In this document: in pieces, positions 1 to 61,640 of the stretch | Layout: each line of letters starts with the position of its first letter | How positions within the stretch are numbered: the first letter of the stretch is position 1 | DNA from: an uncultured Neomegalonema sp. | Lineage (GTDB): Bacteria > Pseudomonadota > Alphaproteobacteria > Rhodobacterales > Rhodobacteraceae | Assembly: GCA_937958625.1 (NCBI GenBank) | Contig: CALGNO010000174.1 | Coordinates: forward strand, 1 to 61,640 | Direction: 5' to 3' | Length of the DNA: 61,640 nt | Program-made: the position numbers and the translations under genes | The notes under the pieces: model-generated | Databases searched by the model: none | What the model was told of the DNA's origin: nothing | The model's input: the letters and a program-made list of their open reading frames with translations, nothing else

Positions 1-263
1 GTCATGAACAAGACCGGCGTACTGGCGAAAGCCGGTATTTCCTTGATCTTGCGGCAGAGCTCAAAGCCATTCATGCCCGGCATGACGGCATCCAGAAGAA
101 TGACATCTGGCTCGATCCGGTTCAACAGATTGAGGGCAGACGGCCCGTCGCGGGCAACCAGCGCGGTCAGGCCGACTCCCTCCAGCGCATCGATCAACAT
201 GCGCAGCGTCTCCGGGTTGTCATCCACCAGCATCACGACTCCGGCGGAATGGGGTTCAAGCAT
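1..263 (-). CDS. Response regulator receiver protein (partial; C-terminus runs off the window)
   Basis: Minus-strand frame reads MLEPHSAGVVMLVDDNPETLRMLIDALEGVGL...PDVILLDAVMPGMNGFEL...PVLFMT, a typical REC domain; overlaps the 3' end of the hybrid kinase gene. Confidence 0.85.
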   Translation of the reverse strand, partial: MLEPHSAGVVMLVDDNPETLRMLIDALEGVGLTALVARDGPSALNLLNRIEPDVILLDAVMPGMNGFELCRKIKEIPAFASTPVLFM

Positions 264-3200
264 CGCGCGCCTCCTCGACCAGTTTTTCCAGCCCCGTGAG
301 GTCCAACTCCTCGATCAGTTGTTCGGCCTTGGCGACAAAGGCCGAGTGTTCGGGTGTATCGGTGTCGATGGCCGCAACCGCATCGCTCAATCCGCGGAAA
401 TAGCCAATCCCAAGCATGTCCTCGATCACGCCGAGGTCTTGGGCCGGTGCCGTCTTGCGCGAGGCCGCAATGTCACGCGGCGGCGCATCGTTGAGCCATG
501 TGAGCTTCAGATGGCGTTCAAGACGGTCGAGCAACAGTTCGATATTGATGGGTTTCGCGATGAAATCGTCGTGGTGACTGACACCCTCGGGCACCGCGAC
601 GGCATTGTCCACATGGGCCGAAACCATGATGATCGGTGCGTCCAACGCAAGATCGGTGCGCAGTTTGGCGGCCAGCGTCCACCCCGACATTCCCGGCATC
701 GCCACGTCGATGAGGGCAAGGTCCGGCGGCGCGGCCTCGGCCTGGCGCAAAGCCACTTCGCCGGTTTCGGACAGGGATAATTCGAAGCCAAGGGGCCGCA
801 GAATATCCTCGAGCAGCATCCGGTGCTCGGGATTATCATCGACGATCAGCAAGCGCCGCCGAGGCCCCCGATACCCGAACAGGCGACGGTGAGGTTCGAT
901 GGGTTTTTCGTTGGTTATGCGGGGCAACATCATGCGTACGTGAAAGCAGGAGCCGTGATCGACCGAACTGCTCAGGGTCATCTCTCCCCCGAAGACTTCG
1001 GTGAGCAGTTTGGCGATCGTCAGGCCAAGACCTGTCCCCGGTAACGGCGCGTCGGGGTCTTCGATTCGCTCGAACGGCATGAAGATACGCTCGTGGTCGC
1101 TTTCCGGGATGCCGCGTCCCGTATCCTCGATGGCAAATGTCGCCACGTCGCTGCGAAAATCGACCGAGAACCGGACCTCGCCGGAGTCCGTATAGCGGAC
1201 GGCATTCGAGAGCAGGTTGGTCAGAATCTGCCTCAGGCGCCGCTCGTCGGCATAGGCGCGCTCGGGTAGGTTGCGGGAGACCGTGTAGATAAAGCGCAGG
1301 TTTTTCTCGTCGGCCTGCATCTGGAATATCGCGGCCATCTGGTCGACGAGTTCACGCAGTGCGATTTCCTTGCGCGCCAGCTCGAGTTTTCCGGCCTCGA
1401 TCTTGGAAATATCCAGCAAGCCCTCGATCAGGTCGGCAAGATGCTCCGATGATCGCCGCATGACGCGCACTGCCGGGCGGGAATGATCCGGCGTGATCGG
1501 GTCGTTTTCCAGCAATTGCGCATAGCCGAGAATCGCATTCAGGGGCGTCCGCAATTCATGGCTGATCCCGGCGATATAACGGCTCTTGGCGTTGCTGGCG
1601 GCCTCGGCGATGTCGCGGGCGCGTTGCAGCTCTTCATCCGTGCGGCGATGGGCGCGGATTTCGGCGTGCAGGCGGCTGGTTTCGCGCTCGCGTTCTTCGG
1701 TCGCCATCCGCCGACTTTCCTGAGCCAGTGTCAGCAGCCAGGCGGCGACACCGATGACCATCGACAACAATCCGAAGATCAACAGCAGCATCCGGTCCAT
1801 TGCCGCGACCGCATCGTCGGTCATCGTGTCACCGCGGTATCGGACCATCAGCAGCAACAGCGCGACGATGGCGATGAACCCGGCGGCAGTGCACAGAAAT
1901 GCCCCATAGCGCGACGTGGCAAACGCCGCCGCCCGGGCTGGCAGTGTCGCGGCGGCGAAGGCCCTTATCTGCGGGCCGATGCTCGCGTCGGGCCGACATA
2001 AATCGCCGCACCCGGTTTCCAGCCCGCAACAGAGGGAGCAAATCGGCGCGCGGTGAAACGGACAGACGATCATGTCTTCGCCGTCGAATGTGTATTCGCA
2101 GATGGCACAGGTCTTGGCGCTTGAATCGCGGCTTGGCGCGCCTTCGCCCGAAAGATAAAACCGCCCCCCCGTGCCCCAGGCGACCAGCGGTGTGACGACC
2201 AGCGCGACCGCGAGGGCGATGAAGCCCGAAAACGCCGCCGTCGTCTCGCCAAACATTCCCAGATACGCGGCGACCGATATGGCGGTGGCCGACAGGGTTC
2301 CCGCGACGCCCACCGGATTGATGTCGAACAGATGCCCGCGCCGAAACTCGATATGCCGGGGGCGCAGGCCCAGCGCCCGGTTGATCACCAAGTCGGCGGT
2401 CAGGGTTCCGATCCACGCAACGGCGATATGAGCATAAAGACCGAGGGTCTCCTCCAGCGCACCGAAGACGCCAAGCTGCATCAGCAGAACCGCAATCGCG
2501 ACATTGAACATCAGCCACACGACCCGTCCGGGGTGGCTGTGGGTCAGGCGCGAAAAGAAATTCGACCACGCGATGGACCCGGCATAGGCGTTCGTCACGT
2601 TGATCTTGACCTGCGCCAGCAGCACCAGCAAAGCAGTGCAGGCCACCGCCATCTCATAGCTGAGAAACCGCTCGTATGCCGCAAGATACATGCGCGTCGG
2701 GTCGATGGCCTCGGATGGCGTCGCCCCTTGTGTGACCAGCAAAACGGCAAGGTACGACCCCGCCAGCATCTTCAGCGTGCCGATCACGGCCCAGCCCGGC
2801 CCGGCGGCGATGACCACGGCCCACCATTTCCGGCGCTCGCCGCGCGTCTTGGGTTCCGGCAAAAACCGAAGAAAGTCGACCTGCTCGCCGATCTGCGCCA
2901 TCAGGGCGAGCGCGACCCCGGCCCCCGCCGCGCACAGCACGATGTCAAAGCCGCCGCCCGCGCTTTCCAGCCGCCCGGTAAATTCCTGCCACGACGCAAA
3001 CTCGGCCCCGATGATCGCAAGCGCCACGAAGGGCAAGATCTGCAAAACGAGCCAGAGCGGCTGCGTGAGCGTCTGGAATGTCCCGATACGGCTGAAGCCA
3101 TGGGTCACCAGCGGAATCACGATCAAGGCGTTGAGCAGGTATCCGATCCAGAGCGGGATGCCGAAGAAAAGCTCCAGCGCCAGACTGAGAATCACCGCCT

Positions 3201-3627
3201 CCAGCGCGAAGAAAAGAAAGGTAAAGGTCGCATAGATCAACGACGTAAAAGTCGATCCGATATATCCGAACCCGGCACCCCGGGTCAGCAGGTCGATATC
3301 GACCCCCGCCTTTGCCGCGTGATAGCTGATCGGTAATCCGGTCAGAAACAAGATCGCCCCGACGATCAGGATCGCGGCAAAAGCATTGTCGAAGCCATAA
3401 CTGAGCGTGATCGCCGCGCCGATGGCCTCCAGCGCCAGAAATGAAATCGACCCGAGCGCCGTATTCGCGACGCGGGCATAGGACCACCGCCGCGCCCGTC
3501 TTGCGGTAAAGCGCAGCGCAAAATCCTCGAGCGTCTCGTTCGCCGCCCATTGGTTATAGGTGCGTCGTGCGCCGCTGATCCGCGCCGGCTTCGCAGGATG
3601 GTCGGATGCGTCGGTCATCGACCTCAC
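256..3627 (-). CDS. NCS1-type transporter / Cys-rich / hybrid histidine kinase-receiver fusion (1123 aa)
   Basis: N-terminal ~480 aa polytopic and NCS1/permease-like; CAICEYTF..CPFHRAPICSLCCGLETGCGDLC cluster; HisKA motif SHELRTPLNAILGYAQLL; HATPase DTGRGIPE/GTGLGLTI; REC domain LLIVDDNPEHRMLLEDIL. Confidence 0.85.
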   Translation of the reverse strand: MRSMTDASDHPAKPARISGARRTYNQWAANETLEDFALRFTARRARRWSYARVANTALGSISFLALEAIGAAITLSYGFDNAFAAILIVGAILFLTGLPISYHAAKAGVDIDLLTRGAGFGYIGSTFTSLIYATFTFLFFALEAVILSLALELFFGIPLWIGYLLNALIVIPLVTHGFSRIGTFQTLTQPLWLVLQILPFVALAIIGAEFASWQEFTGRLESAGGGFDIVLCAAGAGVALALMAQIGEQVDFLRFLPEPKTRGERRKWWAVVIAAGPGWAVIGTLKMLAGSYLAVLLVTQGATPSEAIDPTRMYLAAYERFLSYEMAVACTALLVLLAQVKINVTNAYAGSIAWSNFFSRLTHSHPGRVVWLMFNVAIAVLLMQLGVFGALEETLGLYAHIAVAWIGTLTADLVINRALGLRPRHIEFRRGHLFDINPVGVAGTLSATAISVAAYLGMFGETTAAFSGFIALAVALVVTPLVAWGTGGRFYLSGEGAPSRDSSAKTCAICEYTFDGEDMIVCPFHRAPICSLCCGLETGCGDLCRPDASIGPQIRAFAAATLPARAAAFATSRYGAFLCTAAGFIAIVALLLLMVRYRGDTMTDDAVAAMDRMLLLIFGLLSMVIGVAAWLLTLAQESRRMATEERERETSRLHAEIRAHRRTDEELQRARDIAEAASNAKSRYIAGISHELRTPLNAILGYAQLLENDPITPDHSRPAVRVMRRSSEHLADLIEGLLDISKIEAGKLELARKEIALRELVDQMAAIFQMQADEKNLRFIYTVSRNLPERAYADERRLRQILTNLLSNAVRYTDSGEVRFSVDFRSDVATFAIEDTGRGIPESDHERIFMPFERIEDPDAPLPGTGLGLTIAKLLTEVFGGEMTLSSSVDHGSCFHVRMMLPRITNEKPIEPHRRLFGYRGPRRRLLIVDDNPEHRMLLEDILRPLGFELSLSETGEVALRQAEAAPPDLALIDVAMPGMSGWTLAAKLRTDLALDAPIIMVSAHVDNAVAVPEGVSHHDDFIAKPINIELLLDRLERHLKLTWLNDAPPRDIAASRKTAPAQDLGVIEDMLGIGYFRGLSDAVAAIDTDTPEHSAFVAKAEQLIEELDLTGLEKLVEEARDA

Positions 3628-3792
3628 GGGTTTTTGGGTTCGGTAACGGCAGCGCGCACGTCTTCAACTAAGCCAATCATACAGGGCACATTTACCCAGG
3701 GCACTACGCATAAATACCCATATGTGCAGTGCAGCAAAGTCCTCAGGGTATTTCCATCGGTAGGGCCGCACCGGCGCGGCGTATTGCTTTAG

Positions 3793-5082
3793 ATGGAGAG
3801 CACGATGACCAAGCGACCTGAGTCAGAGACGTCGACGACCGGCCCTTCGCGGCGCGGGGTGTTGATGGGAGCCACCGCCGCCGCCATGACGGCCTCGCTG
3901 TTCACGCCCAAGACCTTGCGTGCGGCGGACTTTCCCACCGCCGAGGTCAATACCACCGGCCTTGCCGTGACCGATGATGCGGTGACGATTGGCATCCTGC
4001 ACTCGATCACCGGCACGATGTCGATCTCAGAAACAGGCTCGGTACAGGCCGAAAAACTCGCCATCGAGCAAATCAACGCCCAGGGCGGTATTCTGGGTCG
4101 CAAGATCGAGTACATTCAGGAAGACGGCGCGTCGGACTGGCCGACCTTCGCGGAAAAATCCCGCAAGTTGCTGGTGCAGGACAAGGTTGCGTCCGTGATG
4201 GGGTGCTGGACGTCCGCCAGCCGTAAGGCGGTGCTGCCGGTCTTCGAACAGCATAACGGGTTCCTCTACTACCCCACCTTCTACGAGGGTCTGGAGCAAT
4301 CCCCCAACGTGATCTACACGGGGCAAGAGGCCACGCAGCAGATTATCGCGGGCCTCGACTGGGTCGCCCGCGAGAAGGGTGCGGAGACGTTCTACCTGCT
4401 CGGGTCCGACTACATCTGGCCGCGCACCTCGAACAAGATTGCGCGCAAGCACATCGAGAACTTCCTCGGCAAGCGCGTTCTGGGCGAGGAGTACTATCCC
4501 CTCGGTCACACGCAGTTCAACTCGGTCATCAACAAGATCCGCCTACGCAAACCCGACGTGATCTACGCGATCGTCGTCGGCGGTTCGAACGTGGCGTTCT
4601 ACAAGCAGCTCAAGGCTGCCGGTATCGACATGACCGAGGAAAAGCCGCTGCTGCTGACCATCTCCGTCACCGAGGACGAGATTCGCGGCATCGGCGGCGA
4701 GAATATCGAGGGCGCGTATGCCTGCATGAAATATTTCCAGAGCCTCGACAACGAGAACAACATCGAATTCGTCAAGGCATTCAAGGAGATGTGGGGCGAC
4801 GATATGGTGATCGGCGACGTGACCCAGGCCGCTTATCTCGGCCCGTGGCTCTACAAGGCCGCCGTGGAAAAGGCCGGCTCGTTCGACGTCGATAAGGTCC
4901 GCGAGGCCAGCCCTGGCATCGAACTGGACACGGCCCCCGAGGGCTACGTCAAGGTTCACGAAAACCACCACCTCTGGTCCAAAACCCGCGTGGGCCGCGC
5001 CCAGGCCGATGGCCAGTACGACGTGGTCTTCGAGACCGCCGATCTGGTCGAGCCGGACCCGTTCCCGGAAGGCTACCAATAA
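3793..5082 (+). CDS. urtA: Urea/short-chain amide ABC transporter substrate-binding protein (UrtA/FmdD type), Tat-like leader
   Basis: SRRGVLMGATAAA leader; ITGTMSISETGSVQAEKLAIEQINAQGGILGRKIEYIQEDGASDWPTFAEKS; first gene of a five-gene ABC set followed by formamidase. Confidence 0.85.
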   Translation: MESTMTKRPESETSTTGPSRRGVLMGATAAAMTASLFTPKTLRAADFPTAEVNTTGLAVTDDAVTIGILHSITGTMSISETGSVQAEKLAIEQINAQGGILGRKIEYIQEDGASDWPTFAEKSRKLLVQDKVASVMGCWTSASRKAVLPVFEQHNGFLYYPTFYEGLEQSPNVIYTGQEATQQIIAGLDWVAREKGAETFYLLGSDYIWPRTSNKIARKHIENFLGKRVLGEEYYPLGHTQFNSVINKIRLRKPDVIYAIVVGGSNVAFYKQLKAAGIDMTEEKPLLLTISVTEDEIRGIGGENIEGAYACMKYFQSLDNENNIEFVKAFKEMWGDDMVIGDVTQAAYLGPWLYKAAVEKAGSFDVDKVREASPGIELDTAPEGYVKVHENHHLWSKTRVGRAQADGQYDVVFETADLVEPDPFPEGYQ

Positions 5083-5103
5083 CCGCGTCGGCCTGTGGCT
5101 ACC

Positions 5104-5133
5104 CTCTGCCCCGGATCGAAATCCGGGGCAGAG
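5104..5133 (+). terminator. Perfect 13-bp hairpin (CGAA loop) between urtA and urtB
   Basis: CTCTGCCCCGGAT-CGAA-ATCCGGGGCAGAG; no strong T-tract, so possibly an mRNA-stabilising stem rather than a full terminator. Confidence 0.7.
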
Positions 5134-5163
5134 ATTGAATTTTCGCCGAAACCGGAGTCAGCG

Positions 5164-6090
5164 ATGTTTGACGGATATACCAGCAGTGAACTCACCGCGA
5201 TTTTCGCCATGCAAGGCTTTGCCGGGCTGAGTCTCTTTTCTGTTTATGTCCTCATGGCGCTGGGGCTGGCGATTATCTTCGGCCAGATGGGCGTCATCAA
5301 CATGGCCCATGGCGAGTTCATGATCCTGGGTGCCTACGTCACCTATCTGGTCTCGATCCTGTTCGCCGAATACATGCCCGCTCTCTTCGGCATCTATTTC
5401 TTCATCGCGATGATCCTCGCCTTCATCGCCTCGGGCCTTTTGGGCATGTTTGTAGAATGGGCGATGATACGCCATCTCTACAAGCGCCCGCTGGATACCT
5501 TGCTAGCGACTTGGGGTCTGAGCCTGATCCTGCAACAGATTTACCGCTCGACCTTTGGCGCACGCGAAGTCGGGGTGAGTATCCCGGACTGGATGATGGG
5601 ATCGATTGCGGTCACCGATCTGGTCGAGATCCCGATCAACGGTCTCTTCGTGATGGCCGTGACCATCATCATCGCAACGAGCGTCGGCGTCATGATGTAC
5701 CGCTCGCTCTGGGGCAGGCAGGTGCGCGCGGTCGTGCAGAATCGCACGATGGCAGGGGCCGTCGGCATTGATACCGGACGCACCGACCGACTGACCTTTG
5801 GCATCGGTTGCGGGATTGCGGGTGTCGCCGGATCGGCCTTCACCATGATCGGGTCGACCGGGCCGACCGCCGGACAGCTTTACATCGTGGATACGTTCCT
5901 CGTTGTCGTCTTCGGCGGCGCGGCCAGCCTGCTCGGCACCATCGCCTCGGCCTTCACGATCTCCCAGACCCAGTCGATCCTCGAATTCTTCATCTCCGGG
6001 TCGATGGCGAAGGTTCTCACGCTGCTCACCGTGGTCGGCATCCTGATGCTGCGGCCCCAGGGCCTCTTTTCCCTGAAACTCCGTAAGTGA
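5164..6090 (+). CDS. urtB: Urea/amide ABC transporter permease UrtB-like
   Basis: LIV-H-type permease; MALGLAIIFGQMGVINMAHGEFMILGAY. Confidence 0.85.
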   Translation: MFDGYTSSELTAIFAMQGFAGLSLFSVYVLMALGLAIIFGQMGVINMAHGEFMILGAYVTYLVSILFAEYMPALFGIYFFIAMILAFIASGLLGMFVEWAMIRHLYKRPLDTLLATWGLSLILQQIYRSTFGAREVGVSIPDWMMGSIAVTDLVEIPINGLFVMAVTIIIATSVGVMMYRSLWGRQVRAVVQNRTMAGAVGIDTGRTDRLTFGIGCGIAGVAGSAFTMIGSTGPTAGQLYIVDTFLVVVFGGAASLLGTIASAFTISQTQSILEFFISGSMAKVLTLLTVVGILMLRPQGLFSLKLRK

Positions 6091-6101
6091 GGTCTGATCC
6101 G

Positions 6102-7286
6102 ATGTCCGATGTCTCGACACCCGACCCGCGCCAGAGCCGCCTGTTCACGGCCTCCGAACTGCTCGGCTATCTCGTTCTCGCGGCGGTTATTTTCATCGTG
6201 CTGCCCTCCGTGCTGGACGCATTCCGGCTCAACCTCTTCGGCAAGTACCTGAGCTATGCCTTCGTCGCCATCGGGCTGGTGCTGTGTTGGGGCGTCGGCG
6301 GTATCCTGTCGCTGGGACAAGGCGTGTTCTTCGGCCTCGGCGGCTATTGCATGGCGATGTTTCTGAAACTGGAGGCATCGACGCCCGAGAATACGTCGAT
6401 CCAGTCAACGCCCGGCATCCCGGACTTCATGGACTGGAACCAGTTGACCGAGCTGCCCTGGTGGTGGGTGCCGTTCAACTCGCTGACTTTTACAGTGGTG
6501 GCAATCGTCGTCGTTCCGGTCATTCTCGCCTTCATCATCGGGTTTGCGATGTTCACCCGGCGGGTTGGCGGGGTCTACTTCGCCATCATCACCCAGGCGA
6601 TTGCGGCCATCGCGACCATCCTGATTATCGGCCAGCAAGGCTTTACCGGCGGCGTCAACGGCATCACCGACCTGCGCACGCTGATGGGATGGGACATTCG
6701 CCCGGACAGCGCAAAGACGGCGCTCTATTTCGTCAACGGCGTCCTGCTGTTCGCTGTGCTGTTCGTCGCCCATATGATCCTCAAATCAAAGGCGGGCCGC
6801 CTGATGATCGCCATTCGCGACCGTGAGGACCGGGTCCGGTTCTCGGGCTATAACGTCGCGAACTTCAAGATTTTCGTCTTCTGCGCGGGCGCTGCCTTCG
6901 CGGCCATCGGCGGCGCGATGTTCACCCTGCAAGTCGGGTTCATTTCGCCGACCCTCGTGGGCATCGTGCCATCGATCTACATGGTGATCTTCTGCGCCGT
7001 GGGCGGTCGTCTCTCGCTGCTCGGTGCGGTCTATGGGGCCCTGCTGGTCAATTGGGCGCAGACGACATTTTCCGAGAGCTTCCCGGAGCTTTGGCTGCTC
7101 GCCATGGGTGCGCTGTTCATCGCCGTCGTCATGGCCTTCCCGCTCGGCCTGGCCGGTCTCTACGACGATTACCTGAAGCGCCATATCGACCGCCTGCTCG
7201 CACCCGTCGATCGGATGATGATGCGCCGTGCCGCGCGCAAGACCTCGCCGAAAGCCCCGGCCCCGACCGCTCAGGCGGCAGAATAG
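6102..7286 (+). CDS. urtC: Urea/amide ABC transporter permease UrtC-like
   Basis: LIV-M-type permease; GVGGILSLGQGVFFGLGGYCMAMFLKLE. Confidence 0.85.
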   Translation: MSDVSTPDPRQSRLFTASELLGYLVLAAVIFIVLPSVLDAFRLNLFGKYLSYAFVAIGLVLCWGVGGILSLGQGVFFGLGGYCMAMFLKLEASTPENTSIQSTPGIPDFMDWNQLTELPWWWVPFNSLTFTVVAIVVVPVILAFIIGFAMFTRRVGGVYFAIITQAIAAIATILIIGQQGFTGGVNGITDLRTLMGWDIRPDSAKTALYFVNGVLLFAVLFVAHMILKSKAGRLMIAIRDREDRVRFSGYNVANFKIFVFCAGAAFAAIGGAMFTLQVGFISPTLVGIVPSIYMVIFCAVGGRLSLLGAVYGALLVNWAQTTFSESFPELWLLAMGALFIAVVMAFPLGLAGLYDDYLKRHIDRLLAPVDRMMMRRAARKTSPKAPAPTAQAAE

Positions 7287-7296
7287 GAGACCCGAC

Positions 7297-8043
7297 ATGG
7301 TCGCATCCACCGACTATCTGCTCGCGGTCGAAGGACTGACGGTTTCCTTCGACGGGTTCCGGGCGGTCGACGACCTCAGCTTCTACGTGGACAAAAACGA
7401 AATCCGCGTGATCATCGGCCCCAACGGCGCGGGCAAAACCACGGTCCTCGACCTGATTTGCGGACGGACGAAGGCAACCGGCGGATCGGTTCAGTTCAAG
7501 AACCGCGAACTGCTGAAAATGCGCGAGGATCAGATCGTCCATGCCGGAGTCGGGCGCAAGTTCCAGACCCCGTCGATCTACGACGATCTGACCGTCTTTG
7601 AGAATCTCGAACTCAGCACCCCGGGCAGCTACACGGTTTTTGGTGCCCTCGCCTTCAAACGCACGGGCGAAGTGATCGCGAGAATCGAGGAAATCGCGGA
7701 GATGATTTTTCTCTCCGACCTGCTCGACCAAAAGGCCGCCCTGCTCAGCCATGGACAAAAGCAATGGCTCGAAATCGGGATGTTGCTGATCCAAGACCCT
7801 GAGCTGCTGATGCTGGACGAACCGGTGGCGGGCATGTCGGTCGCCGAGCGCAAGAAAACCGCCGAGTTGCTGAACACGATCACCAAGGGCCGCTCGGTCC
7901 TCGTGGTCGAGCACGACATGAAGTTCGTCGAGGACATCGCCCACAAGGTCACGGTCCTGCACCAGGGAAAAATCCTGGCGGAGGGGTCCATGGACGCGGT
8001 TCAGGCCGATCCAAAAGTCATCGAAGTCTATCTCGGCCATTGA
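7297..8043 (+). CDS. urtD: Urea/amide ABC transporter ATP-binding protein UrtD-like
   Basis: Walker A GPNGAGKTT, LSHGQKQWLEIGMLL, LMLDEPVAGM. Confidence 0.88.
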   Translation: MVASTDYLLAVEGLTVSFDGFRAVDDLSFYVDKNEIRVIIGPNGAGKTTVLDLICGRTKATGGSVQFKNRELLKMREDQIVHAGVGRKFQTPSIYDDLTVFENLELSTPGSYTVFGALAFKRTGEVIARIEEIAEMIFLSDLLDQKAALLSHGQKQWLEIGMLLIQDPELLMLDEPVAGMSVAERKKTAELLNTITKGRSVLVVEHDMKFVEDIAHKVTVLHQGKILAEGSMDAVQADPKVIEVYLGH

Positions 8044-8053
8044 GGAAAATAGA

Positions 8054-8743
8054 ATGCTCAACGTCTCCGATCTGCATGTTTCCTACGGCCAGTCCGAAGT
8101 TCTGCACGGCATCGACTTCGCCGTGCAACCGGGCGAGATCGTTGCCATCATGGGCCGCAACGGCATGGGCAAGACCACGCTGATGAAATCGCTGATGGGC
8201 GTGGTGCCCAGCGGCTCGGGTTCCATCACCATCGACGGCGCGGAAGTCTCCAAACTGAAATCCCACAAGCGCGTTGCCAGCGGCTTTGGCTACGTGCCGC
8301 AAGGGCGCGCGATCTTCTCGACCATGACCGTGAAGGAAAACGTCGAAACCGGCCTTTCCTCGACCGGCGAGAAGACGGTGCCCGAGGACATTTACGAGTT
8401 GTTCCCCGTGCTGGTCGAGATGGCCGGTCGCCGGGGCGGTAACCTCTCGGGTGGCCAGCAACAGCAACTCGCCGTCGCCCGCGCGCTGGCCTCGAAACCC
8501 AAGGTTCTGCTGCTGGACGAGCCGACCGAGGGCATCCAGCCGAGCATCATTCGCGAGATGGCCCGCGTCCTGCGCCGCATCCGCGACGAGCGGGGCCTGT
8601 CCATCGTGGTGTCGGAACAAGTCCTGAGCTTTGCCCTCGATGTCGCCGACCGGGTGCTAGTGATGGAAAACGGCACCTTCGTTCACGAGGCCCCGCGAGA
8701 GGGCATCGACGAGGAGCGCGTCTCGCGATTCCTGTCTGTCTGA
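8054..8743 (+). CDS. urtE: Urea/amide ABC transporter ATP-binding protein UrtE-like
   Basis: GRNGMGKTTLMKSLMG, LSGGQQQQLAVARAL, LLLDEPTEGIQPSI. Confidence 0.88.
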   Translation: MLNVSDLHVSYGQSEVLHGIDFAVQPGEIVAIMGRNGMGKTTLMKSLMGVVPSGSGSITIDGAEVSKLKSHKRVASGFGYVPQGRAIFSTMTVKENVETGLSSTGEKTVPEDIYELFPVLVEMAGRRGGNLSGGQQQQLAVARALASKPKVLLLDEPTEGIQPSIIREMARVLRRIRDERGLSIVVSEQVLSFALDVADRVLVMENGTFVHEAPREGIDEERVSRFLSV

Positions 8744-8779
8744 TTACGACCCCAAGACCAAACCGTTGGAGGAAAAACC

Positions 8780-10009
8780 ATGGCTGATACCCTTATTTCC
8801 GTAGACCTGAGCGAAAGCCCCCACACGAATGAAAAGGTGCACAACCGCTGGCACTGCGACATTCCCATGGCGGATTGGGTGGAGCCGGGCGACGATTTTC
8901 TGATCGAGACCTATGACTGGACCGGCGGTCAGATCAAAAACGACGACGACGCGGCAGATGTGCGCGATGTCGAGCTTGAGCAGGTTCACTATCTTTCCGG
9001 TCCCATTGGCGTAAAGGGCGCGCAGCCCGGTGATCTGCTGGTCGTCGAGATCCTCGACATCGGCGCGAAAGAAGAGATGCAGTGGGGCTTCAACGGCTTT
9101 TTCTCAAAACAAAATGGCGGCGGCTTCCTGACCGAGCATTTCCCCGAGGCGCAAAAGTCGATCTGGGATTTCCACGGCATGTTCACGTCGTCGCGCCATG
9201 TGCCGGGTGTGAAATACGCTGGTCTGATCCACCCCGGTCTGATCGGGTGTCTGCCTGACCGTAAGATGCTGGATATGTGGAACGAGCGTGAAAGCGCCTT
9301 GGTCGCCACCGACCCCGAGCGCGTCCCGCCCCTCGCCGCCCTCCCCAACACCCAAAGCGCCCACATGGGCAAGATGACCGGCGAGGCTCGCGACAAGGCC
9401 GCGACCGAGGCCGCGCGCACCGTGCCGCCCCGCGAGCATGGCGGGAACTGTGACATCAAGGATTTGAGCCGCGGCTGCAAAATCTACTTCCCGGTCTATG
9501 TCGACGGCGCGGGTCTTTCGATGGGCGATCTTCACTTTAGTCAGGGCGACGGCGAGATCACCTTCTGCGGGGCCATCGAGATGGCCGGCTGGCTTCACCT
9601 GAAGGTCGAGCTTGTGAAGGACGGGATGAGCAAATACGGCGTGAAGAACCCGATCTTCAAGCCTTCGCCGATCAAACCGAAATACGATGATTTCCTGATC
9701 TTTGAGGGTATTTCCGTCGATGAAAGCGGAAAGCAGCATTACCTCGACGTGCATGTCGCCTATCGTCAGGCGTGTCTCAATGCCATCGAGTACCTGAAGA
9801 AGTTCGGTTACACGGGCGCGCAAGCCTACGCGATCCTCGGCACCGCGCCGGTTCAGGGACATATCTCGGGCGTCGTCGATATTCCGAACGCCTGCGCGAC
9901 GCTTTGGCTGCCGACCGACATCTTTGAGTGGGATATGATGCCCAATGCCGACGGGCCGACGAAATATCTCGACGGGTCGGTGGACATTCCGCTTGCGCCA
10001 GACCTCTGA
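8780..10009 (+). CDS. fmdA: Formamidase (FmdA, acetamidase/formamidase family)
   Basis: MADTLISVDLSESPHTNEKVHNRWHCDIP...FNGFFSKQNGGGFLTEHFP...PPREHGGNCDIKDLSRG. Confidence 0.9.
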   Translation: MADTLISVDLSESPHTNEKVHNRWHCDIPMADWVEPGDDFLIETYDWTGGQIKNDDDAADVRDVELEQVHYLSGPIGVKGAQPGDLLVVEILDIGAKEEMQWGFNGFFSKQNGGGFLTEHFPEAQKSIWDFHGMFTSSRHVPGVKYAGLIHPGLIGCLPDRKMLDMWNERESALVATDPERVPPLAALPNTQSAHMGKMTGEARDKAATEAARTVPPREHGGNCDIKDLSRGCKIYFPVYVDGAGLSMGDLHFSQGDGEITFCGAIEMAGWLHLKVELVKDGMSKYGVKNPIFKPSPIKPKYDDFLIFEGISVDESGKQHYLDVHVAYRQACLNAIEYLKKFGYTGAQAYAILGTAPVQGHISGVVDIPNACATLWLPTDIFEWDMMPNADGPTKYLDGSVDIPLAPDL

Positions 10010-10018
10010 CCACTATGC

Positions 10019-10046
10019 GCCCCGGGGAAGCCCGGGGCCGTTTTCC
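10019..10046 (+). terminator. Hairpin between fmdA and fmdB
   Basis: GCCCCGGG-GAAG-CCCGGGGC followed by CGTTTTCCC. Confidence 0.55.
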
Positions 10047-10068
10047 CTCTCGAAACTCCGAGGTTCCC

Positions 10069-10401
10069 ATGCCTGTCTACGAATACCAATGCGACGACCA
10101 CGGCGTCTTTGAAGCGATCCAGCCGATGGCCGCCTTTCGCGACCCGTGCGCCTGCCCCGCCTGCGGCACCGAGAGCCGCCGCGTGATGCTGACCGCCCCC
10201 GTGCGCAGCTCGACCGACCGCTCAACGATCAAGGCGCACGGTATCAACGAACGCTCTGCTGACAGCCCGAAAAAGGCGAGCACCCACGGACCGGGATGCT
10301 CCTGTTGCAGTGGCAGCAAGAAGAAAAGCCGCAAGACCCTTCACCGCCCCGACGGATCAAAGAGCTTCCCAAGCGCTCGGCCCTGGATGATCTCGCACTG
10401 A
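10069..10401 (+). CDS. fmdB: FmdB family zinc-ribbon protein
   Basis: MPVYEYQCDDHGVFEAIQPM...CACPACGTESRRVML. Confidence 0.85.
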   Translation: MPVYEYQCDDHGVFEAIQPMAAFRDPCACPACGTESRRVMLTAPVRSSTDRSTIKAHGINERSADSPKKASTHGPGCSCCSGSKKKSRKTLHRPDGSKSFPSARPWMISH

Positions 10402-10572
10402 CTACAGATGCCGGGCCGCGAAGGCGCTGCACCTCACCGACCAGCGGGCCTCATCCCGGTTGCCGCGCTGGACTGCGCGAAGTGATCGCCGCGTGCGAAC
10501 CCGGATTTCCTTGCCTCCAAAATCTCGAAAGCCATAGGGTTGCCCCGAACCGCAACGCGAAGGGAATACACG

Positions 10573-11451
10573 ATGGCGACTGTTGGATTTATCGGCCTGG
10601 GGCTCATGGGAAACGCCATGGTTTCCCGGTTGCTGGACAAAGGCTATGATCTGACCGTTCTGGCCAATCGCAGCCGCACGAATGTCGAGGCAGCTGTAGC
10701 ACGCGGGGCATCCGAGGCCGCTACCCCAAAGGCGTTGGCCGAGGCGAGTGACCTCGTGATGCTATGCGTGGACACCTCGGCCAGTGTCGAGGCAAGGATG
10801 CGCGGCGATGATGGCGTCATTGCCGGATTGCGGCCCGGTGCCGTGGTCATCGACTTTGGCACATCGCTGCCCGCATCGACCAGAAAGCTGGCCCAGGAAG
10901 TGGCGGAGGCTGGCGGCGCGTATCTCGATGCCCCCCTTGGCCGCACCCCGCAACATGCCTTCGACGGGTTGCTCAATATCATGTGCGCTGGCGACAAGGC
11001 CGCCTTTGACCGTGTCGAGCCGGTATTGAAGGATCTGGGCGAGAACGTCTTCCATCTCGGCGCATCCGGCGCTGGACATACCATCAAGCTGCTCAACAAC
11101 TTTTTCGGCATGACCGTCGCAAATGCGATGGCCGAAGTGATGGCGGTTGCGGACCATGCGGGCGTCGAGCGCAAACAGGCCTACGATGTCATCGCCGCCG
11201 GACCACTCCACTCGATGATGATGGATTTCGTCGCCGCCTATGGTGTCGAAGGCGATGCGTCAAAGCTGGCCTTTTCGATCCAGAATGCCGCCAAAGACCT
11301 CGGATATTATCGCCAGATGACCCGCGATGCCGGGGTCGAAAGTGTCATGGCCGTCCCGGCGGCAGACTCCATGGCCGATGCCGCCGAAACCATGGGGGAC
11401 CGGATGGTTTCAGAAATGGTCGATTACTATGCCAAGCGGTTCAAGTCTTGA
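10573..11451 (+). CDS. NAD(P)-dependent beta-hydroxyacid dehydrogenase (3-hydroxyisobutyrate dehydrogenase family)
   Basis: MATVGFIGLGLMGNAMVSRLLDKGY; GASGAGHTIKLLNN. Confidence 0.85.
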   Translation: MATVGFIGLGLMGNAMVSRLLDKGYDLTVLANRSRTNVEAAVARGASEAATPKALAEASDLVMLCVDTSASVEARMRGDDGVIAGLRPGAVVIDFGTSLPASTRKLAQEVAEAGGAYLDAPLGRTPQHAFDGLLNIMCAGDKAAFDRVEPVLKDLGENVFHLGASGAGHTIKLLNNFFGMTVANAMAEVMAVADHAGVERKQAYDVIAAGPLHSMMMDFVAAYGVEGDASKLAFSIQNAAKDLGYYRQMTRDAGVESVMAVPAADSMADAAETMGDRMVSEMVDYYAKRFKS

Positions 11452-11559
11452 CGCATAGCCACCGCGACAGGGCGCGACCGGCACGTAAGACGCGTTCGAT
11501 TGTGCTCGGCATGTCATGAACGCCGGGTTTTACGGGCCGGCGACCTGTGCAACGCGGCT

Positions 11560-12804
11560 TTATCCTTCGTGTTTCATGACGTCGAACGACTGAATATTCG
11601 GCGGCTCTGACCGCCACGGGCTGGGCGAGGCGGCCAACGCCTTTCCTGCCTCGAACAGTTCTCGCATCAACGCCGGGTCGAAATCCAGCGATGCCCCTTC
11701 ACCGGTATAGGCCTCGGGGACGGACGCCAGGTGAAACTCGGTATCGGAGTTCACGGCACGCGCGTATCCCCGGTAGACCGTTTGAATCAAAAGCTGACGC
11801 AACATCGTGCTGATTGATTTTTGAGCGATGTCGGCCAGGTCCGGTGCGACGGCGGCATACGCATTTCGCTCGGACAGAATATCGTTGACGATCACATAAA
11901 GATTGCGATCTTTCGCCGAAGCCCGGAACAGGAAATCGCTCAACAGAACCGGGGCCTTCAGCCCGCCATCGACATGGGCCTGGCGCAACTCCATGCCTTT
12001 TCGCGGCTTTATGTAGACGGGCCGAAAATAGACCGGCACGGTGGCCGAGGCGCGCAGGACTTTCCTGAAATGCAGCGCTGGATCGGCGCGATTGCCGCTG
12101 GCTATGGCACCCATATCCCAGACAATCAGGTCGCCGGAATCCAGATTGGTCGTCCCGATATAAAGCCTGCGTCCCTTGGCATGTTCGCGCGCAACTCGGG
12201 CGATAATCTCCGGCGCGATGGCCTGCTCTATCGCCCGCATGAGCGGTGTATTGTCATAGAGGCTGTCGGACAGGTATCCGAGCGCTCCCCGGTCAGTATA
12301 GATGTCGGCGTTCTGCACCTCGGTATAGAGTTCGCGAAGTTGCGCGTCATACTCCGGCCCGAGGAAAGCGAAAACGGACATGAGCGCGCCGGTCGATACA
12401 CCCGTGACGATATCGAATTCGGGCCGCGTGCCGGACTCGCTCCAACCGGTCAGAACGCCCGCGCCGAACGCGCCCCATGCGCCGCCGGAGGACAGCGCGA
12501 GGATATTGAGAGTCTGGTCGCTATCTTCATAGCCGACCCGATCGACCGGAACGATCTCCTGATTCTGCGGATTGATCGCTTCGATGGGCAGTGCCGTCCG
12601 ATATTCAGGGCTTTCCGGGGGCCGTTCGGTGCACCCCGTCATGGCGCTGGCGATGAAACCTGCGACGAGGACGATCACGCCGGTTTTCCGTGTCACAACG
12701 ATGCCTCCCCGACCAAGCGCAGCACTGCAATCCTCAGGTTTCATGCGTGCGGCAATCGAATACACCCATGCGGCAAAGATGCCGCAGCGAGGTTTTCTCT
12801 GCAA
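11560..12804 (-). CDS. Patatin-like phospholipase, probable lipoprotein (start uncertain)
   Basis: SSGGAWGAFGAGVLTGW, GVSTGAL nucleophile elbow, DGGL; lipobox-like AMTGC. Confidence 0.8.
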   Translation of the reverse strand: MQRKPRCGIFAAWVYSIAARMKPEDCSAALGRGGIVVTRKTGVIVLVAGFIASAMTGCTERPPESPEYRTALPIEAINPQNQEIVPVDRVGYEDSDQTLNILALSSGGAWGAFGAGVLTGWSESGTRPEFDIVTGVSTGALMSVFAFLGPEYDAQLRELYTEVQNADIYTDRGALGYLSDSLYDNTPLMRAIEQAIAPEIIARVAREHAKGRRLYIGTTNLDSGDLIVWDMGAIASGNRADPALHFRKVLRASATVPVYFRPVYIKPRKGMELRQAHVDGGLKAPVLLSDFLFRASAKDRNLYVIVNDILSERNAYAAVAPDLADIAQKSISTMLRQLLIQTVYRGYARAVNSDTEFHLASVPEAYTGEGASLDFDPALMRELFEAGKALAASPSPWRSEPPNIQSFDVMKHEG

Positions 12805-13311
12805 TCGAATTGTCTTCGAAGGGATGTAACCGACGCGTAAGCTGCGCGCCGTTGCAGTAATCGGCAGCCCGTTGGGCAGCGATTTTCCGAACCTCGCCCG
12901 CAGTTCGACAACGGTCGATCAGACACCTCCCACAAGGGAAATCCCGGACGAGTCGGACCCACGGGCCGTTGCTGTCACAGTGGAAAATGTAAAATGCCAG
13001 ATAGGTTTACTTTTTTGTATAGCAATTTCACTGATGAACCTACGATTTTCGGTTCGTATGTACGTTCGTCCTACATTTTTTGCCACATAAGCTTGCTTGG
13101 AAATCGGGCTTTGGGGATGCGACTGCCAGGCAACAACGAGGCGATGATCTTCGTGACGTACGTATAAGCACAAGCTTATTGAGAGGCAGTTATTGGATGG
13201 TCACATGCCGAATTTTCGCGTCTGCCGCTCAGGTCGAGAAGTGCCCTAATCAGCCTGTTGCGCCGCAGCGAAAAGCCCTAAAGACTTCACCTGAACAAGC
13301 GGAGCCTTGAG

Positions 13312-13917
13312 ATGCCTTGGATCATCAGACCGGGTGGTGACACCCCTTGGGGCGAAGAGCAAACCAAGCATCTGCCCACGCCGAAGTACGATGAGTGGCA
13401 GGCAAAGTTGGAGGCGTGGGAAGTGTCTGACGAGGGTATAGTAGGCGCCAGCGACATCTATCTCCGCGAGCTGAAGGAAGCCGCACCGATCAAGGACCGG
13501 GACCGGATGCCGAAGACCATCTTGTGGAAGAAGCGCGGCAAGCTGAAGGACTGCGTCGCGTTCTTTGAGCACTTTGTCCTGAGCCCCCGGGTTCAAGATT
13601 TAATTGAAGAATTGGAGCCAGGCGTCCAGGAATTTCTCGATGTCGATCTGGTAAACATTAAGACGAGCGAGTCTTGGCCGAAGTCCTATCGATTGCTGCA
13701 CGTCCGAAACGTGCTGACCGACGCCTTCGACGAAGCGCAGACGGACCCCGGTGACGGCAAGTTCGGCTTCAAACCGGACGCGATTGAAGGGCTGCACCTT
13801 TGGAAGCATCACCCATTCGGAAATACGTACTTCGCCTCCGACAGTTTCGTCACTGAATTGCAGGCCCGTGGAATAGAGGGCATCGGTGCCACTCCTGTGA
13901 AAGGACGCGGCGAATGA
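13312..13917 (+). CDS. Imm11/DUF1629-like immunity protein
   Basis: FVLSPRVQDLIEELEPGVQEFLDVDL...YRLLHVRN...NTYFASDSFVTELQARGIEGI resembles the Imm11 pattern; no adjacent toxin seen. Confidence 0.5.
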   Translation: MPWIIRPGGDTPWGEEQTKHLPTPKYDEWQAKLEAWEVSDEGIVGASDIYLRELKEAAPIKDRDRMPKTILWKKRGKLKDCVAFFEHFVLSPRVQDLIEELEPGVQEFLDVDLVNIKTSESWPKSYRLLHVRNVLTDAFDEAQTDPGDGKFGFKPDAIEGLHLWKHHPFGNTYFASDSFVTELQARGIEGIGATPVKGRGE

Positions 13918-14288
13918 CGACACGGGACGACGGCTCATGGCCCACTTGCAGTCTATCCAATCAGAGATAAGCGCTCGCCCGGCGGGTGCGGAACGCGCCC
14001 GCGTGGGGCGGGCGGGCGCGTGTCGGTGCTGCGCACCTCCCATTTCTCAAGAGGTTTTTCGCGTTCGTGCTTACTGCCGCTATGTGCAGCGCACACCCGA
14101 ATGGCAAGGTATGGCCAGACTCGGCTATCATCCGATGCGGAAGTTCACGGTGGTGACGAGGGTCAATCCTGTCATTGCATCAGTCGCATTTAATCTGAGT
14201 GAGGCCCCGGAAATTGCATGCACGTCGTCATGATTGCGAGCGGCACACTCAATGCCTGCAAGCGACTACAGTTTGTTCGGCTCAGGCG

Positions 14289-14507
14289 TCAACCCAGCCC
14301 GTAGTGTTCCAGAATCAGCGCTTCACACTCTTCACTTGTTATCTCCCCAGCGACCCATTTTGCTGCCAGGCCGCGCGCGAAGTCGCTCAGCTCCATTTCC
14401 TCAAGCCTCAGTGAATGCTCGCTTTGTTCAGTTATCCGCTGACGTCGCTCGCGCTCCGCATCGGTGATTGCGGGCCGGTTGGTCTGAGCTGTCGTCACGT
14501 CATGCAT
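14289..14507 (-). CDS. Antitoxin VbhA-like small protein
   Basis: C-terminus LEEMELSDFARGLAAKWVAGEITSEECEALILEHYGLG matches the VbhA antitoxin helix pattern (...G.it.ee.......yg). Confidence 0.45.
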   Translation of the reverse strand: MHDVTTAQTNRPAITDAERERRQRITEQSEHSLRLEEMELSDFARGLAAKWVAGEITSEECEALILEHYGLG

Positions 14508-14608
14508 CGCTGGCTTTCCCGCTGTCAGAACGACACTGATCGTAATGTATTTGGGCGAATTTAGCAGAATAATCAGCGCTTGTCGCACCATCGTGTCAAA
14601 CTCAGAAG

Positions 14609-15475
14609 ATGACTGAAATGGGCGCGATGGATAACGATATCTCGGAGAATACCCAACCGTCTGAAAGCTGGCGCATGACGATCAACAGAGATCACTTCAA
14701 GAAATCCTTCTCTTCCTTGCCCGGCTGGATTTGCTCAGAGTGCCAAACCGGCACGATGCGCGAAGTCGAGGGTCAGCGCCTCGTACATGAGCCTCCGTGG
14801 TCAAGAGACGCTCGGGATCACGAAGCATGGGACCCAGATTGGATTTCGGAAGATTTTGCTGTCATTTTAGAATGTCAAAATCCCGACTGCGCGAAAGGCT
14901 CGGTCGTTTCGGGAACTACAAGCCAGCAATATGTTCAACTAACGGCGACGGAATTAGATTACGAGCTTATGCTGCACCCCTCGAATTTCACGATAGCTCC
15001 GCTAATCTTCAAAGCCCCAAACGGAACTCCCGATACCGTGATCTATGAACTGGATCGCGCATTTCATCTGTTCTGGTCGGACACTACTGCGGCGGCAAAC
15101 AAGATCAGAAACGTCGTCGAGGCTGTGCTTACGCAGCAGAAGGTGAAGCGAACGACGCTCAGCAAAAAGAACAGAAGGGTTCGACTGAACACACATGGCC
15201 GGATCAAGGAGTACGAGGCCAAAAAACCGGAACAAGCTGAATTGCTGATGGGTCTGAAATGGGTCGGCAATGCCAACAGCCATGTCACAACAGAAGATGT
15301 CAGCCGCGACGAATTGCTGAATGTCTTCGAGCTATGCGAGCACGCGCTGGTGGAAATTTACAAGCCCCATGCCAAGCAAATGAAGGCACGAGCAGCCGCT
15401 TATACGAAGCGCAAGGGCAGACCGGCCCCCGCGAAGAAACGCAGACGCCGCCGCCCGCGCCACAAACTAACCTAG
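14609..15475 (+). CDS. DUF4145-like protein with highly basic C-terminal tail
   Basis: Half zinc ribbon WICSECQTGTM; C-terminal half resembling DUF4145; tail KRKGRPAPAKKRRRRRPRHKLT. Confidence 0.5.
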   Translation: MTEMGAMDNDISENTQPSESWRMTINRDHFKKSFSSLPGWICSECQTGTMREVEGQRLVHEPPWSRDARDHEAWDPDWISEDFAVILECQNPDCAKGSVVSGTTSQQYVQLTATELDYELMLHPSNFTIAPLIFKAPNGTPDTVIYELDRAFHLFWSDTTAAANKIRNVVEAVLTQQKVKRTTLSKKNRRVRLNTHGRIKEYEAKKPEQAELLMGLKWVGNANSHVTTEDVSRDELLNVFELCEHALVEIYKPHAKQMKARAAAYTKRKGRPAPAKKRRRRRPRHKLT

Positions 15476-15505
15476 GGAGACGTCTGCGATCCAACTTTCG
15501 TGTTG

Positions 15506-16087
15506 TCACACCGCCAGCGATTCCGGGTAATCGTCCTCGGTAGGTGGCTTCCACGGCCAGCTACCGATACGCCACAGATTGTCGATATTCCGAATATACG
15601 TATCGACCTTCTCGCTCTTATCGTTAATCAAGCCCGCAAAGTCGGTCTGGTGCGGAGAGCCGAGCGATTTGTCGAACATTCCGAACTCACATGCCCAAGA
15701 ATCCATAGAAATTTGATCGGCGCAGATTCTCCCGACCTTAGCCTTGTAGGTATCGAGGTCGCTATCGGTTCCCGTCCACCAGAACTTGGCGGCCAATATT
15801 ACGGTCAGACCGCCCTTTCGCTCGCCGATATATTGAACCGGGAAGAGCAAGCCCGCGAGATAAATACGCTCAATCGCCTCGATAACGCGGGTGTCGTGGT
15901 CTTCATCCCATATTACGCCGAAGTCATGCACAAGCGCGTGGTCCACGCGCCGCCCGACCACGTCGCGCCACTCCGGCACACGAAAAACCGAGTAGTGACA
16001 GCCCCGGCCAATCGTCCCCTTCTCTTCGGGTTCGTCATGGACGCAGTGAAGAAAATTTGAATACGCAGGTGTAGAGGTCATGTTCAA
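15506..16087 (-). CDS. Hypothetical protein (193 aa)
   Basis: Complete ORF in island; no recognised family. Confidence 0.5.
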   Translation of the reverse strand: MNMTSTPAYSNFLHCVHDEPEEKGTIGRGCHYSVFRVPEWRDVVGRRVDHALVHDFGVIWDEDHDTRVIEAIERIYLAGLLFPVQYIGERKGGLTVILAAKFWWTGTDSDLDTYKAKVGRICADQISMDSWACEFGMFDKSLGSPHQTDFAGLINDKSEKVDTYIRNIDNLWRIGSWPWKPPTEDDYPESLAV

Positions 16088-16283
16088 TGCCCTTTCAAGA
16101 ATTGTCGCGGATTCCTCCGCTGCACCCCGACTTTCGGTCGCGGCTCTGGTTGCTTTTTAATATAATTACTGTGACGACGACTTACAACCGGCTCACGAAA
16201 ATACCAATCCGCTATGCACCTACTTGACGTTCAGCCAGCCGCATCTTATTTTTCCGGAAAGTGAAATAATATCGGATCGTGAG

Positions 16284-16616
16284 ATGAAGTCGAACCTCAT
16301 CAGCCGGGACATGGAAGTGCTGGGAGCCGTGCGCCGCCTTCGTGGCACCGGATACGGCGTCAATCTTCGAAAGGAGATCGCCAAGGTAACGGGCCGAATG
16401 ATGTCCTACGCCACGCTCTATGATGTTCTCGAGCGGTTGGAAAAAGACGGGCTTATCGTTGGACGAATGGCGGAACCAACGCCTGCTCGCGCGGGTCGCC
16501 CAAAACAGCTCTTCACAGTGACCGGAGTAGGTGAAAAAGCATATAGCACCGCCCTCGCTACGATGCAGAGTTTCGCGCCGCAGGCGATCCCCGCAGGTGG
16601 AGGGAAGTTGGCATGA
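16284..16616 (+). CDS. PadR family transcriptional regulator
   Basis: DMEVLGAVRRLRGTGYGVNLRKEIAKVTGRMMSYATLYDVLERLEKDGLI, winged-helix PadR pattern. Confidence 0.7.
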   Translation: MKSNLISRDMEVLGAVRRLRGTGYGVNLRKEIAKVTGRMMSYATLYDVLERLEKDGLIVGRMAEPTPARAGRPKQLFTVTGVGEKAYSTALATMQSFAPQAIPAGGGKLA

Positions 16617-17167
16617 ATCCGCAACAGAAAATGCTCGTTCTAGCTCTCGCAATGTCGGGCTTATTCGGTGTCCTGTTCGTGCTGGCGGGCGTCTTTGACG
16701 CTTTTGAACTTCCTGCTATCGTTGGAACGATCTCGTCTTTCACTGCTTTTTCGGTCGCTGTCGTCGCGATCTATTGCGGCCACCGCAGCAGTGACGAGGT
16801 TGATAGCATGGTGATAAAGATGCGTGATGCTCTAATGGGCATCTTGAGACTCGGCTCCGCAACCTCGCTGTTAGACGACAGCGAAGCAGCTCTCAGCAAC
16901 ACCCCTTCAATGGGCCTCGGCTTGCTCCGCCTAGTGACGCGAGGCGATGTACGGAAAAAGCTCGAAGGCGATTTAGTCGAAGAATACAATGAAGACATCG
17001 CGCCGGAGCACTCTAAGCTCTACGCTCAGTGTTGGTTTCTCATGCACGTCTTGTTGATCGCCGTAAAGCGCTTCGCTAAGGCGCTTGGCGAGACTTCCGG
17101 CCTCGCGGCCCTATTCCGCGCGTCTTTCGGCAACGGAAAGCGAAACGGCGACGAACCCGACGATTAA
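16613..17167 (+). CDS. Membrane protein coupled to PadR regulator (permease-prefix-like C-terminus)
   Basis: Two N-terminal TM helices; KKLEGDLVEEYNEDIAPEHSKLYAQCWFLMHVLLIAVKRF resembles permease prefix domains that accompany PadR genes; overlaps the PadR stop codon. Confidence 0.5.
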   Translation: MNPQQKMLVLALAMSGLFGVLFVLAGVFDAFELPAIVGTISSFTAFSVAVVAIYCGHRSSDEVDSMVIKMRDALMGILRLGSATSLLDDSEAALSNTPSMGLGLLRLVTRGDVRKKLEGDLVEEYNEDIAPEHSKLYAQCWFLMHVLLIAVKRFAKALGETSGLAALFRASFGNGKRNGDEPDD

Positions 17168-17322
17168 GCCGCACCATCATGAGCAATCTCTTGTCCGATT
17201 GGGGGGGGGTGAGGCCAAAGCGGCGATATTTAGAGGACACTCCCTTTAGAGGATCGACGCCAAATGCCCCAGCATGAGAAACACCATTACGTTCTGGTAT
17301 GCGCCCCGTGCCGCCCTCGGGG

Positions 17323-18880
17323 TTAGGGAGAGTCCTCAGGTTGCAAAACTGATCGTTTTTGTGTTTGCGAGCGTGCCGGGCGTTTAGGTTGCTGAAGCAC
17401 TGAGCGTACTTCTTCAGAATCAACGACCAGGGCGGGAATGCCCAATTCGCCCGACATGCGTTTAACGATTCTCAGGGCACCTTGGTGAATCAAGCTCACG
17501 ATCTGAGGAACTTTACACCGAGCCTTCATGGCCGCCATCCTGATTGAACAATGGTCAGGTTCGATAGTCTCAACCACCGAGCTTGCCATTAGAAGAACGG
17601 CCAGGAGTCCTGTAATCTCCCTCTCGGAATACCGCAGATTGCTGTTCGGACAACCTTCCTTGGGGGGTTATGAGCCGTTCTCTCACAAGACCATGGAACA
17701 TCCTTTCCGTAACTCGCAGGATTTCTCTCGCACGGCACTCCAGAACAAGATTCTTGGCCTCGGATTTAATTCGCGGCAGATCGTGTGACGCGATGTAGCG
17801 AGGAAACTCGAGTTTCCCTGTTTCGGCATTCGTCGAGCCAAACTCCAACTCCCGAAGCGCAAGTTCGAAGATGTGAGGTTTCAAGCGCAAGTGACGGCCT
17901 GCCAAATCGCGCGGATACAAGAGGCGCTCCTTGCAGGTTCGGCCCAAAATTTCTCCACCCTTCTGAACCGGATAATTCTCGAAGACGTATCTACTCACAA
18001 TGTCCGCGACGGGCGCATAGGCAGGTTGACCACTGACCACGGTCAGCCATCTGTAAAATGGGCCAAGATCGGCACCGAAACTTGAACCTCCGTCCTCGTC
18101 TGCACGCCGGAAATTCTGCAAGGAGTCTATCAACCCGTTCGGTCCTTTGGTGAGGGCATCAAACCCGACTTCCCCGGCCTCCCAAAGCTGATGCTCCGAA
18201 CACTCGCTGACCTTTACCGCCTTACCGAACAGCAACAAGACGCCGAGCATTTCGCACGTGCGCGCCACGACATAGAGCGGTCGATGATCCAACCACCGAT
18301 ATTTGCGAACATTGTTCAACCGCCCGACTATGTACCGTTCGAGACGAGAGTTGGTTCTCGGTGCATTTGGTATGCCCTGACTCCGCACGAAGTCGATATG
18401 CCGATCAACGAGAACGCAGAAATCGTAACTGTCAGCGCTGTACTTTTCCCTTGGCAGCTCGACGAGTGGAATACCGTGATACTCGCAGTTTCGGATGGTG
18501 TTCAATTGCCAACTGGCTCTGCGCGCCGAGCCGTAGCGCCCCCGATCTCGTAGATCGCCCTCAATGCACTCTGGGCAGACACGAACCCGTGTGCGACATA
18601 GCAAGGCTCGGTTCACCTCTTGCGAGCGCACGAGATAGTTGCCTTGTTTCACAAGTTGGATGGAATTGGCCTGGAGGGTGTCGAGCGCCATTCCCGAAAA
18701 TCTAGCTAAGGCCGCAAGAGCATCAGACTTACCGTTGATGATGCCATTCCAATCGAGGCCAATGTCGCGGCAAAAATCGGTAACGCATGGCGAGCCGTTT
18801 TCCGCAGCCAAGCGTGACGTGAACGACGTCACGGTTTCGTCAGCTAGGATAGGGAGCGTGACGGGGAGAACCGGTGTCAT
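17323..18880 (-). pseudogene. tniQ: TniQ family transposition protein, probably frameshifted near 17664-17669
   Basis: 18880-17570 encodes MTPVLPVTLPILADETVTSFTSRLA...VCPECIEGDLRDRG...NCEYHGIPLVELP; the C-terminus continues in another frame as ...NSNLRYSEREITGLLAVLLMASSVVETIEPDH...VPQIVSLIHQGALRIVKRM...ALVVDSEEVRSVL. Confidence 0.75.
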
Positions 18881-18896
18881 GCAGCCCCCTGAGCGT

Positions 18897-19850
18897 CTAG
18901 GCTGCCGAACAACCGCTGTACGTCCAACCGGTCGTACCCATCAATGACAAAGGGATCATCCCATCGACGCAACCAATCCGCCGCCGAAAGAATGCAGCGA
19001 ATTCCTTCAGTCCTACAGACTCACATCCCGCGAAAAGCGCTTCTTCGATAGCGCCGATGATAACTTCGATGGTGAGACCAAACTCGCCTTTGCCCGCATG
19101 GATGAGCCGGTCAGCAAAGCTCTCAGATTTGATGTCGTCATCCGCTTCCAATGCTGCTTTTTCAAGATAGGCAAACAAAATTCCGGTGATCTCATCGCCG
19201 TCAAGAGCCATGGAGATCGGAGCAAACTTGACAGGAAAAATGCGCCTCGACAGTTGAGGATCGTAATTCAGTAAATCCCCGAGTGACGGCATTCCAGAGA
19301 GGATCAGACCAACAGGCCACTCCTTGTTCTGCATCAGCGATTTGAGGGTGTTCACGACTGCTGCTCTTTCGCGGTCGCTTTGGCTTAAGGCAAGGTCTTG
19401 TGCTTCATCTACGTGCAAGAAAAGAGTTTGCCTCTGCTTTAGATGATGCCTGACCATGTCCCAGATGATAGCTGCTGGTTTATCGCGGCGCAGCGGATAT
19501 CCAAGCGCGTTGAGCGCCGTCTGACCGACGTATTTTAGAGTGGCGGGCGATGGCACTTGGAAGCTGATAATCTCGGCGTATCGCAAGTCTTCCGGCGGTC
19601 GGAAAATTGCTGGATGCCTTGATATCATTCGATCAATAGCGGTCGTTTTGCCGCTTCCACTTGACCCGATGACCGCGATACCACGCGCCTCGACGGTCAT
19701 ATCGTTCTCGATCTCCGCACGCCGCCGCTGCAAGAGCCGACCGAACTGATCGCTCAACGACTCGAAACGATCATTGCTGATAAACATTGATCGGAGCGCG
19801 GCGATCTTTGCGCCAATTTCCGCTGCAACTTCCTCGCCCATATCAATCAT
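18897..19850 (-). CDS. tniB: TniB/TnsC-like AAA ATPase
   Basis: Walker A GSSGSGKTTAID; Walker B LFLHVDEAQDLA; position between TniQ and the transposase. Confidence 0.85.
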   Translation of the reverse strand: MIDMGEEVAAEIGAKIAALRSMFISNDRFESLSDQFGRLLQRRRAEIENDMTVEARGIAVIGSSGSGKTTAIDRMISRHPAIFRPPEDLRYAEIISFQVPSPATLKYVGQTALNALGYPLRRDKPAAIIWDMVRHHLKQRQTLFLHVDEAQDLALSQSDRERAAVVNTLKSLMQNKEWPVGLILSGMPSLGDLLNYDPQLSRRIFPVKFAPISMALDGDEITGILFAYLEKAALEADDDIKSESFADRLIHAGKGEFGLTIEVIIGAIEEALFAGCESVGLKEFAAFFRRRIGCVDGMIPLSLMGTTGWTYSGCSAA

Positions 19851-22014
19851 CCTCCAAGCGCCACCGAGGTGGTCGTGGAGGATGCAAGCGCTCCTCTTGG
19901 TCCGGAGATTGAAATCTGCCTTCGGTGTGGGCGCGTTGGTCGTCTGGCAGGCGATCGGGATCGATTACGTTCCCGAAGAGATCGGCATCGCCATCAGGTA
20001 TGACCGTTGCGCGATCCGGGACAATTGTAAGACCGAGAAACAAGCGATCATGCTCTCGTTCGAATTGCGCTTCGGTGATCGTGGGCGGCGACAGGTTTAA
20101 GCGTTCCATCGCTTCTCGGTTGATTTGGGATATGCCCTTGAACGCCGCTGCAATGGTCTTCTCATGCACAGCGGAGTCGCCCGCATGTTGCGTACGAATC
20201 TGGCGCGCAACATGTTTCCACTCAGCCAGTGACACGCCATCAAAGTTCGACTGCAGCGCTCTCGCGGGATGCCACATTCCGTTCAACCAGATAACGATCC
20301 ACCCCAAGTTTGACGTATCGGCACTGATTAATGCAGTCTTCTCGTGTCCGTGAAGATACTGCTGCCGAAGAGCATCGCAGGTATAACTGAGCCCGAAGGC
20401 CAGAACGCCTTTCCCAGAAATTCGCCGCGTCATCCTCCGACCGAAAATCGCGCGACGGGTTGTTCCGCATGGTCTGCTCCGAACACCATATTTATCGGCA
20501 AGCCGATTCCAGCAATTGGCGGGTGTCTCGCCCTTGAGCCCCGCATGACCTGAGTTGTGATAGACGTCGACCACATAGCGCACTAATACCTCCATGAGGC
20601 TGTCATCGGTGTGGCAGGCCAATTGCTCTGTCGGATAGTCACCCCGTTCTTCTGGATTGGAGAATGTCCTTCCTGAAAGGAGTGGCATCAATCGGGTGCC
20701 ATAGGTTTTGAACATCCGTTCAATGGTTCCCCTCAGTCTTGGAATTCCTCCAGGAGGTTGTTCAATCGTCCCCCCAAGATCGAGGACTGCGCTACGAAAC
20801 TCCTCCGAAACAAAAGCGCCGCCTAGGTCGGTGACAATTGCTCCGATACCGCCGTGCTGGCTCCATCGCCCTTCGCAACGAGCGGCAGCAGAGATTTTGC
20901 TTTTGTCGCTGACGATCTGCTCGAGGGTCTGGACGGCGTCAGCGGATGATGGGGCCTCGGCAAGGCGCATTGCCAGAATGCAGCGTGTGGCGCAGTCGAT
21001 TGCGGCGTATAACCACCGCCGCCCTTTCTCCAAGCTATCGAGCTGTTTTTTGTCCAATCCAGCCAGCGCGCCGCTGTTCAGCAGCAGCGTTTAGAGATCG
21101 ACCTGCCATTCATCGATTTCAACTCGCTCCATTGGGTGGAGCGCTTCGACACCCAACTCAAAGAGTGCAAACTTTCGGTTCGCGGCATCGGCACCATGCC
21201 TCTTGAGGTATACATTAAAAGGATCTAGCGCATTGATCCGCCGGATGATGGTTCTTTTCGACGGAACGATAAGGGGCTCATCCCCGCGTTCGACACGCCG
21301 CAAATTCTCTTCCCGAAAACGCGCTATGGTGTCGTTGCTTACCGCGATCCGTGTCAGGCGCTTAGGATCAGCGTAGCGATCGACACATATCGACAACAGC
21401 TCTTCGGTTGCGCTGTCGAAGCGGTCTGAGCGGTTCCCCTTCTGAAACGTCTTTGGCACCAAAGCGAGTGGCGAGAAACCGGCGCTCTCGTATCGCCGCA
21501 CCCAACTGAGCAGGCTGCAAGGACAAGGCGCTTTTCGGACAAAACGTTTCGTGCCAGCTCGCGATGTCTGTCCGATCGATTGGCACCCTGCATCGATCAG
21601 ATTAACGTCACGCTCGAGAGCTTCAATTCTTTCAGAGACACTCGTCTCCGTTCGTTTGACAAGTCCGCCCCGTTCGAGCGCCAGAAACGCATCGCAATAG
21701 GCCTGCTTCCATAAGACATCAGAGCGTATGTCGCCCGGAAGATCGGACAGCCGATCCACCTTGGCATATAATTGCATTTGCGCCCGATCTGGACTGAAGT
21801 ATCCGCGTTCTACTCGGAAATTTGGTGCTTCAAGGAAGTCAGCGATCTGATTGTGTCGATAGCTTGTGGATGCGCCGGGTCGCATCAACGGCTCCAGCAC
21901 GATGCCATCTTGCGATTGCCGGATCACGCGGTGGGGATCGCCATCTATCAGGATGCGATCATGCTCAGAGAACCGGATATGATCGGTCATGCCGATACCT
22001 CCACCGAGAGCCAC
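19843..22014 (-). pseudogene. tnsB: TnsB/TniA-like DDE transposase interrupted by in-frame TAA at 21091-21093
   Basis: N-part ends ...ALHPMERVEIDEWQVDL*; same frame continues TLLLNSGALAGLDKKQLDSLEKGRRWLYAAIDCATRCI...IVTDLGGAF...NSGHAGLKGETPANCWNRL. Confidence 0.85.
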
Positions 22015-22676
22015 GATTGGAATGTCAGTGCGAGAGGATCAAGTATTCCAAGGCCGCCTGAGTATATCGCGCGCACGACAGCCCGATACGCCCTACCACC
22101 GAACCCTGACATCTCAATGATGTCGGCTACTGTTGCGCCCTTGATTAGCGACGCAGCAATTCTTGCGACTTCCGCGTCTGCCTCACCATCTTGATCTCGA
22201 CGAAATTCGTGGAACCGGGCCGCGATCGCTGCTTTCCGTTTGTCGATCTGTCGGTCGGTTACGAGAACGACATCGTCGGCGAAGTCAGGTCTGACCGCTG
22301 ATCGAATCGACTGCAACTCTTCGAGAAATCGCCGTTTATGAACCAGCTTTTCCGGCTTGATCGCTGTGGCGATTCTTCGACCTGACTCAAACGTTACGAG
22401 GAAATCGAACGTATGAGTTCGACGACGCCCTCGCGCATCTCGATAGGCAATGGCAGGCGGCTGATCCCAGATGTCGTGAACGTCTCGTCGCGCGAGCGTA
22501 AGCAGCAAGAAGCGGTGCTCAAGTTTGCTTTCGAAGACGATACGTCTTGGACGATTGTCCGCTGGGAGCTGTGCAACAAGCTCTCCGCGAAGGCTCGCTC
22601 TGGATCGACGTGCGATCCGTCTGGTTGCTTTGCTCGGCGCAGGTGGCTCATAGGTTTTGAGTGCTTGTACCGTCAT
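21987..22676 (-). CDS. tnsA: TnsA-like endonuclease
   Basis: RRIVFESKLEHRFLLLTLARRDVHDIWDQPPAIAYRDARGRRRTHTFDFLVTFESGRRIATAIKPE, TnsA N-terminal nuclease pattern; overlaps the transposase start. Confidence 0.75.
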   Translation of the reverse strand: MTVQALKTYEPPAPSKATRRIARRSRASLRGELVAQLPADNRPRRIVFESKLEHRFLLLTLARRDVHDIWDQPPAIAYRDARGRRRTHTFDFLVTFESGRRIATAIKPEKLVHKRRFLEELQSIRSAVRPDFADDVVLVTDRQIDKRKAAIAARFHEFRRDQDGEADAEVARIAASLIKGATVADIIEMSGFGGRAYRAVVRAIYSGGLGILDPLALTFQSWLSVEVSA

Positions 22677-22868
22677 GTTGTTTCGAGACAGCCGTCCCCG
22701 TTCGCGATCCCGAGAACCACGCTACGAGGGAGGTGATGACCCGCCCTTCATCTGAAATTTGGATGATCGTGACCAACCCACCAACGCAGAGCGATTGCGT
22801 CGGCAGGTTGACTTTTCACGTCTGAAAAGAGATGAAGGGACGTCGCAGAGAATCGACGAGATTTCTTG

Positions 22869-22910
22869 AAAGGCCTTGAGAGTTAGCGCTCTTGAGGCCT
22901 TTTCTCTTTT
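22869..22910. terminator. Putative intrinsic terminator between the tnsA start and the Ner-like gene
   Basis: AAGGCCTTGAGAG-TTAGCG-CTCTTGAGGCCTT followed by TTCTCTTTT (plus strand). Confidence 0.6.
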
Positions 22911-22939
22911 CGAACTATTCTACTGGTTCATTGATCCCC

Positions 22940-23161
22940 CTATTCCGTTTTCAAATACCTGTCGGGCCAAAGTGCTTCGGGCGTTGTTCCCAGCTTCGAT
23001 GCGATGGCCGATTGGATGCGGTGAGATTTTCTGTAGCCTTGGCTGACGGTCGTTACCGTGCTCTGAGCCACCCCGAGGTCGCGGGCAACCTCGCTGAGCG
23101 ACGTGCCCGCCATTCTGAGTTGATATTTTATCGTCTCATGGAATGTGCCAGGCTGTTCCAC
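22940..23161 (-). CDS. Ner/Nlp-like helix-turn-helix regulator
   Basis: GTSLSEVARDLGVAQSTVTTVSQG...IQSAIASKLGTTPEALWPDRY resembles phage Mu Ner; GTG start. Confidence 0.7.
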   Translation of the reverse strand: MEQPGTFHETIKYQLRMAGTSLSEVARDLGVAQSTVTTVSQGYRKSHRIQSAIASKLGTTPEALWPDRYLKTE

Positions 23162-23261
23162 TAACGCTTCCTTAGTCTATGTTGCTCGACTATGGGGACA
23201 GAGTCAGTAATTGCGACATCTGTCAAATATAATTCTCATCGAGAGAATTAATGTATTGAAT

Positions 23262-23321
23262 AAAATCGTTCAATACTGACGAAAATCGGTCGGCACTGAA
23301 CAATATCGGTCAGTTGTTGTC
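23262..23321. repeat. Three imperfect 20-bp direct repeats (candidate TnsB-binding sites or Ner-type operators)
   Basis: AAAATCGTTCAATACTGACG / AAAATCGGTCGGCACTGAAC / AATATCGGTCAGTTGTTGTC at exact 20-bp spacing. Confidence 0.6.
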
Positions 23322-23442
23322 GATTTTCATGCTAACGAAAAATTTAGCGACTTCATTCACTCATCCATTTTTTCTCAAAAGCATAATACCTTCGATCTAA
23401 CGCTGGTGGAAAACACCGCTACCGACGATCCGCTGAGCGATG

Positions 23443-26400
23443 TCAATGTCTCTCATATCGGGTGATGACCTGATCGACATCGTAGATGTCGGCTGCGAGA
23501 AACCGGTCAAAGAGGTCGAGTGCATCCTGACGTTCAGGTGCGTCGTCGCCAAATCCCTCATACGCTCCCATGATCATCTTGCCCACGTTGGTCAGTGCTC
23601 CATGACCCATCTGCGTTCTGATGAACTCATCATCGTCCTCGCCAAAGGCGACAAGGCGCTTGGATGCTTCGAGTGCCAAGCGTGGGTGCTGGTCGGCAAG
23701 GTCGTCGAGTCGCATCGTCAAACGTTCCGAGCGCTGTAAGAATGCTTCGGAAGCAATGAACTGCTCGACTAAACGGAGCGGCTTCCCGCCCTCTTCCAGT
23801 ATCGCATGCCAGTCTAACCGGTATGCTTGGCGCTTTACGTCGGGATCGTCATCCGATGCAAATGTTTCGAGCCAGGTCATTGCCAACTCGGCTCCATGGA
23901 TGTCGTAGAGAAAATCCTTTGCAGCGAGAGCGGCAGCGCGTCGGGCGATTGCGGAGTCCGACATGTATGGCTCGTAATCGTTTAACGGCCGCTCGCCGAT
24001 AAGAACCTCACCTGACATCCAGAGTAAGGCCAAGGCTTCAAGGGCAGGATGTCCGTGTGAAAACATCGCAGTATAGAGAAACTCCAGGTGCTCCGATCGT
24101 TGGCATCGGGCCCAATTGTAGCCGCGTATTGCAGGCTGGGTCGCGACTATACGGAGATCGCGACGCGCTAGGCGGGCGAGCAGGATAAAGCCCCGTTCGC
24201 GTTCTTGAGTCGATATGGCAAGAATCGGCTCAACCAGCAGCGCCAGAACGTCCGAGTCAGCCTCTTCATCGACACGCTCGTCGACCAGATCGGCGAGTTC
24301 TTCGTATCGTAAACTTTTTTCCCACAGTGCCGCATTGACCGCCTTCAAGGCCGCGAGGCGACACCCTGCGCTGCCATAGGAATAAAAACCGCCACCACTG
24401 TGCCGATCGAAGATGGTTTCGACCGAGTAGGCACCCTGTAGCTCGTTCGGATCGTCATCGTCGCTGCGACCAAAACTTGGAGGTGGACCATTTTTGACAA
24501 GGTCGATGACTCTCAGGAAGACTCGGTCGTCGAGCAGGAGTGCGGGGCGTGAACTCACCAGATAGATGAACGCTCGTTCGCCATCATCGCTCGGAAATGT
24601 TCCCACGTATTGAAGAGCGCACAACAGGTCCTCGTCTGGTAAGTCCGAACCTCGCAGACCCTCAAGTATTTCTGCCGGGTAGACCGGATTGATATCGGAC
24701 GGTATCTGGTAAAGCAGAGCGGCAAATCGTTCTGGCTCTTGCTTCGTGCGCTCCCTCAGTACATGGGCGAGTTCACGAGCGCCACCCCGAACGTAGTCAT
24801 CCAAATATTCACGCGAGTCTTCCGAATCGTAGGACCGCATGGCTGATAGCCACGCGGCATCGTTCATTTTTTCGAGCGCATCCGACTTGATCGGTGAACC
24901 TACGGTTCCGCCCTTCGACGTTTCCTCCTTCGGCTCTGGTTCATTCACAAACTTCCGTTTCAGGACGTTGAGTTGCGCTTGGTAGCGGCTCGAAAACACT
25001 TTAAAGCCGATATGCTGTGCGATCGCCCACTGTTCGTATCCATTTCTCCTCAATTCATAAGTCAGCCAAGGGTCGTCTCTCACGATCTCGCGTAGCGCAC
25101 GTCCTTCAGCCTTACTCTCGCGCACGATTCTCGCGATACGCTCATGTTCGGGTCTGTAGGTGAAGACGCGATCCTCAAGTCGCTGCCAGTCCAAATCCCG
25201 CAGGAACGGTCGTACGGCCCGTGCCGCCTCCGCAGCCCCCTTCCAGCGCAGGGTGTATCCGCCCGCTTCAAACAAGTTGGGATGATCGATGACTTCGACG
25301 AAGAAGTCGGCACAAGCTTCTCCGCCTGACGCGATAGCCGCCAATCGATAGCGGAGCAGAACCGGATCGCAATCCGGTGCGATCAGGGAAGCGAATTTGC
25401 GCGCGACTTCTGGTGCATCGTTCGCAACGGCCTTCAAGCTGTCGGTGACGAGGCCTCCCCATGTTTCGCTGCGAATCGATACTTCCCACATGAGCTCTCC
25501 AGCATGACTCCATCCGTCACGGGGTCGGGCCAGCGCTTCGAGAAAGAGAGGGCCCACCTCGGTGAGAAACGCTCCTGGCGCTTTCTCCACCATCTCTTTC
25601 GCATGGTAATCGGGGCGTCGCCGTTCGCTTCCTTCCTTCAGAAAGGGCTGCTCAAGCGGATTTAGGACCATCCATCGCCTGTACCATGCTGCCATGATAC
25701 GGGCACCGACGCTGGCATGTTTACCGCTCCATCCGGCCCAGATTTTGTCGAATCGCTGATCCGTTTCGAAGGCCCTTGCGGGAAGCGTCGCGATGAGCTC
25801 GCACAGAAAGTCCGCGACAAGGTCCGCCTCCCTCTCAACCCGAAGAAAGCCTAAATTGTTCAGCACATTGACCGTTTCATCTGGACGATCGAGCAGGAAG
25901 CGTCGCAGTACATCGGTACAGGAACGCGGATCGTTCTCCATGCCGATCCGAAGCCGCGTCAAAGCACAATTCTTCCAAGGCTCATCCTGTCGAAGCCACT
26001 CATCGAGGATGCCCGACGAAATGAGGATACCGAGCCAGCCCTTTCCGAAGATCGCTTTGCGTGTGAGGCGATCAGGCTTGCCAGCTCCCGAGAGGGACAG
26101 CACTGCATCAAGTTCGAATCCCGTCGGTCCCGTCAGGTCTGAGAGCCAGCTCGCGACCGCATCCTTGATATGATAGCGAATATCGGGATTGGAGAGGATA
26201 GAGCGAAGGTCTCGCCGATAATCGGCTGGTGCCGAAAGCCGCATGTAGGCAAGAATTTGTCTAACTTGGGTTCTGCGAAACAGCTGCTGTTCGTCATCGG
26301 TTAGCCAGTCTTCCAGGCGTTTGCCCGTGGCGACGAAGTCGCGGGCGTAGATGACATCGAAGTAACTTTCGTGTTGGAATTGTATTTGTCCGTGGTCGAC

Positions 26401-27972
26401 GGTCACAAGTCCTGCCGATTGGAGACGATTTCGCCCGTTCCGGAATTCGTCGAGGACGGCGGATGGAGAGCTCAAGGTTTGATCGGCGCTCATGCGCGCA
26501 GCTACTTTGCCCAGAGCACTCCAGACCGACCAGCTTTCATCTTCCCCGACCTCCTTCTCCGCCAGATCAACGAGTTGCTCGATCAGATCATTGGATGTGG
26601 TAAAGGCCGGGGTATGCCCCGATGTGCCGACAAGGCGTACGAAGGCGGCGAGACAGGAGGGAAGACACAGGAGGTTGCGCTGTCTTTCCGTCAGCCCAGT
26701 CACCTCGATATCAGCTTTCCCAAGCGCGGGCTCGACATCGGCTTTCCAGTCCAACGAGGGCACCGTAATGGTCTTTGTCGTGTCGCTCTTCGCAAGCTGC
26801 TCGATGCGCGAATCATTGGTTAAATCGTAGTCACGACAGACGAGGACGACCTTCGCACCGCGCAGGCGTTCATTGGATTGGATCAACCGGAAAACCAATT
26901 CCTTAGCAGCCCGCCGCCGTCCCGAAGCATCGCTCACGGCGTCCAGCTGATCGACAATCAGCACAGGCTGTTTTGCGGAACCTGGGTTCGCCAGCACGCT
27001 GGTCGGATCGCTTTCGAGATCAAGGAGCTCTTCTCCAAGTTCGACGGGGCGGGAGAGGGAGAGGTACCGATCAAGCCGAAACGGTAGCACGGTCACGCCT
27101 CGTTTCCGGAGCCCTTTCGAGAGCTCCGCGACCACGAAACTCTTACCGGTACCGGCACCGCCAGAAAAGAAGAGGTGTCGCTCGGAACCGTTTTCATACC
27201 AGTCCAGCGCCACTTCGACGATCTCGGACCGGTCGATCACCACGTTGGGTCGCCGCGAAGCGTCCTGCTCCAAGAAGGAGTCTGCGGCGGCATCGATGCT
27301 CTGGCGGACCGTTGGATCGAGGGCATTTGCTCGGGGCATCAGGCCGTAGCCGGGGAGCGCGCTCCGCATTTCCTCCGTCGTCGTCCTACGCGTCAGCCGA
27401 TCCCTTGAATAGCGCTGGAGCGCATCTCCCAAATCCGTTTGTCCGACGAAAAGTAGCGCTGCCATCTCGTTCAAAGCGCGCATGATGAAATCTGGAGAAA
27501 CCGTCTCGGTCCGGCATCGTTTGAGCCATTCACAGGCCCGCCACTCATCGATGTTCCAGAGCGCGACGAGGGTCTTAAAATCCGTCGAATCGTTCTTCGA
27601 AAGGGCATCACGGAAATCACCGATACTATCGGTGAGCCGAGCCTTGTTGCCGAGCGTCCTGAATGCCTGCGCATCGGCATCACTTACGAAAACGCCATGG
27701 TTGTTCTCGTCGGGCAATTTCTTGGCGAAGGCTGAAAGAACACCTGCACTCTCAAGGCGGTTGATCGTCCACTGCCCGCCTGTGCCGCGCATCTTGCATT
27801 GGTGCCATTCGACTCGCTTACCGACTTCCAGAAAGAACTCGAAGCCTTGATCCGATATCGGCTCGCCTGTGATTGCTTGAGCGTTGGCGGTATAGACGGA
27901 TAGGAATTGTCGGGCGACCCAAAGATCTTCGTAATCGTTGCCGAGCTTATCGGCAATACCGCCTGGGATCAT
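23443..27972 (-). CDS. Large STAND-type NTPase with N-terminal PD-(D/E)XK/Cap4-like nuclease domain; candidate anti-phage protein (1509 aa)
   Basis: N-term GGIADKLGNDYEDLWVARQFL...EFFLEVGKRVEWHQCKM; P-loop FFSGGAGTGKSFVVAEL; Walker B VLIVDQLDAVSD; long helical C-terminus. Confidence 0.65.
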   Translation of the reverse strand: MIPGGIADKLGNDYEDLWVARQFLSVYTANAQAITGEPISDQGFEFFLEVGKRVEWHQCKMRGTGGQWTINRLESAGVLSAFAKKLPDENNHGVFVSDADAQAFRTLGNKARLTDSIGDFRDALSKNDSTDFKTLVALWNIDEWRACEWLKRCRTETVSPDFIMRALNEMAALLFVGQTDLGDALQRYSRDRLTRRTTTEEMRSALPGYGLMPRANALDPTVRQSIDAAADSFLEQDASRRPNVVIDRSEIVEVALDWYENGSERHLFFSGGAGTGKSFVVAELSKGLRKRGVTVLPFRLDRYLSLSRPVELGEELLDLESDPTSVLANPGSAKQPVLIVDQLDAVSDASGRRRAAKELVFRLIQSNERLRGAKVVLVCRDYDLTNDSRIEQLAKSDTTKTITVPSLDWKADVEPALGKADIEVTGLTERQRNLLCLPSCLAAFVRLVGTSGHTPAFTTSNDLIEQLVDLAEKEVGEDESWSVWSALGKVAARMSADQTLSSPSAVLDEFRNGRNRLQSAGLVTVDHGQIQFQHESYFDVIYARDFVATGKRLEDWLTDDEQQLFRRTQVRQILAYMRLSAPADYRRDLRSILSNPDIRYHIKDAVASWLSDLTGPTGFELDAVLSLSGAGKPDRLTRKAIFGKGWLGILISSGILDEWLRQDEPWKNCALTRLRIGMENDPRSCTDVLRRFLLDRPDETVNVLNNLGFLRVEREADLVADFLCELIATLPARAFETDQRFDKIWAGWSGKHASVGARIMAAWYRRWMVLNPLEQPFLKEGSERRRPDYHAKEMVEKAPGAFLTEVGPLFLEALARPRDGWSHAGELMWEVSIRSETWGGLVTDSLKAVANDAPEVARKFASLIAPDCDPVLLRYRLAAIASGGEACADFFVEVIDHPNLFEAGGYTLRWKGAAEAARAVRPFLRDLDWQRLEDRVFTYRPEHERIARIVRESKAEGRALREIVRDDPWLTYELRRNGYEQWAIAQHIGFKVFSSRYQAQLNVLKRKFVNEPEPKEETSKGGTVGSPIKSDALEKMNDAAWLSAMRSYDSEDSREYLDDYVRGGARELAHVLRERTKQEPERFAALLYQIPSDINPVYPAEILEGLRGSDLPDEDLLCALQYVGTFPSDDGERAFIYLVSSRPALLLDDRVFLRVIDLVKNGPPPSFGRSDDDDPNELQGAYSVETIFDRHSGGGFYSYGSAGCRLAALKAVNAALWEKSLRYEELADLVDERVDEEADSDVLALLVEPILAISTQERERGFILLARLARRDLRIVATQPAIRGYNWARCQRSEHLEFLYTAMFSHGHPALEALALLWMSGEVLIGERPLNDYEPYMSDSAIARRAAALAAKDFLYDIHGAELAMTWLETFASDDDPDVKRQAYRLDWHAILEEGGKPLRLVEQFIASEAFLQRSERLTMRLDDLADQHPRLALEASKRLVAFGEDDDEFIRTQMGHGALTNVGKMIMGAYEGFGDDAPERQDALDLFDRFLAADIYDVDQVITRYERH

Positions 27973-28388
27973 TAGTTGCTTCCTGTCAATGCGCTGAGGC
28001 TCAAGGAGTTGCGGTCAATTGCTACAATCTGCTCCACTCCAAAGTTATGCAATCCACTGAACCCGTCTTCCGACGTTTAAACCCTTCTTGTGAGGTTTCG
28101 GAGGCCTCGAATTTAGCTGCTTTCAGTCGCAATCATCCCAGCCCGCTTCTCGGTTCAGAGAGCCATAGTTTGAATTTTGGGCAGCTGTCGCCGTCAGTAC
28201 AATCGAATTTGCTGAGGCATTCGACCGTGTGAGATCGACGTTCCACTCCAAAGCTAGAACGCGTTGCACATCCATTCGCGTGGCCCGTCACAATATGTCC
28301 CGCTTTCAATAACGAATGTCTGCCGAACGCTAAAAAGGAAAGGGATTGGCAAAAAAAGGAAACCCTTCTGGCATTTCACAGAAAAAGA

Positions 28389-28464
28389 TGGCTGGGGCGG
28401 CAGGATTCGAACCTGCGCTCTTCGGTACCAAAAACCGCTGCTTTACCAGCTAAGCTACGCCCCA
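28389..28464 (-). tRNA. tRNA-Gln (anticodon UUG)
   Basis: TGGGGCGTAGCTTAGCTGGTAAAGCAGCGGTTTTTGGTACCGAAGAGCGCAGGTTCGAATCCTGCCGCCCCAGCCA folds as a cloverleaf; CCA encoded. Confidence 0.93.
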
Positions 28465-28577
28465 TTGCGCGGGAGAACACTAGCGGCGGTCGCGCGGGGA
28501 TTCAAGCGTATGAAATTGCGCCGCGTCACTTTTCGTCCCTTGCATCCAGGCGGCGCTATTTCTATAGGTCTCGCAGT

Positions 28578-28654
28578 CGGAGTGTAGCTCAGCTTGGTAG
28601 AGCGCTGCGTTCGGGACGCAGAGGTCGCAGGTTCGAATCCTGCTACTCCGACCA
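28578..28654 (+). tRNA. tRNA-Pro (anticodon CGG)
   Basis: CGGAGTGTAGCTCAGCTTGGTAGAGCGCTGCGTTCGGGACGCAGAGGTCGCAGGTTCGAATCCTGCTACTCCGACCA. Confidence 0.95.
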
Positions 28655-28690
28655 TTTCCCATCCCTTCGGTCGAACACGCGGTCAGATAC

Positions 28691-29695
28691 TCAGGCGCTC
28701 AGAATATCCGCGAGCAGAACCGGCTGGCCCGCCTGGACCGACTGTGTCGCCGCATCGGCCATGGCCAGCGCCAGCACACCATCATCGAGCGTTATCGGCA
28801 CCGGCGTCCCGCCCTTAACGGCCTCGACGAAGGCGGCCCATTCGGCCTCGTAGGCGGCCATATACCGCTCCAGGAAAAAGTGCATCGGCTTCGCGCCGGT
28901 GACACCGGCAGCGGTCGATTTCACCACGCTGTTTTCCAGCATATTCCCGGCCTGCAACAATCCGCCGGACCCGAGCAATTCCACACGCTGATCATACCCG
29001 AAGGCAGCGCGGCGAGAGTTCTTGATCACCGCCAGGCGCCCGTCTGCATAGGTCAGGGTCGCAACCGCCGTATCGACATCCCCCGCCGCCCCGATTGCAG
29101 GATCGACGAGGGACGATCCAAAGGCCGACACGGCAACCGGTGCCGCGCCCATGAAGAACGTCGCCATGTCAAAATCATGGATCATCATATCGCGGAACAG
29201 GCCCCCCGACACTTCGATATAGGCGACCGGCGGCGGCGCAGGATCGAAGGACGTGATCGACAACAGCTCTGCCTTGCCGATCTCTCCGGCATCGAGGGCG
29301 GCTTTCATCGCGCCGAAATTCGGATCGAACCGGCGATTAAAGCCGACCATCACCGGCTGGCCGGTTGCCGCAGCGGCGGTCTGGCAAGCGCGGGCGCGGG
29401 GCAGGCTGAGGTCAACCGGCTTTTCGCACAGCACTGCCTTGCCCGCCGCCGTCGCCGCCTCGATCAAGGCCGAATGGGTATCGGTCGGCGTGGCAATCAG
29501 CACCGCGTCGATGGCGCTATCGGCGATGATATCCTCGGACGATCTGACCGCCGCTCCGTGCTGCGCCGCCAATGTCTCGGCATTCTCCGCTATGGCATCC
29601 GAGATCGCGACCAGAGCGCTGCCCGGATGCGCCGCAATGGTGCGCGCATGAACACCGCCGATACGCCCGACACCAAGCAACCCGACCTTGAGCAT
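28691..29695 (-). CDS. iolG: Gfo/Idh/MocA family oxidoreductase, inositol 2-dehydrogenase-like
   Basis: MLKVGLLGVGRIGGVHARTIAAHPGSALVAISD; VLCEKPVDLSL. Confidence 0.8.
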   Translation of the reverse strand: MLKVGLLGVGRIGGVHARTIAAHPGSALVAISDAIAENAETLAAQHGAAVRSSEDIIADSAIDAVLIATPTDTHSALIEAATAAGKAVLCEKPVDLSLPRARACQTAAAATGQPVMVGFNRRFDPNFGAMKAALDAGEIGKAELLSITSFDPAPPPVAYIEVSGGLFRDMMIHDFDMATFFMGAAPVAVSAFGSSLVDPAIGAAGDVDTAVATLTYADGRLAVIKNSRRAAFGYDQRVELLGSGGLLQAGNMLENSVVKSTAAGVTGAKPMHFFLERYMAAYEAEWAAFVEAVKGGTPVPITLDDGVLALAMADAATQSVQAGQPVLLADILSA

Positions 29696-29999
29696 GATTC
29701 CCCCTTCGATGATAATCGTCGCGATCACCCTATACGACTTTGCCCGCAGCACATGTCCGTGATGACGTTTCCGTCAATCGCCTCGGGCACGCGGCCACCC
29801 CCTACCCCGACAGCCAAGACCCCGGCAAGTGCCTGCAACGCTTAGGCGATGCGGGGAAAGCGGTTCTTGATGGGTGCGGCTGCGGGCGATTGCGGCGGGG
29901 CACTACCCACCCGCTTGCGCGGCGGGTCACGGCGATGCTACGGATTGTTTCATTGCCGGTGGGACTCCGGCCTTCGCAATACGGTCGGGAAAGAACTTT

Positions 30000-30515
30000 A
30001 TGGGCGAGCGCGCGAACAGCTATGATTACGAGGGCCTGCTGAAATGCGGTCGGGGCGAGTTGTTCGGCGAGGGCAATGCCCAACTGCCCGCCCCGCCGAT
30101 GCTGATGTTCGACCGCATCACCCATATCTCGGACGAGGGCGGCGCGCATGGCAAGGGTCAGGTGGTTGCCGAACTCGACGTGAACCCGGACCTGTGGTTC
30201 TTCAAATGCCATTTCCTCGGTGATCCGGTGATGCCGGGCTGCCTTGGGCTCGATGCCCTATGGCAGTTGACCGGGTTCTTTCTCGGCTGGAGCGGAATGC
30301 CGGGACGGGGCCGCGCGCTGGGCGTCGGACAGGTAAAATTCTCCGCCATGGTGACGCCCGAGGCCAAGCTGGTCCGCTATACCGTCGACGTAAAGCGCGT
30401 CATCGACCGCAAGCTGAAGATGGGCGTCGCCGACGGCACCATGGAAGTGGACGGCGAGACCGCCTACGTCACCGAAGACATGCGCGTGGGCCTCTTTGGC
30501 TCCGACGCCTCCTAA
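30000..30515 (+). CDS. fabA: 3-hydroxyacyl-ACP dehydratase FabA
   Basis: [29 protein letters not shown]. Confidence 0.95.
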
Positions 30516-30548
30516 GCCCCAAGCGACCCAAATACGTCAGGAATTGCC

Positions 30549-31766
30549 ATGCGCCGCGTCGTTGTCACCGGGATCGGTATCGTCTCCTCCATCGGCTCCG
30601 ATGCCGAAACCGTCACTGCCTCGCTGAAAAACGCGACCTCGGGCATCACCCATTCCGAAGAGCAGACCGAGCATGGCTTTCGCAGCCGGGTGGCCGGTCG
30701 GCCCGTGGTGGACATCGACGCCCATGTGCCGAAACGCGCGCGGCGGTTCATGGGGGATGGCGCGGCTTGGAACTACATCGCGATGCAGCAGGCGATTGAC
30801 GATTCCGGCCTTGGCGAAGACGAGGTCAGCCATGTGCGCACGGGCCTTGTCATGGGCTCCGGCGGTCCTTCTACCGTAGACCAAGTGCGCGCCGCCGACA
30901 TTGTCCGCGAAAAGGGCGCGCCGAAGCGGATCGGGCCATTCGCTGTGCCGCGCTGTATGTCGTCGACCAACTCGGCCACGCTGGCCACGCCGTTCAAGAT
31001 CAAGGGCGTGAACTATTCGATCTCCTCGGCCTGTTCGACCTCGGCCCATTGCATCGGCCACGGGGCAGAGCTGATCCAGTTCGGCAAGCAGGACATCGTC
31101 TTTGCCGGGGGCGGTGAAGACCTGCACTGGTCGCTGACCTGTCTGTTCGATGCCATGGCGGCGCTGTCCTCGAACTTCAACGATACCCCCGCCGCGGCCA
31201 GCCGCGCCTATGACGAAAACCGCGACGGGTTCGTCATCGGCGGCGGGGCCGGAACCGTGGTTCTGGAGGAATACGAGCGCGCGAAAGCACGCGGCGCGAC
31301 GATCTATGGCGAGTTGATCGGATACGGCGCGAACTCGGACGGGTTCGACATGGTGGCCCCGTCCGGCGAGGGCGCGGTGCGCTGTATGGAACTGGCCATG
31401 AGCACCATCGGCGACCGCAAGGTCAGCTATATCAACACCCACGGCACCTCCACCCCCGTGGGCGACGAGCGCGAAATGCAGGCCATGCGCGACACGTTCG
31501 GCGCGGGCAATATCCCCGACCTCAGCTCGACCAAGTCACTCACCGGACATTCGCTCGGCGCAACGGGCGTGCAGGAGGCGATTTATTGCCTGCTGATGAT
31601 GAAGCACGGCTTCAAGACGAAATCCGCCCATATCGAAACCCTCGACCCGGCCTTCGCCGACATCCCGATCCTGCGCGAGCGCAAGGATGAAGACGTCGAC
31701 GTCACCATGAGCAACAGCTTCGGCTTCGGCGGCACCAACGCGACGCTGGTATTCGGGAAGGTTTGA
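30549..31766 (+). CDS. fabB: Beta-ketoacyl-ACP synthase I FabB
   Basis: [47 protein letters not shown]. Confidence 0.95.
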
Positions 31767-31779
31767 GGAGATACGCGAT

Positions 31780-32691
31780 TTGAAAAAATACTCCAGAACC
31801 AGCCAGTCTGTTATGTCGTCATGCCATAGATTCGAAACGAATACCTTTAACGAAGCCGACGTCCGCTCTATCATAATCGAGCAGCGCGAAATTTCCGGTT
31901 ATTTAATACGTGAAGTCGGAGATTTAATAGCCCACCCATCAAGAGACCGTGGCTTTTCTTATGATAAAGTATTTCAAATATTTTCTTCTATTCAATTTTT
32001 CAATACTTATAATGATAATGGAACTATAAAATCTCCGTCAATGTATGGCAAATGTGATTGGTGGCTCAAAGGTTATCTTTTAAAACAACTTGAGTTATCG
32101 AACCAAAAGCGTATAGTGAAGAAGCTAGGGATAAGCGTCAGAGAAATTAGAAGAAATTTAAAATCACTATTTCCAGAAGAAAATTTTCCGACAGAAGTTA
32201 CTCGCCCAATATCAATGAAAGATATGGCAATAATAAGTGAAATTTGCTCACATCTTTACACGCATAATATTTTTAAGATAGAAAACATAAGAAATGAGAT
32301 TAGGAAAATGCTCAAGGCGATTGGCCTTCCTATTGGTAAAAATTATATAGACGATTTTATCGTCTGTATATGTATTATATTAAATGGAACAGTATTCAAA
32401 TTGAAGAGAGAGAGCGTAGGCGATGCATCTATACATATAGAAAAAAACGAGTCTAGCGGCAATTCACCTCACGGTTTTTTTTCAGTATATGTCGCAGCAG
32501 ATACCCCGTCAGGTGGAAATAATGTTCGCTGGTCAATACCAATTTTGACAACAGACATTGCAACGAACGGCTATTTAGACAATAGCATGATTGAAATTGA
32601 TAGCTTTGGGGTTCAAAGATTTGATTTTTCTAGACAATTTGACTTCGTCAAATCACGGGATAGACCTATAGCTGCGGCGGCGTTGACTTGA
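31780..32691 (+). CDS. AT-rich orphan ORF (303 aa, TTG start) between fabB and fabI
   Basis: Complete ORF, 13 nt after fabB and 9 nt before fabI; strongly lower GC and AAA/ATA/TTT-rich codons compared with flanks. Confidence 0.65.
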   Translation: MKKYSRTSQSVMSSCHRFETNTFNEADVRSIIIEQREISGYLIREVGDLIAHPSRDRGFSYDKVFQIFSSIQFFNTYNDNGTIKSPSMYGKCDWWLKGYLLKQLELSNQKRIVKKLGISVREIRRNLKSLFPEENFPTEVTRPISMKDMAIISEICSHLYTHNIFKIENIRNEIRKMLKAIGLPIGKNYIDDFIVCICIILNGTVFKLKRESVGDASIHIEKNESSGNSPHGFFSVYVAADTPSGGNNVRWSIPILTTDIATNGYLDNSMIEIDSFGVQRFDFSRQFDFVKSRDRPIAAAALT

Positions 32692-32700
32692 GGGATTGAA

Positions 32701-33489
32701 ATGACCGGAATAATGCACGGCAAACGTGGGCTCGTTATGGGCGTCGCCAACGATCATTCCATCGCCTGGGGGATTGCGTCGATGTTGGCGGCCCATGGGG
32801 CCGAGATGGCGTTTACCTATCAGGGGGATGCGTTCGGAAAGCGTGTGCGGCCTCTGGCGGAGTCGGTCGGATCATCACTGGTTTTGCCTGCCGATGTGCA
32901 AGACCCCGAGAGCCTCGATAAGGTATTCGAGACGCTGGCGAGCGAATGGGGGCAGCTTGATTTTCTGGTCCACGCCATCGCCTATTCCAAGAAAGAGGAA
33001 CTCAAGGGCCGGTATTCCGATACCAGCCGCGAGAACTTTCTGAATACGATGGACATCTCCTGTTACTCGCTGACGGACCTGTCCCGGCGCGCGATGCCGT
33101 TGATGACCGAGGGCGGCTCGATCCTGACACTCACCTATCTCGGGGCCGAGCGGGTCTTGCCAAACTATAATGTCATGGGCGTGGCGAAGGCGGCGCTGGA
33201 GGCGAGCGTGCGCTATCTCGCCGCCGATCTCGGCAAGAACAATATCAGCGTCAATGCCGTCTCGCCGGGGCCAATGCGCACGCTGGCGGGGTCGGCGGTC
33301 GGGTCGGCGCGCAAGGTCTTCAAGTTCAACGCCGAGAATGCACCGCTGAAACGCACGGCGTCGCTGAAAGAGGTCGGCGGGGCCGCGCTTTACCTGCTGT
33401 CCGACCTTGGCGGCGGCACGACGGGCGAGACCATCTATGTCGATGGCGGCTATCATGCGATGGGTATGGTTGCGGAGGAAAACCTTTAA
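32701..33489 (+). CDS. fabI: Enoyl-ACP reductase FabI
   Basis: GKRGLVMGVANDHSIAWGIA; catalytic-region YNVMGVAKAALE; SPGPMRTLAGSAV. Confidence 0.93.
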   Translation: MTGIMHGKRGLVMGVANDHSIAWGIASMLAAHGAEMAFTYQGDAFGKRVRPLAESVGSSLVLPADVQDPESLDKVFETLASEWGQLDFLVHAIAYSKKEELKGRYSDTSRENFLNTMDISCYSLTDLSRRAMPLMTEGGSILTLTYLGAERVLPNYNVMGVAKAALEASVRYLAADLGKNNISVNAVSPGPMRTLAGSAVGSARKVFKFNAENAPLKRTASLKEVGGAALYLLSDLGGGTTGETIYVDGGYHAMGMVAEENL

Positions 33490-33681
33490 CCCGCTAACGG
33501 GGTGCAAATTGTTCTCTGTTCGCTGCACCGTTGAAAAACGCTGCCGAATCGACTATGTAGTCGCTGCGAAGCACTTTCTGATCTTGATCTACGCCTGTCC
33601 AAACGGCCGCAGCTCTCTCGATACGAAACCTGCGCCAAGCCGCTGCAATTCGTGGGCGGTGTTATGACAGGAGATACTCAC

Positions 33682-33891
33682 ATGGCTACTGGCACTGTGA
33701 AATGGTTCAACCCAACCAAAGGTTTTGGTTTCATTCAGCCCGACGGTGGCGGCAATGATGTGTTCGTTCACATCTCCGCTGTTGAGCGTGCAGGTCTTTC
33801 GACCCTGAACGAGAACCAGAAAGTCGAATACGAGCTGGAAACCGACCGTAGCGGTCGTTCTTCGGCTGGCGCTCTGTCCGTCGCTGACTGA
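33682..33891 (+). CDS. cspA: Cold-shock protein
   Basis: [38 protein letters not shown]. Confidence 0.95.
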
Positions 33892-33928
33892 CACGCCGCT
33901 GCAATCTGTTGATTGCGTTTGAGATAGA

Positions 33929-33957
33929 AGCCGCCGGGCCACCCCGGCGGTTTTTTT
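33929..33957 (+). terminator. Intrinsic terminator after csp
   Basis: CCGCCGGG-CCAC-CCCGGCGG followed by TTTTTTT. Confidence 0.85.
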
Positions 33958-34600
33958 ATGTCAGGCTCTCGACCACTGCCCCCAGACACGCGCGCGGCAG
34001 GATCGTGACCACCCCCGGCTCGGCAAACCATGCGGCGATGCGGGTTGAGGCGGCTTCGTTCGAGACGCCGATTTGCCTGCCCCCCTCCATCAACAATCCG
34101 TCGATGGGCCAGCGCAGGCCCTTTGACCCGAGCGCCGGCACCCGACACACCGGATAGAACGAGACCCGCGTGCCCTCGGGCACTTCGGCGCCCCATTCCA
34201 GCGGCGCGGCAAAGACGACATCCTCAGCCCCGATCAGGATCGTCGGCCTGTCACTGGCGACAAGAGCGTGCATCGCCGCAAGGGTATGATCGAGCCGCCC
34301 GCCGAGAAAACCGATGCCGAGGCAAAGCGGCGCATCCACGGTTTGCAGGGCCTTTTCCAAATCCGTGCTGTCCTGTTCGTCCAGGGGCAGCCTCGTCACC
34401 GCATCCGGCACCGGAGCCGAGATCGAATCCATATCGCCAAGCACCGCCGCCGGCGTTTCGTCCCAGGACGATAGAGCATCAAATCCGCCATCGACCGCGA
34501 TCACCGCATCGGTGAAGCGCGCGGCTTGGTCAAAGTCTGCTCGCGTCGCCGGACCCGCTCCGACCAGCAAAACCGGCTCATCGAAGCAAAGCGCGCTCAT
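33956..34600 (-). CDS. thiN: Thiamine diphosphokinase
   Basis: AVIAVDGGFDAL; VLGDMDSIS; DSTDLEKAL; GGRLDHTLAAMHAL. Confidence 0.88.
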   Translation of the reverse strand: MSALCFDEPVLLVGAGPATRADFDQAARFTDAVIAVDGGFDALSSWDETPAAVLGDMDSISAPVPDAVTRLPLDEQDSTDLEKALQTVDAPLCLGIGFLGGRLDHTLAAMHALVASDRPTILIGAEDVVFAAPLEWGAEVPEGTRVSFYPVCRVPALGSKGLRWPIDGLLMEGGRQIGVSNEAASTRIAAWFAEPGVVTILPRACLGAVVESLT

Positions 34601-35112
34601 CGCTGGTTCAGGACGGCGCAGGCGCCCTCGGGAAAACAGCCGATACTCGCCGGGGCATCGGTTCGGCCCGTCCAACCCGGCGTATCGCGTAGGCGTCCGG
34701 TGAGCGGGTCGACCGTCGGCTCTGGTCTATCGCGCGAGAGATCGTCATCGGGCGTCGAGGCCGCGTGGCGCAGGCTATAGACCGGTTCGATTGCCTCGAT
34801 CACGGGCAAGGCCGAAGGCTGCTCCTCCGGGACCGGATCGAGAAATATGATCGGATCGCTGGGACTGCGCAGGCTGGCCGAGGCAGAGCCGCCGACAACC
34901 GGCGCATCGGGCATGACCGCAATCGGCTCGGGGCTTGGCTCGGTATCGGCGGGCACCGGGATTGGCGCGCTCTCAGCCGATTCAACCGGGTCAGGATCGG
35001 CGTCGAAGATCAAAACCCCCGGCGGCACGTCGAACAGGACGGGCTCCTCCTCCGCCATGACAGGCAGCGCTAGGGCGCTGGCAGCCGAGACTATGGCAAG
35101 AAACCGGATCAT
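34597..35112 (-). CDS. Hypothetical secreted/periplasmic protein
   Basis: Signal peptide MIRFLAIVSAASALALPVMAEEE; proline/acidic-rich body. Confidence 0.6.
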   Translation of the reverse strand: MIRFLAIVSAASALALPVMAEEEPVLFDVPPGVLIFDADPDPVESAESAPIPVPADTEPSPEPIAVMPDAPVVGGSASASLRSPSDPIIFLDPVPEEQPSALPVIEAIEPVYSLRHAASTPDDDLSRDRPEPTVDPLTGRLRDTPGWTGRTDAPASIGCFPEGACAVLNQR

Positions 35113-35151
35113 AACACGCTCGCCCCCTCCCGGATGCGTCGGAGCAAAAAG

Positions 35152-35442
35152 CTACGCCAAGGCAGGCAACAGGTCTTCCAATAACAACGTCCGCAGGAAC
35201 ATGACGATCAGCAACAGGACAAGCGGCGAGAAATCCAGCCCCCCCGCCGATGGCAGGATACGGCGGATCGGGGCCAGCATCGGATCGACCAGACTGTTGA
35301 TACCGGTATAGATCTGCCGCACGATATTGTTATTCAGGTTGATAATGTTGAACCCGACCAGAAAACTGAGGATCACATAGATCAACACCAGCCAGTAAAG
35401 CGCGGTGACGACGAAATCGACGAGAAAAAAGAGCGCGTTCAT
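35152..35442 (-). CDS. YggT family protein
   Basis: Short membrane protein with INSLVDPMLAPIRRILPSAGGLDFSPLVLLL. Confidence 0.88.
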   Translation of the reverse strand: MNALFFLVDFVVTALYWLVLIYVILSFLVGFNIINLNNNIVRQIYTGINSLVDPMLAPIRRILPSAGGLDFSPLVLLLIVMFLRTLLLEDLLPALA

Positions 35443-35545
35443 ACGGTCCTCGGGTTCGGGATGACGCTGCATGTTTACGCGCTGGGGCACCAAGCGGCAA
35501 GCCACGTGCCTTGCTTTCCCGCACAGGGGCGCTAGACACCCCTAC

Positions 35546-35764
35546 ATGGGATTACGCACACGCAAACTGGTCGGCAGCCTGATCATCTTTATCTGGCTTG
35601 TCGTGTTCAGCCTGGCCGCGATGGCCATTATCGCGCAATTCGAGCGCCAGCATATCATCGTCGAGACGCTGATCTATGCCGTGCTTGGCTTTGCGTGGAT
35701 TATCCCGCTGAAACCGGTTTTCGTCTGGATGGGCAAGGCACCGCGCCCACCCGAGGCCGAGTGA
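35546..35764 (+). CDS. DUF2842-like small membrane protein
   Basis: MGLRTRKLVGSLIIFIWLVVFSLAAMAI...GFAWIIPLKPVFVWMGK. Confidence 0.7.
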   Translation: MGLRTRKLVGSLIIFIWLVVFSLAAMAIIAQFERQHIIVETLIYAVLGFAWIIPLKPVFVWMGKAPRPPEAE

Positions 35765-36708
35765 CACGCTCTGGCAGCCTTGGCATCACAGCCTTCGTCA
35801 TTGCGGCGATGGCGATCATCTCGCTGCAAGAGGCGATGGTCAAACTCCTGACCGACGATGTCTCGATCTGGCAGTTGCATATCCTGCGCTCGATTCTGGT
35901 GGTCGGCTTCGCCGTTATCGCGGCACGGTTTGTGTCGGCACTGGCATTGAAGCGGCTCGAGCGGCCTTTCTGGGCGCTGGCGCGGGCGCTGTTGTTGAGT
36001 TCGGCGTTCTTTTTGCTCTATTCGGGCTTGAGCTTTCTATCGCTGGCGCAATCGGGGGCGGTGTTTTTCACCGGCCCGTTGATCATCACTCTCTTCGCCG
36101 CGCTTTTTCTGGGCGAGAAGATCGGACCACGGCGGATTGCGGCATTGATCCTTGGGTTCTCCGGCGTCCTGGTGACCGCGCAGCCATGGCGGGATGGCCT
36201 CGATCCGGCGATCCTGTTCCCGCTCGGCGCGGCGATTTGCTATGCTTTCGGCGTGATGGTGACCCGCGGGAAGTGTTCGCAGGAGAGCGCGATCAGCCTA
36301 CAGGTGGTTCATCACAGCGTTTTCGGCATCCTGTCGCTGGCCGGGTTTGTCTTCGTGGCGGCCTTGCCCGTCGGGGTCGAGGCGCGGGAGGCGAATCCGT
36401 ACCTGCTGGGTGGCTGGAGCGCATTTGGTCTGATTGTCGGCCTGTTGATCATCGGAAATGCGGTCGCGAATCTGGTCGGGGCGCTCATGCTCACCCATGC
36501 CTACCAGACCAACGAATCGAGCGGCATTGCGCCGCTGGAATACAGCTATCTGGCCTTCGCGCCCCTGCTCGATATGGCGATCTGGGGCGACGCACCGGGG
36601 CTGTCGACGCTGATCGGAATCGCGCTGGTGGCCGGGGCGGGCGTGTTTATCGCAATCCGCTCGGCCCCGCCGCCGGAGCCGGTTATATCGCGAAATGCCG
36701 AGGGCTGA
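35761..36708 (+). CDS. EamA/DMT-superfamily transporter (GTG start)
   Basis: Ten-TM EamA pattern; FFTGPLIITLFAALFLGEKIGPRRIAALILGFSGVLV. Confidence 0.85.
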   Translation: MTRSGSLGITAFVIAAMAIISLQEAMVKLLTDDVSIWQLHILRSILVVGFAVIAARFVSALALKRLERPFWALARALLLSSAFFLLYSGLSFLSLAQSGAVFFTGPLIITLFAALFLGEKIGPRRIAALILGFSGVLVTAQPWRDGLDPAILFPLGAAICYAFGVMVTRGKCSQESAISLQVVHHSVFGILSLAGFVFVAALPVGVEAREANPYLLGGWSAFGLIVGLLIIGNAVANLVGALMLTHAYQTNESSGIAPLEYSYLAFAPLLDMAIWGDAPGLSTLIGIALVAGAGVFIAIRSAPPPEPVISRNAEG

Positions 36709-36732
36709 CGCCCCGGCCTGAGTCTCCGAAAA

Positions 36733-37530
36733 TCAGTGCCCGAGAATCTGGCTGAGGAATTCCTGAGTCCGGGGACTCTGCGGATTGCGGAAGAATTCTT
36801 CCGGTTCGTTCTGCTCGACGATCTGCCCGGCATCCATGAAGATCACGCGGTTGGCAACCTGACGCGCGAAGCCCATTTCGTGGGTCACGCAGATCATGGT
36901 CATGCCCTCTTCAGCAAGGCCGATCATGGTGTCGAGCACTTCCTTGATCATTTCGGGATCGAGGGCCGAGGTCGGCTCGTCGAACAGCATGATTTTTGGA
37001 CTCATGCAAAGCGAGCGCGCGATGGCGACGCGCTGTTGCTGGCCGCCCGAAAGCTGGCCGGGATACTTGTCCGCCTGTTCAGGAATTTTCACCCGCTCGA
37101 GGAAGTGCATCGCGACTTCCTCGGCCTTTTTCTTGGGCATCTTGCGAACCCAGATCGGCGCGAGGGTGCAGTTTTCGAGGATCGTCAGGTGCGGGAACAG
37201 GTTGAAGTGCTGAAAGCACATGCCGACCTCGCGGCGGATCTCGTCGATCTTTTTCAGGTCACCGGTCAGTTCGATGCCATCGACGACGATCTTGCCCTTC
37301 TGGTGTTCCTCCAGCCGGTTGATACAGCGGATCAGCGTCGATTTACCCGACCCGGACGGGCCGCAAACGACGATGCGCTCGCCCTCCATCACCGTCAGGT
37401 TGATATCGCGCAGGACGTGGAACGTGCCGTACCACTTGTTCATATTCTGGATCTGGATCGCGACCGTATCGGAGACTTTCATCTTCGACCGGTCGATTGC
37501 GCGTTCCTCGACGATGGCTGTGTCGGTCAT
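36733..37530 (-). CDS. aapP: General L-amino acid ABC transporter ATP-binding protein
   Basis: [46 protein letters not shown]; order aapJ-Q-M-P. Confidence 0.9.
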
Positions 37531-37542
37531 CAGGTTGCGTCC

Positions 37543-39714
37543 TTATCTTGCGTGGCCGCGGCGGAGCCTGCGCTCCATGAACATCGAATAGCGGGACATG
37601 CCGAAGCAGAAAATGAAGAAGATCGCTGCGGTCAGCAGATACCCGGTGGGGTTGGTGACGGGCACGGCCCAGCTTGAATCGCTGAAGCTGTTCTGGACCA
37701 TGCCGAGAAGATCGAAGAGGCCGATGATCAGCACCAGCACCGTATCCTTGAACAGACCAATGAAGGTGTTGACGATGCCGGGGATCACGAGCGTCAGCGC
37801 CTGTGGCATCACGATCAGACGCATCTTTTGCGCATAGCCAAGGCCGAGGGAGTCTGCGCCCTCGTATTGGCCCTTCGAGATCGCCTGAAGGCCCCCGCGC
37901 ACGACCTCGGCCATATAGGCAGAGGCAAAGAGCGCGACGCCGATCAGGGCGCGCAGCAGCTTGTTGAACTCGGTCCCCTCGGGCAGGAACAGCGGCAGCA
38001 TTACCGAAGCCATGAACAGCACGGTAATCAGCGGCACCCCGCGCCAGAACTCGATGAAGACCGTCGACAGGATACGCACGGCGGGCAGGGTCGAGCGGCG
38101 GCCCAGCGCCAGCAGGATACCGAGGGGCAGCGACACCACGATGCCCGCAATCGCGACCACCAGCGTGACCAGCAACCCGCCCCAGAGGTTCGTTTCGACC
38201 TCGGGCAACGGCCAGACGGCGCGTGGAATGTCGAGGGGGGCGACCCCGGCTTCCGCACCATCGGCCAAATGGCTGTGGGCGGCCAGATGCTCGGGCGACA
38301 GGAACTGGTCGAGACGCCCGGCAGAGGTCAGCTCGATCAGATCGACCAGCCATGGACCGCCGATAAAGGCGACGACACCGACGATCAGGGCCAGAATGAC
38401 GATGGTTTTACCGATGCTCTTGCTGAACCCGGCAATCGCCTCGTGCCACTCGGGCCGGTTCATCCCGTTCAGGGCCATCAGCGCAAAGCCGATCAGCACC
38501 ACGAGCAACAGCGCGAAAATCAGCCAGCCGACGGGCAGAGACGCCGTTTCCAGCGCACCGCTTCCATAGGCTCCTGCAATCATCACCAGCGCCGGTATCG
38601 CGATCATGATCCGCACGATCAGGTTAATCGCCCGACCGGCGGTCATCACATAGAGGATCACCAGAGCGCCGATGCCCGCACTGATCTTGCCGAGCAAGGC
38701 AACCGGCAAGGGCAGGCGAATGACGGACCCCTCGCCCTCGCGGGTCAGGCTGCCATCGGCGAACGCATAGCCGGTGGTCGGCTCGATGAAGGACCAGACG
38801 AAATACGCAATCGCCGCGATGATCACCAGTGACAAGAGCAGCGCGCTGAAAGCATTCGCGCCCAGCACCGATGCGATCAACCACAGGCCCAGTCCGAATG
38901 CGGCGACGACGCCAAGCCCGATCCAGAACCCGACACTGCCCTCGGCATCACCGCCGGTCAGCAGCAGATAGGCAAAGACCGGGAAGACCGTCAGCATCAA
39001 CACGGCGACCAGCTTGCGGCCCACGGGCTTGGCGAGCAGCAGGAACAGCGCACCGACGGCGACCAGAATCCAGGCACCGATGGGCGTGTAGTCGAAGAAA
39101 TACCCCATGGGCGAGGCCATTTCGGGGTCATAAACATCGTTGAACAGCGCAACGCCGTCATTCTCGATCGGCTGGGTCGACCACCAGAACAGCACGACCC
39201 CGGCGACGATCAGCAACGCACCCCAAAGCCAGCGGCGCGGCACCGAATCCGAGACCAGCCAAGCGATCCCGACGGACCCCACTAGAAAGACGAGGTCGGG
39301 CCGCCAAAGCTCGGATTCGGGATAGCGGCCATAGGTGAACGCTTTCCACTTCGCATCGACATAGGGCCAGCAGGCACCGAACCAGTCCTGCGGATGCGGG
39401 CCGCCCTGGGCGATTGTCGCGCAGACCTCGCGCTTCAGCCCCTCGGGATCGGTCCAGACGGCCTCGATAAGCGCAAAGCTGATCAGGCTCCAACCGACCG
39501 TGACGCCGAAATACAGCACGGCAACGGTGAGAATCAGCATCAACAGCGAAGAAATCGCAGCACCGATGCTGGAGTAATCCGTGATCGAGTTCAGAAAGTT
39601 CTGGCGTAGCCAGCCCTGAAATCCGGCCTCGCTTGCCGGGGGCGACAGCAAGGGCGCATCCTCGGTACGGACATAGCCAATCTGGTTGGCGAGTTCGGCG
39701 TGGGTCTCACTCAT
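37543..39714 (-). CDS. aapM: General L-amino acid ABC transporter permease AapM, with a large extra membrane region (723 aa)
   Basis: C-terminal HisM-type permease ([21 protein letters not shown]...[21 protein letters not shown]-like); long hydrophobic N-terminal/central expansion. Confidence 0.85.
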
Positions 39715-39727
39715 GGCTCGTCCCTTC

Positions 39728-41071
39728 CTATCGCTCGACCAGCATCATGCGGTCATTGAACCAGTTCATGAAGGCAGCGGTGCCCAGCGAAATCAGCAGA
39801 TAGACCATCATCATCATGAAGATCATCTCGATCTCCTGCCCCACTTGGTTCAGGGCCGTGCCTGCGAAAACCGACACGATGTCGGGATAAGCGATGGCGA
39901 CGGCGAGGGAGGAGTTCTTGGTCAGGTTCAGGAATTGCGAGGTCAGGGGCGGAATTATCACCCGCATCGCCTGCGGAATGATGACCTTGCGCAGGGTGAC
40001 GGTCGGGCTGATGCCCAGCGCCTTGGCGGCCTCGGTCTGGCCGCCCGGCACCGCCAGGATGCCTGCGCGCACGATCTCGGCAATAAAGCTCGCGGTATAG
40101 AGCGACAGGGCCAGCCACAGGGCGATGAACTCGGGCTTGATGACGATACCGGGGGCCGGATTACCGGCGCTCGGGGTCTCGAAGCCGGCGCGGATCGGGC
40201 CGACCTTGCGACCGTCAGGCATCAGATCGTCGGCGGCGCGGAAGTTCGCAAACTCCCACTCCATCGGCGCGCCCATGGCATAGAAGGTGGCGAGGGGAAT
40301 CGCGACCAGCAGAGCCAGCCCGACCCAGAACATCGGGAACGGGCGACCGGTCGCCTCCTGCCGCTTTTTCATCGCCCAGGACAGCGCCCAGACCAGCAGC
40401 GCCGTGCCGATAAAGGCCCAGACGACGGTGCCGAAGCCTTCAAAAAACTGTGGATAGGGACCGAAGAGGCCAAATTTGTTGATGCCGAACACATCACCGG
40501 CGAGCTGCACCCGCTCGCGCTTGCCCGGCAACAGTTCGATCAGCAGGAAGTACCAGAAGAAAATTTGCAGCAGCAGCGGGATATTGCGCAGCAGCTCGAC
40601 ATAGGCCGTCGCGAACCCGCGCAGCACGACGTTGGTCGACAGGCGAAAGATGCCGATGATGAAACCCAGCAGGGTCGCGGCAATGATACCGATGACCGAA
40701 ACGGCCAAGGTATTGATCACCCCGATCCAGAACACATCGAGATAGGTGGCAACTCCGGCGCGGGATTCGACCATGAAGGTGCCGAGGGTCGTCAGCATCC
40801 GGAAACCGCTGGTCTCGCCCAAAAACCCAAAGCCTGAGCGTTTCTCGGCATCGGCCAGATTGGTGATCGTATTGTCGAGAATCCACGCAAAGAACGCGAC
40901 GACGGCGGCGAGCAAAAGAACCTGAAATACAAGGCCCCGTGCCTTCGGATCGTAGAGCAGCGAGGTCAGGCCGCCGCTATCCTCCGATTGTTCCGAAGCG
41001 GTCGTGGAAGTCATGCTTGGCCTCGACGGTAAAGGGATAAAACGAGGCGCACCGAATCCGGCACGCCCCAA
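39728..41071 (-). CDS. aapQ: General L-amino acid ABC transporter permease AapQ
   Basis: [55 protein letters not shown]. Confidence 0.9.
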
Positions 41072-41101
41072 AGAAAAGCGCCGCCCGGTTACGGGCGGCG
41101 C
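41071..41101 (-). terminator. Hairpin with T-rich tail between aapJ and aapQ
   Basis: Minus strand GCGCCGCCCG-TAAC-CGGGCGGCGC followed by TTTTCTT. Confidence 0.7.
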
Positions 41102-41111
41102 ATATCAGGAT

Positions 41112-42137
41112 TTAGCGGATGGGCGGAGCGTAGATCAGGCCGCCATTGGTCCACAGCGCGTTGACCGACCCTTCGCGGGCCAGTTTCAGCGGCGTGTTGG
41201 CGCCGACATTGGCTTCATAGCTTTCGCCGTAGTTGCCGACCTGGCTGATGACCTGCATCGCCCAGTCATTCGGCAGGCCAAGCTGCTCGCCGAAGGTGCC
41301 TTCGGTGCCCAGCAGGCGCTTGATGTTCGGGTTGTCCGAATCGGCCATTTCGGCGGCATTGGCCGAGGTCACGCCCAGTTCTTCGGCGTTGATCATGGCG
41401 TTCAGCGTCCACTTGACGATGTTGAACCACGTATCATCACCCTGACGCACGACGGGGCCGAGCGGCTCTTTCGAGATCACTTCGGGCAGAACCGTGTGGG
41501 CTTCGGGATCGGCCAGCTTCAGACGCTGGGCGGCAAGGCCCGAGCGGTCCGTCGTGTAGACCTGACAACGACCGCTGTCATAGGCGGCGACAACCTCGTC
41601 GGCCTTCTCAAAGGCGACCAGCTCGAAGCTCATGTTGTTGGCACGGAAGTAATCCGTGATGTTCAGCTCGGTGGTCGTGCCGGTGTTGGTGCAGATCGAG
41701 GCACCGTCCAGCTCGGTGGCCGAGGTCACGCCCAACTCGGACGGCACCATCATGCCCTGACCATCGTAATAGTTCACGCCAGCGAAGTTCAGGCCCAGCT
41801 GCGTGTCGCGAGTCATCGTCCACGTCGTGTTACGCGACAGGATGTCGACTTCGCCCGAGGACAGCGCGGTAAAGCGCTCCTTGGCCGAAAGCGGGGTGAA
41901 CTTCACGGCATCGGCATCGCCGAACACGGCGGCAGCGACGCCGCGGCAGAAGTCCACGTCAATGCCGGTCCAGTTACCCGCGTCATCTTGGCTGGAAAAG
42001 CCGGGAAGACCCTGGGACACGCCGCATTGGATCGAGCCCTTTGCCTTGATGTCTTCGAGGGTGTCGGCGGAGGCAGCGGAGGCGCCAGCGGCCATGCCGA
42101 TAGCGGTCAACGCGCCAAGTGCGTAACGAAGTTTCAT
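41112..42137 (-). CDS. aapJ: General L-amino acid ABC transporter substrate-binding protein
   Basis: SADTLEDIKAKGSIQCGVSQGLPGFSSQDDAGNWTGIDVDFCRGVAAAVFGD. Confidence 0.92.
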   Translation of the reverse strand: MKLRYALGALTAIGMAAGASAASADTLEDIKAKGSIQCGVSQGLPGFSSQDDAGNWTGIDVDFCRGVAAAVFGDADAVKFTPLSAKERFTALSSGEVDILSRNTTWTMTRDTQLGLNFAGVNYYDGQGMMVPSELGVTSATELDGASICTNTGTTTELNITDYFRANNMSFELVAFEKADEVVAAYDSGRCQVYTTDRSGLAAQRLKLADPEAHTVLPEVISKEPLGPVVRQGDDTWFNIVKWTLNAMINAEELGVTSANAAEMADSDNPNIKRLLGTEGTFGEQLGLPNDWAMQVISQVGNYGESYEANVGANTPLKLAREGSVNALWTNGGLIYAPPIR

Positions 42138-42415
42138 GATAACTCTCCCTGAGTTTTTTAGTCGGTTCGATACCGGACGCGTCCTGACGGATCACGTTCG
42201 GTGCGACCCTGCATCACTAAAGGAAATAGTTTCAACAGTCCAATTGCCGAAAAAACGGCATATCGCGTTATTTTTCCGATTTTTGCTTCGCAATCCCCGC
42301 CCGGCAGCGGGTGCCGCTACGGTAGCCTCGCGCAACGCAGCATTCGAGCAAGCTGCCCGATGACGCCGCCGCGATGCCGTGCTAGCCCTGATCCGAAGTG
42401 AAACGGAGCAGCGTG

Positions 42416-43600
42416 ATGAAAGACGGTACGAAGGCAACCCATGCAGGGCGCAGACCCAAGGATTATGACGGTGTGGTCAACCCGCCGGTCATGCACGCCT
42501 CGACCATCCTCTACCCCACCGTCGCGGATATGGAGATTGAGCGCCGCACCCGTGCCGGAGACGGCGTGACCTATGGCGTCCACGGCACCGCCACGACCTT
42601 TGCGCTGGAAGACGCGATCAAGGCGCTGGAGGGCGGATACCGCACGCGACTGCAACCGTCGGGCCTCGCGGCCTGTACCCTGCCATTGCTGGCCTTCGCC
42701 TCGGCGGGACATCATGTGCTGATTACCGACAGCGTCTATGGTCCCACGCGCCAGTTCTGTGACGGGATGCTGACGCGGATGGGCGTCGAGGTCGAGTACT
42801 ATGATCCGCTGATCGGCGGCGGCATTCGCGAGTTGCTGCGCAAGAACACCTCGGTCGTCTGGGTCGAAAGCCCCGGCAGTTGGACCTTTGAAATGCAGGA
42901 CATCCCCGCCATCGCCGCCGAGGCGCATCAGGTCGGCGCGACGGTGATCATGGACAACACTTGGGCCTCGCCGCTCTATTACAAACCCTTTGAGCACGGC
43001 GTCGATGTGTCTGTGCAGGCCGTGACCAAGTATATCTCCGGCCATTCGGATTTGGTCATGGGGTCTGTCACCTGCACCGAGGAAGCCTATCCGAAATTCC
43101 AGCGCGCGCAGATGGAGACGGGGATTTGTCCGTCCCCCGACGATGTCTACCTGGCCATGCGCGGCATCCGCACGATCCATGTGCGCCTGCCTCACCACAT
43201 GCAGGCCGGTCTGAAGGTCGCCGAATGGCTGGCCGAGCGCGAAGAAGTGGCGCAGGTGGTTCACCCTGCCTTGCCCGGTGATCCGGGACATGAGTTGTGG
43301 AAGCGCGATTTCCTCGGCGCGTCGAGCCTTTTTGCCTTTATTCTCAAGCCAGAATTTTCCGGCAAGGCGGGTCAGGCCGCGATGCTGGACACTATGAAGC
43401 TGTTCGGCATGGGCTATTCATGGGGCGGGTTCGAGAGTTTGCTCATCCCCATCGACCCGCCAAAGATTCGCACCGCAACCGAATGGCCGCGTCCGGGGCG
43501 TGCGGACGGTGCGATGATGCGAATTCACGTGGGGTTGGAGGACGTCGGCGATCTGCTGGACGATCTCGACGAGGGCTTCGCACGGCTGCGCGCGGGGTGA
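42416..43600 (+). CDS. metC: PLP-dependent cystathionine beta-lyase-like enzyme
   Basis: Cys/Met-metabolism PLP family; QAVTKYISGHSDLVMG; MGYSWGGFESL. Confidence 0.85.
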   Translation: MKDGTKATHAGRRPKDYDGVVNPPVMHASTILYPTVADMEIERRTRAGDGVTYGVHGTATTFALEDAIKALEGGYRTRLQPSGLAACTLPLLAFASAGHHVLITDSVYGPTRQFCDGMLTRMGVEVEYYDPLIGGGIRELLRKNTSVVWVESPGSWTFEMQDIPAIAAEAHQVGATVIMDNTWASPLYYKPFEHGVDVSVQAVTKYISGHSDLVMGSVTCTEEAYPKFQRAQMETGICPSPDDVYLAMRGIRTIHVRLPHHMQAGLKVAEWLAEREEVAQVVHPALPGDPGHELWKRDFLGASSLFAFILKPEFSGKAGQAAMLDTMKLFGMGYSWGGFESLLIPIDPPKIRTATEWPRPGRADGAMMRIHVGLEDVGDLLDDLDEGFARLRAG

Positions 43601-43628
43601 GGGAATTAATCCCGATCCTTAGGGTACT

Positions 43629-43655
43629 GTCATTCCCGCGAAAGCGGGAATCCAT
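43629..43655. repeat. Short palindromic intergenic element
   Basis: TTCCCGC-GAAA-GCGGGAA within GTCATTCCCGCGAAAGCGGGAATCCAT. Confidence 0.6.
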
Positions 43656-43692
43656 CTCTCCACAGACTCCAAGGTCGGATATTGTTAAAAAA

Positions 43693-44460
43693 ATGGACGT
43701 CCGTTTGCGCGGGCATCACAAGCGTGGGTACGCGGCGCGTATCCTTTTCGCCGCACTTCTCGTCGCCGCGCCTGTCTCTGCTGCCGAGCCGCTGCGCGTC
43801 TTTGCCGCCGCCTCACTGACCGATGCGCTGGATGACGTGCTGGCGCAGTGCCCGGGCGACGACGGGACGCCTCCCATGGGCGTCTATGCGGGCAGCGGCA
43901 CGCTGGCGCGGCAGATCGAGCAGGGCGCGCCCGCCGACATCGTCATCTCGGCCAATCCCGACTGGATGGATTGGCTCGCGGACCGGGGAATGATCGACGC
44001 GGAAACCCGCAAACCGCTGCTGTCAAACCGCCTTGTCGTGATTTCGACCCGCGAGCAAGACGCAGAGCGTGACTGGACCGAAGCCCTGCGCAATGCAGGT
44101 GACAGCGGCATCGCCGTCGCCGATCTCGCCTCGGTTCCCGCTGGCATCTATGCGCGGCAAGCTTTGGCGGCGGCGGGGCTGCTGGACAGATCGCGGCTGA
44201 TACAGGCGTCAAACGTGCGCGAGGCGCTGGCTTGGGTGACACGGGGGGCGTTGGAGATGGGGATCGTCTACCGCTCCGATGCCATGGCGAGCGGCTTGGG
44301 TCATATCCTGCCGATAGATCCAACCCTGCATGACCCGATCCGCTATCCGATGGCGCGGGTCACGGGGCGCGGCGGGGCGGCGGCGGATGCGCTGATGCAG
44401 TGCCTTGGCAGTGAAAAAGCCGCAGCGGTTTTCAAACGCCACGGCTTCATTCCGCTTTAG
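43693..44460 (+). CDS. modA: Molybdate ABC transporter substrate-binding protein-like (ModA)
   Basis: EPLRVFAAASLTDALDDVLAQ; YAGSGTLARQIEQGAPADIVISANPDWMDWL. Confidence 0.85.
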   Translation: MDVRLRGHHKRGYAARILFAALLVAAPVSAAEPLRVFAAASLTDALDDVLAQCPGDDGTPPMGVYAGSGTLARQIEQGAPADIVISANPDWMDWLADRGMIDAETRKPLLSNRLVVISTREQDAERDWTEALRNAGDSGIAVADLASVPAGIYARQALAAAGLLDRSRLIQASNVREALAWVTRGALEMGIVYRSDAMASGLGHILPIDPTLHDPIRYPMARVTGRGGAAADALMQCLGSEKAAAVFKRHGFIPL

Positions 44461-44571
44461 GTGGTTTGCCTAGAGACGTGCCGGTTTATTCGGAATCGAA
44501 AGCCGCTGCCTCTCGGATTCGGCTCGAACGCGCCTTTCGATGCACATGGTTCGAAGCAAACCTGAAACGCT

Positions 44572-45876
44572 TTAGCTGCGCGTGGCGCTTTCGCATCGGG
44601 GTGTCCATTGCGTCTTGGTCAGGCCCCAGCGACTATCGAGGGGGGCGTGGGGGTCTGAGACCATGCGGCCCCCGTCCAGCCCGCGCCAGACCTCGCGCAA
44701 GGTGATCTGACGCCCGCCGCGAATGTCGAAAGGAACCGCGCAATACGCCCCCATTTCCTGCTCGCTGAGACGGTCGGAGGGATCGTAGAGAGCCTCGATC
44801 ACCGGCTTGAGGCTGAAATTTTCATTCTGCCAATCGGGGCTTTGGGTCAGGGCGCGCAGGAGTTTGAATTGTCCCGCCAGCTTCTTGTCACGCGAGGGGG
44901 TCGAATGTTCGGCATATTCGCCGAAAGTCATGCACTGACGACCCATATTCGCGTCGATATGGCCGAGATAGGCCTGGCTCTGGTTGACGATGTCGACGCG
45001 CTGGATCGTGTAATCGCAGAGCGAGGCAAACAGGCGCTCGGCCTTTGCGCCCAGCGGTTCCTTGATGCTGGCCAGCGCGGTCTGGGTCGCGAGGGCAAAG
45101 GCCTCGCGGTCACCGCCCATGGACGCGGCGATTTTCCATTGCTCGGTGGACGCCCCCGGCACGCGGGTCGGCGGCGTGCGCAGATGTTCGGCTGATTTGA
45201 ACCGGCGATAGCCGTCCCGGAACAGCTTGTCCTCCGGCACTTCGGCGGGGAAATCGTTGATCTCGGCCATTACCCGCCATGCGCGCGGCGAGGAATGGGA
45301 GAGGGTCGTCATGGCCCCGGTCGGATCAATATCCTTGACGATATAGGCGTGGTTGCGCGGCAGCAGGAACATATCCCCCGGCTGCACATCCTCCAGCGCG
45401 ATGGGATAGGTGTCGTTGACCAGATGGATGGTCGCGGTGATGTCGCTGACGAATTCGATGAAGGCGCGGACCTTGTCGATCTCGGTATATTCCGGCCCCT
45501 GATAGGTTTTCCACGTCCCATCGTCGTTTTCATGACGCAGGGTTTCGCGGAACCCGTCCCACTTGTCGATTTCGTTGGTCAGGATGCGCCCATTGCGGTG
45601 GTCGTTGATCGCGAAGGGCAGGCTTTCCTTATACGCATAGATGATCCGCATCGCGTAGATCGCATCGGAGCAATCGAGGGCGAGGCCGAAAATCGCCTTG
45701 TCCTCTGGCTTGTGGAACGTGTCCTTGGTGAAATCCGTCCGAACCCACTCGCGAAAGCCCTGCTCATACGTGCTGTTCCAGTTGTTCGTGGCGGTCCAGA
45801 CATCGGCATGGGCCGCCGAGCCGAGGCCAAGGGTCACGCAGGTCGTTGCCAGCAGGCGTTTCATGAAGCGGCGCAT
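44572..45876 (-). CDS. Hypothetical exported protein, possible NlpC/P60-like fold
   Basis: Signal peptide MRRFMKRLLATTCVTLGLGSAAHA; LDCSDAIYAMRIIY ... QPGDMFLLPRNHAYIVKDI spaced like the Cys/His motifs of NlpC/P60. Confidence 0.5.
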   Translation of the reverse strand: MRRFMKRLLATTCVTLGLGSAAHADVWTATNNWNSTYEQGFREWVRTDFTKDTFHKPEDKAIFGLALDCSDAIYAMRIIYAYKESLPFAINDHRNGRILTNEIDKWDGFRETLRHENDDGTWKTYQGPEYTEIDKVRAFIEFVSDITATIHLVNDTYPIALEDVQPGDMFLLPRNHAYIVKDIDPTGAMTTLSHSSPRAWRVMAEINDFPAEVPEDKLFRDGYRRFKSAEHLRTPPTRVPGASTEQWKIAASMGGDREAFALATQTALASIKEPLGAKAERLFASLCDYTIQRVDIVNQSQAYLGHIDANMGRQCMTFGEYAEHSTPSRDKKLAGQFKLLRALTQSPDWQNENFSLKPVIEALYDPSDRLSEQEMGAYCAVPFDIRGGRQITLREVWRGLDGGRMVSDPHAPLDSRWGLTKTQWTPRCESATRS

Positions 45877-45970
45877 CGGCGTTTCCTTCGAATAACTCGA
45901 ACAATCAATGTTTACGCGGTCGGCATGTTCCGGGCAAATGAAAGCCGGAGAGTCAAGCGATTGTGAGGCA

Positions 45971-46007
45971 TAATAAAACGCCCTCCCCGCGTAAAACGGG
46001 AAGGGCG
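45971..46007 (-). terminator. Terminator downstream of ndk
   Basis: Minus strand CGCCCTTCCCG-TTTTAC-GCGGGGAGGGCG followed by TTTTATTA. Confidence 0.8.
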
Positions 46008-46035
46008 TGAGCCGCAAGATCTGGATTTGAGCCGA

Positions 46036-46458
46036 TCAGCCGACGATTTCGTCATCCTTGAAGAAGAACGCGATCTCGATTGCCGCGTTTTCAAGGCTGT
46101 CGGAGCCGTGCACCGAGTTCTCGCCGACCGAATCCGCGAATTCTGCGCGGACGGTTCCGGCGGCGGCATCGGCGGGGTTGGTTGCGCCCATGACATCGCG
46201 GTGCAGGGCGACGGCGTTTTCCGCCTCCAGAACCTGCACGGAAACCGGCGAGCGGGACATGAAGGTGGTCAGTTCGTCATAGAACGGGCGCTCGGCGTGC
46301 ACTTCGTAGAATTTGCCGGCCATGTCCTTGGACATATGCAGGCGCTTTTGGGCGACGACGCGCAGGCCGGCATCCTCAAATTTCTTGATGATCGCCCCGG
46401 TGACGTTCTTTTCGGTGGCATCGGGTTTGATAATGGAAAGCGTGCGTTCAACGGCCAT
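46036..46458 (-). CDS. ndk: Nucleoside diphosphate kinase
   Basis: [43 protein letters not shown]. Confidence 0.96.
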
Positions 46459-46647
46459 CGGGCTGCTCCAGTCAGAAAAAAGGGCGCGGCAAGGCGCGCG
46501 CCGAACTCGGGTTCGCGCGGCGCTTACCATGCTGCACTGCAAGAGGGAAGGGGCCTGAGCAATCAGGGCCGGTGTTCAGGCGGCCTTCGTTTGCGTGACT
46601 CTCGTTTTAATGGAATAATATATCCATTACACATCCGGGAGAAGAAA

Positions 46648-47787
46648 ATGCCAGCGCCCGCTGACGGATGGAACCTCGATCTCGTGCGCGCGCCCGAGGC
46701 TTGGCAACGGCTGGTCCCCAGCGGCGAGCCGCGCGACATCGTCTGGAACGGGGTCGAGGTCGCGCATCTGGATACCGGCTGGACCAATCACGGGGTCTTC
46801 GGCGATCTGGCCTCCACCTGGATTCGCGTCGATGACGGCATCAACTACATCGAACCCGGCAAACGCCCCGAAGACCCGATCAGCGCCTCGGCCTTTTCCG
46901 GTGGCCATGGCACGCGGACCCTGTCGGTACTGTGCGGCGATGCGCGCGAGGATCGGCGACTGGGGGCCAATCGTTCGCGCATGGGCGTTGCCCCCGGCCT
47001 GCCCGCAATTCCCTATCGGGTATCCGACAGCGTTGTGCTGGCCACCATGGAGCGTCGGCGCAGTGTGGCGATGGCGGTGCGCGATGCGGTCTTGCGTCAG
47101 GGCGCGGAGGTCATCTCGACCAGCCTCGGCTTTCCGCAACTGTCGATCTTTCAGCGACATATGGGGTCGGCTGTCGATCTCGCCTATGAGGCGGGCGTCA
47201 TCGTCGTCGGCGCAGCAGGCCAACCCCTCGATCGCGTCTCGTTTCCGGGGCGCTTCTGGCGCAGCATCGGTGTGGGCGGCGTGCGCTCGGATGGTCAGAT
47301 TTATCAGCGCTACGACGCCTCGGATCACCAGTATCTCGACGTCTGGGGTCCGGCGGACGAAATTTTCCTTGCCCAGACCCAACGCGCCAGTGGCCGCAAG
47401 GTGTTTCGTGTCGGGCGATCCTCGGAGGATGAGGATAGCCACTCTGCCGCCGGGTCGCTCGCCGGGTCTTTCGCCGCCGCCAGCGCCGCTATCAGCGCCA
47501 AGGGCAACGGCACGTCCTACGCCACCGTGCATGTTTCTGCCGCCGCCGCACTCTGGTGGCAGCATCGCGGCGCGGAAATCGAGCACGCCTATGGCCGGAA
47601 CCGCTGGCAAATCGTCGAGGCATTCCGGGCGCTACTGAAACAGACCGCCCGCCCTATCACGGCAAGGCAAAGCGCACCGACCAACGGCACCGGCATCCTC
47701 GATATTGCCGCCCTGCTCGACGCCGACCTGCCCGCCCCCAGCAGTCTGAAGCGCGAAGATCGTATCGCTGCCGGTCAGATTTTCTGA
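46648..47787 (+). CDS. S8/subtilisin-like serine peptidase without obvious signal peptide
   Basis: VEVAHLDTGW; SGGHGTRTLSVLCG; GNGTSYATVHVSAAAALW, D-H-S triad. Confidence 0.8.
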   Translation: MPAPADGWNLDLVRAPEAWQRLVPSGEPRDIVWNGVEVAHLDTGWTNHGVFGDLASTWIRVDDGINYIEPGKRPEDPISASAFSGGHGTRTLSVLCGDAREDRRLGANRSRMGVAPGLPAIPYRVSDSVVLATMERRRSVAMAVRDAVLRQGAEVISTSLGFPQLSIFQRHMGSAVDLAYEAGVIVVGAAGQPLDRVSFPGRFWRSIGVGGVRSDGQIYQRYDASDHQYLDVWGPADEIFLAQTQRASGRKVFRVGRSSEDEDSHSAAGSLAGSFAAASAAISAKGNGTSYATVHVSAAAALWWQHRGAEIEHAYGRNRWQIVEAFRALLKQTARPITARQSAPTNGTGILDIAALLDADLPAPSSLKREDRIAAGQIF

Positions 47788-47790
47788 AGA

Positions 47791-48198
47791 TCAGGAACTG
47801 GCGACCTTGCGGGCAAGATCCTGCTTGAAGGCCGTGTCGAAACCCGCCGCGATAGCGTCATTGTCTCGCAACAGCGCGCGCAGTTCTTCGATTTCCCAAC
47901 TCACGATCCGCCCGCCCTTGTCGAGCGTAACCGTGGCCGAGGCAACGTCGTCGAGGACAAAGGCGGTCTCACCGACAAAAATCCCCGGCCCGATCCGGCG
48001 GATACGCCCCGCCTTTTCAAGCAGCATATCGCCCTCGATCACATAGCAAAGACGGCGCGGCATCGACCCTTCGACGGTCAATTCGGTGCGCGGAGGAATG
48101 ACGTCGATGGTCGCAATCTCGATCAGGGCATCGACATCGGCCTCGCCCAGTTCCGGCAAGGCGCGGAAGAATGCAAAATCGTCATCCGTCTGCGTCAT
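47791..48198 (-). CDS. Cyclic nucleotide-binding-domain protein
   Basis: CRP-like beta-roll: YVIEGDMLLEKAGRIRRIGPGIFVGETAFVLDDVASATVTL; no HTH. Confidence 0.75.
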   Translation of the reverse strand: MTQTDDDFAFFRALPELGEADVDALIEIATIDVIPPRTELTVEGSMPRRLCYVIEGDMLLEKAGRIRRIGPGIFVGETAFVLDDVASATVTLDKGGRIVSWEIEELRALLRDNDAIAAGFDTAFKQDLARKVASS

Positions 48199-48265
48199 TC
48201 AAAGCATCCCATCGCATCCACCCGCCGGGTCAGGATACCACGGGCGGGTCAGATCGGCATAGCCG

Positions 48266-49018
48266 TCATCTGGCGGTAAAGCCACCATCGACCATCAGAA
48301 TCTGTCCCGTCACATAATCAGACGCGGGCGAACAGAAAAAGAGGGCGGGGCCGACAATATCCGCCATCGTCCCGTTGCGACCGATGCAGGTCTGTTCGGC
48401 ATTGCGCGCCGCTCGCTCGGCATCGGCGAAGACGGGCGCGGTCAACTCCGTCGGAAAGAACCCCGGCCCCAGCGCATTGGCGGTGATTCCATCGGGCGAC
48501 CAAGCATGCGCCATCGCGCGGGTCAGTTGCGCAATCCCGCCCTTCGATGCGCCATACGCCAGACCGCCGGGAAAGGCACGGGTTGTCTGGAGCGAAGCAA
48601 AATTCACGATCCGGCCCCAGCCCTTAGCCTTCATCGCGGGCACCATCGCCTGGGCCAGAAAGAACGGCACGGCGAGATTGAGGTCGAGGGTGATCTGCCA
48701 GCCCTCGGGGGTCACATCATCCGCGCCCTGCCGGGTATTGATCCCCGCAGCATTGACCAGAATATCCGGCGCGCCGAAGGGCTCGGCAATGCGCGGGGCG
48801 AGGGCCGTTGCATCCTCGGGATTGGAAAGGTCAGCGGCGAGGATCGCGGTCTCGCCCTTGGTCTGAGCCGCCCAATCCTCCAACGCCCCCTGTCGCCGGG
48901 CCACCCCGACCACACTGGCCCCGGCCTCGGCCAGTGCCGAAGCAACTGCGCGGCCAAGGCCACCCGACGCGCCGGTGACACAGGCCACGCGGCCCTCAAC
49001 GGAAAACCGCTCAGACAT
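48266..49018 (-). CDS. SDR family oxidoreductase
   Basis: VACVTGASGGLGRAVASAL; YGASKGGIAQLTRAMA; DYVTGQILMVDGGF. Confidence 0.9.
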   Translation of the reverse strand: MSERFSVEGRVACVTGASGGLGRAVASALAEAGASVVGVARRQGALEDWAAQTKGETAILAADLSNPEDATALAPRIAEPFGAPDILVNAAGINTRQGADDVTPEGWQITLDLNLAVPFFLAQAMVPAMKAKGWGRIVNFASLQTTRAFPGGLAYGASKGGIAQLTRAMAHAWSPDGITANALGPGFFPTELTAPVFADAERAARNAEQTCIGRNGTMADIVGPALFFCSPASDYVTGQILMVDGGFTAR

Positions 49019-49095
49019 CGAGGGCCACGCGGCGTGAGGACATCATCATCGGCTCCAAAAAATAACGGGGCCGGAAAACCAGCCCCGCAAAGACA

Positions 49096-50469
49096 TTACT
49101 GCATACCCGGCAGAGGCATAACCGGGGCACCGTTGACCTTGAGCATCGGGCCATCGGTTTCGATGTCGAAGATCAGCTCGCCATCGTCACCCTCTTTGCC
49201 GAGCTGTCCGGCCATGCCCTGAATCATCATTGCTTCCTGATCGCCGAACATGCCGGCCTTTTGGGCGCTGGCCACGAAATCAGCGAGGCCGAGGACGGTG
49301 ACATACGCGCTGCCCTCGGGCACGGTGCCCTTCAGCGCGCCTTCACCGGTGGCATCGATCTTGAGGCCAAGGCCGTCAAAGGCGATCTCGTTGATCTTCA
49401 TGCCCGTGGGGATCAGCGGCGGCATCCCGCTCATTTCCGCCTCGGCGATCGCGTCGGGGTCCATCAGCGACACCATCATCATCGCCTGCATCTGCAAGTC
49501 GATCATCACCCGGGTGATTTCACGCGGGAAGGCATTGTCGGGATCGGCCATGGCCCAGATATTGTCGCTGAGTTCCAGCCCCTCCAGCCCGATCTTATAG
49601 GCAATGTCCTGGGGTTCGGGCGCGGGTTCGGTCGGCATGGCAATGCCGACTTCCATCTTGGATGCCGAGGCCTGAACCGGCATTGGTGCCGTCATGTCCA
49701 TTTCGAAGTCGTTGATGACGGCATTGCTCGACATGGTGCCCTTGCCGATGACGGCATCGGCTGTCGTCTGACCAAAGGCCGCCGTCATGGCCATATCTTC
49801 ACCGTCGAGCGCTTCGCCGGTGATCGCAAAATCCAGGGTCATCTCGTCGAGCGTATAGTCATAGGACACGTCGAGGGTCTGAATATCGGTCCAGTCCTGA
49901 TCGGACGCCGCCTCGCCGGAAATATCCAGACCCTTGCCGTCGATCATGTAGGTCAGTTCCATGCCCTCTTCGGCGAGCTGTGCCGAATCGACCGCCGCGC
50001 TCATACCGTCGGCGGTGCCCTTGAAGGTCATGCGGTCGCCGTCGCGGACGAAATTTGAGCTCATGTTATCGTAAAGCATCTCGACGGTCATCTCGACCGG
50101 CTCATCCCCGCCCTCGGGGTTTGGAAAGCCGATGGTCATGTTCATCGTATCCATGGTGAACGTGACATCGTCATCACCGTCTTTCTCGACCTCGATCCAT
50201 GGAATCATGATCGTGTAATCCAGCGAAACGGTCTCGGCGGATTCGGGGTCGGCGACTTCCTGAGTCATGGAAAAGGTCAGGTCTTCGGTGCGCCCTTCTT
50301 CCAGATTCCAGGGGAAATTGGCCATATCCAGACCGGCCTTGGTTTCCTTGGCCAGCACGACGGCAGAGCCGCCCTCCAATGTGGCCGGTCCCTTGGCAAG
50401 CACGCTCTCGCTCGTCAGCAAGGCACCGCTGGCGGCAAGCGCGGCGACGGCAATAATCGTTTTATTCAT
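49096..50469 (-). CDS. Exported protein, possibly DUF2125-like
   Basis: Signal peptide and long beta-rich acidic protein; family only tentatively recognised. Confidence 0.5.
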   Translation of the reverse strand: MNKTIIAVAALAASGALLTSESVLAKGPATLEGGSAVVLAKETKAGLDMANFPWNLEEGRTEDLTFSMTQEVADPESAETVSLDYTIMIPWIEVEKDGDDDVTFTMDTMNMTIGFPNPEGGDEPVEMTVEMLYDNMSSNFVRDGDRMTFKGTADGMSAAVDSAQLAEEGMELTYMIDGKGLDISGEAASDQDWTDIQTLDVSYDYTLDEMTLDFAITGEALDGEDMAMTAAFGQTTADAVIGKGTMSSNAVINDFEMDMTAPMPVQASASKMEVGIAMPTEPAPEPQDIAYKIGLEGLELSDNIWAMADPDNAFPREITRVMIDLQMQAMMMVSLMDPDAIAEAEMSGMPPLIPTGMKINEIAFDGLGLKIDATGEGALKGTVPEGSAYVTVLGLADFVASAQKAGMFGDQEAMMIQGMAGQLGKEGDDGELIFDIETDGPMLKVNGAPVMPLPGMQ

Positions 50470-50600
50470 AACACGGATCCCCCGGTACTTTTCCTACGAC
50501 GGCCACAAGCATATCGCGCCCGGCGACCTTCGCACAGGTTCAATATGCCCAATGTGGCCGGTAAATGGCGTCAATCCTAGCCATTTACCGAGGCGCGGGG

Positions 50601-51908
50601 TCAGTCGGCGGCGGAAAGATCGAAATTCTCGCCGGGGAAATATTTCGCCAGACGCACATCGCCCGTACGGGCATGGCCCTCCATCCCCTCCAGCCGCGAG
50701 ATGCGGGCGCAGGACTGCGCAACCTCGCGATTGGCCTCGCGGGACATGCGCTGCCACGTCACCGTTTTCATGAACTTGTGGACCGAAAGCCCGCCGGAAT
50801 ACTTCGCCGCACCCTTCGTGGGCAGAACGTGGTTCGTACCGGAACACTTGTCGCCATAGGCCACGGTGGTTTCCTCGCCGAGGAACAGCGAGCCATAGTT
50901 GCGCAGGCTCGCCAGCCACCAATCGAGGTCCGCCGCCTGCACCTGAAGATGTTCGGAGGCATAGCGGTCGGAAACCTCGACCACTTCTTCGCGGGTATCG
51001 CACACGATGATCTCGCCATAATCGGCCCACGCTGCCTCGGCGTTAAGGCGGTTGGTCTCGGGCAGCGTTGCGATCAGCTTGGGGACAATCTCGGCAACCT
51101 TTTCGGCCAGCGCGCGGTCGAGCGAGATGAGCCATGCGGGCGAGTTATAGCCATGTTCGGCCTGACCCACGAGGTCGGCGGCAACAATTTCCGCATCGGC
51201 CTCGGCATCGGCAATCACCATGGTCTCGGTCGGTCCGGCAAACATGTCGATGCCGACCCGGCCATAGAGAATCCGCTTGGCCTCGGCGACGAACTGGTTG
51301 CCCGGCCCGACCAGAATATCCGCTGGCGGCGTCCCGAACAGACCAAAGGCCATCGAGGCCACACCCTGGACCCCGCCCAGATTGAGGATCGTGTCGGCAC
51401 CGCAGAGGTCGGCGGCATAGAGGATGGCGGGGTCGATGCCCTGTCCGGGTTTGGGCGGCGAGCAGACCGTGATGTGATCGACCTCGGCGACCTTTGCCGT
51501 CGTCACGGTCATGATGGCCGAGGCGATATGGGCATAGCGGCCACCGGGCACGTAGCAGCCCGCCGTCTGCATCGGAATCTGCTTTTGCCCCGCGATCAGA
51601 CCGGGGCGCAGCTCGATCTCGCAATCGGCGATGGTGGCTTTCTGCGCCTCGGCGAACAAACGGACGTTCTCATGGGCGTAGGCGATGTCATCCTTGAGTT
51701 TCTGGTTCACCTTGGCCACCGCCGACGCGCGGGCCTCGGCGCCGACCACGATGTCCTCGTCCCATTTGTCGAACTTGGCGGCGTATTCCGCCGCCTTCGC
51801 ATCGCCGCCCGCCTCGATCTCATTCAGCATAGCCTGCACGGTTGCCCGCACATCCTGCTCGCCCGTGGCGGAAGATTTGTCGGCTTTCTTGAGATAGGTG
51901 ACGGGCAT
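50601..51908 (-). CDS. Histidinol-dehydrogenase-family protein, probably sulfopropanediol dehydrogenase (HpsN) type
   Basis: PMQTAGCYVPGGRYAHIASAIMTVTTAKVAEVDHITVCSPP; VGIDMFAGPTETMVIAD; GTNHVLPT; AHIASAIMTV variant as in HpsN-like paralogues. Confidence 0.75.
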   Translation of the reverse strand: MPVTYLKKADKSSATGEQDVRATVQAMLNEIEAGGDAKAAEYAAKFDKWDEDIVVGAEARASAVAKVNQKLKDDIAYAHENVRLFAEAQKATIADCEIELRPGLIAGQKQIPMQTAGCYVPGGRYAHIASAIMTVTTAKVAEVDHITVCSPPKPGQGIDPAILYAADLCGADTILNLGGVQGVASMAFGLFGTPPADILVGPGNQFVAEAKRILYGRVGIDMFAGPTETMVIADAEADAEIVAADLVGQAEHGYNSPAWLISLDRALAEKVAEIVPKLIATLPETNRLNAEAAWADYGEIIVCDTREEVVEVSDRYASEHLQVQAADLDWWLASLRNYGSLFLGEETTVAYGDKCSGTNHVLPTKGAAKYSGGLSVHKFMKTVTWQRMSREANREVAQSCARISRLEGMEGHARTGDVRLAKYFPGENFDLSAAD

Positions 51909-51973
51909 GACGCGACCTCTTATGTGAGAATTCATATATAAGACTGGTTAGAAACACCAACACAGCCTCCGGG

Positions 51974-52747
51974 TCAAGGGTCGCCTTTCGGTGGATTGCA
52001 GGATGCTGTGACGAGGCGATAGCCGAAGTCATATCCGTCCCGGTCCATCAGCGCGCCATATCGCTCGGCCCAGAGTCCGCTTTCGAAGTCGGCACGGAGG
52101 CGCTCGACCGAGGCCGTCACATCGCCCAGCGCCCAAAAGCTCGACATCGCCGCACGGATTCGGGGGTCGAGATACGCTTCGGGACGCCGCCAATACGCGC
52201 CGAGGAACCCGTCGGTACAGTCATGGGGCACGGGCACAATCTCGACGGCGATGCCGCCAAGCCTCTGATCCAGTTCCGATAATCGGGGCATCTGTGCATC
52301 ATCGAGCCGGACCAGACCCGGAAAGTAATCGGCGAGCCAATAGTCGCGCATTTCAGGATCGAACGTGAGAATCACGACGTTCTCGCGGGCCACCCGTCGC
52401 ATTTCCGCCAACCCGCGCGCCAGATCGACCCAGTGATGCACCGTCAGAATGGCAAGCGCCGCCTCAAAGCTGTCATCGGCAAAAGGAAGAGCCTCGGCGC
52501 GGCCACAGACGACCGGGGCTGCCCCTGCCGGACGCTGGGCAATCATCGTCATGGATGGTTCCACCGCCAGAACCGGACGATCATCGGGTTCATAAGACCC
52601 GCTGCCCGCCCCGATGTTCAGGACGCTGCACGCGGGGCCGAGGGCACGCAGAATCGTCGCCGCGATCCGGGCATCCGGTCTTCGCAGGTTGGCATAATCA
52701 ATGCCGATACTGTCATAGCAAAGGCCCATCGCAACCCGCTCGCCCAT
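51974..52747 (-). CDS. Class I SAM-dependent methyltransferase
   Basis: VLNIGAGSGSYEP; AEALPFADDSFEAALAILTVHHWVD. Confidence 0.85.
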   Translation of the reverse strand: MGERVAMGLCYDSIGIDYANLRRPDARIAATILRALGPACSVLNIGAGSGSYEPDDRPVLAVEPSMTMIAQRPAGAAPVVCGRAEALPFADDSFEAALAILTVHHWVDLARGLAEMRRVARENVVILTFDPEMRDYWLADYFPGLVRLDDAQMPRLSELDQRLGGIAVEIVPVPHDCTDGFLGAYWRRPEAYLDPRIRAAMSSFWALGDVTASVERLRADFESGLWAERYGALMDRDGYDFGYRLVTASCNPPKGDP

Positions 52748-53634
52748 CAGCGAGACAGCAACGCGGCGGCCATCGCCCGCCCGCTCGTCCACGCATTCTC
52801 GACCCGCGCGCCGAGGCACCAGTCGCCGCCGACCAGCAGCGAGCCGTCCTCGGACTGCGCAAAATCGCGGCCCAGCGGCACGGTCGTCATGGCATAGCGC
52901 CAGCGATGGGCAGCGGCATGGGTCACCTCGGGCAAGGGGCCTCGTGCGGTACGAAGCAGGTCGAGTAGCCGCTGACAGGCCTCTTTTTTCTCAAGCTCCA
53001 GATGCGCCGTGCTCCAGTCGGGGGAGGCATGGACGACCCAGCAATCGGGTTCGGTGCCGCGCCCCGGCTTCGCGGAATTGCGTGCGATCCAAGCCAGATC
53101 GCCGTCGCGCGAGCGCGCCATCTCCGGCCAGTTCGGTGCGGTCCCGAACGCCACCATCAGCGTATAGCACGGCGCGACCTCGACCGATGCCAGCGCCTCG
53201 ATCATTTCAGGAAAAAGCACCCGGGCCTGCACCACGGGCACCGTCGAAATCAGCCGCTCGAAACGGTCTTTGCCAACGCGCCAGCCGCTCGCGTGCCGCT
53301 CGAGCGCGACCTCGGACCCGAGGCGAATGTCGAGGCCCGCCGCCATCGGTTTGACCAGCGCATTCATCGCCGGCGTGCCCACATGCCAGCCCTCGGGCGC
53401 ATCCGCAGGCTGCCAAGGCGCAGCGTGTTCCGCGAGATAGGCCCGGAAATCCGCGCCCCGGGCGGTGACGAACTGTGCCCCGTGGTCAAAGCGCAAGGCC
53501 CCCGCTCGCCGGGTCGCCAGCCGTCCGCCGACGCCGCGGCTCTTGTCGAACACAACCGGTGCATGGCCTGCATCGGCCAGCATCCGGGCACAGGACAGCC
53601 CGGCCATTCCCGCTCCGATAATTGCAGTTTTCAT
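52747..53634 (-). CDS. NAD(P)/FAD-dependent oxidoreductase (renalase-like)
   Basis: MKTAIIGAGMAGLSCARMLADAGHAPVVFDKSRGVGGRLATRR. Confidence 0.85.
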   Translation of the reverse strand: MKTAIIGAGMAGLSCARMLADAGHAPVVFDKSRGVGGRLATRRAGALRFDHGAQFVTARGADFRAYLAEHAAPWQPADAPEGWHVGTPAMNALVKPMAAGLDIRLGSEVALERHASGWRVGKDRFERLISTVPVVQARVLFPEMIEALASVEVAPCYTLMVAFGTAPNWPEMARSRDGDLAWIARNSAKPGRGTEPDCWVVHASPDWSTAHLELEKKEACQRLLDLLRTARGPLPEVTHAAAHRWRYAMTTVPLGRDFAQSEDGSLLVGGDWCLGARVENAWTSGRAMAAALLSR

Positions 53635-53643
53635 GGTGCCATC

Positions 53644-55107
<1,464 letters not shown>

Positions 55108-55160
55108 GGGATGGCTCCGGTTGGGGACGTGAATTTGACGGAATGATCGTGCAGCGTCAG

Positions 55161-56669
55161 CTATTCTGCCGCATCGGCGACACTGCGCGCGGCGGTCATC
55201 CACCGGTCCAGGCTGGCAATTTCGGCCTCGGTCAGCCGCAGGCCGACCTTGCTGCGCCGCCAGACGACGTCCGCCGCCGTCCACGCCCACTCACGGTCCA
55301 TCAGCCAGCGCACTTCGCGTTCGGTCAGATTCCAGCCGAAATGTTCCCCCAGATCGTCCACCGACTGCGCATCGCCCAGCATCTTATGGGCATCGGTGCC
55401 GTAGGCGCGGACCAGTCGCAGCGCCCATTCCGGCGTCAGGAATGGATAGCCGCCCTGCAACACGCTCACGAGCGTCTTCACGCCATCCACCGCGAAATCG
55501 CCGCCCGGCAAGGGCACCCCCGCCGTCCACTTCGGGTCGAGGTCTTCGAAATGCGGGCGCAGCATCTCGACCGCCTTTTCCGACAGGCGGCGATAGGTGG
55601 TGATCTTTCCACCAAAGATATTGAGCATCGGCGGCTGGCCGTCGGCATCCTCCAGTTTCAGCACATAGTCGCGGGTTGCCTTGGTCGCCGAGGACGCGCC
55701 GTCATCGTAAAGCGGGCGCACGCCGGCATATTTCCAGACGATGTCGGCCTCGGTGACGGGCTTCTTGAAGTACTCGGAAGCCGCCTTGCACAGATAAGCG
55801 GCTTCTTCAGGCGTGCAGACGGCTTCGGACGGGCTGCCCTCGTGTTCGGCATCGGTGGTGCCGATCAGGGTGTAGTCGGTCTCGTAGGGGATCGCGAAGA
55901 TGATCCGGCCATCGCTTTGCTGAAAGATGTACGGCTTCGGGTGGCTGAAAAGCTGTTTGGTGACGATATGCGACCCGCGCACGAGGCGGATTTTGTCCGA
56001 GGTATTCATCCGCACGCCATTGCGGATCACATCCTCGACCCAAGGGCCACCCGCATTGACGATCACCTTCGCATCCACGATGCGCGCGGCACCGGTTTCC
56101 AAATCGCTGAGCGTGACTTTCCAATGATCGCCGCGCCGTTCGGCGGAGACCATGCGGGTGCGGGTCATGATATCCGCCCCCCGATCGGCGGCGTCGCGGG
56201 CGTTCAGCACCACCAGCCGCGAATCCTCGACCCAGCAGTCGGAATATTCGTAGCCGTGGGTGAACTCATCCTTTAGCGCCATCCCGGCGACATCGGCGGT
56301 CAGGTCCAGGGATTTCGTGGCGGGAAGAATTTTCCGCCCGCCGATATGATCATAAAGAAACAGGCCCAGCCGCACCAGCCATCGCGGGCGCAGGCCCTTA
56401 TGGTGGGGCAACACAAAGCGCAGGGGCCATGCGATATGCGGCATCGCCGTGAGCAATACCTCGCGCTCTTTCAACGCCTGACGCACCAGATTGAACTCGT
56501 AATATTCCAGATAGCGTAGGCCGCCATGGAACAGCTTGGTCGAAGCCGATGAGGTCGCCTGCGCCAGATCGGCCTGCTCGCACAAGGCTACCGACAGGCC
56601 GCGTCCCGCCGCATCGCGGGCAATCCCGACGCCATTGACGCCGCCGCCGACGATCAAAAGGTCATACAT
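55161..56669 (-). CDS. glpD: Glycerol-3-phosphate dehydrogenase
   Basis: [55 protein letters not shown]. Confidence 0.95.
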
Positions 56670-56685
56670 GGGCGCGCTCCTGTGT

Positions 56686-57483
56686 TCAATTATGTTCGTT
56701 TTCAAGGGCATCAGGTGAAAAAGCGCCAACGATTTCAACCGAAACGCCCTGTCGGTTGCACTCGCGCATGAAGCGGGGCGGGGGCGGACGGTCGGTGACG
56801 AAGACGTCGATACGATCGAGATCGCAGATGCGCATGGGCGCGGTGCGTTCGAACTTGTGATGATCGGCCACCAAAATCACCCGCCGCGCCGAGTCGAGAA
56901 TGGCCCGCGCCACGCTGACCTCGCGCTGATCGTAATCGAGAATGGCCCCGTCATCGTCGATGGCCGAGGCGCCGATAACCGCAATGTCGGCCTTGTACTG
57001 GCGGATGAACTGCACCGCTGCCTCGCCGACAATGCCGCCGTCGCTCTGACGCACAACGCCGCCCGCGAGGATCAGCTCCTTACCGGACGAGCCATTCAGG
57101 ATATTGATAACATTGATATTATTGGTAATGACGACCAACCCGGAATGACCGGTCAGACTGCGCGCGACCTGTTCAGTGGTGGTGCCGAGATTGAGCATGA
57201 CGGAGGAATTTTCCGGGATCAGCGCCGCCGCCGCCGCCGCAATCTCGCGCTTTTCATCCGCTGCCAGATTGCGACGCTCTTCGTAATCAACATTCGACAC
57301 CGAATTGGCGGGCATTGCCCCGCCATGCACCCGGCTGAGAAGACCGCGCAGGCATAGATCGTTCAGATCCCGGCGAATCGTCTGGGGCGTGACCGCGAAT
57401 GCCTTCGCCAACGCATCCACCCCGACACGCCCATCCCGGCGCGCACCGGAGAGAATATCCTGCTGTCTTGTTGTCAGGTCCAT
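56686..57483 (-). CDS. glpR: DeoR family transcriptional regulator (GlpR-like)
   Basis: TTRQQDILSGARRDGRVGVDALAKAFAVTPQTIRRDLNDLCLRGLLSRVHGGA; adjacent to glpD. Confidence 0.9.
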   Translation of the reverse strand: MDLTTRQQDILSGARRDGRVGVDALAKAFAVTPQTIRRDLNDLCLRGLLSRVHGGAMPANSVSNVDYEERRNLAADEKREIAAAAAALIPENSSVMLNLGTTTEQVARSLTGHSGLVVITNNINVINILNGSSGKELILAGGVVRQSDGGIVGEAAVQFIRQYKADIAVIGASAIDDDGAILDYDQREVSVARAILDSARRVILVADHHKFERTAPMRICDLDRIDVFVTDRPPPPRFMRECNRQGVSVEIVGAFSPDALENEHN

Positions 57484-57605
57484 GGCGCGCCTTCGTCCTC
57501 GTTTAGGAGATACGTTACGAGTTTTCGCTTGACGCTCAAGTTATTTTCGTTTGAGCATGAGACGAACACAAACACGTCACATTCATGACGAACGGGAGGA
57601 TACCG

Positions 57606-59345
57606 ATGCGCAAACAGCTTATGACGGCTGTCGCAGCACTGGCCGTATTGGCCAGTACGCCAGCAGCCTGGGCCGATATGGCGGCCGCCGAAAAATGGAT
57701 CGCCGATGAATTTCAGCCCTCGGCCATTTCCATGGACGAGCAAAAGGCCGAGATGGAATGGTTCATCAAGGCCGCCGAGCCCTTCGCGGGCATGGAAATC
57801 AACGTGCTGTCGGAAACGATTCCGACCCACACCTACGAAAGCCAGACGCTGACCAAGGCCTTCGAGGAAATCACCGGCATCAAGGTCAACCACCAGCTGC
57901 TCGGCGAGGGTGAAGTCGTTCAGGCCGTGCAGACCCAGATGCAGACGGGCCGCAACCTCTATGACGGCTACATCAACGACTCCGATCTGATCGGCACCCA
58001 TTCGCGGCTTGGCCTTGCGACCAACCTGACCGAGTGGATGGCGGGCGAAGGGTCCGACGTGACCTCGCCGACCCTCGATCTCGATGATTTCATGGGCATT
58101 TCCTACACCACCGGCCCGAATGGCGACCTGTATCAGTTGCCCGACCAGCAATTCGCGAACCTCTACTGGTTCCGTAAAGACTGGTTCGACAACGAAGACT
58201 ATCAGGAGCAGTTCAAGGCCAAGTACGGCTACGATCTCGGCGTACCGGTCAACTGGTCGGCCTATGAGGATATCGCCGAGTTCTTCTCCGAAGACGTGAA
58301 GGAAATCGACGGCACGGCGATCTATGGCCACATGGATTACGGCAAGCGCGCGCCTGATCTTGGTTGGCGCATGACCGATGCGTGGCTCTCGATGGCGGGT
58401 GCAGGGTCGAAGGGTCTGCCCAACGGTGTGCCGATCGACGAATGGGGCATCCGCATGGAAGCCGGGTCGTGCAACCCCGCCGGTGCCAGCGTCAGCCGCG
58501 GCGGCGCGACCAACGGCCCCGCAGCGGTCTATGCCATCCGTAAATGGGATGAGTGGCTGCGCAAATACGCGCCTCCGGGTGCCGCGAACTACGACTTCTA
58601 CCAGTCGCTGCCCGCCCTGAGCCAAGGCAACGTCGCCCAGCAGATTTTCTGGTACACGGCCTTCACCCAGTCGATGGTCGCCAGTCAGGAAGACGGCAAC
58701 AATACCGTTGACGAGGACGGTATGCCCCTGTGGCGCATGGCGCCCTCGCCCCACGGCCCCTATTGGGAAGAAGGCCAGAAGGTCGGGTATCAGGACGTGG
58801 GTTCGTGGACGCTGTTCAACTCCACCCCCGTCGACCGCCGCAAGGCCGCGTGGCTTTATGCACAATTCGTGACCTCGAAAACCGTCGACACGAAAAAGAG
58901 CCATGTGGGTCTGACCTTCGCCCGGGACAGTTCGGTCAATGACGAGAGCTTTACCGAGCGCGCGCCGAAACTCGGCGGTCTGGTCGAGTTCTATCGCTCC
59001 ACGGACCGGGAAATGTGGACGCCGACTGGCGTGAACGTGCCCGATTATCCGAAGCTGGCGCAGATCTGGTGGCAGCAGATTGGTGACGTGAACTCCGGCG
59101 CCTTTACCCCACAGGAAGCGATGGACCGCCTCGCCGAGGAAATGGACATCACCATGGCCCGGATGCAGCGCGCCGATGAGGGTGCCGAGGTCTATAGCGG
59201 CTGTGGCCCGCGCCTCAACGACCCGAAGGATGCCTCCGAGTGGCTCGGCAAGGGCGGGGCAAAAGCCAAGCTCGACAACGAAAAGCCTCAAGGCCAGACC
59301 GTCAACTACGACGAGCTGATCAAAAGCTGGGCAGCAGCGGAATAA
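57606..59345 (+). CDS. glpV: Glycerol ABC transporter substrate-binding protein (GlpV-like)
   Basis: Long sugar-type SBP with signal peptide, divergent from glpR-glpD-glpK and followed by two ABC ATPases. Confidence 0.82.
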   Translation: MRKQLMTAVAALAVLASTPAAWADMAAAEKWIADEFQPSAISMDEQKAEMEWFIKAAEPFAGMEINVLSETIPTHTYESQTLTKAFEEITGIKVNHQLLGEGEVVQAVQTQMQTGRNLYDGYINDSDLIGTHSRLGLATNLTEWMAGEGSDVTSPTLDLDDFMGISYTTGPNGDLYQLPDQQFANLYWFRKDWFDNEDYQEQFKAKYGYDLGVPVNWSAYEDIAEFFSEDVKEIDGTAIYGHMDYGKRAPDLGWRMTDAWLSMAGAGSKGLPNGVPIDEWGIRMEAGSCNPAGASVSRGGATNGPAAVYAIRKWDEWLRKYAPPGAANYDFYQSLPALSQGNVAQQIFWYTAFTQSMVASQEDGNNTVDEDGMPLWRMAPSPHGPYWEEGQKVGYQDVGSWTLFNSTPVDRRKAAWLYAQFVTSKTVDTKKSHVGLTFARDSSVNDESFTERAPKLGGLVEFYRSTDREMWTPTGVNVPDYPKLAQIWWQQIGDVNSGAFTPQEAMDRLAEEMDITMARMQRADEGAEVYSGCGPRLNDPKDASEWLGKGGAKAKLDNEKPQGQTVNYDELIKSWAAAE

Positions 59346-59358
59346 GCCGCAGTCTCGC

Positions 59359-59389
59359 AATACCCCGGGTGCAACAGGCCCGGGGTATT
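59359..59389 (+). terminator. Hairpin between glpV and glpS
   Basis: AATACCCCGGG-TGCAACAGG-CCCGGGGTATT, perfect 11-bp stem, no strong T-tract. Confidence 0.6.
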
Positions 59390-59390
59390 C

Positions 59391-59461
59391 TGTCATCCTC
59401 GGGCTTGACCCGAGGATCTCTCGCCACCGCTGAAGACCCTCGAATCAAGTCCGAGGGTGAC
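59391..59461. repeat. Nested palindromic intergenic element
   Basis: TGTCATCCTCGGGCTTGACCCGAGGATCT...AGACCCTCGAATCAAGTCCGAGGGTGAC: outer and inner inverted repeats. Confidence 0.65.
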
Positions 59462-59483
59462 GGTTTGGAAGGGGCGAAACTAC

Positions 59484-60545
59484 ATGACCATCGAACTGAG
59501 AAATATGGTCAAGCGCGTCGGCGCGGAGACCCATATCTATGACACCTCGGTCACGTTGGCCGAAACCGGCTTTAACGTGCTGCTCGGCGAAACGCGCTCG
59601 GGCAAGACCACGCTGATCAAGCTGATCGCCGGACTGGAGCGCCCGACATCCGGCGAGGTCTGGATCAAGGGTCGCAACGTCACCGCCGTGTCGCCCCAGA
59701 AACGCAGTGTCGGGCTGGTGCACCAGTTCTTCGTCAACTATCCCAATATGACGGTGTTCGAGAATATCGCCTCGCCCCTGCGCGTGGCGGGAGTGGGCCG
59801 CAAGGAACGCACGCGCCGGGTCGAGGAAGCCGCCGAACTCATGCGCCTGACCCCGATGCTCAAACGCCGCCCGTCCGAGCTGTCCGGTGGCCAGCAACAG
59901 CGCACGGCGCTGGCCCGCGCCATCGTCAAGGATTGCGACGTTGTCCTGTTCGACGAGCCGCTGGCCAACCTCGATTACAAGCTGCGCGAGGAATTGCGCG
60001 ACGAATTGCCAAAGCTGCTCGCAGGGCGCGGGTCGATTGTCGTCTACGCGACCTCTGAACCGCACGAGGCCCTGCTGCTCGGCGGTCATACCGCGACGAT
60101 GAAAGAGGGCCGGATCACGCAATTCGGCGAGACATCATCGGTCTTTCGCCAACCCCGCGATCTGGAGACGGCGCGGGTCTTCTCCGACCCGCCGATCAAT
60201 GCCGCTGCCGTACGCAAGCAGGGCGGCGCGATTATCATGGACGGCGCCGAATGGGCCGTCCCGCCAGTGCTGGCAAATGCGCCCGATGGTCCCTACACCC
60301 TCGGCCTGCATCCCCATGCGGTGACGCCGAAACCCGAGAGCGACAATGCGGTGCGGGTCAAAGGCACCGTCGGGATCACTGAACTCAGCGGCTCGGAATC
60401 TATCGCCCATTTCAAGCGCGGCGACGAGGACTGGGTGTCCCAGTCCCACGGGGTCTATCCCTTTGAGTTGGGCGCGGCGCAGGATTTTTATTTCGATGCC
60501 GGACGCGGGCTTTATTTTGACGAGAGTGGGAGGCTGGTGGCGTGA
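59484..60545 (+). CDS. glpS: Glycerol ABC transporter ATP-binding protein GlpS-like
   Basis: [64 protein letters not shown]. Confidence 0.85.
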   Translation: MTIELRNMVKRVGAETHIYDTSVTLAETGFNVLLGETRSGKTTLIKLIAGLERPTSGEVWIKGRNVTAVSPQKRSVGLVHQFFVNYPNMTVFENIASPLRVAGVGRKERTRRVEEAAELMRLTPMLKRRPSELSGGQQQRTALARAIVKDCDVVLFDEPLANLDYKLREELRDELPKLLAGRGSIVVYATSEPHEALLLGGHTATMKEGRITQFGETSSVFRQPRDLETARVFSDPPINAAAVRKQGGAIIMDGAEWAVPPVLANAPDGPYTLGLHPHAVTPKPESDNAVRVKGTVGITELSGSESIAHFKRGDEDWVSQSHGVYPFELGAAQDFYFDAGRGLYFDESGRLVA

Positions 60546-60577
60546 TGGAAAAGATACCGCCGCAGGCGACCATTATA

Positions 60578-60665
60578 CCCTCTCCCCGTGGGAGAGGGAT
60601 GGGTGAGGGTAACTTCCCTCGCGCCGACCGCCCCCTCACCTCAACCCTCTCCCGGAGGGAGAGGG
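60578..60665. repeat. Paired palindromic repeat element between glpS and glpT
   Basis: CCCTCTCCCCGTGGGAGAGGG ... CCCTCTCCCGGAGGGAGAGGG flanking GGGTGAGGG / CCCCTCACC. Confidence 0.7.
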
Positions 60666-60690
60666 AGTTCAGCGCACGGGGCCTCGGCTA

Positions 60691-61640
60691 ATGGCCCGCA
60701 TCACCCTCGACAACCTGCGCCATTCCTACATGGCGAACCCGAAAACCGACGCCGATTTCGCCCTGCAACAGATTGATCTGGAGTGGAACGACGGCGGCGC
60801 TTACGCCCTGCTCGGCCCTTCGGGTTGCGGCAAGTCCACCTTGCTCAACATCATCTCCGGCCTGATCGACCCGTCCCACGGGCGCATCCTGTTCGATGGG
60901 CAGGACGTCACCGGCCTGACACCCGCCGAGCGCAATATCGCGCAGGTTTTCCAGTTTCCGGTCATCTATGACACCATGACCGTCTATGACAATCTCGCCT
61001 TTCCCCTGCGCAATCGCGGGGTGGCCAAGGCGCAGGTCGATGCCCGCGTGCGCGAGATTGCCGAGTTGATCGATATGACCGCGATGCTCGGCACCCGCGC
61101 CTCGAACCTGACCCCGGACAACAAGCAAAAGATTTCGATGGGCCGGGGCCTCGTGCGCGACGACGTGAATGTCATCATGTTCGATGAGCCGCTGACCGTC
61201 ATCGACCCGCATCTGAAATGGCAGTTGCGGTCCAAGCTGCGCGAATTGCACGAGCGCATTGCGCTGACGATGATCTACGTCACCCACGACCAGACCGAGG
61301 CGCTGACCTTTGCCGACAAGGTGGTCGTGATGGACGAGGGCGTCGTGGTGCAGGTCGGCACGCCGGTCGAGTTGTTCGAGCGACCCACGCATACCTTTGT
61401 CGGCCACTTCATCGGCTCGCCGGGTATGAACCTGTTGCCCTGCGAATTGCGCGGCGATCAAGCGTTCTTCCGCGACAGTCACGTCCCGGTCGAAGGCGGC
61501 GAAGTACAGGCGAGCGGCCAGCGGCTAGAGATCGGAATCCGCCCGGAATTCGTGCACTTCGCGCCCGAAGGCGTGCCGGTAGAGGTGGTCAAGGTCGCCG
61601 ATGCGGGCCGCCACCGCATCGTCGAAACCCGCGCCGGGGA
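60691..61640 (+). CDS. glpT: Glycerol ABC transporter ATP-binding protein GlpT-like (truncated at window end)
   Basis: MARITLDNLRHSYMANPKTDADFALQQIDLEW; LLGPSGCGKSTLLNIISGL; VIMFDEPLTVIDPHLKWQLRSKL; missing from the ORF track because no stop is in the window. Confidence 0.85.
   Translation, partial: MARITLDNLRHSYMANPKTDADFALQQIDLEWNDGGAYALLGPSGCGKSTLLNIISGLIDPSHGRILFDGQDVTGLTPAERNIAQVFQFPVIYDTMTVYDNLAFPLRNRGVAKAQVDARVREIAELIDMTAMLGTRASNLTPDNKQKISMGRGLVRDDVNVIMFDEPLTVIDPHLKWQLRSKLRELHERIALTMIYVTHDQTEALTFADKVVVMDEGVVVQVGTPVELFERPTHTFVGHFIGSPGMNLLPCELRGDQAFFRDSHVPVEGGEVQASGQRLEIGIRPEFVHFAPEGVPVEVVKVADAGRHRIVETRAG

Follow-up and report, generated by a model that had tools for sequence, protein, structure and literature searches.

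What does a histidine kinase with a transporter-like N-terminus detect, and which genes does it control? The question is raised by one end of a contig from an uncultured Neomegalonema sp. (GCA_937958625.1, CALGNO010000174.1), of which positions 1 to 61,640 were analyzed and are referred to here as the window. A hybrid kinase gene lies there back to back with genes for the uptake and hydrolysis of small amides.

The kinase gene and the divergent operon

The features on which the analysis rests are listed below by position in the window and strand.

256..3627, minus: hybrid sensor kinase gene, 1123 aa (NCS1-like domain, eight-cysteine module, two-transmembrane hairpin, HisKA, HATPase, REC)
2143..3570, minus: NCS1-like polytopic domain, approximately residues 20-495
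1996..2109, minus: eight-cysteine module, residues 507-544
1732..1899, minus: two-helix membrane hairpin preceding the kinase, approximately residues 577-632 (hydropathy peaks at 579-594 and 614-630, as family-averaged values)
1390..1590, minus: HisKA, residues 680-746, phospho-acceptor H690 (Pfam, 4.8e-19)
925..1248, minus: HATPase_c, residues 794-901 (Pfam, 2e-25)
520..849, minus: REC domain, residues 927-1036, phospho-acceptor D974 (Pfam, 2.1e-20)
3..263, minus: response regulator, first 87 aa only, clipped by the contig edge (LuxR/GerE type in relatives)
3628..3792, no strand: divergent intergenic region
3702..3723, plus: degenerate inverted-repeat copy CACTACGCATAAATACCCATAT, candidate regulator site (14.7 bits, 22-mer matrix)
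3793..5082, plus: urtA, substrate-binding protein (TIGR03407, 542.9 bits, cut-off 492.75)
5095..6090, plus: urtB, permease (TIGR03409)
6087..7286, plus: urtC, permease (TIGR03408)
7297..8043, plus: urtD, ATPase (TIGR03411)
8054..8743, plus: urtE, ATPase (TIGR03410)
8780..10009, plus: fmdA, formamidase (NF045496, 770 bits, cut-off 500)
10063..10401, plus: fmdB-type zinc-ribbon protein (TIGR02605 and NF053663)

The kinase frame starts with GTG and is uninterrupted over its 1123 aa. It has every element of a hybrid sensor histidine kinase: HisKA with its histidine, HATPase_c, and REC with its aspartate. H690 is kept in 94 of 95 aligned homologues (the remaining row has no kinase) and D974 in 92 of 95 (the other three rows lack the REC domain). 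A polytopic stretch of 500 residues at the N-terminus makes up a transporter-like domain with 12 helices. The response regulator gene overlaps the kinase gene by 8 nt and is complete in the nearest relative of the window kinase (L016, another uncultured Neomegalonema, 83%), where it encodes REC and GerE domains, as well as in L011 and L244. UrtA-E, FmdA and the FmdB-type protein were all called by NCBIfam models above their cut-offs. An earlier reading made from the sequence alone had described this layout correctly: a single frame carrying HisKA-HATPase and REC, a second response regulator overlapping its end, and a divergent urtABCDE-fmdA-fmdB operon. Elsewhere in the same genome there is a second, canonical UrtA (contig C13), and searches of that genome found neither a second copy of the sensor nor a PF02133 transporter.

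The N-terminal domain as a remote NCS1 branch

The sequence-only reading had called the polytopic region NCS1 and had set a Pfam domain search as the test. That search came back negative: PF02133 (NCS1) has no match in the window protein, even when the N-terminus was searched by itself at E=10, and zero matches among the members of the homologue alignment A1. A PDB profile search with the same alignment gave no match to the N-terminal domain. The NCS1 assignment was nevertheless recovered by another path. P0002, a stand-alone permease of Klebsiella that shares 42% identity with the window domain, matches PF02133 end to end, scoring 38.1 bits against a cut-off of 23.5, and a second intermediate (L148) is likewise above the cut-off. 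Because these two proteins pass, the failure of PF02133 on the sensors reflects the limit of the model's reach. In hhalign comparisons, the sensor profile matched classical NCS1 proteins at 97.2%, rising to 99.45% (E 4.5e-22, 387 columns) with CodB and the intermediates added. Both alignments span 380-390 columns; a Na/alanine symporter control reached 37.7% over 99 columns. Two such symporters (L172 and L173), which touch the A1 profile weakly, were rejected as relatives and became the controls. An AlphaFold model of the transporter domain, built from four sequences, reached a pLDDT of 41 and was discarded. Profile comparison and the PF02133-passing intermediates place the sensor domain in a remote NCS1 branch (LeuT-fold).

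Individual residues place the sensors close to CodB in some respects and far from it in others. The Arg216-Tyr285 pair, constant according to the CodB authors (PMC9379551), is conserved as R254 and Y348 in 94/94 sensors. In CodB, W108 and F204 are the aromatic residues that sandwich the base (PMC9379551); the F204 position (L242 in the window protein) is Leu in 92 of 94 sensors, and the W108 position (139) is Phe in 77 and Leu in 17. At the Na2 site, the threonines of CodB correspond to I342 and N343, next to an invariant lysine, K341, whose partner is uncertain by one position since the alignment to CodB has a one-residue gap in helix 8. The sensors thus share the fold and the Arg-Tyr pair with CodB and Mhp1, but have neither the aromatic sandwich nor the Na2 ligands, and add a fused kinase and a cysteine tail.

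A cysteine tail inherited from the transporter

The tail follows the pattern C-x2-C-x11-C-x7-C-x2-CC-x5-C-x3-C. All eight cysteines (C507, C510, C522, C530, C533, C534, C540 and C544) are kept in 95/95 aligned homologues, and position 525 is Tyr or His. Hydropathy and charge put the module on the kinase side of the membrane, with the two-helix hairpin coming next. When its profile was searched in 150 genomes, matches were confined to the NCS1-like sensor kinase family. Stand-alone permeases of the branch carry the motif as their C-terminal end: it is complete in Methylovirgula, reduced to about four cysteines in Klebsiella, Acinetobacter and Moraxella, and has degenerate ligands in Arthrobacter and Tsukamurella. 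Because these permeases end in it, the module is an old C-terminal tail of the transporter branch that became fixed upon addition of the kinase. The dense cysteine cluster noticed earlier is real, but it is not the unusual extra between transporter and kinase that it was taken for; it is invariant in the family, and the stand-alone transporters have it as a tail, intact or reduced.

A small AlphaFold (AF2) model of the module (pLDDT 76) has beta hairpins and a helix in a treble-clef-like arrangement. Its Foldseek neighbors are RING, PHD and FYVE folds, none of them significant (best E 0.32), and Pfam returned Prok-RING_1 (0.6) and the FmdE treble clef (0.023) in one member each. Metal binding is likely, probably at two zinc sites. 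Matches to PDB entries amounted to short CxxC-CxF similarity to C2H2 fingers and were dismissed as composition.

Neighborhoods across the family

The family of NCS1-like sensor kinases is widespread. Its profile has matches in 22 of the 289 alphaproteobacterial genomes searched and in 71 of 398 drawn from the whole phylum; a few of the matches are weak and partial. Members were picked by the sensor profile, independently of their neighborhoods, apart from a few plasmid loci chosen by hand. For 94 of the 103 members, urt, fmdA, urease, amiE or amiS genes occur within ~10 kb, and in 67 of these 94 a urea/amide gene starts divergently within 700 nt. A regulator gene lies within 700 nt downstream of the kinase in 92 of 102 cases. 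Nine members have no urea/amide genes within ~10 kb; two of them are clipped by contig ends, and the seven unclipped neighborhoods are four from Tistrella, L108, L142 and L184. As a small control, the same references for urt, fmdA and urease gave no match at nine unrelated loci. Nucleobase or hydantoin genes are not prominent among the annotated neighbors of linked members.

The linked operons fall into several classes: urtABCDE with fmdA, often accompanied by amiE or a nitrilase; urtABCDE with or without urease; urease alone (L175); and fmdA with an AmiS/UreI channel (L178, L179). A few of these labels depend on low-identity matches, and the Klebsiella plasmid enzyme is nearer AmiE/AmiF than FmdA. 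Uptake route and enzyme differ between loci, and the common theme is urea or a short amide. Five genomes contain two sensors (G417, G456, G470, G580 and G642), in each case one beside an amide operon and one beside a urea/urease operon. The operon type tracks the sensor tree, with 11 changes of the amide label against a shuffled mean of 36.8. With just 4 independent pairs on supported branches, a search for residues that distinguish amide-linked from urea-linked sensors had no power.

An inverted repeat near TACGTNNNTTGACGTA recurs in the upstream regions of family members. It was derived from the upstream regions of 57 non-redundant members, and in a five-fold hold-out 26 of the 57 regions pass the threshold; of 456 random stretches taken from these loci, 7 do. 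With the 22-mer matrix, the 14.7 bits of the window copy compare with 8.4 for 99% of shuffled sequences; with a 16-mer matrix the copy is weak (7.3 bits). It is identical in L016. The repeat fits a LuxR-type regulator, which would be expected to bind it. Together, the co-occurrence survey and the conserved repeat support the earlier suggestion that the transporter-like domain is a sensor and the adjacent operon its target. Because relatives adjoin genes for urea or formamide use almost everywhere, the most likely role of the antenna is to detect urea or small amides, and that of the system to activate their genes.

Kinase-free relatives of the antenna

Relatives of the antenna that have no kinase are 535-562 aa long and about 40-49% identical where measured (7 were used). 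These permeases adjoin urease in Klebsiella and Acinetobacter, fmdA in Moraxella and Tsukamurella, and an aliphatic amidase in Arthrobacter and Methylovirgula; the one from Streptomyces (L219) has no urea/amide gene as neighbor. The pocket-region residues T136, E143, Q245, E248, Q249, K341, N343 and N346 are common to sensors and permeases. Helix 1 separates the two groups: position 66 is Asp in 7/7 permeases and Leu (82/95) or another neutral residue in the sensors, and position 67 is Glu in 93/95 sensors. In Acinetobacter baumannii, a sensor-regulator pair is divergent from a stand-alone permease, and a copy of the inverted repeat scoring 24 bits lies between the two. The permease neighbors, the common pocket residues and this divergent pair with its repeat are the strongest pointers to urea or a small amide as the ligand.

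Relation to AmsSR and other transporter-fused kinases

Transporter-fused kinases are already known, and one NCS1-type member has been studied before under another description. In the published description of AmsSR of A. baumannii (ABUW_2427/2426), the kinase is a hybrid with 14 helices and no HPt, and its gene overlaps that of a LuxR-type regulator by 4 nt (PMC10112286, PMC5382811). The A. baumannii pair found here has the same traits: a polytopic hybrid kinase without HPt, and a LuxR-type regulator downstream with a 4-nt overlap. The window system has them as well, with an overlap of 8 nt in place of 4; helix counts for this comparison were taken from hydropathy and homology. Full-length identity between the A. 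baumannii homologue and the window protein is 42%, and no LuxR-type sensor-regulator operon other than amsSR has been reported in AB5075. On the basis of architecture, gene order and overlap, rather than of the AB5075 sequence, we infer that this pair is the ABUW_2427 system. The AmsSR papers name no transporter domain, cysteine module, divergent permease or ligand, and urea is absent from one of them (PMC10112286). AmsS was also considered as a CrbS-type SLC5 kinase and this was rejected: the CrbS-like kinase L249, from the A. baumannii record that holds the pair, has no regulator directly downstream, whereas the NCS1-type kinase has one with a 4-nt overlap. A CrbS-like kinase from this record aligns in the kinase part only (26%).

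The SLC5/STAC kinases CbrA, CrbS (MxtR) and RpuS likewise join a transporter domain to a histidine kinase that works with a response regulator. They carry an SLC5 domain and a STAC linker, whereas the window kinase carries an NCS1-like domain and the cysteine module, and Pfam finds no SSF (SLC5) domain in it. In Kuenenia stuttgartiensis, Amt5 is a fusion of an ammonium transporter with a kinase (PMC8534201). It too reuses a transporter fold as a receptor for a nitrogen compound, but the fold is Amt, the compound is ammonium and the sequence is unrelated to the window kinase. Our literature search, which reached few subscription journals, found no paper on an NCS1-kinase fusion and none on a membrane receptor kinase dedicated to urea or small amides.

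Proposed mechanism and alternatives

With a probability of roughly 0.75, we propose that the kinase is a membrane receptor for urea or a short-chain amide that controls the divergent uptake-and-hydrolysis operon. The remote NCS1-type (LeuT-fold) antenna would bind the ligand, in this window most likely formamide or acetamide, and would change conformation. The signal would pass through the cytosolic, putatively zinc-binding cysteine tail and the two-helix hairpin to HisKA (H690), and the internal REC domain (D974) and the LuxR-type response regulator encoded downstream would complete the pathway. The regulator would then bind the inverted repeat in the divergent intergenic region and induce urtABCDE-fmdA-fmdB, whose products would import the amide and hydrolyze it to ammonia. 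Counted against this mechanism are the seven unclipped loci without urea/amide genes, the degenerate repeat of the window, and the reported induction of AmsSR by CCCP and its reported effect on central metabolism. The urt-fmd operon could also respond to general nitrogen control (NtrC/sigma-54).

If this is correct, the NCS1-like kinase family would provide roughly one in six of the Pseudomonadota genomes sampled with a receptor for urea and small amides. The orphan AmsSR system would gain a signal, and the urea-uptake cluster carried on plasmids in Klebsiella, a subject of discussion for the urinary-tract lineage CG307 (PMC13060141), would gain a regulator. The family would also represent a third route, after SLC5 and Amt, from transporter to kinase antenna. 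Both stand-alone and fused forms exist, which allows transport and sensing to be compared.

The antenna may instead be an active urea/amide importer fused to a kinase, a true transceptor whose signal is the flux of transport and not occupancy. The ligand could be the same in this variant of the proposed receptor. CbrA of Pseudomonas sets the precedent, as it both transports and acts as a kinase (PMC7096432, PMC13022988), and most pocket-region residues of the sensors match those of the stand-alone permeases. We consider the variant possible but unlikely: the replacement of Asp66 by neutral residues and the Glu67 of the sensors may mark a loss of coupling, and most operon classes already include their own transporter or channel.

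It is distinctly unlikely that the antenna responds to proton-motive force or cytosolic pH, with the operons switched on since hydrolysis of urea or amides yields acid-buffering ammonia. We keep this alternative because the AmsSR authors name no ligand and report induction by the protonophore CCCP, and mutants with lower intracellular pH, altered membrane polarity and rewired central metabolism (PMC10112286). AmsSR is a family member by architecture, gene order and overlap, and I342/N343 at the Na2 site with the invariant K341 would fit proton coupling. A response to pH or energy state leaves unexplained, however, why paralogues of one genome are split between amide and urea operons and why sensors and stand-alone permeases have pocket-region residues in common.

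Quite improbable, in our view, is a two-input receptor in which urea or a short amide is read by the NCS1-like domain, and metal (zinc or nickel) or redox state by the invariant eight-cysteine tail, with the operons on only if substrate and metal are both available. As a separate observation on such a scheme, several nitrogen-scavenging operons include metal enzymes, for instance nickel urease.

The earlier ligand guess is supported in its amide/urea part and not for nucleobases and hydantoins: although the fold is that of NCS1, whose known substrates are nucleobases, allantoin and hydantoins (PMC9379551), it is very improbable that such a compound or a ureide is sensed and urea/amide genes are induced as later steps of purine/pyrimidine breakdown, given the lost aromatic sandwich, the formamide and acetamide genes (fmdA, amiS, amiE) that lie outside those pathways, and annotated neighborhoods in which no purine or hydantoin genes are prominent save xanthine dehydrogenase at L184, itself a locus without urea/amide genes.

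Plasmid-borne clusters and stand-alone permeases

The transporter domain of the sensor has a relative in 342 Klebsiella plasmid records. In the one such record that we read (locus L180; NZ_OM489432.1, 5897-16252), urtABCDE and a gene of the formamidase type run divergently from a complete sensor and its regulator. This plasmid cluster resembles the one for urea transport that has been discussed for lineage CG307, in a paper whose text makes no mention of a histidine kinase (PMC13060141).

Kinase-free permeases of the same NCS1-like branch also occur beside urease genes or a sensor. For instance, a stand-alone NCS1-like permease immediately follows ureDABCEFG in a Klebsiella pneumoniae record (L182, 8941-10548), where it is annotated as a cytosine permease; we consider it a candidate urea permease. 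At L244 (2287-7563), another is divergent from the A. baumannii sensor, which we identify here as AmsS, and is the obvious first candidate target of the regulator AmsR.

Reduced architectures and unusual surroundings

Some family members have simpler architectures. The kinase at L149 (6857-8713) has lost the transporter domain, retaining no more than a remnant of the cysteine tail and the two-helix hairpin. Two short sensors of 885-894 aa lack REC and are adjoined by fmdA and amiS (L139, 7257-9914; L140, 7281-9965); in Paracoccus relatives (L178 and L179) the kinase is followed by a response regulator encoded as a separate gene. Separately, a Paracoccus NCS1 protein (L183, 5923-7551) adjoins hydantoinase genes and has a CxxC...CxxC tail that resembles a reduced form of the 8-cysteine module.

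Six members from a single clade (family f168; L107, L109, L110, L114, L116 and L119) lack a regulator of the family type up to 700 nt from the kinase. The Tistrella sensors (L162, L163, L165 and L174) have no urea/amide genes in their vicinity, but the inverted repeat occurs there in a strong version (28.4 bits). Just past the operon in the window, a frame on the minus strand (11560-12804) resembles a putative patatin-like lipoprotein.

Follow-up and report, generated by a model that had tools for sequence, protein, structure and literature searches.

The window, by which we mean the whole 61,640-nucleotide stretch of DNA that was analysed, encodes a 1509-amino-acid protein that is best read as an unnamed variant of the nuclease–STAND immune receptors, with a sensor that is not detectably related to the sensors of Avs2 and Avs3. 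We consider it likely that this protein, which a transposon carries, serves on its own as an immune receptor inside the cell; its solenoid would sense a trigger, ATP would bring about oligomerisation and its nuclease would cut DNA. The features on which this reading is built are collected in Table 1.

Table 1. Features of the STAND gene and of the Tn7-like element that carries it (window coordinates).
Feature	Position	Strand	Evidence
Tn7-like transposon carrying the STAND gene, 15,393 bp	12988..28380		terminal inverted repeats and GAAAA duplication
Left target-site duplication, GAAAA	12983..12987		
Left terminal inverted repeat, TGTAAAATGCCAG...	12988..13016	+	
Cargo: Imm11-family protein	13312..13917	+	PF07791 1.7e-13
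Cargo: DUF4145 protein	14609..15475	+	PF13643 1.1e-13
Cargo: PadR-family regulator (an ORF at 16613-17167 comes next)	16224..16616	+	PF03551 6.7e-11
tniQ/tnsD, 436 aa, likely target selector	17570..18880	-	PF06527 5.7e-16
tnsC/tniB	18897..19850	-	PF05621 1e-19
tnsB, in-frame TAA at 21091-21093	19843..22014	-	rve domain PF00665 4.7e-5, below cutoff
tnsA	21987..22676	-	PF08722 1.3e-7
Ner-like winged-HTH regulator, flanked by tnsA and the STAND gene	22940..23161	-	PF13693 5.4e-13
1509-aa Cap4-type nuclease / STAND NTPase / HEAT-like solenoid protein	23443..27972	-	ORF, AF2 models, Foldseek, conservation
HEAT/ARM-like alpha-solenoid, presumed sensor, residues 600-1509	23446..26175	-	AF2, Foldseek
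STAND NTPase and winged-helix region, residues 246-560	26293..27237	-	Pfam, relatives' matches, tree
Walker B VLIVDQLDA, residues 337-345, STAND-type hhhhDxxD	26938..26964	-	motif and conservation
Walker A GGAGTGKS	27139..27162	-	motif and conservation
Predicted PD-(D/E)xK nuclease domain, residues 1-165 (E15, E37, E45, Q58, K60)	27478..27972	-	AF2, Foldseek, conservation
VEWHQCK, third strand with the QxK motif	27793..27813	-	model and conservation
Right terminal inverted repeat	28352..28380	-	
Right target-site duplication, GAAAA	28381..28385		
tRNA-Gln(TTG), attachment site of the element, intact	28389..28464	-	

Domain architecture of the STAND protein

The open reading frame at 23443–27972 is intact on the minus strand and begins with an ATG that is preceded, about 6 nt upstream, by AGGAAG, a plausible ribosome-binding site. 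The plus strand of the same interval contains many stop codons, which rules out a reading in that direction. The first-pass annotation had proposed this gene, and the proposal holds, as do the three motifs it named: VEWHQCK (residues 54–60), GGAGTGKS (271–278) and VLIVDQLD (337–344). The order of nuclease, STAND NTPase and sensor that it had suggested is likewise upheld. Conservation is given below as counts among 28 family members, the window protein included.

Residues 1–165 model as a Cap4-type PD-(D/E)xK nuclease. The AlphaFold2 (AF2) model of residues 1–262, computed from an alignment of 22 sequences, has a mean pLDDT of 86.6, and its top Foldseek match is SeAvs3 (PDB 8dgc; E 3.7e-6, TM 0.58), followed by Hachiman HamA, Lamassu LmuA and CBASS Cap4 and, more weakly, by HerA-DUF4297. 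The modelled elements run from a helix (13–27) through strands 33–36, 45–50 and 53–60 and further helices to a strand at 91–97. Because of this order, E15 (first helix), E45 (where the second strand opens) and Q58/K60 (where the third one ends) can be assigned to the PD-(D/E)xK positions. E37, K60 and an acidic residue (E/D) at position 45 occur in 28 of 28 members and Q58 in 26 of 28. Pfam Cap4_nuclease matches just one of the 28; by its PDDExK fold and by the presence of the E, D/E and QxK residues, the domain is a predicted Cap4-type nuclease.

The central region belongs to the STAND superfamily, an assignment made because its motifs are invariant in the 28 members, its NTPase is collinear with those of Avs2 and Avs3, and a solenoid is modelled behind it. 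Walker A residues A273, G274, G276 and K277 and Walker B residues D341, Q342, D344 and A345 are each present in 28/28, and R380, together with H534 and D539 in the winged-helix region, is invariant or nearly so. Taken as a single sequence, the window protein matches Pfam AAA_16 below the cutoff (2.9e-5); its relatives match nSTAND_NTPase5 (16 of 28), nSTAND1, NACHT and AAA_16. The protein combines a P-loop, an hhhhDxxD Walker B and a winged helix with the effector–NTPase–repeat architecture of STAND proteins.

The C-terminal 910 residues, previously described by eye as some 900 residues resembling helical repeats, model as an almost all-helical alpha-solenoid (mean pLDDT 84.5). Foldseek matches it to CAND1, transportin-3 and importin-beta with TM-scores of only 0.13–0.28, and these low values mean that the matches indicate nothing narrower than a HEAT/ARM-like superhelix. 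Pfam HEAT models are also matched by relatives.

The mechanism that we propose follows by analogy from Avs1–4, which recognise conserved phage proteins, whereupon their nuclease cuts phage and host DNA and the infected cell dies (PMC12931631). The HEAT-like solenoid of the window protein would bind a trigger, not necessarily a phage protein, arising during infection by phage (or other foreign DNA), and the STAND NTPase would then take up ATP and oligomerise. Oligomerisation would cluster the N-terminal Cap4-type nuclease heads, which would cut DNA and so halt the phage and probably the cell too. The domain architecture and the conserved residues are computational results, and we infer every dynamic step of this scheme, oligomerisation with ATP and DNA cleavage included, as well as the kind of trigger and the action against phage.

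Carriage by a Tn7-like transposon

A Tn7-like transposon carries the STAND gene. The first-pass annotation had placed the gene beside a mobile element; the mobile element is real, and the gene lies within it, since 29-nt terminal inverted repeats, which agree at 25 positions, and a target-site duplication enclose the gene and rule out a position outside. When the surrounding sequence was scanned, the top-scoring repeat pair fitted the GAAAA duplication exactly. The element has TnsA, TnsB, TnsC and TniQ, ends of the form TGT...ACA, a 5-bp duplication and a fixed site, as expected of Tn7-like transposons, and it ends 3 bp past the 3′ end of the tRNA-Gln gene. Tn7-like elements are known to insert downstream of tRNAs and frequently carry defence cargo (PMC8649781), and their homing to tRNAs has also been described elsewhere (PMC10293859). 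The precisely bounded element at tRNA-Gln illustrates one way in which receptors of this kind can spread.

The tnsB gene is interrupted by an in-frame TAA, and therefore this copy of the transposon may be immobile, or the stop may be an assembly error. An empty site was sought with the joined flanks in 14 genomes of the genus; the tRNA-Gln gene is conserved among them and no empty site was found. Elsewhere in the genus the left flank matches nothing, and in the short loci compared neither of the genes on the two flanks was found near tRNA-Gln.

A protein carried as Tn7-like cargo, with relatives on plasmids and near integrases, could instead protect that element, or the element's host, from rival mobile DNA such as plasmids and other transposons, and not from phage. 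We regard this as unlikely, although nothing specific speaks against it other than that anti-phage defence genes are carried in the same manner (PMC8649781). Guarding against mobile DNA and acting against phage are compatible activities and do not exclude one another.

Relationship to Avs3 and other known systems

The nuclease–NTPase half of the window protein shares common descent with Avs3. Profile comparison with hhalign aligns residues 4–543 collinearly with Avs3 residues 16–608, from the nuclease through the NTPase (E 1.2e-9), and the nuclease alone aligns with E 1.2e-7. Avs3 (SeAvs3, PDB 8dgc) also has a Cap4-type nuclease head and the order nuclease, linker, STAND NTPase. In contrast, the sensor half does not align with Avs3 (E 0.08, probability below 1%), and the window protein is about 500 amino acids shorter. 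Avs2 served as a control: its NTPase and winged helix align with those of the window protein (E 9e-9), whereas neither the nuclease (E 0.065) nor the sensor half does.

Avs3 itself recognises phage terminase and tetramerises. Could the window protein nevertheless be a highly diverged Avs3 proper that senses terminase as Avs3 does? The collinear front half and the SeAvs3 fold match favour this reading, but the unaligned sensor and shorter chain oppose it, and none of the Avs models in PADLOC matches the protein, including Avs3a at E up to 1. By comparison, a genuine Avs3 of 2034 amino acids in the same genome (contig C74) reaches 1248.6 bits with Avs3a and E 1.4e-253 with SeAvs3. We judge an Avs3 proper to be unlikely. 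Membership in Avs3 fails on the Avs3a model and the sensor, despite the homologous nuclease–NTPase half, and membership in Avs2 fails because no model matches and only the NTPase aligns. The term Avs-like is well supported for the architecture, given the N-terminal fold match to SeAvs3, and does not extend to membership in Avs2 or Avs3 as profiled. The front halves of the window protein and Avs3 have a common ancestor, yet the window protein is not Avs3. The presence of a true Avs3 and an Avs3-related STAND protein in one genome suggests complementary, rather than redundant, sensing.

For Avs1, Avs4 and Avs5 the comparison consisted of the PADLOC scan, in which no match of the window protein or of the 28 relatives bears these names (PADLOC includes an Avs4 model). 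No Avs3b-like partner was noticed adjoining the STAND gene. The PADLOC candidate PDC-M54A matches weakly (34 bits) and in the P-loop region only (residues 266–395, of a 1621-position model); this NTPase match recurs in 20 of the 28 relatives. CBASS Cap4, Lamassu LmuA, Hachiman HamA and HerA-DUF4297 have the nuclease fold in common with the window protein, without a STAND domain or solenoid in the same chain, and activation of their nucleases depends on different partners or signals.

A distant relative already in the PDB is a 1523-amino-acid ‘AAA family ATPase’ (9n00, 9n01 and 9yix), which is homologous in both halves (profile E 9e-89, stretches 23–657 and 992–1515) and likewise has QCK in its nuclease region. 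In the NTPase tree it sits on a different branch from the window protein, beside a cyanobacterial protein with a caspase head (support 94); with 150 bits against the STAND core profile, it is part of the wider STAND-core group. A literature search found no publication on 9n00, and the depositors of that structure may therefore already know some of what we present as new.

Distribution and head exchange among relatives

One genome scan yielded 31 relative loci, and others reside on plasmids. By record names, the hosts span about ten phyla, among them Pseudomonadota, Thermodesulfobacteriota, Myxococcota, Actinomycetota, Acidobacteriota, Verrucomicrobiota, Planctomycetota, Lentisphaerota and Aminicenantes, with Chloroflexota the most distant, and near-identical proteins occur in hosts classified far apart. 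The window protein is only about 18–31% identical to any relative over its full length and therefore constitutes a deep branch. In an NTPase tree built without Avs3 and Avs4, it groups with 13 close relatives (support 99), apart from Avs2, which forms a separate clade (support 100). None of 50,697 phage records holds a match, which speaks against a phage origin of the gene.

The same STAND core is found with other heads, namely a PNP phosphorylase (locus L003), SEFIR/TIR (L083) and a caspase (L084). These proteins score 181–205 bits against the core profile, compared with 10–29 bits for Avs2. Such exchange of heads on one core is the modularity expected of immune receptors. It is very improbable that the window protein is a housekeeping or DNA-repair NTPase, as weak generic AAA/PIF1/DnaI matches at the P-loop might suggest, given the swappable effector heads on the STAND core, its location in a mobile element and its patchy distribution. 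Of the 101 genomes searched around the window only two have it, its own genome being one, and it is missing from all 13 further genomes of the genus, which speaks against a housekeeping role.

An immune receptor remains the preferred reading, and a broader one is possible but still rather doubtful: the window protein may belong to an unnamed clade in which one STAND and HEAT-solenoid core bears Cap4 nuclease, PNP, SEFIR/TIR or caspase heads. Its solenoid would respond to a trigger unlike those of Avs1–5, and Tn7-like transposons that target tRNAs would account for part of the spread of the Cap4-headed form between bacteria. The triggers of known Avs sensors are a small set of conserved phage proteins, and a related but separate HEAT-sensor clade in some ten phyla probably reads something else. 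Defence-type neighbours of the relatives point to a defence role, in a tally without a background rate that is suggestive only.

Among individual loci, a type III restriction subunit lies about 40 bp upstream of the relative in Rothia (L022), and a serine resolvase is found near the relative at L014. Integrases and RhuM/PDC-S05 occur near other relatives. The Sinorhizobium relative has multiubiquitin/ThiF genes and a tyrosine recombinase nearby, and the Herpetosiphon relative a DUF262 gene and a helicase, whereas several other loci have ordinary metabolic genes as neighbours.

The genome that contributed the window also encodes a genuine Avs3 of 2034 aa on contig C74 (C74:4678-10674; L086:1456-7557, minus, where L086 is a locus on this contig), which is adjoined by an Avs3b-like match. 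Thus, this genome holds two related nuclease-STAND receptors, the Avs3 and the STAND protein of the window. Relatives of the latter at three loci (L009, L011 and L016) are nearly identical to one another, and their contigs are attributed to Desulfobacterales, to Aminicenantes and to a deltaproteobacterium. This near-identity reflects either recent horizontal transfer or an error in MAG binning.

Within the Tn7-like element, an in-frame TAA breaks tnsB into two ORFs, representing either transposase decay or a sequencing or assembly error. The Ner-like winged-HTH protein possibly regulates tnsA or the STAND gene. No toxin gene was identified next to the Imm11-family gene. The 303-aa ORF, for which there is no Pfam match, looks like a foreign insertion into a fatty-acid cluster.

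Features of the window
Feature	Position	Strand	Remark
Imm11-family immunity-type protein gene	13312-13917	+	further cargo of the element
TAA in tnsB	21091-21093		in frame
Ner-like winged-HTH gene	22940-23161	-	PF13693; between tnsA and STAND gene
fabB-like ORF	30549-31766		one flank of 303-aa ORF
303-aa ORF	31780-32691	+	low GC (~42%)
fabI-like ORF	32701-33489		other flank of 303-aa ORF
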